32,883 bases of DNA from Saprospiraceae bacterium (GTDB taxonomy: Bacteria > Bacteroidota > Bacteroidia > Chitinophagales > Saprospiraceae). Both the position numbers and the translations under genes were made by a program. Under the pieces are notes generated by a model. That model searched no databases. It was given only the letters and a program-made list of their open reading frames with translations, and had not been told where the DNA came from. The DNA lies in contig WFYJ01000025.1 in NCBI GenBank assembly GCA_015490175.1, forward strand, positions 1-32,883, read 5' to 3'. Every line of letters begins with the position of its first letter. Position 1 is the stretch's first letter. This document shows positions 1 to 32,883 of the stretch, piece by piece.

Positions 1-40
1 AGAGGCGACCGCGCACAAAGTGCTGGGTGGGCTAATGATT

Positions 41-1636
41 TCACCGCTTCGACAGCTTCCCGACTGGCGGCACCAGCGACATTGCGCGTTCGGCCATGGC
101 CGTGATGGTAAGCGATGGGTTCACGCCCGGGTTTGCCGACACGGCCGAGCCATCCACCACCCACATGTTTCGGTAGCCGAACACGCGATGTGCCGTGTCG
201 ATCACGCCCTCATCGGCATTGCGGCCCATGACGGCCCCGCCCAGGATGTGCGCGGTGGCCGCCTTGCCCATGAAGGGCTGCTGGAAGAAAGCCGTCGGCT
301 TGCCTTTCACGATGCGGGCGAACCGCCGCGTCAGGTCCGTCGATTCGGGGATGTCGGCGCTGGGTGGATTGCCCGTGCGCAGGTCGGTATTGACGCCGCC
401 AAACAGCGTTTTGCGAAAGCGCAAGGTGCTGTCGAGTGTCTGCATGAAGAGCAGCACCACGGTACGGCGGGCCCAGTCGTCCACCGTGTAGAGGCGGAGC
501 CACCCGACCGGATCGCGTACCAGCTCGCGCAGCATGCGCCACAGGCGTACCCACAGCGTGGGCCCTGCCGCATGCGGCACGTGCGACAGCCGCCAGAAGC
601 CCGAACCGGCCCCGTAGCGCACTACCTCGAGGTGGCTGTGGGCATCGGTATGCAGAATGGAGCCGATGGCCACACCCTTCGAGAAATCGAATTGTCGGGT
701 CAGCGTGGTGACGCTGATGAGGGTTTCGTTGTTGGTGCGGATGTGGTTGCCCACCTGAGGTGAGAGGCGCGGCAGGGATTTTTCGCGCAGCTTCACAAGC
801 AGCGGCACGGTGCCCATCACGCCACCAGCGAAGACCACGCCGCGCACGCGCCAGGTACGCTTTCGACCACCCCACCACTTCAGGCTGGGCTTCGCGCTCA
901 CCACATACCCGTCGCTGCCGTCTTCGGCGCCGGCGGGTCGCACATCCACCACCTTGTGCTCGGCCAGGATTCCGGCCCCCCGCTTCATGGCCAGATAGAG
1001 GTAGTTCTTGTCGAGGCTGTTCTTGGCGCCGACGCGGCAGCCCGTCATGCAGGCCCCACAAAAGGTACAACCGGTGCGAGCCGGCCCCTCGCCCCCGAAG
1101 TAGGGATCTGTCGCGGTCCGCCCAGCCTCGCCGAAGTAAATGCCCACCTCTGTCGGTCGGTAGTCCCCTTCCTTGCCCAGCTCACGAGCCAGCTGTTCGA
1201 GCGCCCTGTCGGCATCGAACGGGCGGGGCACGGGGGCCACGCCCAGCATTTTGCGCGCCAGCGCATAGAAAGGCTCGAGCTCATCCTTCCATCGAGCCAG
1301 CCCGGCCCAGTTGCCCGTTTCGAAAAACGCTTCCGTGGGCACGGGCAAGGTGCAGGCGTACACCAGCGATCCGCCACCCACACCGACGCCAGACAAGATG
1401 CCTACATGCCGCAGCAAGCTGATCTTCATGATGCCCTGCAACCCCAGCCACGGCGCCCACAGCCATTTGCGCAGGTTCCAGTTGCTTTTCGCAAAATCTT
1501 CGGGCCGGTACCACTTGCCCTGTTCGACCACGAGCACGCGGTAACCCTTTTCGGACAGGCGCAAGGCACTGACCGAACCGCCAAAACCGCTGCCCATGAT
1601 GAGGATGTCGTAGTCGAAATCGCGCTGCTCGTTCAT
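41..1636 (-). CDS. GMC-family FAD-dependent oxidoreductase (cholesterol-oxidase-like)
   Basis: This 531-aa flavoprotein probably oxidises an alcohol or sterol-like substrate. The N-terminus carries the FAD-binding Rossmann fold (GSGFGG, residues 15-20, followed by an acidic end at VVEQG) and a second glycine-rich loop GVGVGGGS (83-90). The C-terminal GMC domain shows TAHILGG with the likely catalytic His463, then VVDGSAVSANPGVNPSLTI with Asn506, matching the His/Asn pair of cholesterol oxidases. Between them lies a four-cysteine cluster (C190, C193, C196, C200, spacing C-x2-C-x2-C-x3-C) followed by GAKNSLDKNYL, which is known in one bacterial branch of the family and may bind an Fe-S centre. 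No signal peptide is seen. The start is the ATG at 1636; an in-frame ATG at 1687 would add 17 residues, and the frame stays open further back only because it runs over gpsA. The gene starts 77 bp after gpsA and probably shares its transcript. The substrate cannot be told from sequence. Confidence 0.88.
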   Translation of the reverse strand: MNEQRDFDYDILIMGSGFGGSVSALRLSEKGYRVLVVEQGKWYRPEDFAKSNWNLRKWLWAPWLGLQGIMKISLLRHVGILSGVGVGGGSLVYACTLPVPTEAFFETGNWAGLARWKDELEPFYALARKMLGVAPVPRPFDADRALEQLARELGKEGDYRPTEVGIYFGEAGRTATDPYFGGEGPARTGCTFCGACMTGCRVGAKNSLDKNYLYLAMKRGAGILAEHKVVDVRPAGAEDGSDGYVVSAKPSLKWWGGRKRTWRVRGVVFAGGVMGTVPLLVKLREKSLPRLSPQVGNHIRTNNETLISVTTLTRQFDFSKGVAIGSILHTDAHSHLEVVRYGAGSGFWRLSHVPHAAGPTLWVRLWRMLRELVRDPVGWLRLYTVDDWARRTVVLLFMQTLDSTLRFRKTLFGGVNTDLRTGNPPSADIPESTDLTRRFARIVKGKPTAFFQQPFMGKAATAHILGGAVMGRNADEGVIDTAHRVFGYRNMWVVDGSAVSANPGVNPSLTITAMAERAMSLVPPVGKLSKR

Positions 1637-1713
1637 GGCGATGGATTGATTCTGGAAAGAGGCACAGATCGCCGGGCAAGGCTTCATGAGCACGGCAGCG
1701 GCAATTTCGACAA

Positions 1714-2760
1714 TCAGTCCAGAAAATCCACGTCCACGTAGTAGGGATAGCGCATCAGGAACTCGATGGCCTTGTCGATCGGGTAATTTTCGAAGACCAC
1801 GCGATAGAGCATCTGGTTGATGGGCACGTTGAGCTGGAAATGGCGGGCCAGATGCCAAACCACCTTGAGCGTGCGCACCCCTTCGGCCAGCTCGGGCATG
1901 GTGTTCATGATGTGTTCGGGCGACTCGCCCATGCCCAGTCGCTTGCCAAAAGTGAAGTTTCGGCTCTTCTCGCTGGTGGCCGTACACACCAGATCGCCGA
2001 TGCCGGCCGTACCGACGAAGGCTTTGGGGCTTGCGCCAAATGCCCTGCCGATATAGATCATTTCGTTGAGTCCGCGCGTAATGAGGGCCGCCTGGATGTT
2101 CTTGCCCAGCCCCATGCCGGCGAGCACACCGGCACCGATGGCGATGGTGTTTTTGAGGGCGCCGGCCAGCTCGGCACCCAGAATTTCGAAGGTGCCGAAT
2201 ACCTGAAACACCTTGCTCGACAGCAGGCGCTTACCCGCCTCGGTGACTTCGAGGAAACGGCTGGCGATGACCGTAGCCGTAGGCTGCCCCTCAAGGATCT
2301 CCGCAGCAAGGTTGGGCCCCGACAGGCAGCCCACCCGCACCACCGGGCTTTCTTCCCGAATCACCTGGCTCATGGTCCGCACGTGCTCGGGACGCAAGGG
2401 GCGGGTGTCCCATTCCTCTTCGGGCGGGCCCGCAATGTCGAAGCCTTTGGTGCCGTGAATGAGGATGTGACCGGGATGCAGAAGGCCACCCAGGTCGCGC
2501 ATCATCTCGCGAAAATTGGCAGAGGGCACCACCGGAAAAATCACCCGGCATTCCGCGGCCACGCGTGCCAGATCGCAGGTCACATGCACGTGCTCGGGCA
2601 ACGAAACGCCGAAGTGGGTACGCGTGCGGTTGATCTCCTCCACCTGCCCGGGATTGCGGCTATAGAGCCACACCTCGGCATTCTGCATCAACACCGTCGT
2701 CAGGGCCGTACCAAAACTGCCGGCCCCGATTACTCCTGCCACTTTCTTGTTGTCCCTCAT
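1714..2760 (-). CDS. gpsA: Glycerol-3-phosphate dehydrogenase [NAD(P)+]
   Basis: This 348-aa cytoplasmic enzyme reduces dihydroxyacetone phosphate to sn-glycerol 3-phosphate, the backbone for phospholipid synthesis. The N-terminal nucleotide-binding loop GAGSFG is at residues 12-17, and the family segments around HGTKGF, LSGPNLAAEI and ALKNTIAIGAG are all present, the last holding the catalytic lysine region. The length is close to the usual 330-340 residues. The ATG at 2760 lies only 5 bp downstream of a perfect Bacteroidota -7 box (TACCTTTG), so the mRNA leader must be very short. The oxidoreductase gene follows 77 bp downstream on the same strand, and an alpha/beta hydrolase gene is divergent. 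Confidence 0.97.
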   Translation of the reverse strand: MRDNKKVAGVIGAGSFGTALTTVLMQNAEVWLYSRNPGQVEEINRTRTHFGVSLPEHVHVTCDLARVAAECRVIFPVVPSANFREMMRDLGGLLHPGHILIHGTKGFDIAGPPEEEWDTRPLRPEHVRTMSQVIREESPVVRVGCLSGPNLAAEILEGQPTATVIASRFLEVTEAGKRLLSSKVFQVFGTFEILGAELAGALKNTIAIGAGVLAGMGLGKNIQAALITRGLNEMIYIGRAFGASPKAFVGTAGIGDLVCTATSEKSRNFTFGKRLGMGESPEHIMNTMPELAEGVRTLKVVWHLARHFQLNVPINQMLYRVVFENYPIDKAIEFLMRYPYYVDVDFLD

Positions 2761-2765
2761 GGGCG

Positions 2766-2773
2766 CAAAGGTA
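2766..2773 (-). promoter_or_regulatory. Bacteroidota-type -7 promoter element for gpsA
   Basis: The minus strand reads TACCTTTG, an exact match to the Bacteroidota -7 consensus TAnnTTTG, five bases upstream of the gpsA ATG. No good -33 TTTG lies 19-21 bp further upstream. A 10-bp perfect palindrome, CGCTATAGCG (2797-2806), sits just upstream between the divergent genes and could be a regulator site, but there is no further support for that. Confidence 0.55.
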
Positions 2774-2895
2774 ACCCCCCTCCCTGCATTCGTAAGCGCT
2801 ATAGCGAGGAAGAAAATGGGTTAATTTGGTGGACGCAGCGAACCGCGCTCGCATCGATGCTGTTGGTGTAACCGTCTGTCAAAACACAACGAGTC

Positions 2896-3975
2896 ATGCC
2901 CACCCCCATCAAGCTGAAATTCTCCTACCTGCTGGCCACCCTCACCTTTGTGCTGGTGTGGACCCACCTCAATTTCAGCCAACCCGCCGACGCGCACTCG
3001 ATTGATCGCCCCACCCAACCGCCACAACCCGCATCCGGACCTGGTGGCGCCGAATACCGGTACGACAGCGTGCTGTATTTCGACCAGGCAAAGAAACCCG
3101 AGGGGTTCTGGCTGTTCGCTCCCCAGGGTGCCGCCACCGACACGCTGCCCGTCGTCGTCTTTCTGCACGGATATGGCGGCTACAACCCCATGATCTACGG
3201 TGCCTGGATCCGCCATCTGGTGCGCAAGGGACAGATTGTCATCTTTCCCCGCTATCAGCGCAACCTGTGGAGCCCATCGCCCGACAAATTCCCCGACAAC
3301 ACGGCTCAGGGCATTCTCGACGCGTTGGCCTTTTTGCGAAAGCATGCACTGCCGCAGCCCGACCTGGCGCACCTCAGCTACATCGGCCACAGCTATGGCG
3401 GCGTCATTGCCGCCAACCTGAGTATCCGAGCCGCCGAATATGACCTCCCCACCCCTGAAGCCGTCTTCCTGTGCGCTCCCGGTTCGGGCCCCTTCGATGG
3501 CGCCCGCCTCGACTCGTATGCCGACTTCCCGTCCGAAACGAAGCTGCTGATCCTCACCGGCGAAAACGACCAGGTGGTTGGCGAAGAATTTGCCTGGAAG
3601 GTCTTCAACGAAGCCGTACACACGCCTTGGCGCAACCTGCTGCGCCAGTACAAAGACCCGTACGGACAGCCGCCCGTCGGTGCCGGTCACAACCAGAGCT
3701 ATGCGCCCGACCTGGCTTTCGACAGCGGCATGCGCAATCCTACGGCACGGCGCGCGCTGCGCCATGGCCGCGTCAACGCCGTGGACTACTACGGCTACTG
3801 GAAGCTGGCCGATGCCCTGCTGGCCTGTGCCCGTACCGGCACGTGGTGCGAAACAGCTTTTGGCGGTACGGAGGCGCAGCGCAGCCTGGGCACCTGGTCG
3901 GACGGCACGCCCATACGGCCGCTCGACGTCTTCCTGCCCGAACAGGACAGCCAAGCGCTGCAGGCCGAGCGGTAA
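2896..3975 (+). CDS. Exported alpha/beta hydrolase
   Basis: This 359-aa hydrolase of unknown substrate probably acts in the periplasm. An N-terminal hydrophobic stretch (about residues 9-23) looks like a signal sequence or membrane anchor. The alpha/beta-hydrolase core follows: the oxyanion-hole region HGYGG (91-95), the nucleophile elbow GHSYGG with Ser166, Asp225 in TGENDQVV and His265 in GAGHNQSY, which make a complete Ser-Asp-His triad. The fold is closest to dienelactone-hydrolase or carboxylesterase-like proteins. The gene is divergent from gpsA. A near-match to the -7 promoter box (TTAATTTG, 2821-2828, one mismatch) lies 67 bp upstream of the ATG. After its stop comes a repeat-filled spacer, so it seems to be transcribed alone. 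Confidence 0.85.
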   Translation: MPTPIKLKFSYLLATLTFVLVWTHLNFSQPADAHSIDRPTQPPQPASGPGGAEYRYDSVLYFDQAKKPEGFWLFAPQGAATDTLPVVVFLHGYGGYNPMIYGAWIRHLVRKGQIVIFPRYQRNLWSPSPDKFPDNTAQGILDALAFLRKHALPQPDLAHLSYIGHSYGGVIAANLSIRAAEYDLPTPEAVFLCAPGSGPFDGARLDSYADFPSETKLLILTGENDQVVGEEFAWKVFNEAVHTPWRNLLRQYKDPYGQPPVGAGHNQSYAPDLAFDSGMRNPTARRALRHGRVNAVDYYGYWKLADALLACARTGTWCETAFGGTEAQRSLGTWSDGTPIRPLDVFLPEQDSQALQAER

Positions 3976-4007
3976 GGCTGCCAATGCGCTCTGCGTGGAG
4001 TCAAAAC

Positions 4008-4037
4008 GGTGGAATCGGTGGAATCGGTGGAATCGGT
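4008..4037. repeat. 9-bp tandem repeat (GGTGGAATC)n
   Basis: Three perfect copies of GGTGGAATC plus a partial fourth lie 32 bp after the hydrolase stop, in the spacer before the caspase-like gene. It is one of several short tandem arrays (7-, 8- and 9-bp periods) in this genome's intergenic spacers. Confidence 0.9.
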
Positions 4038-4088
4038 ACAACGCACTCCTCTCTCCTCAATATCCATCATCAAAAATTCCCGGACAGG

Positions 4089-4122
4089 CAGACGCACTGC
4101 CGTGCCAGACGCACTGCCGTGC
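4089..4122. repeat. 17-bp perfect tandem duplication
   Basis: CAGACGCACTGCCGTGC occurs twice back to back (4089-4105 and 4106-4122). It lies inside a decayed copy of the module also seen at 24046-24093: 4060-4084 resembles the start of that module and 4152-4185 its end. The duplication appears to have been inserted within the module. Confidence 0.85.
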
Positions 4123-4175
4123 GTCACTACTACTGCTCCCTCTGCATTGCAAATCCCGAACTGGCTTGCACTGAG

Positions 4176-4183
4176 TATATTTG
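4176..4183 (+). promoter_or_regulatory. -7 promoter element for the caspase-like gene
   Basis: TATATTTG matches the Bacteroidota -7 consensus TAnnTTTG exactly, 39 bp before the ATG at 4223. It is the end of a repeat module (compare TTGAGTATAATGG at 24080-24093), so the promoter may have been supplied by the repeat. A clear -33 box at the usual distance is not seen. The position argues against the in-frame TTG at 4181 as start codon and for the ATG at 4223. Confidence 0.5.
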
Positions 4184-4222
4184 GCTCCGATAACCATCCC
4201 CTGCAGCCAAATAGCTCCTGCC

Positions 4223-6634
4223 ATGCCGGAAACGACGCGCGACATCTCAGGCTTCGGCGTCCCTGACGCTGCAGCCTTGCCTTTCGGCAAAAACTACCTG
4301 CTCGCCATTGGCATTGACCGGTATCAGTACTGTCGGCCTCTGGCCAATGCCGTGCGCGACGCGCGTGCCCTCGTAGCTGTACTGACCAGTCGTTTCCGGT
4401 TCGAGCCGCAAAACGTCATTGAGCTGTACGATGCGGAGGCCACGGAAGCCAATATCCTCAATGCCTTTCGCGACCTGGTGCGCACCCTCACCCCGGCCGA
4501 CAACCTGCTCGTCTTCTTCTCCGGACACGGAGAATACGACGACGTGCTCAAGGAAGGCTACTGGATTCCCGTAGATGCCCGGCCCGGCGCCTTCAACGAG
4601 TATTTTCCCAACGCCCGCCTCACCACCATCCTCAATGCCATGCAGGCGCGCCACATCGTGCTCATCGCCGATTCGTGCTTTTCGGGCGCACTTTTCATGC
4701 AATATCGGAGCAGCGGTACCGCACCGCTGGAGCGCCTCGAACGCGACCCCTCGCGCTGGGGCCTCACCTCGGGCCGCCAAGAACCCGTAGCCGACGGCGA
4801 GCCGGGGCGGCACAGCCCCTTCGCCGAAAGCCTCATCTACCACCTGAAGCACGCCCGCAAACCGTTGCCCATTGCCGAGTTGTGCCAACGCGTCACCGAA
4901 GACGTACTGGCCGCCAGCCAACAGGCCCCGCGCGGCGAGCCGCTGCGCGTCGCCGGACATCGTGGCGGACAGTTCGTTTTTCACCTCCGGGAAGAAAGGA
5001 AACAGCAGCCGCTGAGCGCATCGGCCGACCAGCCATTGCGTACCGGCACCGGGCACCTGATGTACAACATCCCCTCCCAGATGGAGACCGGCCGCGACAC
5101 GCGCTGCGAGGTGCGCATTGCCTTCGACAGGGCAGCAGTCCTTGAAGGCATCGCCGAGCCCGACGACGTGGCCGTGCGCGAGCTGCGCATCTCCAACGTG
5201 ATGGCCGTCGAGCTCATTGACCCCTCGCCCGACGACGAAGCACACCCTTTCCGCATACGCAGCATATCGAGCACCGAGCAGTTCATCGACGAAGAGGGCT
5301 ACACGCAGTGGATCTTCTACGTCAAGGCGTTGCGCGAAGGCGTGTTTCCCCTGGTGCTGAAGGTCTCTGTGGTGGAAATCATAGCCGGAAAGGAGCGCCG
5401 TCGCGAGATCGTGCTGGAAGAAACTGTCGAGGTGCGTGCCCACATCGAAGAGCCGGCGCCGGCAAGCTACAAGCGTGCCAAAGGGATGGTCTTTGCCGTA
5501 GCTGCTCCTGTAGCGCCACCCTCAGCCCATCCTCCCATGGAAGAGGCTGCGCCTGCCCCTGGCCGTGTGGCACCACACCCAGACACGCTGACCGGGGGCG
5601 GCACCACCGCCGGCGGACGGCCCACGGCCTCTGTCCCGCGTCCTTCGCCCGCTGCCCCTTCCCCGGAACACGCACCAATTCTTTCAACCACAAGAGAAAA
5701 GAGCCGGACAGGAACCCTCACCCGCATGGCAGCCATCCTGATGGTGGTACTCGTGGCAGGCATGGGTATCTGGCAACTGACCCGGCACAGTCCGGCGCCC
5801 ATACCCGCCGACAGCGAAAAGCAATTTTCCAACAAGGTGGCCACCCGCATCGGCGAGCTTCTGGCGGAAGCCCACCGCGAACTGGGCCGCACTGATCCGG
5901 ATTTTGCGAAAGCAAAAAGAGCCGTAGAGGAAGCCGCGCGGCTGGCCAAGCAGGAAGGCCTGCCATCTGGTGACCTGGAGTCACTGATAAAAAAAATTGA
6001 ACGCGCCCAACGGGAACGAGCAAACAGACCGACGGGCATCGTGCCCGAAAAGCCCGTAATAAACCTGCAACAGGACGTCCTGAAATACATCAGGACGTAT
6101 CATCCAAAAGGGCAGGACATCTTTCGCAACTTTGCATTCGATGCCACCACCTTCAAAGATGCGCGCGACGGCATCGTCTATCCCGTGCGCACGTATGGCG
6201 AGGCCGCCTGGCTGGGCAACAACCTCAAGGCGCGCACGCCGCTGAGCTTCTGCTACGAACACAAGGAGGAAAACTGCACCCGCTACGGGCGGCTGTACCA
6301 ATGGGCGGGCGCCCGCAGAGCCTGTCCGCAAGGCTGGCACCTGCCTTCCGTCGCCGAGTGGAAATCCCTGCTGGCCAACCTCCGATCCGAAGAAAAACTG
6401 ACCCGCGCATTGCAACCGGGCGGCCGTACGGGCTTTGGCCTGCTGGCCGGTGGACGGAAAGAGCCGCGTACCGGAAAGTTTTCGGGTCTGGGCACGGAAG
6501 CGTGGTTCTGGACGGCCGACCAGGCCAATGCCGCTGAAGCCTGGGCCGTGTATTTCAACCTCAAATCCGGCAAATGGGATATGCGCAAGGCTGGCAAAGA
6601 CATGGCGGCATCTTGCCGTTGTGTCAAAGATTGA
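4223..6634 (+). CDS. Caspase-like (C14) protease with membrane helix and C-terminal FISUMP domain
   Basis: This 803-aa multidomain protein has an N-terminal caspase/metacaspase-type peptidase (about residues 20-255) with the catalytic dyad His102 in FFSGHG and Cys152 in ADSCFSG. A beta-rich region without a recognised name (about 275-415) follows, then a Pro/Ala-rich linker (about 425-490), one transmembrane helix (502-520), a charged helical stretch (about 530-605), and a C-terminal FISUMP domain (about 640-803) marked by GRLYQWAGARRACPQGWHLPS and AEWKSLL. There is no signal peptide, so the protease should be cytoplasmic and the FISUMP domain, often seen in surface proteins, outside the inner membrane. 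Catalytic residues are intact. Caspase-like proteases serve in bacterial defence and regulated cell death, but no defence partner gene is nearby. The gene stands alone and converges on the sensor-regulator gene. Confidence 0.85.
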   Translation: MPETTRDISGFGVPDAAALPFGKNYLLAIGIDRYQYCRPLANAVRDARALVAVLTSRFRFEPQNVIELYDAEATEANILNAFRDLVRTLTPADNLLVFFSGHGEYDDVLKEGYWIPVDARPGAFNEYFPNARLTTILNAMQARHIVLIADSCFSGALFMQYRSSGTAPLERLERDPSRWGLTSGRQEPVADGEPGRHSPFAESLIYHLKHARKPLPIAELCQRVTEDVLAASQQAPRGEPLRVAGHRGGQFVFHLREERKQQPLSASADQPLRTGTGHLMYNIPSQMETGRDTRCEVRIAFDRAAVLEGIAEPDDVAVRELRISNVMAVELIDPSPDDEAHPFRIRSISSTEQFIDEEGYTQWIFYVKALREGVFPLVLKVSVVEIIAGKERRREIVLEETVEVRAHIEEPAPASYKRAKGMVFAVAAPVAPPSAHPPMEEAAPAPGRVAPHPDTLTGGGTTAGGRPTASVPRPSPAAPSPEHAPILSTTREKSRTGTLTRMAAILMVVLVAGMGIWQLTRHSPAPIPADSEKQFSNKVATRIGELLAEAHRELGRTDPDFAKAKRAVEEAARLAKQEGLPSGDLESLIKKIERAQRERANRPTGIVPEKPVINLQQDVLKYIRTYHPKGQDIFRNFAFDATTFKDARDGIVYPVRTYGEAAWLGNNLKARTPLSFCYEHKEENCTRYGRLYQWAGARRACPQGWHLPSVAEWKSLLANLRSEEKLTRALQPGGRTGFGLLAGGRKEPRTGKFSGLGTEAWFWTADQANAAEAWAVYFNLKSGKWDMRKAGKDMAASCRCVKD

Positions 6635-6656
6635 AGTGTGGGCGGGAAAAGGACAA

Positions 6657-6682
6657 GAGGCTACTGAAAAAATTCCGTGACA
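6657..6682 (-). repeat. Lone terminal arm of the hairpin repeat element, inverted
   Basis: GAGGCTACTGAAAAAATTCC and the following GTGACA are the reverse complement of the right end seen at 27022-27046 (ending TTTTTTCAGTAGCCTC). It stands 22 bp after the caspase-like gene, detached from any hairpin core, so it is probably a remnant. On the plus strand it has an A-run and on the minus strand a T-run. Confidence 0.7.
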
Positions 6683-6730
6683 TCGCGACACACAGCACAA
6701 TGGGTAATAATTCGATTTTCAAAACGAAAA

Positions 6731-6782
6731 ACATTTATACTCAACGCAATTCGGTTCGGGAATTATTGACGATGGACATTTT
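6731..6782 (-). repeat. 48-bp repeat module, inverted copy
   Basis: Read on the minus strand, this segment matches the module at 24046-24093 over nearly its full length (TATCGTCAATAATTCC there, CATCGTCAATAATTCC here; GCGTTGAGTATAA matches GCGTTGAGTATAA). It directly abuts the hairpin element that begins at 6783. Confidence 0.8.
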
Positions 6783-6928
6783 GAGTCTCCTGAAAAAACC
6801 CAAAATTTCACACAAAACCTGTTCCGACTTGTCGGAAAGCTTGTTCCCGGTAACCGGGGCAGGCTCCGATTTTCGGGAGCCTGCCATGACCAAAGTCGGG
6901 GTTGTTACGGATTTTTTTCAGTAGGCTC
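6783..6928. repeat. Terminal-inverted-repeat hairpin element, copy A (possible bidirectional terminator)
   Basis: This 146-bp element has ends GAGTCTCCTGAAAAAA and, in reverse complement, GAGCCTACTGAAAAAA. Inside are perfect hairpins: TTCCGACTTGTCGGAA (6822-6837), CCCGG-TAA-CCGGG (6846-6858), a 9-bp stem GCAGGCTCC/GGAGCCTGC (6859-6884) and GACCAAAGTC (6888-6897). It separates the convergent ends of the caspase-like gene and the sensor-regulator gene. Stems followed by T-runs on both strands fit a bidirectional terminator; that function is inferred. Confidence 0.8.
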
Positions 6929-6972
6929 TTCACTGGCAAGGAAGCCAATCACCATAGGCGGCCTCACAAGCA

Positions 6973-9861
6973 TCATCTCAGATACGAGCTGGGCAGCCTG
7001 CCATAAGCCTTTGTGAAGTTGCGCGAAAAGGTGCGTACGTCGGCGAAGCCCGCCTCTGCCGCAACCTTACTGACCGTATTGAATACCCTGCCAATCAGCA
7101 ATTCCCTTGCACGCGCCAGTCGCACGGCCGTGATGTATTGTTTGGGTGAAAGGCCCGTCAGGCGTTTCACCTTTCGGAAAAGAGTAGCCTCACTCATATT
7201 GAACTGCTCACACAAATAGGAAACGCAGAGAAGGTCGTTTTTCAGATTATCCTTCACAAACTGCTCAAAATCTTCGAGCCATTCCATGTCCTCCTGGCTC
7301 ATGGCGAGTCGCTCAACTGATTGGCCGTTTTCCTCACCAGAACCGGATGCCTGATGCATTCGTTGCAGCAGATTGTGAATGGTCACCTTCAGTTCCTCTG
7401 CCATGAAGGGTTTGGTGATATAGCTGTCCACCCCGATGCGTAGCGCCCGCAGGCGATCTTCGCTTTCTTTTTTTGCGGTAAGCATGATCACAGGGATATG
7501 CCTGAAATGATCTTGACGCTTCAACCACTTCAGCAACTGGTATCCATCCATTTCCGGCATCAGCACGTCAGAAAGGACCAGGTCACAGCGGTTCCCATGC
7601 TCCAGCCATTGTATTGCTTCTTTTCCATTGCTTACGGCATGCAAGGCATAGGTATCACCCAGAAGTATGTTCAGATAATCCTGCAGTTCTTTGCTGTCCT
7701 CCACTACCAGGATGGCCTGCTTCCCCGCCATCCTGTTGGATGGGCGGGGCATCTGCTCCTTTCCGGGATTCACTTTTTGTTCGAAGAATCCCTCCGAGGA
7801 ACCTTCCTCTGAAATGTGCTCTGCAGCCGCTACGGGCAAGCGTACAATGAAGGTAGTAGTTTTGCCCGGCTCACTCTTGACTTCGATGTCGCCACCCATG
7901 AGTTCCACATAGGCCTTGCAGATGGCCAACCCGATTCCGACCCCTCGGACGCTGCGCACGGCGGCATCAGGGATGCGGTAAAAGCGGTCAAAGATGGCCT
8001 GGAGCTGGTCTTGCGGAATCCCTTTCCCTTCATTGGTCACCTGGAGATGGATGGCATCTTCGGCACAAAAGAGTTTGACTTGGACCCTTCCGCCATGTGG
8101 TGTGTACTTGGCGGCATTGCCCAGGAGATTGCGGAAGATGACGTGAAACTTTTCCTTGTCGAGGCGTACGAGCAAATCTCTGGGCACCTCAGCCTGCATG
8201 ATGGCTTCGATCCCCTTCGAGCTGAAAATGGAGTCAAACTGCGCCATCAGCTGTTGCACCCAGGGCCTGAAGTGTACCCAGGACTCTTCGAGCGCTACCT
8301 TGTCCATTCCCAACTTCCGCACTTCCAGAATGCCCTCGGCCATATCCGCGACCTGCTTGCCTGCACCAAGCGCCGTGACGATCAGTTGTTGCTCGTCTTT
8401 CGACAAATCCTTCCTTTTCGACAGCACTTCCAGGGCACCCAGAATTACGGTAAGTGGCGTACGCAATTCATGGCTGATGTTGTAAAAAAATTCGTCTCTC
8501 TTCTCCGAAATATTTTTCAGCTTCCTGGCCTGGTCCTCGATCAATCGGTTCTGTGTTTCGAGGTCTTTGTTTTTCTTTCGCAACATCCAGAATGCCCCCA
8601 GCAAGACCAGGCCAAGAAGCGACGTCAGGAAAAGCAGGAAGAACATCCACTGCCGGCGCTCGCCTTCTATCTGCAGGGCCAACTGCTGATTTTTATTCTC
8701 GATGGCCAGCCGGTCGCGTTCCCTTTCCAGCAGGTAGTTTTCGATGGAAAAGTCGGAAAAGCGATCCGACCACTCGATCTGCGCCTCGTACATTTTCCTC
8801 TGTGCTTCGAGCGCCAGAGGATAATTCCCCTTTTCAAGGGCCCACCTGTACTGAGCCTTGTAGCCTGTGGCCAGCAAGTTGGGCAATCCCAATTGGCGAG
8901 CAATCGCCATGCCTTCCTCCCACCTGTTCCGGGCCTGGACCTCCTCCCCTGTGCGCCAGAGCACTTCGGCCAGGGAAAGCCGCACCGAGGCCTGTGTCCA
9001 CGGGTCGGGAAAGGCTCTCGCGGCCTCCCACGCCCGCTCATACCAGTCAATGGCCGGCCGGTAATTCCGCTTCTTCTCCTGGAGATACCCCTGTAACAGG
9101 AACCACCTGTCCAATGTACTGGAATCCTGAAGCTGGAAATGCCCTTCCAGCGATTTGGCCTCAATCAACCGGGGGAGATAGACTTCCAACAGGGCCACAC
9201 TATCCATGCTCGCAAGGAGGCCCAACAAGTTCACGTAATACCGCTCTTTATCCTCCTCATTCATCAACCTGTCGACGCGTTTGAGGCGGTCCCCGATCAA
9301 TTCGTTCCAGTCAGGTTCATGCTTGATTTGATCCGGCCACGAAAACAGCTCGGCCATCAACAAACGGGTGCTATCACCGGCTTCGGAGAAGTGAGCAATC
9401 GCCTCGTCCAGGTTGTATCGGGCAAGCTTCCGGTAACCGAGGGCTTCATAGAATCTGAAGTTGTTCAAACGGCCATTGCCTGCAACAACCAGGTCTCCGT
9501 CTTTGATGGCCAGCTCTACGATCCGGTCATTGACCTGAATGGCCTTGAACAGGGCGAATTGCTCTTCCAGATAGTCCGAAAGCCAAAACAGGTGCACAGA
9601 CTGGCAGGCAGCATCGTGGTCGCAATGGCCTTTGATGAGTTGGAAAGCCCAGGCAAGGGAGGAGTCGCCTTCATTTGCCTGAAGCCCGATTTCGATGATT
9701 TGCCGGATCTCGCACGAATCGACATCGTATTGGGCAGACTGAGACTGGACGGTAACGGGCAAAAAACACAAGATCGCTGCCATTAATCCTGACAGGAAAG
9801 ACGGCTCTTCAAGCAAAGTCTTGATTTTCCCAGAGTTCATTCCCAACATTTCTCCCTTCAT
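6973..9861 (-). CDS. Hybrid two-component system protein: TPR-like sensor, histidine kinase, receiver, AraC-type regulator
   Basis: This 962-aa protein puts a whole signalling pathway in one chain. A signal peptide or first membrane segment (about residues 25-42) leads to a periplasmic helical region (about 45-395) of TPR-like repeats. A transmembrane helix follows (about 400-420), then a coiled coil, a HisKA domain with the phospho-accepting His in NISHELRTPL (about 463), a HATPase domain (N-box NLLGNAAKYT, G-boxes GKGIPQ and GVGIGLAI), a receiver domain (phospho-acceptor Asp in LSDVLMPEMDG, conserved Lys in TKPF) and a C-terminal AraC helix-turn-helix ending in YGRLPSSYLR. The usual Bacteroides HTCS beta-propeller sensor is replaced by the TPR-like region. 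In-frame ATGs at 9861, 9849 and 9840 are all possible starts; the upstream TTG at 9873 is less likely. No obvious target operon is adjacent. Confidence 0.88.
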   Translation of the reverse strand: MKGEMLGMNSGKIKTLLEEPSFLSGLMAAILCFLPVTVQSQSAQYDVDSCEIRQIIEIGLQANEGDSSLAWAFQLIKGHCDHDAACQSVHLFWLSDYLEEQFALFKAIQVNDRIVELAIKDGDLVVAGNGRLNNFRFYEALGYRKLARYNLDEAIAHFSEAGDSTRLLMAELFSWPDQIKHEPDWNELIGDRLKRVDRLMNEEDKERYYVNLLGLLASMDSVALLEVYLPRLIEAKSLEGHFQLQDSSTLDRWFLLQGYLQEKKRNYRPAIDWYERAWEAARAFPDPWTQASVRLSLAEVLWRTGEEVQARNRWEEGMAIARQLGLPNLLATGYKAQYRWALEKGNYPLALEAQRKMYEAQIEWSDRFSDFSIENYLLERERDRLAIENKNQQLALQIEGERRQWMFFLLFLTSLLGLVLLGAFWMLRKKNKDLETQNRLIEDQARKLKNISEKRDEFFYNISHELRTPLTVILGALEVLSKRKDLSKDEQQLIVTALGAGKQVADMAEGILEVRKLGMDKVALEESWVHFRPWVQQLMAQFDSIFSSKGIEAIMQAEVPRDLLVRLDKEKFHVIFRNLLGNAAKYTPHGGRVQVKLFCAEDAIHLQVTNEGKGIPQDQLQAIFDRFYRIPDAAVRSVRGVGIGLAICKAYVELMGGDIEVKSEPGKTTTFIVRLPVAAAEHISEEGSSEGFFEQKVNPGKEQMPRPSNRMAGKQAILVVEDSKELQDYLNILLGDTYALHAVSNGKEAIQWLEHGNRCDLVLSDVLMPEMDGYQLLKWLKRQDHFRHIPVIMLTAKKESEDRLRALRIGVDSYITKPFMAEELKVTIHNLLQRMHQASGSGEENGQSVERLAMSQEDMEWLEDFEQFVKDNLKNDLLCVSYLCEQFNMSEATLFRKVKRLTGLSPKQYITAVRLARARELLIGRVFNTVSKVAAEAGFADVRTFSRNFTKAYGRLPSSYLR

Positions 9862-10121
9862 CTCCCCTGCCAACAGGAAGGAACGAATACAGTTTTTCCA
9901 AGAATCTGCCGCTGTGAAGGCCTTTTCGCAAAATGCTGCTTCCCTGGCCGCACTCCGCTATTGTGCAGCAAGATTATCACTGGTGGGCCATTTTCCCGGA
10001 ACCAATGAAGGCGATTCCACCTCATCATTCTCATCATTAGGGACCCCATCCAAAGTACATCTCTCTTAGCTCGATGCACTTGCCTGCAAGATCGACAGAA
10101 AATATCAGGTGGTGCCGGCTC

Positions 10122-12257
10122 TCAACTCACTTTTGCGCCATTGTCCACGCCTTGATCAGCAGGCTGCACGAAAACGAGCCGCCCGTTTTTGTCTTCTGCC
10201 ATCAGGATCATGCCCTGCGAAAGGATGCCGCGCAGCTTGCGCGGTGCGAGGTTGGCCAATACCAGCACCTTCTGCCCGACCACCTGCTCCGGTTCGTACT
10301 GGTGGGCAATACCCGAAACGATGGTTCGCTGCTCCAGGCCCAGGTCCACCTGCAGCTTCATGAGCTTGTCGGTTTTGGGCACGCGTTCGGCGGCAAGGAT
10401 GGTACCCACGCGGATGTCCAGCCTGGCAAAGTCGTCGTAGTTGATCTGGTCGGCGATGGGCGGAAAGGCCGGTGCCTGGTTTTTCGTTTCCACCTCCAGC
10501 ACGGCCTGCAACTTCGCCTTCTGCCTTTCGATGATCTTCAGTCGGCTGTCGTCGCGCCGGTCCACAATTTTGGCAAAGAGGATCTCCGGCTTGCCAATTC
10601 GATGGCCTTCCGGCAAAAGCGGTTTGCCCTCCTTGAGGGAGGCCATCGCTTTGCTCCAGTCGCCGCGTGCCCATGCGCCCATGCCGAGCAACTTGCGCAA
10701 ACGCGCCGCACTGAAAGGAATGAAGGGTTCGGCCAGATAGCCGAGCAAGGCCGCAATCTGCAAGGCTGCCCCCATCACCTGAGCAATGCGCGGGTCTTCG
10801 GGATTGGCCTTGTACAATGCCCATGGCGCCTGTTCCTGCAAGAACTGGTTGCCCCAGGTGGACACCTCCATGAAGAGCAGCGCGGCATTTTTCAGGTTGA
10901 AATCCTCTATTTCGGCAGCCCATTTTTCCGCAAGGGCGACTACCGGAGCGAGGGTTTCCTTCAAATCGTTGCCCAAGGAAGGCACCACCCCACCGAAGTA
11001 CTTGTTGGTAAGCACCACGACGCGATTGATGAAGTTGCCCAGGTTGTCGGCCAGCTCCTTGTCGTGAAATTCGACGAAGTCGTCCCACTTGAAATCGCTG
11101 TCGCGGTTCTCGGGCAGATTGCGGGCCAGCGCCCAGCGCAGGGCGTCTTCCTTGTTGGGAAAATCCTTGAACTCCTCGAGGTACTCGTGCTGCTCGATGC
11201 CCCAGCCCCGCGACTTGGAAAACTTGTTGCCCTCGAAGTTGAGGAACTGGTTGGCCGGCACATTGACCGGCAGGGCGTATTCGCCATGGGCCTTGAGCAT
11301 GGCCGGAAAGACGATACAGTGGAACACGATGTTGTCCTTGCCGATAAAGTGAATGAGCTGCACGTCCTCGCCTTTCCACCAGCGCTCCCAGTCGTCGCCC
11401 TGATCCATTGCCCACTGGCGCGTAGCCGAGATATAGCCGATGGGGGCGTCGAACCAGACGTAGAGCACTTTGCCCTCGGCATCGGGCAGCGGCACGGGCA
11501 CGCCCCAGTCCAGATCGCGCGTGATGGCGCGCGGCTGCAGCCCCTGGTCGAGCCACGACATGCACTGGCCGATGACGTGCTTGCGCCATTTGGCCGGATC
11601 GTGGTGCGGCTTGCCGTCGAGCACGCCCTTGCCGATCCATTCGCGCAGCCAGCCCTCGTGGCGATTCAGTCGGAAGTACCAGTGCTTCGTTTGCCGCAAC
11701 ACGGGCGGCTTGCCGCTCAGCACCGAACGCGGCTCGATGAGCTCGAGTGGTGAGAGTGCCGAACCGCACTTTTCGCACTGGTCGCCGTAAGCCTCCTCGT
11801 AGCCACATCTGGGGCAGGTGCCCACGATGTAGCGGTCGGCCAGAAACTGCCGGTATTCCTCGTCGTAGTATTGTTCGGTGACGCGCTCCTCGAACTGGTC
11901 GCCTCGCTCGTAGAGCTTCAGGAAAAACTGCTGCGCCGTTTCGCGATGCAGCGGAGCGGATGTGCGGTGATAGATGTCAAAAGAAATGCCGAGCCGCTCG
12001 AAAGTGCGCTTGTTCAGCTCGTGGTATTTGTCGATGATCTCGCGCGGCGACACCCCTTCTTTCTTGGCGCGCATGGTGATGGCCGCGCCATGCTCGTCGG
12101 ACCCGCAGACGAACAGCACCTCCTCGCCCTTCATGCGCAGGTAGCGCACGTAGATGTCGGCAGGCAGGTACGCTCCGGCCAGGTGGCCCAAGTGGAGGGC
12201 GCCATTGGCATAGGGGAGCGCGGAGGTCACCATATATCGCTTCTTCGATTGGCTCAT
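10122..12257 (-). CDS. metG: Methionyl-tRNA synthetase
   Basis: This 711-aa cytoplasmic enzyme charges tRNA-Met with methionine. The class I signature HLGH is at residues 22-25 after PYANG and the KMSKS-type loop is KFSKS (345-349). A zinc knuckle is formed by C148, C151, C161 and C164. The anticodon-binding region FIGKDNI...WVSTWGNQF-like helices precede a C-terminal EMAP-II-type tRNA-binding domain (about 605-711, with DFARLDIRVGTI). The start ATG at 12257 gives MSQSKKRYMVTSALPYANG; the open frame continues upstream but has no family similarity there. The cupin gene lies 94 bp upstream on the same strand. Confidence 0.97.
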   Translation of the reverse strand: MSQSKKRYMVTSALPYANGALHLGHLAGAYLPADIYVRYLRMKGEEVLFVCGSDEHGAAITMRAKKEGVSPREIIDKYHELNKRTFERLGISFDIYHRTSAPLHRETAQQFFLKLYERGDQFEERVTEQYYDEEYRQFLADRYIVGTCPRCGYEEAYGDQCEKCGSALSPLELIEPRSVLSGKPPVLRQTKHWYFRLNRHEGWLREWIGKGVLDGKPHHDPAKWRKHVIGQCMSWLDQGLQPRAITRDLDWGVPVPLPDAEGKVLYVWFDAPIGYISATRQWAMDQGDDWERWWKGEDVQLIHFIGKDNIVFHCIVFPAMLKAHGEYALPVNVPANQFLNFEGNKFSKSRGWGIEQHEYLEEFKDFPNKEDALRWALARNLPENRDSDFKWDDFVEFHDKELADNLGNFINRVVVLTNKYFGGVVPSLGNDLKETLAPVVALAEKWAAEIEDFNLKNAALLFMEVSTWGNQFLQEQAPWALYKANPEDPRIAQVMGAALQIAALLGYLAEPFIPFSAARLRKLLGMGAWARGDWSKAMASLKEGKPLLPEGHRIGKPEILFAKIVDRRDDSRLKIIERQKAKLQAVLEVETKNQAPAFPPIADQINYDDFARLDIRVGTILAAERVPKTDKLMKLQVDLGLEQRTIVSGIAHQYEPEQVVGQKVLVLANLAPRKLRGILSQGMILMAEDKNGRLVFVQPADQGVDNGAKVS

Positions 12258-12303
12258 GTCGGCACTCTGTTTTTTTCGCCTTTCGGCAAATGGGAAAGCG
12301 GCG

Positions 12304-12311
12304 CGAAAATA
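12304..12311 (-). promoter_or_regulatory. Candidate -7 promoter element for metG
   Basis: The minus strand reads TATTTTCG followed by CGCC, one mismatch from TAnnTTTG, 46 bp upstream of the metG ATG. Between the box and the gene lies a copy of the GCCTTTCGGC hairpin word (12278-12287), which would fall in the mRNA leader. No -33 box is evident. Confidence 0.35.
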
Positions 12312-12351
12312 GCCAAATGACGCGACTCTGGCCCTGGCCCCGGTTTGGACA

Positions 12352-12729
12352 TCATCGCCCTTCCCCATCGAAGATAACTTCGTCCTCGGCCTTCCAGGGC
12401 GGCCCCACCACCGCCCAGAACTCGAGGGGCTCGTCGCCCCGCTGTTCGACCCACTGGCGGGCTCCCTTGGGAATGAGTACCAGATCGCCCGGGCCGATGG
12501 GTTCGGCTTCGTCGCCGATGTGCATGAGTCCATGCCCGCGAATGACGAGATAAACCTCGTCGCGCCGGCGCAATACGTGGGGCAGCGATCGCTCGCCGGG
12601 CAGCAAGCGCGCATGGGCCACGCTGAAGGTCAGATCCAGGCCCTCGCGTTCGGGATGCAACACCTCGCGCAACAGCGTGCCATCGCCTGCCCGGAAAGCT
12701 GCACCCGCATCCTTGTTTTTCCTGATCAT
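12352..12729 (-). CDS. Small single-domain cupin protein
   Basis: This 125-aa protein is almost entirely one cupin barrel. The first cupin motif is recognisable in the stretch from GERSLPH to RGHG (45-67), with His51 and Glu58, and the second in GDLVLIPKGARQWVE (81-95). The usual HxH pair of motif 1 is reduced to one histidine, and the motif 2 histidine is replaced by Gln92, so metal binding is doubtful. Relatives include mannose-6-phosphate-isomerase-type cupins, and binding of a small ligand or sugar is more likely than a metal-dependent oxygenase reaction. The start chosen is the ATG at 12729; an in-frame ATG at 12801 would overlap the M1 peptidase gene. It lies between that gene (68-bp gap) and metG. 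Confidence 0.78.
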   Translation of the reverse strand: MIRKNKDAGAAFRAGDGTLLREVLHPEREGLDLTFSVAHARLLPGERSLPHVLRRRDEVYLVIRGHGLMHIGDEAEPIGPGDLVLIPKGARQWVEQRGDEPLEFWAVVGPPWKAEDEVIFDGEGR

Positions 12730-12745
12730 AAGCCGCTTCGTTGCA

Positions 12746-12764
12746 TTTTTGCGAAAAGCAAAAA
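12746..12764. repeat. Hairpin with GAAAA loop between peptidase and cupin genes
   Basis: The 7-bp stem TTTTTGC/GCAAAAA around GAAAA lies between the M1 peptidase stop and the cupin start. It belongs to the TTGC-GAAA-GCAA family described at 27468-27485. It could act as a weak terminator or a leader hairpin; nothing decides between these. Confidence 0.5.
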
Positions 12765-12797
12765 GGAGGGGTTGCCCCCTCCATCTGCAGTCGCGGA

Positions 12798-14678
12798 TCA
12801 TTTCTTCCGATCCGGCTTTTCCCAGACGTTGTTCAGCAGATTCACGTCGGCCAGGCGACGCGACGGGTCGATCTCGATGCGCTCGACATGCTTGAGCTTG
12901 ACGCCTTCGAGCACCAGCTCATAGGTCGGATTGACCCAGGGCCAGTCGTCGGCCACGCGGAAGTCCATGTCGGCAAATTCCTGTGGTTTGGCGCCCCGCA
13001 TGATGCGCAGCGGAATGGTCACCAACTCCTTGCGGCCTTTCCTGTAAGTGATCACCACATCGACGGGCATGGGCATCTTGCCCACGCGTTCGAGCGTGAC
13101 GGTCACCTGCTTTTTGCCGGAAGGCGCCACCTCCTTGATGCCGTAGTCGATCGTATGGGTGCTGTGGATCCAGTACTGAAGGTACCAGTCGAGTACCATT
13201 TTGCTGTTTTTCTCCGCGATGCGGAGGAAGTCCTCGTCGTTCGGATGGCGGAACTTCCAGGTGTCGAAGTAGTCGAGCATGATGCGGTCGAAGGCCTCCT
13301 TGCCCACGATGTACTGCAACTGATGCAGAAAGATGGCGCCTTTCACATACGAGCCGATGCCGTAGGCGCGGTTGGTCTGGAAGTGGTCGGCATGGGTGCA
13401 GAGCGGCTCCTCCTGTCCCGAGAGGGCAAAGCGCGTGTAGGTTTGATAGTCGCCCAGATGCGGGTTGTCGGAGGGCTCGCCCGGCAGGATGCCTTCGCGG
13501 CGCAGCCAGTTCATCACCTCGGCCGAGGCATAGCTGGTAAAGCCCTCATCCATCCAGGCATAGAGGCTTTCGTTGGTGGCCAGCACGCCCTGATACCACG
13601 AATGCATCAGCTCGTGCACGCTCACGCCCACCAAGCTGCCCAGGTTGCGCTCGCCGGTGATGAGCGTGGCCATGGGGTACTCCATGCCGCCGTCGCCGCC
13701 CTGGATGAAGGAATACTGCGGATAGGGATACTGGCCATAGTGTGCGTTGATAAAGTCGAACGCCCGGTCCATGATTTCGGGCAGCCTGGCCCAGTTTTCC
13801 CGCGTGCGCTCGTTTTCCTGATAGAAGAAGTGCAGCACGGTGCCGTCCTTGCGCGTACGCGTGACGTGCTTGTAGTCCGGATCGGCCGCCCACACGAAAT
13901 CGTGCACGTTTTCGGCCTTGAAATGCCAGGTGAGCTTGTCACCGGCCGGGCGTTGGGGCTGTTGGCCTTCCGGCAAATAGCCATAGCCGATCTGTTCCGG
14001 ATTTTGCAATACACCCGTAGCACCGATGATGTAATCTTTGTCGATGTGGATGGTCACGTCGAAGTCGCCCCACACGCCGTAAAACTCGCGCCCGATGTAG
14101 GGTTCGGGATGCCAGCCCTGATAGTCGTATTCGCACAGCTTGGGATACCACTGCGACATGGAATAGGCGATGCCTTCGGCGTTGTCGCGTCCCGAGCGCC
14201 GGATCTGCAAGGGCACCTGGCCCCAGAACTCCATCTCGAACACCACCGACTGGCCCGGCGCAATGGGCTCGGGCAGTTGCGCTTCGAGGATGGTGCCGGC
14301 TTCTTCGTACTGCACGGGCCGGCCGTTCATGGTGAGCGACCGGACGTGCAGGTGCCCTTCCTCTTCGGGTTTCAGCTTGCTGATGCGATCGCCTACCCTG
14401 CGGTCGGGATCAGGAAGGGTGCGGCTGCGCACATCCATCATGCTGCCCGGCTGAAAGGCATTGAAATACAGGTGCCAGTAGGCCCTGTCGAGATAGTCCG
14501 GACTGTTGTTGTGGTACACCAGCCGTTGGGTGCCCGTAAACTGGTGCTTGCTCAGGTCGAAGTCTACGTCCATCGTGTACTCCACGCGCTGCTGCCAGCG
14601 CTGTGTCTGCGCCTGGGCAGAAATGACAAAGGCGCTCAGTAGCGCCATCCAGATCAATTGCTTCATGGGGGATTTCAT
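12798..14678 (-). CDS. Exported M1-family zinc metallopeptidase
   Basis: This 626-aa gluzincin has an N-terminal signal peptide (about residues 1-23, cleavage near AQAQ) and should act in the periplasm or at the outer membrane. The zinc site is complete: HELMH with His355, Glu356 and His359, then Glu378 after exactly 18 residues. The substrate-anchoring exopeptidase motif is GGMEYP (330-335) in place of GAMEN. The beta-sandwich N-domain precedes the catalytic domain. M1 enzymes trim N-terminal residues from peptides, and many Bacteroidota carry such exported forms. Two starts are possible: ATG at 14678 (MKSPMKQLIW) or at 14666 (MKQLIW), the second giving a more typical signal peptide. A 16-bp perfect palindrome overlapping a -7 box lies directly upstream. 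Confidence 0.92.
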   Translation of the reverse strand: MKSPMKQLIWMALLSAFVISAQAQTQRWQQRVEYTMDVDFDLSKHQFTGTQRLVYHNNSPDYLDRAYWHLYFNAFQPGSMMDVRSRTLPDPDRRVGDRISKLKPEEEGHLHVRSLTMNGRPVQYEEAGTILEAQLPEPIAPGQSVVFEMEFWGQVPLQIRRSGRDNAEGIAYSMSQWYPKLCEYDYQGWHPEPYIGREFYGVWGDFDVTIHIDKDYIIGATGVLQNPEQIGYGYLPEGQQPQRPAGDKLTWHFKAENVHDFVWAADPDYKHVTRTRKDGTVLHFFYQENERTRENWARLPEIMDRAFDFINAHYGQYPYPQYSFIQGGDGGMEYPMATLITGERNLGSLVGVSVHELMHSWYQGVLATNESLYAWMDEGFTSYASAEVMNWLRREGILPGEPSDNPHLGDYQTYTRFALSGQEEPLCTHADHFQTNRAYGIGSYVKGAIFLHQLQYIVGKEAFDRIMLDYFDTWKFRHPNDEDFLRIAEKNSKMVLDWYLQYWIHSTHTIDYGIKEVAPSGKKQVTVTLERVGKMPMPVDVVITYRKGRKELVTIPLRIMRGAKPQEFADMDFRVADDWPWVNPTYELVLEGVKLKHVERIEIDPSRRLADVNLLNNVWEKPDRKK

Positions 14679-14680
14679 TT

Positions 14681-14700
14681 TTTGGCTCGAGCCAAAGATA
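14681..14700 (-). promoter_or_regulatory. -7 promoter element overlapped by a 16-bp palindrome, upstream of the M1 peptidase
   Basis: The minus strand reads TATCTTTG (14693-14700), an exact TAnnTTTG match, and it runs into the perfect palindrome TTTGGCTCGAGCCAAA (14681-14696). Transcription would begin inside or just after the palindrome. The site could be a repressor operator over the start of transcription, or a 5' hairpin that protects the mRNA. Confidence 0.5.
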
Positions 14701-14742
14701 GGTCACGTCGTAGGGAATCTGGGAGCCGGGCTGGAATTGGGC

Positions 14743-14777
14743 GAGGAGAGAAGAGTGAGGAGAGAGGAGAGAGGAGT
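14743..14777. repeat. Purine-rich GAGGAGA simple-sequence tract
   Basis: A run of GAGGAGAGA-like units lies between the M1 peptidase and the beta-barrel gene. Its complement resembles the CACTCCTCTCTCCTC tract at 4045-4055 and the CTCCATCTCTCCATCTC module at 24026-24042, so it is probably another fragment of the shared intergenic repeat. Confidence 0.6.
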
Positions 14778-14854
14778 GTCCCCTCCTGAACTGGTTGCAG
14801 GATTTCGCCAATCTCTCTATGAGAAAAGCATTGCGTGTCGCTGCGGCCTTGCGT

Positions 14855-14869
14855 AAGGCCCTGGGCCTT
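14855..14869 (-). terminator. Possible terminator hairpin after the beta-barrel gene
   Basis: AAGGCCCTGGGCCTT forms a stem of six to seven base pairs starting 10 bp beyond the stop codon of the beta-barrel gene, the last gene of the export locus. No T-run follows on the minus strand, so the terminator reading is weak. Confidence 0.3.
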
Positions 14870-14878
14870 CTCCCTTTT

Positions 14879-16063
14879 TCAGAACGCCACTTTCACCCGC
14901 ATGAACAGGGCCTTTAGCGGAAGCTGGTAGGCTTTGTTCTGGCGTGCGGCCTGTAACTGCCCGGTGAGGTAGAGATCCCAGTTGTCGGCAATGGAAAGGG
15001 TGAGGGAAGGGTTGATGAAGGTGGAATGGCTCTTGCCCGGACTGTAGATGAGGGCCAGGCTGACGTTGAGCAGCGGCGTGAACGGATAAGCCCCCATCGC
15101 GAACACGGCATATCGAAACGGCCAGAGGTTCTTTGCCGAAGGCTGGTAGGTGAACAGGTCGGTGAGGCCTTCCGTGGTGCCCGTGCTGGTGTAGAGCAAG
15201 CCGGTGTTGAGGTAAAAGGAATTGTCCCACATGTAGTCCAGCCCCACGGTGGCCGCCAGGTTGAATCGGGCCGAGTCGGCCTCGGGGTTGTAAAAGGCCG
15301 TCAGCTCACCCTTGAAGCCGGCGTCCTTGATGCTGCCGGCCCAGCCGCCGCCCAGCACCCAGTCGGCGCGCATCTTGCCGGCAATGATCTGGAAGTCGTA
15401 TTCGTGCGCATTGAAACCATAGAGCGCAGCAATGACTGCTTCGTCGAGGCGGTCGGCCAACTTGATGGCCAGCTCGGCACGCGAGGCAAAGCCCAGCCAG
15501 TACTGCACGCGCAGGGCGTCGCTGCCGGGGCGCTCTTCGTAGTCGAAGTCGATGAATGAGAAAGCGTTGAACAGGTCGTTGGGGTTCCACACGGTGCTGA
15601 TACCCCAGTTGATGCGCTGGCGCCCCAGGCTGATCTCCCAGTGGCCACTCGTCCAGGTGCCGTACAGGCGGTCGAGGGTCGAATGGATGGCCACCCCTTT
15701 GGCGGAAGCCTTGCCCCGGCTCAGATCGAAGAAGTCGTCGTTGGTCTGCAGCTCGATAAACTGATCGCCAAAGAGACGCACCTGGTCGCCCCAGAAAAGG
15801 CGATTGCGCCATTCCACGTGCAGGGTGAAGTGGTCCGAGCCGTACCAGGCCAGGTTGAGGCGCTGGTGGATGAGGTTGTCGTACAGACTGGTTTCGAAAG
15901 GGAACAGCGGCGGCAAGGGACTGATGAAAAAGGCCGACTGCAGGCTTTTGACGTAGCCCGAAGCCTGCCAGCGCGCAAAAGGCTTGCGGACAGGCGTCTC
16001 CTGCGCCTGCAGGAGCGCCAGAGGGAAGAGCACCAGAGCCAGACTACCGATCAAACGTCTCAT
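14879..16063 (-). CDS. Predicted outer-membrane beta-barrel protein of the ABC export locus
   Basis: This 394-aa protein has a signal peptide (residues 1-20, cleavage after LLQA, mature start QETPV), many short amphipathic strands rich in Tyr, Trp and Phe, and a C-terminal Phe (MRVKVAF), the usual signature of an outer-membrane barrel. A central segment reading GRQRINWG, then [25 protein letters not shown] in part, is the most distinctive stretch; I recognise it as typical of uncharacterised Bacteroidota porin-like proteins but cannot name the family. The start ATG at 16063 lies inside the last codons of the ATPase gene (20-bp overlap), so the two are translationally coupled. This places the protein as the outer-membrane end of the carrier/ABC system encoded upstream. 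Confidence 0.75.
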
Positions 16064-16733
16064 CCGATACGATTTTGCCGTCTTCGAGAGTGATGACGCG
16101 GCGCGCCCGCTCGATGACGCGCTGGTCGTGGGTCGAGAACAGGAAAGTGACGTTTTCCTCTTCGTTGAGGCGTGCCATGATGTCGAGCAGGTTGCGCGTG
16201 GACACCGAGTCAAGGTTGGCCGTAGGCTCGTCGGCAAGGATGAAGCGCGGCTTGGGGGCGAGGGCACGCGCCACGGCCACGCGTTGCTGCTGTCCGCCCG
16301 AGAGCTGGGTCGGCCGATAGTCCATCTTGTCGCCAAGGCCGACTTCCTGCAGCAATTGCCCGGTGCGGGCCATTCGCTCGGCTTTGGGGCGCCCCTGCAA
16401 CAGCATGACGAACTCGGCATTCTCGCGGGCCGTCAGCACCGGAATCAGGTTGTAGGACTGGAACACGAAGCCGATGTTGTCGCGCCGGAAATCGATGAGC
16501 CTGTTTTCCGAAAGGGTGGAAATGTCGGTGCCGTTGATCCACACCTTGCCCTCGTCGGGGCGATCCAATCCGCCGATGATGTTGAGCAGGGTCGTCTTGC
16601 CCGAGCCCGACGGCCCGACGATCGCCGTAAACTCGCCTTCGTGCACTTCCAGATCCACGCCGCGCAGGGCATGGACGGGCACCGTATCGGGATTGTACAC
16701 TTTCGTCAGTCCGGTTGCTTTGAGAATGATCAT
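16044..16733 (-). CDS. ABC transporter ATPase, LolD/MacB type
   Basis: This 229-aa ATPase powers the FtsX-type permeases encoded just upstream. All nucleotide-binding motifs are intact: Walker [10 protein letters not shown] (40-48), Q-loop FQSYNLIP (91-98), signature LSGGQQQR (144-151), Walker B FILADEP (164-170) and the switch His202 in STHDQ. The length and the LSGGQQQR signature are those of the LolD/MacB/FtsE branch, which drives extraction or mechanical transfer and not bulk pumping. The start of the beta-barrel gene overlaps its end. A 518-bp repeat-rich spacer separates it from the nearest permease gene, which is unusual for subunits of one complex. Confidence 0.93.
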
Positions 16734-16754
16734 GGCAAGGTTGTTTGTCTGGTT

Positions 16755-16803
16755 CAGTATTCAGTGCGCAGTGTTCAGTGCGCAGTGCGCAGTGCGCAGT
16801 GTT
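16755..16803. repeat. 7-bp tandem repeat (CAGTGCG)n
   Basis: Seven consecutive heptamers with the core CAGT (CAGTATT, CAGTGCG, CAGTGTT, three more CAGTGCG, CAGTGTT) begin 22 bp upstream of the ATPase start codon. They fall in the 518-bp spacer 16734-17251, where I see no gene. Confidence 0.9.
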
Positions 16804-16866
16804 TTGCTTTTTATGTTGATTCAGTTTTCGTTATGCATGGGGGGTGATTATCTCTGTTGTCCATCC

Positions 16867-17141
16867 ACTTTTTTCCAGCCGGCGCGCTCATCAATTCTTC
16901 GATTCCTGACACCCCTGAAAAAAGTGGCGCGCAAAAACTTGAACTTTACGGTCTGATGTTTGGCTTTTTTATCAAACAATTGCAAATCAATTTTTTGCAA
17001 ATAAATTTCAACAGACCGCAGCTTTCAAACGCAGAAGACGCAGCTTGCACGCATTTTTTGTAACTCTGTGAAAATCAGTGTACAACCAGTGGATTCTCTG
17101 TATAACTGTGAATGATCTTTCGCCCTTTTTCAGCGTGCTCG
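16867..17141. repeat. Decayed copies of the intergenic hairpin element and its flanks
   Basis: Pieces of the shared repeat are recognisable here in scrambled or decayed form: a right-end-like CTTTTTTCCAGCC followed by GCGCGCTCATCAATTCTTC (16868-16901), a left-end-like CACCCCTGAAAAAA (16910-16923), the flank CCGCAGCTTTCAAACGCAG (17017-17035, compare 27079-27097) and a right-end-like CCCTTTTTCAGCGTGCTC (17123-17140). The internal short hairpins are missing. Confidence 0.55.
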
Positions 17142-17170
17142 TTCCTCGATTGCTCAATAATGGATGTCTA

Positions 17171-17243
17171 TCGTCCATCGTCCATTGTCCGTTGTCCATC
17201 GACAATCGTCAGAAAGTCCCAAACCGCGTTGCGTCGAGCATGG
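17171..17243. repeat. 7-bp tandem array running into a 48-bp module copy
   Basis: Heptamers TCGTCCA, TCGTCCA, TTGTCCG, TTGTCCA, TCGACAA and TCGTCAG (17171-17212) lead into a forward copy of the module at 24046-24093 (here 17197-17243, with AGTCCCAAACCGCGTTGCGT matching TTCCCAAACCTGATTGCGTT). The array ends 8 bp from the stop codon of the permease gene. Confidence 0.75.
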
Positions 17244-17251
17244 TCCTCAGG

Positions 17252-18469
17252 TCAAATTTTGCGCAAAGCCTCCACGGGTCGGAGTCGGATGGCTTTGAGC
17301 GCCGGGTAAATACTGGCCAGCAGCGCAGTGACGAACACGGCAATGGCCAGCTCCACGTACATGCCCGGATAGACGTCGGGATAAATGACGGCCGACATGC
17401 CAAACTCGCTGAAGCCTTCAGCGGCATACCGACTGAGGTCGAGGCCCTGGTCTTTGTAAAAGTGGATCATGATGGCCCCGATCAGGATACCGAGCGGTGC
17501 CCCCACGAGGCCGAGCATGAGCGTCTCGAGCATGATCATGAAAAATACCCGCAGCTTGTTCATGCCGATGGCCATGAGCATGCCCAGCTCGCGCACGCGC
17601 TCCAGCACCGCCATGAGCATGGTATTGATGATGCCGAAGATCAGGCCCAGCATCACGATGACCATGATGATGTACACCGAAGTGGCGATTTGCGACTCGA
17701 ACAGGCGGATTTCGGGCGAGAGCTGCATGTAGGTCTGCACGTCGAGGCCGGGCAAGCGGCTGCGCAGGCGGGCAGCCACCGCGTCGGCAAGCGAGGCATT
17801 TTCGAGCAGGACGGCCAGCTCGTGCGCGATGCCTTCCTGGCCAAGGACGCGGTTCAGATCTTCCCGGCGCACGAGGGCGGTGCCTTCGTCGAAGGTATTG
17901 TTGTTGGTGTCGAACAGGCCGGTTACGCGAAAAGCCGCCGAGGTGATGTTGCCCTGCAGGTCCTGGAAAGTGAGCACCACCCGCGAACGCAGGCGCACGC
18001 CCAAGCGCTCGGCCAGTTTCCGGCTCATGCAAATGCCATTGCGCTTGCCTTTCGGCAAATACGCCCCTTCCACCAGCTTCTGGTCCAGTCGGGAAATGGC
18101 GGCTTCCACCTCGGGATCTACGCCACGCACGCGCAGGGCCCGGCTGCCACGCGCAGAAGAGACCATGCCGTTGACGATCGTGCGCGGACTGACCACCACT
18201 ACCCCATCCTCTTCGCCCACCAAGGCAGCCAGACTGTCGGCATTTTCGAGGTAAAACTTCACGTCGCGGTCTTGCAGGTATTCCGGATGGTGCACCTGAA
18301 TGTGCGACACCTCGAGGCGAATGGCACCATCGACATAGCTGTTGCCCATGCCGATGGAAAAGCCCATCAGGAAAATGACGGCCCACACCCCCAAGGCGAT
18401 GGCCATAATGACCACCCAGCTCCGCGTCGGGTTGCGCCAGATATTGCGCCAGGCTATTCGGAAAAGCAT
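17252..18469 (-). CDS. ABC transporter permease, FtsX/LolE family (second permease)
   Basis: This 405-aa inner-membrane protein has the four-helix MacB/LolCE layout: one helix near the N-terminus (about 17-40), a large periplasmic domain (about 42-265), then three helices (about 265-290, 312-336 and 372-395). The N-terminus MLFRIAWRNIWRNPTRS and the C-terminal RLRPVEALRKI are hallmarks of the family. The cytoplasmic coupling segment LERVRELGMLMAIG should contact the ATPase. It is the second of two related permease genes, which suggests a heterodimer like LolC/LolE. A copy of the GCCGAAAGGC hairpin word lies inside it at 18047-18056, read as YLPKGKR. Confidence 0.9.
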   Translation of the reverse strand: MLFRIAWRNIWRNPTRSWVVIMAIALGVWAVIFLMGFSIGMGNSYVDGAIRLEVSHIQVHHPEYLQDRDVKFYLENADSLAALVGEEDGVVVVSPRTIVNGMVSSARGSRALRVRGVDPEVEAAISRLDQKLVEGAYLPKGKRNGICMSRKLAERLGVRLRSRVVLTFQDLQGNITSAAFRVTGLFDTNNNTFDEGTALVRREDLNRVLGQEGIAHELAVLLENASLADAVAARLRSRLPGLDVQTYMQLSPEIRLFESQIATSVYIIMVIVMLGLIFGIINTMLMAVLERVRELGMLMAIGMNKLRVFFMIMLETLMLGLVGAPLGILIGAIMIHFYKDQGLDLSRYAAEGFSEFGMSAVIYPDVYPGMYVELAIAVFVTALLASIYPALKAIRLRPVEALRKI

Positions 18470-18487
18470 GAGTCCGGTTTTTTTATT

Positions 18488-18530
18488 GTTGAGGGTTGAG
18501 CGTGCAGGGTTGAGTTTTTTGTTTTGACTA
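18488..18530 (-). repeat. CTCAACCC repeat module, inverted copy
   Basis: On the minus strand this reads TAGTCAAAACAAAAAACTC followed by AACCCTGCACGCTCAACCCTCAAC in two parts. It matches the forward copy at 32648-32692 at nearly every position. It lies in the 205-bp spacer between the two permease genes. Confidence 0.8.
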
Positions 18531-18594
18531 TCAGCAATGTGCCCGAATCCTCGGCTCTTCAGTTCTTCGCATCCTCAAATACGCGCGCCCATCG

Positions 18595-18662
18595 GTCCGT
18601 CATGCACTCACTCCATCGCGCCGTCGCGCTGTCACTCCCTCTCTCGGTCGCTCCATAGCTCT
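18595..18662. repeat. Degenerate CACTC/CTCCATCGC tract
   Basis: Imperfect units of about eight bases such as TCACTCCATCGC and GTCGCTCCATAGC resemble the pyrimidine-rich module at 23980-24045. No coding potential is evident. Confidence 0.55.
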
Positions 18663-18674
18663 TTCGCAAACGCC

Positions 18675-19904
18675 TCAATGCCGCATGGCCTCGACCGGCT
18701 TCAGCCGCCCGATTTTCCAGAATGGATACAGCGCCAGTATCGTGGTGATGACGAACACCACCATGGCCTGACTCAGGAAAACAAAAGGCTCGAATGCTGC
18801 CGGAAAAATGGGCTCAAAGCCAAACCGGGCATAGGTCTCGGCCATCTCCTTGTTGCCCGTAAAGTCGATCGGATGGGTATGGAACCAGTACACCACCGGG
18901 AAGCTGGCCAGAAAACCCAGGAACGTGCCCAGAAAGGCGATGAACAGAATTTCGAGCCACACCTCTACGGACAACTGCAGCCGTTTCATGCCAATGGCTA
19001 CAAGGACGCCGAATTCGTAGCTGCGCTCGGCCGTCATCATGAGGATGGTGCCGAAAATGCCGAACGAGACGATGAGGTACAGGATCAGCAGCATGAGGTA
19101 GTTGCCGGCCGTATCCACGGCGCGCGCCTCCACCAGCTCGGGCATCATCTCGTGCCAGTCCATGACCTCGTATCGCGTCGTGTCGAGGGAACTGCGCAGC
19201 ACTTCCAGAACCTCCGGCACCTCGTCTTTGTCCTCCACCTTCAACGCGATGGACGTGATCAGCCCTTCTGCGCCGTAGAAATACTGCGCCACCGGCAGCG
19301 GCAAATACACCATCTGCTTGTTCAGCTCGGGCGAGCCAAAGTGCACCAGGCCCTTGACGGGGTATTTGCCGGCGGCATTGACGCCGTGGTAACCCTGGCT
19401 GAGCAGGATGATCGTGTCGCCCAGACTGAGCCCCAGGCGTTCGGCCACCCCTTCGGCAATGAGTGCGGCCGCTTCGCCGTCGGCGAAATAGCTGCCCGCG
19501 ACGATGCGATCTTTGAGCCTGGTCATCAGGTGCTCCCGCTCGGGATCGATGCCGACAACCATGACGCCCGTGGTATTGTCGCCCCGGGCGGCCAGCGCAA
19601 ACGATTCGAGGCGCGGCACCGTAGTTTCGACGCCAGGCACCCGCTCGGGAATGGCGCGCAGGCTGTCCGTTTCGGCGAAAGCCAGATCAATCGAGCGGTC
19701 ATTCCAGTAGCCTTTGGCATGGATCTGAATGTAACCGAAATAGTAGTTGACCACGCTCTCCTCCATGCGATCCCAGGCACCCTTCTGGATCGAAACCATG
19801 AGGGTGGACAGCACCACGGCGAAAAAGATCGACGCAGCCGTGATCCAGGTGCGCCGCTTGTTGCGCCAGATGTTGCGCCAGGCCAGTACGAGCAGGGTTT
19901 TCAT
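18675..19904 (-). CDS. ABC transporter permease, FtsX/LolE family (first permease)
   Basis: This 409-aa inner-membrane protein has the same four-helix plan as its neighbour: an N-terminal helix (about 19-40) after LAWRNIWRNKRRTW, a periplasmic domain (about 42-265) and three C-terminal helices, ending in GRLKPVEAMRH. The conserved coupling region TAERSYEFGVLVAIG precedes the third helix. It is clearly a relative, not a copy, of the permease at 17252-18469. It starts 47 bp after the LolA-like gene. The pairing of two LolE-like permeases with a LolA-like carrier is the main evidence that the locus moves lipid or lipoprotein. Confidence 0.9.
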   Translation of the reverse strand: MKTLLVLAWRNIWRNKRRTWITAASIFFAVVLSTLMVSIQKGAWDRMEESVVNYYFGYIQIHAKGYWNDRSIDLAFAETDSLRAIPERVPGVETTVPRLESFALAARGDNTTGVMVVGIDPEREHLMTRLKDRIVAGSYFADGEAAALIAEGVAERLGLSLGDTIILLSQGYHGVNAAGKYPVKGLVHFGSPELNKQMVYLPLPVAQYFYGAEGLITSIALKVEDKDEVPEVLEVLRSSLDTTRYEVMDWHEMMPELVEARAVDTAGNYLMLLILYLIVSFGIFGTILMMTAERSYEFGVLVAIGMKRLQLSVEVWLEILFIAFLGTFLGFLASFPVVYWFHTHPIDFTGNKEMAETYARFGFEPIFPAAFEPFVFLSQAMVVFVITTILALYPFWKIGRLKPVEAMRH

Positions 19905-19951
19905 CGGTCAGCTGTTGAGTCGGTTTTTCTGGAAAAAAGCCATTGCCAAGC

Positions 19952-20713
19952 CTATGCGCGCAAACGCTTCATGTTCTGGATGGAGAAAAAGCTGTCGGGA
20001 ATGGGCTTGTCGAACTCGATACTCAGTTGCTCGAGCACGGTCTTGTGACCGGGCTTGTCAGCCGGCATCATCTCCATGCGGATGGGAATGACCTTTCCGC
20101 CCATCTCGCCCACCTTGGTGGTGATCATGGTATTCACCAGGTAGCCGTCTTCATCGTAAAACTCGGCCTTCATCTGGACAAAATCCTTCACATCGATCCA
20201 GGTGATCACCTTGCCCCACACGACAGCCGCATCGGGCCTGGGCGTCATCTCGATCTTGTAGCAGAGGCGGCCGTTCACCTCCTCTTTGCCCAACAGCTTG
20301 TGTTCGAAATCCTCTACGATGCTCGACTCGCGCACCAGATCGTCGTTGGTGAAGTCGGACCCCATCCACGACTGGCCCATCATGGAAGGGGGCAGCTTGA
20401 TGACGCGGTCGATGCCGGGCTGCCAGTTCCAGATTTCGTTTCCGCGTTTGAGAAAGGCCGTTCCCCTGTCGCGCGCAGGCGCCGTGACGAGGATGAGCGA
20501 ATACTCGGTGCCCTTGCTCCAGGTCTTGAGCTGCATCTCTCGCTTCCAGGTGGGCCGCACGATGGTCATCTTCACCTCGCCGATGGCCGAGCGCACCCCG
20601 CGCATCTTCTCATCGGCCCGCTTGACGATTTCTTTGGCCGTCAACTCCTGCGCCCGGGTGGCAAACGGCGCCCAGAAGAGCACCAACAACAGGGCTGTGC
20701 TTTTCCAATTCAT
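19952..20713 (-). CDS. LolA-like outer-membrane lipoprotein-sorting protein
   Basis: This 253-aa periplasmic protein has a signal peptide (about residues 1-22, cleavage near ATRAQ) and the LolA-like half-barrel fold of the COG2834 group. Diagnostic segments are AKEIVKRADEKMRG (26-39), the central GSDFTNDDLVRES and DFEHKLLGKEEVNGRLCYKI, and the closing IPDSFFS. These proteins bind acyl chains in a hydrophobic cavity and hand them across the periplasm. This subgroup is typically encoded beside ABC or RND exporters and is distinct from housekeeping LolA. The start is the ATG at 20713; an upstream in-frame start would add 23 residues before the signal peptide. It stands between tetR and the first permease gene. 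Confidence 0.88.
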   Translation of the reverse strand: MNWKSTALLLVLFWAPFATRAQELTAKEIVKRADEKMRGVRSAIGEVKMTIVRPTWKREMQLKTWSKGTEYSLILVTAPARDRGTAFLKRGNEIWNWQPGIDRVIKLPPSMMGQSWMGSDFTNDDLVRESSIVEDFEHKLLGKEEVNGRLCYKIEMTPRPDAAVVWGKVITWIDVKDFVQMKAEFYDEDGYLVNTMITTKVGEMGGKVIPIRMEMMPADKPGHKTVLEQLSIEFDKPIPDSFFSIQNMKRLRA

Positions 20714-20829
20714 GGTCGATGTTTTGAGGTATGATTTGTGCTTCAGTACAATGCGAAAAATGACTACCTCAACGCTCCACACTCAACCAACACCATTGCA
20801 AAACGCCATCTCAACATCACGGCGGCCTG

Positions 20830-20849
20830 TCCCGATTTTTTTTTCGGGA
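20830..20849. repeat. TCCCGA-(T)8-TCGGGA hairpin after tetR
   Basis: A 6-bp stem with an all-T loop on the plus strand lies 11-30 bp beyond the tetR stop. The stem sequence belongs to the same CCCGA...TCGGG set as the hairpins of the intergenic element at 23704-23928. With no T-run after the stem, it is not a standard terminator. Confidence 0.5.
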
Positions 20850-20859
20850 AAGCAGTGTC

Positions 20860-21471
20860 TCAACCTCCACCCCCATCCCCATCCAGAACATTCAAAAATC
20901 GCTCGAGCATATACCGTTTCATCTTTTCCAGTGGATAATCCTCACCGATCTGCAGATAGTGCATGAAAATGCCATCGATCGCAGCAGACAACAGCCAGGC
21001 CTCGCTTTCCGGATCGGGATGCTGCATTTGCCGAAAGGCATCTACCGTAAATTCGAACACAATTTGGGGCGTACCGCCAGCCTCCATCATCCGACCTGCC
21101 ACCTCGTTGGCAGCAGGCTGGAACGCCAGTGAGGTGTACAGCCGCCAGTAGTCGGCATTCGCAGCCACGTGATCAAAAGTCCGCTCGATCACCAGGCGCA
21201 GCCGCTCGACGGGATCCGACATCGCGCGCACCTCTTCGATCAGCGCTGCGGCAAAAGCAAAACCGTCCTCGAGTATGGCGGCCAACAAGTCTTCCTTGCT
21301 GCTGAAGTAGTTGTACAGCAGTCCCTTCGACATCCCCACCTCGCGCGCAATCTTGCTGATCGAGGTGTTCGCATAGCCGTCGCGCGCGAACAGCCGCAAG
21401 GCCGCATCCTTGATCTGCCGGATGCGCTGGCTGCGTATGGCATCGAATTGTTCCGGTGTTCTCGGGCTCAT
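20860..21471 (-). CDS. TetR/AcrR-family transcriptional regulator
   Basis: This 203-aa repressor has an N-terminal helix-turn-helix (about residues 14-60): RIRQIKDAALRLFARDGYANTSI in part, then IAREVGMSKGLLYNYFSSKEDLL. The C-terminal two-thirds is the ligand-binding and dimerisation domain. The start is the ATG at 21471, which has a good ribosome site (AAGGAG five bases upstream); the TTG at 21492 lies inside the promoter box and is ruled out. It is the first gene of the carrier/ABC locus and is divergent from a TonB-dependent receptor. A 20-bp palindrome over its own promoter predicts autorepression, and the ligand may be a substrate of the exporter. Confidence 0.93.
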   Translation of the reverse strand: MSPRTPEQFDAIRSQRIRQIKDAALRLFARDGYANTSISKIAREVGMSKGLLYNYFSSKEDLLAAILEDGFAFAAALIEEVRAMSDPVERLRLVIERTFDHVAANADYWRLYTSLAFQPAANEVAGRMMEAGGTPQIVFEFTVDAFRQMQHPDPESEAWLLSAAIDGIFMHYLQIGEDYPLEKMKRYMLERFLNVLDGDGGGG

Positions 21472-21489
21472 ATCTGCTCCTTGCAAGGA

Positions 21490-21532
21490 CAAATATCGCA
21501 GTTTGATTTTGATTGACCAAACGTTCAGTCAA
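21490..21532 (-). promoter_or_regulatory. tetR promoter (-33/-7) with overlapping TetR operator
   Basis: On the minus strand TTTG (21518-21521) is followed after exactly 20 bp by GATATTTG (21490-21497), one mismatch from the Bacteroidota TTTG-N19-21-TAnnTTTG promoter. The 20-bp imperfect palindrome TTGACCAAACGTTCAGTCAA (21513-21532; half-sites agree at 8 of 10 positions) covers the -33 box. Its size and TTGAC...GTCAA arms are typical of TetR-family operators. Confidence 0.7.
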
Positions 21533-21761
21533 AATTTTTTGTCATGCACTCTACTGACTTTTTTCACCATGCCCATGCCCGGGTGCACGCCTTGAAAAAC
21601 CGGCATCCGGATGCGCCAATGGGCGACGCAGCAGACATTTTTCTGACAATCGGAAAGAGCAGGCTGAATTTCTTTGCGCGGCCAAAACCCACACTGCTGT
21701 AAGCATCCGAAATCGGACGTTGCTCCGCAACGTCTCTACGTATCACATTCAAAACAAAACC

Positions 21762-23690
21762 ATGAAAACACAACGGATCTCTCCCTTCGTCCTGATTGTA
21801 GCCATGGGCCTTGCCCTGATCGCGAAGGCACAACACCAACTCGATTCGGTGGTCGTCACTGCTTCGCGACTGAATGTGCAGGCCCGCCAGATGGGCCAGC
21901 ACGTCACCGTACTCGAGGGCGCTGCACTGCACCGCATCCCGGCCACCTCGCTCGACGACCTGCTGCGCTACCTGCCCGGCATCGAAGTTCAGAGCCGCGG
22001 CTTGTTCGGCACGCAGGCCGACATCACCATGCGCGGAAGCACTTTCAACCAGGTGCTCGTCCTGATCGACGGCGTGCGCGTCAATGACCCGCTCACCGGC
22101 CACTTCAACGGGTACATGCCCGTGACCATGGCCGAGATCGAGCGCATCGAGATCATTCACGGAGCCAGCTCGGCCATTTACGGCACCGAAGCCGTGGGTG
22201 GCGTCATTCACATCATCACCAAAGCGTTTGCCCGGAGCCAGCGCAAAGGCCTCGGCGCACAGGCCGAATTGCAGTACGGCCGGCACCATACCGCCACGGG
22301 CAGCGCCGGCATCGACTGGCAAACGGACAACCTGCGCCTTGTGGCCGGCTGGCAGCATGCCCGCTCGGATGGCCATTTGCCGAAAGGCGACTCGCTGCCC
22401 TACGACTTCAACCTGACGACGGTGGCGGCCGGCATGGGTGCGCAGCTGGCCCCCAATGTGCGTCTGTCGCTGCGCAGCGCCCTCGACATGCGCGACTTCA
22501 ACGCGCGCTTCTTCTACACGCGCAGCACTTACGACCGTTCTCGCGAGCAGGTACACCGCTGGTTCAATCAGGCGGCACTACAGTGGCAGCACAACGACCG
22601 TCAGGAGACGCAGCTCGTGGCCGGCTACCAGACCACGACCGACTCGTTTCTGTTCCATCCGGCTTTTCCGGGCAACCAGCACACCACGCGCCAGCTCGAC
22701 CTGAAGGGCTGGCACCGCATCGAAGCCAGTGAGGCCCTGCGCTTCACCTTCGGCGGTCAGTATCTGGGCAAGCGCATCGAAAGCAACGATCGCGGCAATC
22801 ATCGCACGGGTCAGTGGGGACTCTTCGCCCTGACCCATGTGCAGCCTTCCGGCAAATGGGATCTGCAGGGGGGGCTGCGCCTCGAGCATGAAGCCTCATT
22901 CGGCACCGAACTGGTGCCGCAGCTCAGCTTCAGCTGGCGCGCCCTGCCGACCCTGCGCCTGCGGGGCTTTGCCGGGCGCAGCATCCGCGCGGCCGACTTC
23001 ACCGAGCGGTACATCAGCACCAATCTGCCCACGCTCAGCCCCGGCCGCAACCTGGGCAATCCCGAGCTGCTGGCCGAGCGTTCGTGGAACTTCGAACTGG
23101 GCGCCGATGCCGTACTCGGCACCACCCTCTCGGCCCACTTGACGGCCTGGTACCGCAACGGCACCAACCTCATTGATTTCGCGCTGACGGAAGGCAGCCA
23201 GATTCCGAATGCCAACAACATCGACCCGAGTGGTACTTACTTCTACGCCCGGAACATCGCCTCGCTGCAAACCACCGGCATCGAGGCGGAACTCCGCTAC
23301 CGCAAAACGCTCGAAGCCGGCACGCTCGAAGCCACGGCCGCATATCGCTGGCTCAACTTCGCCTCGGAAGGCGACGTGGCATCGAAATACATCGCCAACA
23401 GTGCCGGCCACCTGTTCACCGCCTCGGGCCAGTGGACAAGCAGCCGATTCAGCCTTTCGGCAAACGGCCTGTACAAGCAGCGCACGGCCGAAGCGGCGGA
23501 AGCAATCAACCGCGAACTGCCCGCCTCGTACATGGTGTGGAACCTCAAAGCTGCCGTGACGCCCACCACGCGACTGCCCCTGCAAGTGACTTTCACCCTG
23601 CTCAATGCCTTCGACGAGCAGTACGCCGACATCCTCGGCGCCGACATGCCGGGCCGTTGGTGGCTCGTGGGCATCCGGACTTCTTTCTGA
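21762..23690 (+). CDS. TonB-dependent outer-membrane receptor (BtuB-like)
   Basis: This 642-aa receptor brings a scarce ligand across the outer membrane using TonB energy. It has a signal peptide (residues 1-23), a TonB-box-like DSVVVTA (28-34), a plug domain with ADITMRGSTFNQVLVLIDGV and IERIEIIHGASSAIYGTEAVGGVI in successive pieces, and a 22-strand-type barrel ending in WWLVGIRTSF with the C-terminal Phe. Size and plug sequence are nearest the BtuB/vitamin or siderophore group, not the large SusC group, and no SusD partner is present. The start is the ATG at 21762; the frame opens at a TTG at 21720 but the signal peptide fits 21762. I see no cobalamin riboswitch upstream. The ligand remains unknown. 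It contains two copies of the GCCGAAAGGC word (22379 and 23452). Confidence 0.92.
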   Translation: MKTQRISPFVLIVAMGLALIAKAQHQLDSVVVTASRLNVQARQMGQHVTVLEGAALHRIPATSLDDLLRYLPGIEVQSRGLFGTQADITMRGSTFNQVLVLIDGVRVNDPLTGHFNGYMPVTMAEIERIEIIHGASSAIYGTEAVGGVIHIITKAFARSQRKGLGAQAELQYGRHHTATGSAGIDWQTDNLRLVAGWQHARSDGHLPKGDSLPYDFNLTTVAAGMGAQLAPNVRLSLRSALDMRDFNARFFYTRSTYDRSREQVHRWFNQAALQWQHNDRQETQLVAGYQTTTDSFLFHPAFPGNQHTTRQLDLKGWHRIEASEALRFTFGGQYLGKRIESNDRGNHRTGQWGLFALTHVQPSGKWDLQGGLRLEHEASFGTELVPQLSFSWRALPTLRLRGFAGRSIRAADFTERYISTNLPTLSPGRNLGNPELLAERSWNFELGADAVLGTTLSAHLTAWYRNGTNLIDFALTEGSQIPNANNIDPSGTYFYARNIASLQTTGIEAELRYRKTLEAGTLEATAAYRWLNFASEGDVASKYIANSAGHLFTASGQWTSSRFSLSANGLYKQRTAEAAEAINRELPASYMVWNLKAAVTPTTRLPLQVTFTLLNAFDEQYADILGADMPGRWWLVGIRTSF

Positions 23691-23703
23691 AAAAACAAGG
23701 AAT

Positions 23704-23928
23704 GAGGCCACTGAAAAAAGCCCAAATCTCGCGCAACAGCTTGTCCTGACGGCCAGTCGGGAACGCAACAGCTTGCCCCGACCAAAGTCGGGGACGCAAC
23801 GATTCGAAATATGTTTTTTGTTTTAATTCAGCTTGTTATTTATGGTGTTACGCGTCATCCCGACAAGTCGGGATTGTCACTGCTTGCCCCGAAACTCGGG
23901 GCCGTCACGGACTTTTTTCAGTGCGCTC
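23704..23928. repeat. Terminal-inverted-repeat hairpin element, copy B
   Basis: This 225-bp copy starts 13 bp after the TonB-receptor stop. Its ends are GAGGCCACTGAAAAAA and, in reverse complement, GAGCGCACTGAAAAAAGTCC. It contains hairpins CCCCGAC-CAAA-GTCGGGG (23776-23793), TCCCGACAAGTCGGGA (23858-23873) and CCCCGA-AAC-TCGGGG (23887-23901), and an AT-rich insert (about 23800-23850) that the other copies lack. Confidence 0.8.
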
Positions 23929-24045
23929 ATTCTTCGGTTCCTCAATCATTGCAACCGCAGTTGTCGCGCAGTTTGCACAATCGGTCACTCCCCCTCTCTT
24001 CACTCCTCACTCGTTCACTCCGTCGCTCCATCTCTCCATCTCAAA
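23929..24045. repeat. Intergenic repeat flank: 8-bp-periodic CTC units and pyrimidine module
   Basis: Directly after the hairpin element come TTCTTCGGTTCCTC, then ATTGCAACCGCAG and GCGCAGTTTGCACAATC, then a CACTCC/CTCCATCTC tract. The reverse complement of 32452-32560 shows the same blocks in the same order, and 27047-27134 shares the first two. There is no gene here. Confidence 0.75.
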
Positions 24046-24093
24046 ATGACTATCGTCAATAATTCCCAAACCTGATTGCGTTGAGTATAATGG
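24046..24093 (+). repeat. 48-bp repeat module with promoter-like end (reference copy)
   Basis: ATGACTATCGTCAATAATTC begins the module and GCGTTGAGTATAATGG ends it. Other copies are at 6731-6782 (inverted), 17197-17243 (forward) and, split by an insertion, 4060-4185 (forward). The end box lies 29 bp before an ATG at 24122 and about 170 bp before the likely start of the lipoprotein gene, so it may supply a promoter. Confidence 0.75.
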
Positions 24094-24262
24094 CGGGGCA
24101 AAATTAATTTAAAATCAACGCATGCAAGGACGCGATGTGCTCTTTGGCAGCGGGAAATGCGGAACGGGAGTGTCTTTTTCCGAACATTCTGGCCGGATGT
24201 CTGATTTTAGTCAAAGAAAATATGCGGACAAATCGCTCTTTTTGCCATCAAAGCCCTTGACA

Positions 24263-25198
24263 ATGAAATACCTGCCTCTGTGGTCTGCGGTGCTGCTGCT
24301 TTACGCGGCATGCCAAACGCCCGATGATGCACCGGCGAGTGTGGTGCGTTCTGATGTCGAAAAACCCGAAGCGGCTACCGTCCCTCCGGCCGATCCGCGT
24401 CAGTTTACCGATTACTGGTACAGCGGGCAGGGCGAGCTCAACAGCTATGCCCTCACGCAATGGCGCTATGGCGAGCCGCGCCAGGGCGATGCCGTGCTGG
24501 TATTCGTCACCGAGCCGTTCAGCGAGAAGAAGCAGGTCAAGCTCGATCATCCCGAGGCCGATCCCACCGACGAAGTGAGCGTGCTCAAGCTCAACCACAT
24601 CCGCAAATTTCCCACGGGCGTGTACGACTATTCGATGATGACGTCGGTATTCACGCCGGTCGATAGCCGCAGGTATCCGCGGACGCTCAAGCTGACGGCT
24701 ACCTCGCAGGAGTGGTGCGGCCATACGTTCATGCAATTCAACCTGAAAGGCAAGCAATACCGCACGCAGTTGTTTTCTTACTTCGAATCGGAAGGCGACC
24801 AGGACCGCGAGCTGAAAGCGGCATTACTGGAAGACGAAATTTTCACCCGCTTGCGCCTCGATCCCGCAATGTTTCAGGATGAACAGGTGTTGGAGCTGAT
24901 TCCGGCTGCCCACTATCTGCGGTTGCATCATCAGGCGGCGGTGCCCCGACAGGCCCGCATCCGCCACCAGCGGCAGGAAAGCGGCACCTGGCTCATCGTC
25001 GAATACCTCCATCTGCCGCGCACGCTGCGCATCCGCTACGAGACCGAATTTCCGTACCGCATCCTCGAATGGCTCGAAGACGACGACGGCCGGCTCACGC
25101 GGGCGGTGCTCAGGCAGACCCTGCGTCTGCCCTACTGGCAGCATCACGACAACGACGACCTGCCGCTGCGCGACTCGTTGCAACTGCGCTGTTTCTGA
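24263..25198 (+). CDS. Putative lipoprotein of unknown function
   Basis: I do not recognise this 311-aa protein. Its first 17 residues (MKYLPLWSAVLLLYAAC) look like a lipoprotein signal with lipidation at Cys17, although Tyr at position -3 of the lipobox is atypical. The mature part begins with an acidic linker and then a mixed alpha/beta domain with conserved-looking aromatic clusters (QFTDYWYSGQGELNSYAL, near residues 48-65, and EWCGHTFMQFNLKG near 150-163). This pattern is common in uncharacterised Bacteroidota septum- or envelope-associated lipoproteins. The frame is open from an ATG at 24122, which would add 47 residues, but the signal sequence supports 24263. It converges on the ROK kinase gene with only 13 bp between stops. 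Confidence 0.72.
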   Translation: MKYLPLWSAVLLLYAACQTPDDAPASVVRSDVEKPEAATVPPADPRQFTDYWYSGQGELNSYALTQWRYGEPRQGDAVLVFVTEPFSEKKQVKLDHPEADPTDEVSVLKLNHIRKFPTGVYDYSMMTSVFTPVDSRRYPRTLKLTATSQEWCGHTFMQFNLKGKQYRTQLFSYFESEGDQDRELKAALLEDEIFTRLRLDPAMFQDEQVLELIPAAHYLRLHHQAAVPRQARIRHQRQESGTWLIVEYLHLPRTLRIRYETEFPYRILEWLEDDDGRLTRAVLRQTLRLPYWQHHDNDDLPLRDSLQLRCF

Positions 25199-25211
25199 AG
25201 GAACAATGCCC

Positions 25212-26114
25212 TCACAGCAGGGCCGCGCCGAACACGCCGGCGCTGTCGCCGAGGGTGGGCCGCAGGAAGACCGTCTCCATGCGGGTGTTGAAGACGTATT
25301 TTGCGGCTTCTGCCACGCCATCCTCGTACAGCAGTTCGATATTGCTCACGCCGCCGCCCAGCACGATGGCATCGGGGTCGAGGATGTTGATGACCTGGGC
25401 GATGGCCCTTCCAAACTGCTTCACCAGCCGCTCCATGGTAGCCGTGGCGTGCGGGTCGGTGCCGGCCTTGTGGCGCGCCACCACTTCCCTGAGCGGCCGC
25501 CGTTCGCCGGCCAGTGAGGCATAGTATCGTTCGAGGGCGGGGCCGCTCAGCACCGTTTCCACGCAGCCTTCGCGACCACAATAGCACGGGCCGCCACTGG
25601 CATCGAGGAAGTTGTGGCCCCATTCGCCGGCAATGCCCTGGCGCCCGTAGAGCACCTTGCCGTCAACCACGATGCCGCCACCCACACCCGTGCCCATGAT
25701 GACGCCAAAGACGACGCGGGCCTCGGGCAGATGCTCCCGCACGGCGCCCCAACGCGCTTCGGCCAGCGCGAAGCAGTTGGCGTCGTTGGCAATGCGTACC
25801 GGCACCTTGAGCAGGGCTTCGATGTCGCGCTGGAAAGATTTGCCGTTGAGGCAGACAGTGTTGGAGTTCTTGAGCGTTTGCGTCTGCGGGTCGAGCGAGC
25901 CGGGCGTGCCCATGCCGATGCGCGTGGGCCGCATGCCCACCTCCGACATCATCGTCTCGACCAGCTTCTGTATCTGGCGCAGAATGTGCGTGTAGCCCTT
26001 GCCGGCTTCCGTGGGCACGCGCATGCGGCACAACACGTTCATGGTGTCGGGTCCGTCGAGCACGACGCCTTCGATCTTCGTTCCGCCCAGATCAATGCCC
26101 CAGAGAGGAACCAT
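25212..26114 (-). CDS. ROK-family sugar kinase (glucokinase-like)
   Basis: This 300-aa cytoplasmic kinase phosphorylates a hexose, most likely glucose. The phosphate-binding loop DLGGTK is at residues 8-13, the catalytic Asp111 lies in ANDANCFALAE, and a second ATP-binding loop is GTGVGGG (141-147). The ROK zinc site is complete: His167 in EWGHN and Cys177, Cys179 and Cys184 in CYCGREGC. The absence of an N-terminal helix-turn-helix excludes the NagC/XylR regulators of the family. The start ATG at 26114 places MVPLWGIDLGGTK at the N-terminus; the open frame continues upstream without family similarity. A perfect -7 box lies 57 bp upstream. Confidence 0.92.
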   Translation of the reverse strand: MVPLWGIDLGGTKIEGVVLDGPDTMNVLCRMRVPTEAGKGYTHILRQIQKLVETMMSEVGMRPTRIGMGTPGSLDPQTQTLKNSNTVCLNGKSFQRDIEALLKVPVRIANDANCFALAEARWGAVREHLPEARVVFGVIMGTGVGGGIVVDGKVLYGRQGIAGEWGHNFLDASGGPCYCGREGCVETVLSGPALERYYASLAGERRPLREVVARHKAGTDPHATATMERLVKQFGRAIAQVINILDPDAIVLGGGVSNIELLYEDGVAEAAKYVFNTRMETVFLRPTLGDSAGVFGAALL

Positions 26115-26171
26115 GGTCTTTGGCACTTTGCGGGTGATCAATCCCTGCACCAGCAGGAGGTCCAAGGCCGA

Positions 26172-26179
26172 CAAAGTTA
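26172..26179 (-). promoter_or_regulatory. -7 promoter element for the ROK kinase
   Basis: The minus strand reads TAACTTTG, an exact TAnnTTTG match, giving an mRNA leader of about 50 bases. No clear -33 TTTG is present 19-21 bp upstream. Confidence 0.5.
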
Positions 26180-26257
26180 GCGTTTGTGCCCGTAGGGCTT
26201 GTGCTTTTTTCGGCTTCCGCCAAAAATGGCGAGCTTGGCCCCGCAAACAGTGTGCCC

Positions 26258-26779
26258 ATGCCCCTCAACGTAGAGATCAAAGCGCGGTGTGCGCGGCCCG
26301 AAGCCATCCGCGACGTGCTGCGCGGTGCCGAGGCCGAGTTTCGCGGCCAAGACCACCAGATCGACACCTACTTCATCGTGCCGCAGGGTCGCCTCAAGCT
26401 GCGGGAAGGAAACATCGAGAACCACCTCATCTACTACCAGCGGCCCGACGAGGCAGGACCCAAGCGTTCGGAAGTGTACCTGTATCCACCGTCCGACAGT
26501 GCGGCCCTGCATGCCCTCTTGCGCGAGGCCCTCGGCGTGCGCGTGGTGGTGGACAAACTGCGCGAGATCTGGTTCGTCGGCAACGTCAAGTTCCACATCG
26601 ACGAGGTGAAGGGACTGGGCAGCTTCGTCGAGATCGAAGCCATCGACCGCGACGGCACCATCGGCGAAGCGGTGCTGCAGCGCCAGTGCGCCGAGTGGAT
26701 GGCGCGCTTCGGCATCTGCCACGAAGACCTCATCGAGGAATCCTACAGCGACATGCTGCTGCGCCGGCAAGGTGTGTGA
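26258..26779 (+). CDS. CYTH-domain protein (class IV adenylate cyclase / triphosphatase-like)
   Basis: This 173-aa protein is a single CYTH beta-tunnel. The N-terminal signature is NVEIKAR (4-10), with Glu6 and Lys8 of the ExExK motif but Asn in place of the first Glu, as is common in this subgroup. Further tunnel residues are QIDTYF (34-39), GRLKLRE (44-50), YYQRPDEAGPK (59-69) and DEVKGLGSFVEIE (115-127). CYTH enzymes hydrolyse or cyclise organic triphosphates with divalent metals; relatives of this size are often labelled class IV adenylate cyclase, but thiamine-triphosphatase-type activity is equally possible. The start is the ATG at 26258, preferred over 26186 because the motif then sits at the N-terminus. 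It is divergent from the ROK kinase gene. Confidence 0.88.
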   Translation: MPLNVEIKARCARPEAIRDVLRGAEAEFRGQDHQIDTYFIVPQGRLKLREGNIENHLIYYQRPDEAGPKRSEVYLYPPSDSAALHALLREALGVRVVVDKLREIWFVGNVKFHIDEVKGLGSFVEIEAIDRDGTIGEAVLQRQCAEWMARFGICHEDLIEESYSDMLLRRQGV

Positions 26780-26869
26780 CCGCGTTTTTTGAGGAATCAG
26801 GCATCGAGGCTGCGCAAGTCGAGCGTATAGCGTTTTTTGTGTTGACTATCAGGTGCTTGAGCGATTTCT

Positions 26870-27046
26870 GAGGCCACTGAAAAAACCCCAAATCTCGCGC
26901 AAAACTTGTTCCGAGCCTTCGGAAACCTGTTCCGACTTGTCGGAAAGCTTGCCCCCGGCGAGCCGGAGCTTGTTCCGACTTGTCGGAAGCAGGCTCCGAC
27001 CAAAGTCGGGGTTGTCACGGTGTCACGGACTTTTTTCAGTAGCCTC
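26870..27046. repeat. Terminal-inverted-repeat hairpin element, copy C (best preserved)
   Basis: This 177-bp copy has ends GAGGCCACTGAAAAAA and, in reverse complement, GAGGCTACTGAAAAAAGTCC, which pair over nearly their whole length. It holds hairpins TTCCGA-GCCT-TCGGAA (26909-26924), TTCCGACTTGTCGGAA twice (26930-26945 and 26973-26988) and GACCAAAGTC before GGGG. It begins 90 bp after the CYTH gene and is followed by the shared flank (27047-27134), which runs up to the acetyltransferase start. Confidence 0.85.
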
Positions 27047-27134
27047 ATTCCTCGCTTCCTCGATTGCTCATCCATTCAAACCGCAGCTTTCAGGCGCAGC
27101 AGCACGCCGTTTGAACGCAGTTTTTCAACCAGGA
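27047..27134. repeat. Intergenic repeat flank upstream of the acetyltransferase gene
   Basis: ATTCCTCGCTTCCTCGATTG, then AACCGCAG, then GTTTGAACGCAGTTTTTC and AACCAGG match the reverse complement of 32690-32768 block by block. The repeat ends three bases before the ATG at 27138, so the gene's leader and any promoter must come from repeat DNA. Confidence 0.75.
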
Positions 27135-27137
27135 CCC

Positions 27138-27770
27138 ATGTCTTCCTTTCGGAAAATCGAGCTCGAGGGCTGGCCGCGTCGCCCCGCCTACGAGTTTTTC
27201 AGGGATTTTGAATTGCCTTTCTGGAACGTGACCGTCCCGGTCGAGGTCGGGCCGTTGCGGCGCTGGTGCCGGCGCACGGGACACGGCTTCTTCCCGGCCA
27301 GTCTGTGGCTGTGCACGCGTGCGGCCAACGAGGTGCCCGAGCTGCGGCAGCGCCTGCGCCCCGAGGGCGTCATCGAGTGGGACGTGCTCTATGCCGGCTC
27401 GACGGTGCTGCACGACGACCACACCTTCACCTTCTGCTACTTCGACTACGATCCCGACCCGGACGTTTTTTGCCGAAAGGCAAAAGCACGCCTCGAGGCC
27501 CATCGGGCGGGCAAGGTGTTCGCGCCGCGCGACGAGGCCGACGACCTGATCCACTTCTCGGTGCTGCCCTGGTTGCCGTTTATGGGCTTTCAGCATGCGC
27601 GACGCCTGGGGCGTGCCGACTCGGTGCCGAAGATCGTGCTCGGCAAGTTCGAAGCGCGGGACGGCCACATCCGCATGCCCGTCTCGATCGAGGTGCACCA
27701 TGCCCTCGTCGATGGCTACCACGTGGGGCGGTTTTTCGAGCGAATGGCGGCCCTGCAGGCTGCGCTTTGA
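27138..27770 (+). CDS. CatA-like (chloramphenicol acetyltransferase family) O-acetyltransferase
   Basis: This 210-aa protein matches the length and plan of type A chloramphenicol acetyltransferases, which are cytoplasmic trimers that transfer acetyl from acetyl-CoA to a hydroxyl. The C-terminal active-site motif is intact: HHALVDGYHVGRFF (187-200), with His188 as catalytic base and Asp192 as its structural partner. The N-terminal region (YEFFRDFELPFWNVT) also matches the family. Whether it acts on chloramphenicol is unknown; many chromosomal relatives do not. The start is the ATG at 27138 (MSSFRKIELEGW); the frame is open far upstream, but that part translates repeat DNA. A perfect copy of the hairpin word lies inside at 27468-27485. 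It converges on the formate dehydrogenase gene. Confidence 0.87.
   Translation: MSSFRKIELEGWPRRPAYEFFRDFELPFWNVTVPVEVGPLRRWCRRTGHGFFPASLWLCTRAANEVPELRQRLRPEGVIEWDVLYAGSTVLHDDHTFTFCYFDYDPDPDVFCRKAKARLEAHRAGKVFAPRDEADDLIHFSVLPWLPFMGFQHARRLGRADSVPKIVLGKFEARDGHIRMPVSIEVHHALVDGYHVGRFFERMAALQAAL
27468..27485. repeat. Highly iterated hairpin word (best copy): TTTTGCC-GAAA-GGCAAAA
   Basis: This is a 7-bp perfect stem around a GAAA loop, inside the CatA-like gene. The 10-base core GCCGAAAGGC or its complement GCCTTTCGGC also occurs exactly at 4279, 12278, 18047, 21030, 22379 and 23452. A shorter form, TTGCGAAAGC or its complement, occurs at 411, 3334, 5904, 27776 and 30641. One-base variants are at 10605, 13965, 15132, 22844 and 31322. 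Most copies are inside genes and are read in different frames (LPFGK, LPKGK, AFRQ, SLSAN, CRKAK). Confidence 0.85.
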
Positions 27771-27857
27771 TTATTGCTTTCGCAAAATGCCGCCCTGCTA
27801 CCGTCCGGTGCACCATTGCCGCAGCCGGTGTGCGACGCGCGGATGAAAGGTAGCGAC

Positions 27858-30626
27858 TCATGCTTGTGCCGCCGCTTCGGTCAGCTTGCGGATGCGGACG
27901 GCCACGACCTTGTATTCGGGGCAGTCGGCCACGGGGTCGTGCACGTCGCTGGTGATGCGGTTGAGCAGGATGTCGGGGAAGTGGAAGGTGGTGCTGAGCA
28001 CGCCGGGCTTCACCTCTTCGGTGACGCGGGCGCGGATGTGCACCTTGCCGCGCGGCGATTCCACCTCGACCCGATCGCCCGTGTGGATGCCGTGGGTGGC
28101 GGCATCGACGGGGTGAATCAGCAATACGTCTTCGCGCACCAGCTCGCGGTTGGGCGTGCGGCGCGTCATGGTGCCGGCGTTGTAGTGTTCGAGCGTGCGG
28201 TTGGTGGTGAGGATGAAGGGATAGTCGTGGTGGTATTCCGCGATTTCCTCCGTTTCGATGAAGTTGGTGAACACCAGCCGGCCCTTGCCGCGCTTGAACG
28301 ATTCCTGGTGCAGCACCTTGGTGTCGGTGCCGTCGGGTTTGACGGGCCACTGCTTGCCGTTGGGGCCCAGCTCGTCCCACCTGACACCTGCAAAGAAGGG
28401 CACGATCTGGCTGATCTCTTCGAGCACGCCGGCGGCGGTATAGGGCGGTTGCGGATAACCCAGCCGGTTCATCATCTCGACGTAGATCTGGCCGTCGGGC
28501 TTGGCCTCGCCGACGGGATCCACCACTTTCTGCACGCGCTGGATGCGGCGCTCGCCATTGGTGAAGGTGCCTTCCTTTTCGAGGAAGGAAGCGGCGGGCA
28601 GCACTACGTGGGCCAGCTTCGAGGTTTCGGTGGGGAAGATTTCCTGTACGACCAGCAGGTCGAGTTTCTTGAGTGCGGCGATGACTTTTTCCGAGTTGGG
28701 GTCGCTCTGTACCACGTCTTCGCCGGTGATCCACAGGGCCTTGAGCTTGCCTTCGAGGGCCGCCTCATACATCTTCGGGATGGTGTATCCCGACTTGCGC
28801 GGCATGGGCCGTCCGTAGAAGCGCTCGAACTTGTGGATGATTTCGGGATCTTCGACGGGCAGATAGCCGGCTCCCTGGTAGGGCTGCACGCCCATGTCGG
28901 CAGCGCCCTGCACGTTGTTCTGGCCGCGCAAGGGGTTGACACCGGTGCCGCGCCGCCCCACGTTGCCCGTGATCATGGCCAGGTCGGCGATCTGCATCAC
29001 GGCGTAGGTGCCCTGATAGTGCTCCGTCACGCCCAGGCCGTGGAACGACATGGCGGCCCTGGCCGAGCCGTAGGTGATGGCTGCGGCGCGCACCTGTTCG
29101 CGCGGCACGCCGGTGACGCGCTCCAGCTCGTCGATGTCGAGGCTGAGGATGCCGTCGCGAAATGCTTCCCAGCCTTCGGTGCGGCGCTGGATGAAGTCCT
29201 CATCGACCAGCCCTTCGGTGATGATGTAGTAGAGCATCATGTCGAGCAGGGCCACGTTGGTGCCGGGGCGCAGTTGCAGGTGGTGCGTGGCGTATCGGGC
29301 CAGCTCGGTGCGCCGCGGATCCACGACGATGAGCGGCACGCCTTTCATGGCTTTTTGCTTGATTTTGGCGCCGGTGACGGGGTGTGCGGCCGTCGGGTTG
29401 GCGCCGATGAGGAGGATGCACTCGGTGTACTCGAGATCTTCGATCGAGTTGGTGGCGGCGCCGGTGCCGAAAGTGCGCTGCATGCCGATCGCCGTGGGCG
29501 AGTGGCACACGCGCGCGCAGCCGTCGATGTTGTTGGTGCCGATGACAGCGCGGATCATCTTTTGCATGAGGTAGTTCTCCTCATTGGTGGTGCGTGCCGA
29601 CGAGATGCCGGCGATGGCGTCGGGGCCGTACTGCTCGCGGATGGCCAGCAGCTTCTCGGCAATGTAATCGTAGGCCTCGTCCCAGCTCACGCGCTCGAAT
29701 TGGTCGCCACGGCGGATCATGGGGTACTTCAGCCGATCGGGGTGCTTGTAGAACTTGAACGCATAGCGCCCTTTGAGGCAGGTGTGGCCGGCGTTCACTT
29801 CGGCATCCCAGGGCGCAGTGATGCTGAGGATCTCGCCTTCCTTGACGTTGACCTCGAGCTGGCAGCCCACGCCACAGTAGGTGCAGGTGGTGCGCACCTT
29901 GTCCTGGCCGAGCCAGGCCTTGCTCTGGTACACGTCGTGGATGGCGCTGGTGGGGCAAGCCTGCACGCAGGCGCCGCACGATACGCAGTCGGACTCGAGG
30001 AAGTTGCCGTCGAGCCCCATGATGATGGTGTTGTCGAAGCCGCGCCCCTTGACGCCCAGCACGAACTGGCCCTGCACCTCGTCGCACGCACGCACGCAGC
30101 GGTAGCACATGATGCACTTCGACAGGTCGGCGCGCAGATAGGGGTGGCTGCTGTCTTTTTCGCGATCGGTGTGGGTCTTGCCTTTGGGGTAGCGCACGTC
30201 GCGGATACCGACGCGGGCGGCCACGTCCTGCAGCTCGCAGTTGCCGTTCACCTCGCAGGTGAGGCAGTCGAGCGGGTGGTCGGTGAGCACCAGCTCGATG
30301 ATGTTGCGGCGCAGCCTTTTGATTTTTTCACTTTCCGTAAAAATGACCATGCCCGGCTCGACGGGCGTATGGCAGGAGGCAACCGTCTTGAGGTGCATGC
30401 CGTTGCCGGCCTTGCCCACTTCGACACTGCACACGCGGCACGAGCCGAACGGCTCGAGGTTGGGGGCGTCGCAGAGGGTGGGCACCAGCTTGTCGCCGCG
30501 ATGGCGGCGGATGAACTGCAGGATGGTCTCGCCGGGCCGGATCTCGAAGGGCTGGCCGTTGATCCAGGCGGTGTGGCCGGTGGTGGCCGCCGAGGGAGCA
30601 TTATGCTGGGTGGTTGCGGTTTTCAT
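27858..30626 (-). CDS. fdhA: NAD-linked formate dehydrogenase, catalytic (alpha) subunit
   Basis: This 922-aa cytoplasmic molybdo- or tungsto-enzyme subunit oxidises formate to CO2. Domains in order: a [2Fe-2S] ferredoxin domain (C52, C63, C66, C85); a His-Cys3 [4Fe-4S] site (H117, C121, C124, C130); two ferredoxin-type [4Fe-4S] clusters (C171/174/177/181 and C214/217/220/224); a [4Fe-4S] site at the head of the catalytic domain (C248, C251, C255, C283); then the bis-MGD domain with the active-site Cys374 in ARVCHSPT, encoded by TGC and not a selenocysteine codon. The C-terminal dinucleotide-binding domain is complete. The architecture is that of FdsA-type soluble enzymes, and the ARVCHSPT motif separates it from complex I NuoG. 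It follows the NADH-binding subunit gene by 65 bp on the same strand. No fdhD or gamma-subunit gene is in view. Confidence 0.92.
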   Translation of the reverse strand: MKTATTQHNAPSAATTGHTAWINGQPFEIRPGETILQFIRRHRGDKLVPTLCDAPNLEPFGSCRVCSVEVGKAGNGMHLKTVASCHTPVEPGMVIFTESEKIKRLRRNIIELVLTDHPLDCLTCEVNGNCELQDVAARVGIRDVRYPKGKTHTDREKDSSHPYLRADLSKCIMCYRCVRACDEVQGQFVLGVKGRGFDNTIIMGLDGNFLESDCVSCGACVQACPTSAIHDVYQSKAWLGQDKVRTTCTYCGVGCQLEVNVKEGEILSITAPWDAEVNAGHTCLKGRYAFKFYKHPDRLKYPMIRRGDQFERVSWDEAYDYIAEKLLAIREQYGPDAIAGISSARTTNEENYLMQKMIRAVIGTNNIDGCARVCHSPTAIGMQRTFGTGAATNSIEDLEYTECILLIGANPTAAHPVTGAKIKQKAMKGVPLIVVDPRRTELARYATHHLQLRPGTNVALLDMMLYYIITEGLVDEDFIQRRTEGWEAFRDGILSLDIDELERVTGVPREQVRAAAITYGSARAAMSFHGLGVTEHYQGTYAVMQIADLAMITGNVGRRGTGVNPLRGQNNVQGAADMGVQPYQGAGYLPVEDPEIIHKFERFYGRPMPRKSGYTIPKMYEAALEGKLKALWITGEDVVQSDPNSEKVIAALKKLDLLVVQEIFPTETSKLAHVVLPAASFLEKEGTFTNGERRIQRVQKVVDPVGEAKPDGQIYVEMMNRLGYPQPPYTAAGVLEEISQIVPFFAGVRWDELGPNGKQWPVKPDGTDTKVLHQESFKRGKGRLVFTNFIETEEIAEYHHDYPFILTTNRTLEHYNAGTMTRRTPNRELVREDVLLIHPVDAATHGIHTGDRVEVESPRGKVHIRARVTEEVKPGVLSTTFHFPDILLNRITSDVHDPVADCPEYKVVAVRIRKLTEAAAQA

Positions 30627-30691
30627 GGTCGGATGGATTTTTGCGAAAGCGGACCTGGAAGGGTGACTTCAGGCTTGCGGAGTGCACATGG

Positions 30692-32347
30692 TCATCGGAA
30701 GTATGCTTCGAGCTCATCGCCGAAATACTGCAGGGCGTTGTACACGGGCAGCGGCATGCCGCCGCCGAGGGCGCAGAGCGAGCCTTCCTTGAGGGTCAGC
30801 AGCAGGTCGTCGAACAGCTCGCGCTCGATGCGGTATCCGTTGGTGCGGGCCTTGTGCAGCAGCTCCTGGCCGCGCACCGAGCCGATGCGGCAGGGGAAGC
30901 ATTTGCCACAGCTCTCATGAGCCGTGAAGGCGAACAGGTGCTCCAGGTACTCGATCATCGGGAAGTCTTCGGGCACGCTGACCACGCTGGCATGACCCAG
31001 CAGGAAGCCAGCTTGCGCAAACGACTCGAAATCAACGGTCAACTCGTCGATTTTGCCGACAGGCACCAGTCCGCCGAGCGGGCCGCCGATGTGGAGGGCC
31101 TTGACGGGCTTTCGGAAGCCCTGGCCCAGCTCATCGACCACGGTGCGCAGCGGCGTGCCCATGGCCACCTCATAGACGCCCGGCCGCCGGAAGGCGCTGT
31201 CGAGCGACAGCAGCTTGGTGCCGGTCGATTGGTCGGTGCCGATGGCGGCGAAGGCCGCACCGCCATGCTCGAGGATCCACGGCAGGTTGGCCAGTGTTTC
31301 GACGTTGTTGACCACGGTGGGTTTGCCGAAAAGGCCATACTGCACGGGGTAGGGCGGGCGCACGCGCACCTCGGGGCGTTGCCCCTCGATGCTGGCCAGC
31401 AGTGCCGTCTCTTCGCCGCAGATGTAGGACCCGCGCGCCTTGACGGGCTTGAGCAGGAAGCTGAAGCCGCTGCCCAGGATGTCGTGGCCGAGCAGCCCTG
31501 CCTCTTGCAGCGTCTGGATGGCTTGGCGGACGGCTTCCACGCTGTCGGGGTATTCGTATCGGATGTACACCACGCCGCGCTCGGCGCCGGCGGCGCGTCC
31601 GGCGATGAGCATGCCAAGCAGCAGCTTCACGGTGCGCTGCTCCAACAGGTAGCGGTCGGAGTAGGAGCCGGGGTCGCCTTCGTCGGCATTGCAAACGATG
31701 AATTTCACATCGCCTTCGGCTTTGGCGCAGGCCTCCAGCTTGATGCCGATGGGGAAGCCGGCGCCGCCGCGCCCGCGCAGGCGCGATGCATGGATCTCGT
31801 CGAGCAGTTGTTGCGGGCTGGTGGCGATCAGCTTTTCGACCAGCGCACGGGCCTGCTCCAGCGAGTAGTCTGGGGTGGTGAGTATGGGCCGGCCGGTGGC
31901 GGCCACGGCATAGGTGTCGGCCGGGGCGGCTTCGGCTCGGGGCAGCGCCTCGTCGAGCAGGCTCAGGGCCTCGTGTCCCGAGAAATTGCGCCCCTGATAG
32001 TGGAAGGCGTGGTTTTCGTGGCAGCGGCCCAGGCAGGTCATTTCGCCGATTTCGTCGGGCTCGAAGTGCTGCAGCAGTTTTTTGCGCAGCTCGTGCTGTG
32101 TGCCGGCGCACAGGCAAGCCGTGCCGTTGCACACGAAGACCTTTTTGTCCTTGTTTTCGGGTCTGGTGAAGTCGTAAAACGTGCCCGTGCCGTACACGGC
32201 GGCATCGCCGACGAGGTATTCCTCGGCAAGCTGGTGGGCGGCATCGCGGGTCAGGTAGCCGTCGGCATCGGCATACTGCCCGATTTTCTCGAAGAGATTG
32301 TCGTCGAGGCCCTTGCGGCCTGACAGCGAAGTGATGTTTTTTGACAT
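30692..32347 (-). CDS. NAD-linked formate dehydrogenase, NADH/FMN subunit (NuoE-NuoF fusion)
   Basis: This 551-aa subunit passes electrons from the formate-oxidising subunit to NAD+. The N-terminal thioredoxin-like [2Fe-2S] domain (about 65-130) has ligands C73, C78, C105 and C109, as in NuoE. The remaining part is NuoF-like: the NADH/FMN site GRGGAGFPIG (192-201), CNADEGDPGSYSDR (219-232), SYICGEETALL (307-317), a SLBB domain (about 390-460) and a [4Fe-4S] site with C480, C483, C486 and C525. This fused form is that of FdsB and the NAD-reducing hydrogenase subunits; pairing with the formate dehydrogenase catalytic gene decides the assignment. It is the first gene of the operon. The start is the ATG at 32347. 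A weak -7-like TAACTTGA lies about 30 bp upstream, and the rest of the upstream region is repeat DNA. Confidence 0.9.
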   Translation of the reverse strand: MSKNITSLSGRKGLDDNLFEKIGQYADADGYLTRDAAHQLAEEYLVGDAAVYGTGTFYDFTRPENKDKKVFVCNGTACLCAGTQHELRKKLLQHFEPDEIGEMTCLGRCHENHAFHYQGRNFSGHEALSLLDEALPRAEAAPADTYAVAATGRPILTTPDYSLEQARALVEKLIATSPQQLLDEIHASRLRGRGGAGFPIGIKLEACAKAEGDVKFIVCNADEGDPGSYSDRYLLEQRTVKLLLGMLIAGRAAGAERGVVYIRYEYPDSVEAVRQAIQTLQEAGLLGHDILGSGFSFLLKPVKARGSYICGEETALLASIEGQRPEVRVRPPYPVQYGLFGKPTVVNNVETLANLPWILEHGGAAFAAIGTDQSTGTKLLSLDSAFRRPGVYEVAMGTPLRTVVDELGQGFRKPVKALHIGGPLGGLVPVGKIDELTVDFESFAQAGFLLGHASVVSVPEDFPMIEYLEHLFAFTAHESCGKCFPCRIGSVRGQELLHKARTNGYRIERELFDDLLLTLKEGSLCALGGGMPLPVYNALQYFGDELEAYFR

Positions 32348-32439
32348 GGCCTTACCGGTTGGGTGATCGGAGCGTCAAGTTACGAAATGTGGTGTTGTCG
32401 TTCCAGTGAGAAATGAGACCGGGGGTGCAGGGTGAAGCG

Positions 32440-32647
32440 GCGATTCTTTGAGATGGAGAGAAGAGCGATGGAGTGAGCGAGTGAGTGTGCAAACTGCGTC
32501 AGCGCTGTGCTTTCTGCGGCCGAAGGCTGCGGTTTCAATGGATGAGGAAGCGAGGAACCGAGGAATCGAGGATTTGAGCGAGGTTGAGATGGTCTCATAA
32601 TGAGTAATCGGGAAACCGAAGAAGCGATGATTTGACCAGGCACTTTA
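32440..32647 (-). repeat. Intergenic repeat flank, inverted copy with 8-bp GAGG units
   Basis: The segment between the formate dehydrogenase operon and the right edge holds no gene. It carries, inverted, the pyrimidine module (GAGATGGAGAGAAGAGCGATGG), GTGCAAACTGCG, GGCCGAAGGCTGCGG and a run of GAGG units spaced eight bases apart (GAGGAAGC GAGGAACC GAGGAATC, 32541-32564). The order mirrors 23929-24045. Confidence 0.7.
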
Positions 32648-32692
32648 TAGTCAAGACAAAAACGCTCAACCCTACACGCTCAACCCTCAACC
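32648..32692 (+). repeat. CTCAACCC repeat module, forward copy
   Basis: TAGTCAAGACAAAAACGCTC followed by AACCCTACACGCTCAACCC and TCAACC is nearly identical to the reverse complement of 18488-18530. A shorter relative (TTTTTTGTGTTGACTATCAGG) is at 26833-26853, just before element copy C. Confidence 0.8.
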
Positions 32693-32768
32693 TGGTCAAA
32701 AACTGCGTTCAAACTGCGGCGCTTTGCGGCCGAAGGCTGCGGTTGCAATGGGTGAGGAACCGAAGAAC

Positions 32769-32883
32769 GAGGCCCCTGAAAAAACCCAAAATCTCGCGCA
32801 AAACCTGTTCCGAGTCTTCGGAAACCTGTTCCGAGTCTTCGGAAACCTGTTCCGAGTCTTCGGAAACCTGTTCCGACTTGTCG
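32769..32883. repeat. Terminal-inverted-repeat hairpin element, copy D (cut by the window edge) with expanded hairpins
   Basis: The left end GAGGCCCCTGAAAAAA is followed by the conserved AATCTCGCGCAAAACCTG and then hairpins TTCCGA-GTCT-TCGGAA at 32808-32823, 32829-32844 and 32850-32865, and the first part of a TTCCGACTTGTCGGAA unit at 32871. The units repeat exactly every 21 bp, so the hairpin has expanded in tandem. The right end lies outside the window. Confidence 0.85.

Follow-up and report, generated by a model that had tools for sequence, protein, structure and literature searches.

Gene content and the predicted operator

Six genes on the minus strand make up the locus studied here, in a stretch of 32,883 nucleotides (the window, meaning the whole of the DNA analysed). 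The first encodes a TetR-family regulator (20860-21471; TetR_N, 7.1e-19 in Pfam), and is followed by genes for a LolA/DUF1329-type periplasmic carrier (19952-20713), two LolCE-like ABC permeases with MacB_PCD and FtsX domains (permease 1, 18675-19904; permease 2, 17252-18469), a LolD-like ABC ATPase (16044-16733; ABC_tran, 1.1e-37), and a predicted DUF1302-like outer-membrane barrel (14879-16063), recognized from its structure model and homologues. All six frames are open, and the common strand and positions claimed for them in an earlier note on this DNA are confirmed, as is the 20 bp overlap of the barrel and ATPase genes (16044-16063). The 518 bp between the permease 2 and ATPase genes (16734-17251) are a copy of a dispersed non-coding repeat with at least 45 other matches across the genome, 40 of the 474 candidates having been scored; in the sister species, this gap is only about 60 bp. 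The window gave no matches when scanned against Rfam or for tRNA genes.

A 20 bp palindrome, TTGACCAAACGTTCAGTCAA, is present at 21513-21532, 41 nt before the start of tetR. Using a search pattern derived from the window's own site, the palindrome was found before tetR in 26 of the 28 tetR-bearing operons, the window included, as against 0.6 % of shuffles, and it is the only such site in the window's genome at up to two mismatches. It is likely to be the operator of the TetR protein, and its recurrence and uniqueness suggest that TetR looks like a dedicated local switch for the operon. These 28 operons, in which tetR lies upstream of the carrier gene at a distance of no more than 1.5 kb, are drawn from 63 operon loci; near the other 35 carrier genes tetR was not detected, which counts against the interpretation preferred below.

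The TonB receptor gene that had been suggested as a member of the same regulon is not supported as an operon partner and was rejected. Among the 62 other operon loci, it is present at full length in one, from the sister species (L037), with one partial match of 131 residues in another (L106), and the sole intergenic operator is 41 nt from tetR and 187-229 nt from the receptor start. A related TonB receptor is encoded downstream of the barrel at a locus outside the 62 (L044).

Conservation of the operon

Across 395 Bacteroidota genomes, the carrier is present in 88, the barrel in 89, and both in 87, at cut-offs of at least 230 bits for the carrier and at least 80 bits for the barrel, which were placed in score gaps after inspection of the lists. 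These counts are based on 96 barrel matches (the second pieces of two split matches being omitted) and the 118 strongest carrier matches; due to the omission of weaker carrier matches, one genome (G419) is counted as being without a carrier despite a 70.1 bit carrier beside its barrel. The order carrier, permease, permease, ATPase, barrel is complete in 62 of 62 loci, including one from Vibrio campbellii, these loci having been selected for the presence of both carrier and barrel and including some close relatives, so that not all are independent. Where the barrel is located apart, the carrier is still found in the same genome (four of four cases, and also G233 and G426). One genome (G260) has kept the carrier and barrel with a short permease piece and no ATPase, which counts against the preferred interpretation.

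The recurrence of the same gene order shows that the arrangement is more than chance, and the six genes form one unit. The self-contained trans-envelope unit with its own regulator that was previously proposed is backed by co-occurrence, gene order, and the operator. A barrel occurring mostly without the ABC genes, which would have spoken against it, is not what was found.

Families of the parts and related systems

The carrier matches the whole of the PF17131 (LolA_like) profile (196.5 bits, 4.1e-58; curated cut-off 30 bits) and also matches DUF1329 (1.8e-7), and Pfam gave no match to canonical LolA (PF03548). Its structure model (pLDDT 88.6) aligns with 4z48, 9tp6, 3bk5, and 3buu of the PF17131/DUF1329 branch at Z scores of 26.0-27.5, compared with 8.6-13.0 for canonical LolA structures. 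The closest are LolA3 of Porphyromonas gingivalis (9tp6) and 4z48, both at Z 27.5, with 27 % and 24 % identity respectively. By this modelling, the carrier belongs to the PF17131/DUF1329 branch rather than to canonical LolA. The model has the LolA half-barrel; the hydrophobic cavity, the absence of which would have spoken against a carrier role, was assessed only indirectly, one face being clearly more hydrophobic (difference of at least 0.2) in seven of 13 strands, which is weak evidence for a cavity. For LolA3 of Flavobacterium johnsoniae, a more polar site is described (PMC11885536), which counts against the interpretation preferred here.

The barrel protein of the window has no match in Pfam or NCBIfam, and a PDB sequence search returned none. 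DUF1302 (PF06980) matched 14 of 28 barrel homologues at a lax threshold of E≤10 (best 9.5e-7), and did not match the window's own protein. Across five genomes, the Pfam DUF1302 model detected only the barrel of G108, and so misses this subfamily. The barrel profile matched that of RND-linked barrels with an E value of 3.1e-38 over 340 columns, and three of six RND-linked barrels scanned pass the DUF1302 cut-off. The structure model (pLDDT 88.9) has 18 main strands, and among the matches listed are OprD/Occ, AlgE, MOMP, and chitoporin structures at Z 22-24, as well as other porins. Conservation is best at residues 150-180 (the GRQRINWG region). On the model, the barrel is a DUF1302-like, 18-strand channel of the OprD/AlgE type. 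The barrels of a second ABC arrangement (A4) matched only weakly at the profile level (probability 74.8 %, E 2.6e-5).

The ATPase scores 230.4 bits against the LolD equivalog, below its cut-off of 307.75, and permeases 2 and 1 score 113.3 and 101.7 bits against LolCE, below 362.45. The best LolCE match outside the operon scores higher, at 234.8 bits, but is below 362.45 as well, so this cut-off is strict for the lineage. The single PF03548 match in the genome, on contig C49, is another LolA. With these two matches, the genome has Lol-like genes besides those of the operon, which counts in favour of the interpretation preferred below. In ABC transporter type and carrier fold the operon resembles the Lol system (LolCDE, LolA, LolB), but it differs in missing the LolD and LolCE cut-offs, in having a carrier of the other branch, and in having a barrel in place of the LolB lipoprotein, no LolB gene being among the six. 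The premise that Bacteroidota lack a typical LolB has been superseded (PMC11885536, PMC13103446). Likewise, the suggestion that the barrel is a lipoprotein acceptor is not upheld: it is predicted to be a porin-type channel, its family serves RND small-molecule efflux in the system described in PMC6394551, and binding of LolB by LolA3, the nearest solved carrier, is only very weak (PMC13103446).

A DUF1302 barrel and DUF1329 carrier work with an RND pump in AmeABCD of Castellaniella defragrans, which is described as giving protection against monoterpenes and lowering Nile Red load (PMC6394551). In Pseudomonas putida, the DUF1302/DUF1329 pair PP_0765/PP_0766 is required for growth on Tween 20 (PMC10866462). 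The window's operon shares the barrel and carrier families with AmeABCD and with PP_0765/PP_0766, the latter acting with PP_2018/PP_2019, and the published substrates of these systems are hydrophobic or amphipathic (PMC6394551, PMC10866462). It also shares the all-in-one trans-envelope layout of AmeABCD, with carrier and DUF1302-type barrel in one locus, the barrel being alike at the family-profile level only. These systems use an RND pump, whereas the window has a LolCDE-like ABC complex; in Pfam, none of the six products has an RND family match, and the permeases are of the MacB/FtsX type. The extra periplasmic protein (AmeC, PP_2018) is without a counterpart among the six genes. In differing from pumps of the MacAB-TolC type, the six products have no membrane-fusion adaptor or TolC match in Pfam. 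The Borrelia BBJ23-29 cluster, for which export of a non-polar ligand is proposed, likewise combines at a single locus a LolE/MacB-like ABC transporter with a LolA-like carrier and an outer-membrane barrel, but its barrel is of the Omp85 type, where the structures listed for the window's barrel are the porin types named above, one permease gene provides a homodimer, TPR proteins are present, and the available text names no TetR (PMC13078400).

The same carrier and barrel families were found beside RND/MMPL pumps. In the carrier tree, which has long branches among the RND sequences, one locus (L098) is counted in the ABC group by gene order, although another RND-like protein is nearby. The TetR-MMPL-LolA-like operons of P. 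gingivalis (PG1178-81), P. intermedia, and P. nigrescens share TetR and carrier with the window but have an RND/MMPL motor, and the gene following the carrier in P. nigrescens bears a DUF1302 annotation. These operons are described as strongly upregulated when hemin or iron is limiting (PMC10470040, PMC10434189). Bacteroidota relatives use either motor, an RND pump or a LolCDE-like ABC transporter. No paper on an ABC-driven DUF1302 and LolA-like operon was found in searches of open-access PMC, and the operon looks like the known carrier-and-channel pair of a hydrocarbon exporter with a different motor.

A probable export route and its alternatives

The best reading is a TetR-controlled exporter, not lipoprotein sorting: with a probability of roughly 0.6, the six genes provide an export route across the envelope, powered by ATP, whose substrate is a small hydrophobic or amphipathic molecule or a specialized lipid. 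The LolCDE-like ABC complex would extract the substrate from the inner membrane and pass it to the soluble carrier, which would cross the periplasm and deliver it to the 18-strand channel, and the substrate would leave at or through the outer membrane. TetR would control the operon through the one palindrome, the substrate or a compound akin to it probably acting as the releasing ligand. Computation establishes the unit and its conservation, the shared operator, the family to which each part belongs, and the pairing of these carrier and barrel families with RND pumps elsewhere; the direction, the substrate class, the two handovers, and the role of TetR as a repressor released by a ligand are inferred. 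The Tween 20 growth requirement of the DUF1302/DUF1329 pair (PMC10866462) counts against export, as does the OprD-like fold of the barrel, which fits uptake equally. It also counts against the reading that biosynthetic and catabolic genes do not recur next to the operon.

A specialized lipoprotein or lipopeptide route, in which a second Lol system has the barrel replacing LolB, as the earlier note proposed, is rather unlikely. Of the curated models, those for LolCE and LolD come closest to the permeases and ATPase, and the carrier has a LolA-type fold, but both cut-offs are missed widely, the carrier is fitted far better by structures of the PF17131/DUF1329 branch, and RND pumps work with these carrier and barrel families too. 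Binding to LolB is only very weak for P. gingivalis LolA3, one of the closest structures (PMC13103446). For the Borrelia cluster such a route is raised as one possibility (PMC13078400). Specialized lipids made by the cell itself, such as a pigment or a sulfono- or glycolipid carried to the outer membrane, are quite improbable as substrates. A same-strand cluster in one genome (L104) encodes an RND-carrier pair, a PLP aminotransferase, an acyltransferase, a patatin, a thioesterase, an ABC1-type kinase, and a DUF1302 barrel, and LolA2/LolB2 of F. johnsoniae are described in a flexirubin operon (PMC11885536). This cluster is from a single genome with the other motor type, however, lipid-synthesis genes do not recur next to the ABC-type operon at the 62 loci, and a carrier in about 22 % of 395 genomes is patchy for a core structural lipid.

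It is also unlikely that the system works in the uptake or retrograde direction, with the barrel admitting an amphiphile, the carrier crossing the periplasm, and the ABC complex driving the amphiphile's entry into, or exit from, the inner membrane for use. LolCDE/MacB-type ABC transporters are known as exporters or extractors, which counts against such a route, and no catabolic gene recurs beside the operon at the 62 loci. In its favour, substrate-specific uptake porins (the Occ family and chitoporins) are among the structures that the barrel matches best, growth on Tween 20 depends on PP_0765/PP_0766 (PMC10866462), and an RND-type relative in P. gingivalis is listed with the genes that increase most when hemin is limiting (PMC10470040). 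AmeABCD, however, acts as an exporter in the dye and tolerance assays described (PMC6394551).

Returning to export, it can be suggested tentatively, at somewhat under even odds, that the LolA/DUF1329 carrier and DUF1302 channel are a reusable outer exporter half, the engine of which has been swapped in evolution between RND and LolCDE-like ABC types, sometimes with a TetR operator of the same type. If this is so, there would be a class of envelope export that relies on a soluble shuttle and not on a continuous conduit, of which lipoprotein sorting is one relative. Two poorly assigned families, PF17131 carriers and DUF1302 barrels, gain a concrete common setting from the operon, and the function of LolA3 in Bacteroidota becomes a testable question. 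The operon is also a warning that LolCDE/LolA-like genes should not be assigned to lipoprotein sorting by default.

The neighbouring genes gave no clue to the substrate, biosynthetic, catabolic, and lipid-synthesis genes not recurring next to the ABC-type operon at the 62 loci; the single conserved operator could help to identify the inducer and, through it, the substrate class. Recurring neighbours at these loci are confined to groups of relatives. In seven loci they are, judging from the sequence starts, what we take to be histidine-biosynthesis genes, and a short regulator-like protein is encoded upstream in four of the 62.

Organization and conservation of the operon

The earlier note described six genes and a 20 bp overlap between the last two, and all of this is borne out on the minus strand: tetR (20860-21471), the LolA-like carrier (19952-20713), permease 1 (18675-19904), permease 2 (17252-18469), the LolD-like ATPase (16044-16733), and the outer-membrane barrel (14879-16063). 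Across 25 loci, the earliest plausible ATG of the barrel lies from -38 to +398 bp relative to the ATPase end. Between permease 2 and the ATPase there are 518 bp (16734-17251) in the window versus approximately 60 bp in the sister species (L037). This interval holds a dispersed non-coding repeat, for which scoring of 40 of 474 candidates gave 45 further genomic matches; its core is at about query positions 180-410, and no Rfam family reaches the gathering score. The operon is also present in a genome of the same genus (G001), its barrel being 76 % identical to that of the window. A separate, perfect 21 bp tandem repeat of 3.6 copies is located close to the window end (32801-32876).

The check proposed earlier, co-occurrence of the barrel family with the carrier, indicates one unit. 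With cut-offs of at least 230 bits for the carrier profile and at least 80 bits for the barrel profile, the carrier was found in 88, the barrel in 89, and both in 87 of 395 Bacteroidota genomes. For 77 of the 87 barrel matches of at least 100 bits, the carrier is on the same strand, 2.5-8 kb upstream; it is 8.5 kb away in one genome and 1.2 kb in another (G260), where a short permease piece and no ATPase separates the two genes. In G125 the carrier is next door, in an RND operon. The carrier is elsewhere in the remaining seven, of which G312, G142, and G237 look like operons truncated at a contig boundary, G233 and G426 are genuinely split, with lolA-perm1-perm2-ATPase and no barrel, and the others are G161 and G342. 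Only one genome, G337, combines a strong carrier match with the absence of a barrel match; its carrier gene is interrupted, and a permease piece is present. For four orphan-looking barrels (L048, in genome G025, and L027, L030, and L031), a carrier of 377-404 bits is present in every genome, adjoined by permease genes in three.

The order lolA-perm1-perm2-ATPase-barrel is complete in all 62 loci surveyed, which were picked for holding both carrier and barrel and include some close relatives. One of these is in a Vibrio campbellii larger-replicon record, therefore the operon core spans phyla. Three otherwise standard operons (L022, L135, and L147) have additional permease copies, and in seven loci of one family (L106, L118, L120, L122, L123, L124, and L125) the operon is among genes read by us as putative histidine-biosynthesis genes.

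Families and predicted folds of the components

The carrier matches PF17131 (4.1e-58) and DUF1329 (1.8e-7). Its AlphaFold2 model (pLDDT 88.6) has a Z score of 27.5 to both the DUF1329 protein 4z48 and the Porphyromonas gingivalis LolA3 structure 9tp6, followed by 26.7 to 3bk5 and 26.0 to 3buu, and 8.6 to 13.0 to structures titled LolA from other bacteria. As an indirect gauge of a hydrophobic cavity, the two faces of a strand differ clearly in hydrophobicity (by at least 0.2) in seven of the 13 strands and not in six. LolA3 is described as having a hydrophobic groove in P. gingivalis (PMC13103446) and a more polar site in F. johnsoniae (PMC11885536).

For the permeases and the ATPase, the closest curated models are LolCE and LolD, respectively, with the cut-offs missed by all. 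The barrel of the window itself matches no Pfam or NCBIfam model; DUF1302 is matched by 14 of 28 members of its family at a lax limit (E<=10), at best with 9.5e-7. The barrel model (pLDDT 88.9), with 18 main strands by our reading, has Z scores of 22-24 to OprD/Occ porins, AlgE, MOMP, and chitoporins. Its best-conserved segment, residues 150-180 between strands 5 and 6 (3.70 bits versus a mean of 2.48), corresponds to loop L3 in porin numbering. In classical porins, loop L3 narrows the pore.

A carrier and barrel common to RND systems

Searching with the carrier profile identified seven loci (L091, L092, L094, L096, L097, L105, and L104) in which an RND/MMPL pump adjoins a carrier of this family and a barrel. 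Pfam identifies MMPL in the pumps of L091, L094, L096, L105, and L104, and those of L092 and L097 are assigned by similarity. Prevotella nigrescens L114 has an annotated MMPL transporter, lipoprotein-sorting protein, and DUF1302 protein, and in L112 and L113 a carrier accompanies the pump with no annotated barrel alongside. Among six RND-linked barrels scanned, those of L104, L114, and L094 pass the DUF1302 cut-off, that of L096 is just below, and those of L091 and L105 have no DUF1302 match. When eight RND-linked barrels are compared jointly with the window barrel family, the alignment covers 340 columns at E 3.1e-38.

A tree of 85 carriers has a branch (100/98) that sets off the 63 belonging to window-type ABC operons; the 11 RND-linked carriers form another group (99/94), nine of a second ABC arrangement, including L098, form a third (100/99), and two proteobacterial-record rows with ABC genes are apart; several RND rows are on long branches and their exact placement carries a tool warning. 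The motor has therefore changed at least once.

Such RND systems are known. AmeABCD of Castellaniella defragrans is described as an HAE3 RND pump combined with a DUF1302 protein of the outer membrane, a DUF1329 protein of the LolA superfamily, and one more periplasmic protein. Cells deleted for AmeABCD tolerate monoterpenes less well and, when grown with limonene and treated with an uncoupler, accumulate more Nile Red; cells grown on acetate alone do not (PMC6394551). Likewise, growth of P. putida on Tween 20 is stated to require PP_0765 (DUF1302) and PP_0766 (DUF1329), which, as co-folding suggested, would form a transport system together with an RND pump (PMC10866462). A TetR/MMPL/LolA-like/hypothetical operon of P. 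gingivalis is reported to be one of the most strongly increased gene sets when hemin or iron is limiting, and P. intermedia has similar operons (PMC10470040, PMC10434189). No paper on an ABC-driven version with a DUF1302-like barrel was found in the open-access PMC literature searched.

In L104 (G108:C4:66000-84000), the RND pump, LolA-like carrier, and DUF1302 barrel share a same-strand cluster with a PLP aminotransferase, acyltransferase, patatin, thioesterase, glycosyltransferase, ABC1-type kinase, and phasin-like protein; the cluster has the look of one that makes and exports a lipid. A window-type ABC operon (L146) is present in that genome too. In L113, on a plasmid of Haliovirga abyssi (Fusobacteriota), there are two pairs of MMPL and lipoprotein-sorting-protein genes within 17 kb.

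Regulation and proposed export

A 20 bp palindrome (21513-21532), 41 nt upstream of tetR, is a putative operator. Its degenerate motif, drawn from the palindrome of the window itself, is matched at 15 or more of 20 positions before tetR in 26 of the 28 tetR-bearing operons (25 of 27 excluding the window), versus 0.6 % of shuffled controls, and before the carrier gene in two of 35 operons without detected tetR. At two or fewer mismatches, the window operator is a single site in the 4.14 Mb genome. The pattern suggests a regulator dedicated to this locus; from the TetR family, we infer that it would repress and that a ligand would release it. The motif also precedes two of nine tetR genes examined in RND operons or the second ABC arrangement (L091, 18/20; L099, 17/20). 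The suggestion that the divergent TonB receptor (start at 21720 or, more likely, 21762) belongs to the same regulon is not supported: it is retained in the sister species and full-length in none of the 61 other operon loci.

The computation establishes the operon as a conserved unit, along with its operator, the families of its parts, and a carrier and barrel common to RND systems. Our reading of the operon is ATP-driven export of a hydrophobic or amphipathic molecule, for which we infer the direction, the substrate, and both handovers. The ABC complex would pull the substrate out of the inner membrane, the soluble carrier would take it over the periplasm, the DUF1302-like channel would let it out, and TetR would switch the operon. 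Against this reading, the Tween 20 requirement of the P. putida pair and the OprD-like fold of the barrel are also compatible with uptake, tetR is undetected at 35 of 63 operon loci, and the neighbours of the operon at the 62 loci picked for both genes give no hint of a substrate. A housekeeping Lol route is spoken against by a further LolA and a higher-scoring LolCE match outside the operon in the same genome, and the earlier premise that Bacteroidota lack a typical LolB is superseded by published work describing LolB there (PMC11885536, PMC13103446).

For a Borrelia cluster of a MacB/LolE-like ABC transporter, a LolA-like protein, and an Omp85-type barrel, non-polar ligand export is proposed (PMC13078400). 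ABC genes with a LolA-like carrier were also seen in two other records. On a Paraburkholderia ginsengisoli plasmid record (L115), an ABC ATPase, an FtsX-like permease, and the carrier neighbour a 404-residue hypothetical protein, a P450-containing gene, a phosphopantetheinyl transferase, and a lipase with chaperone, possibly a product cluster equipped with a dedicated route across the envelope. In Escherichia coli 64A:C plasmid unnamed1 (L116), a 4.9 Mb record that is probably a chromosome, a LolD-like ATPase, permease, and LolA-like carrier adjoin genes that, from our reading of the sequence starts, are putative polyketide or fatty-acid synthase genes.
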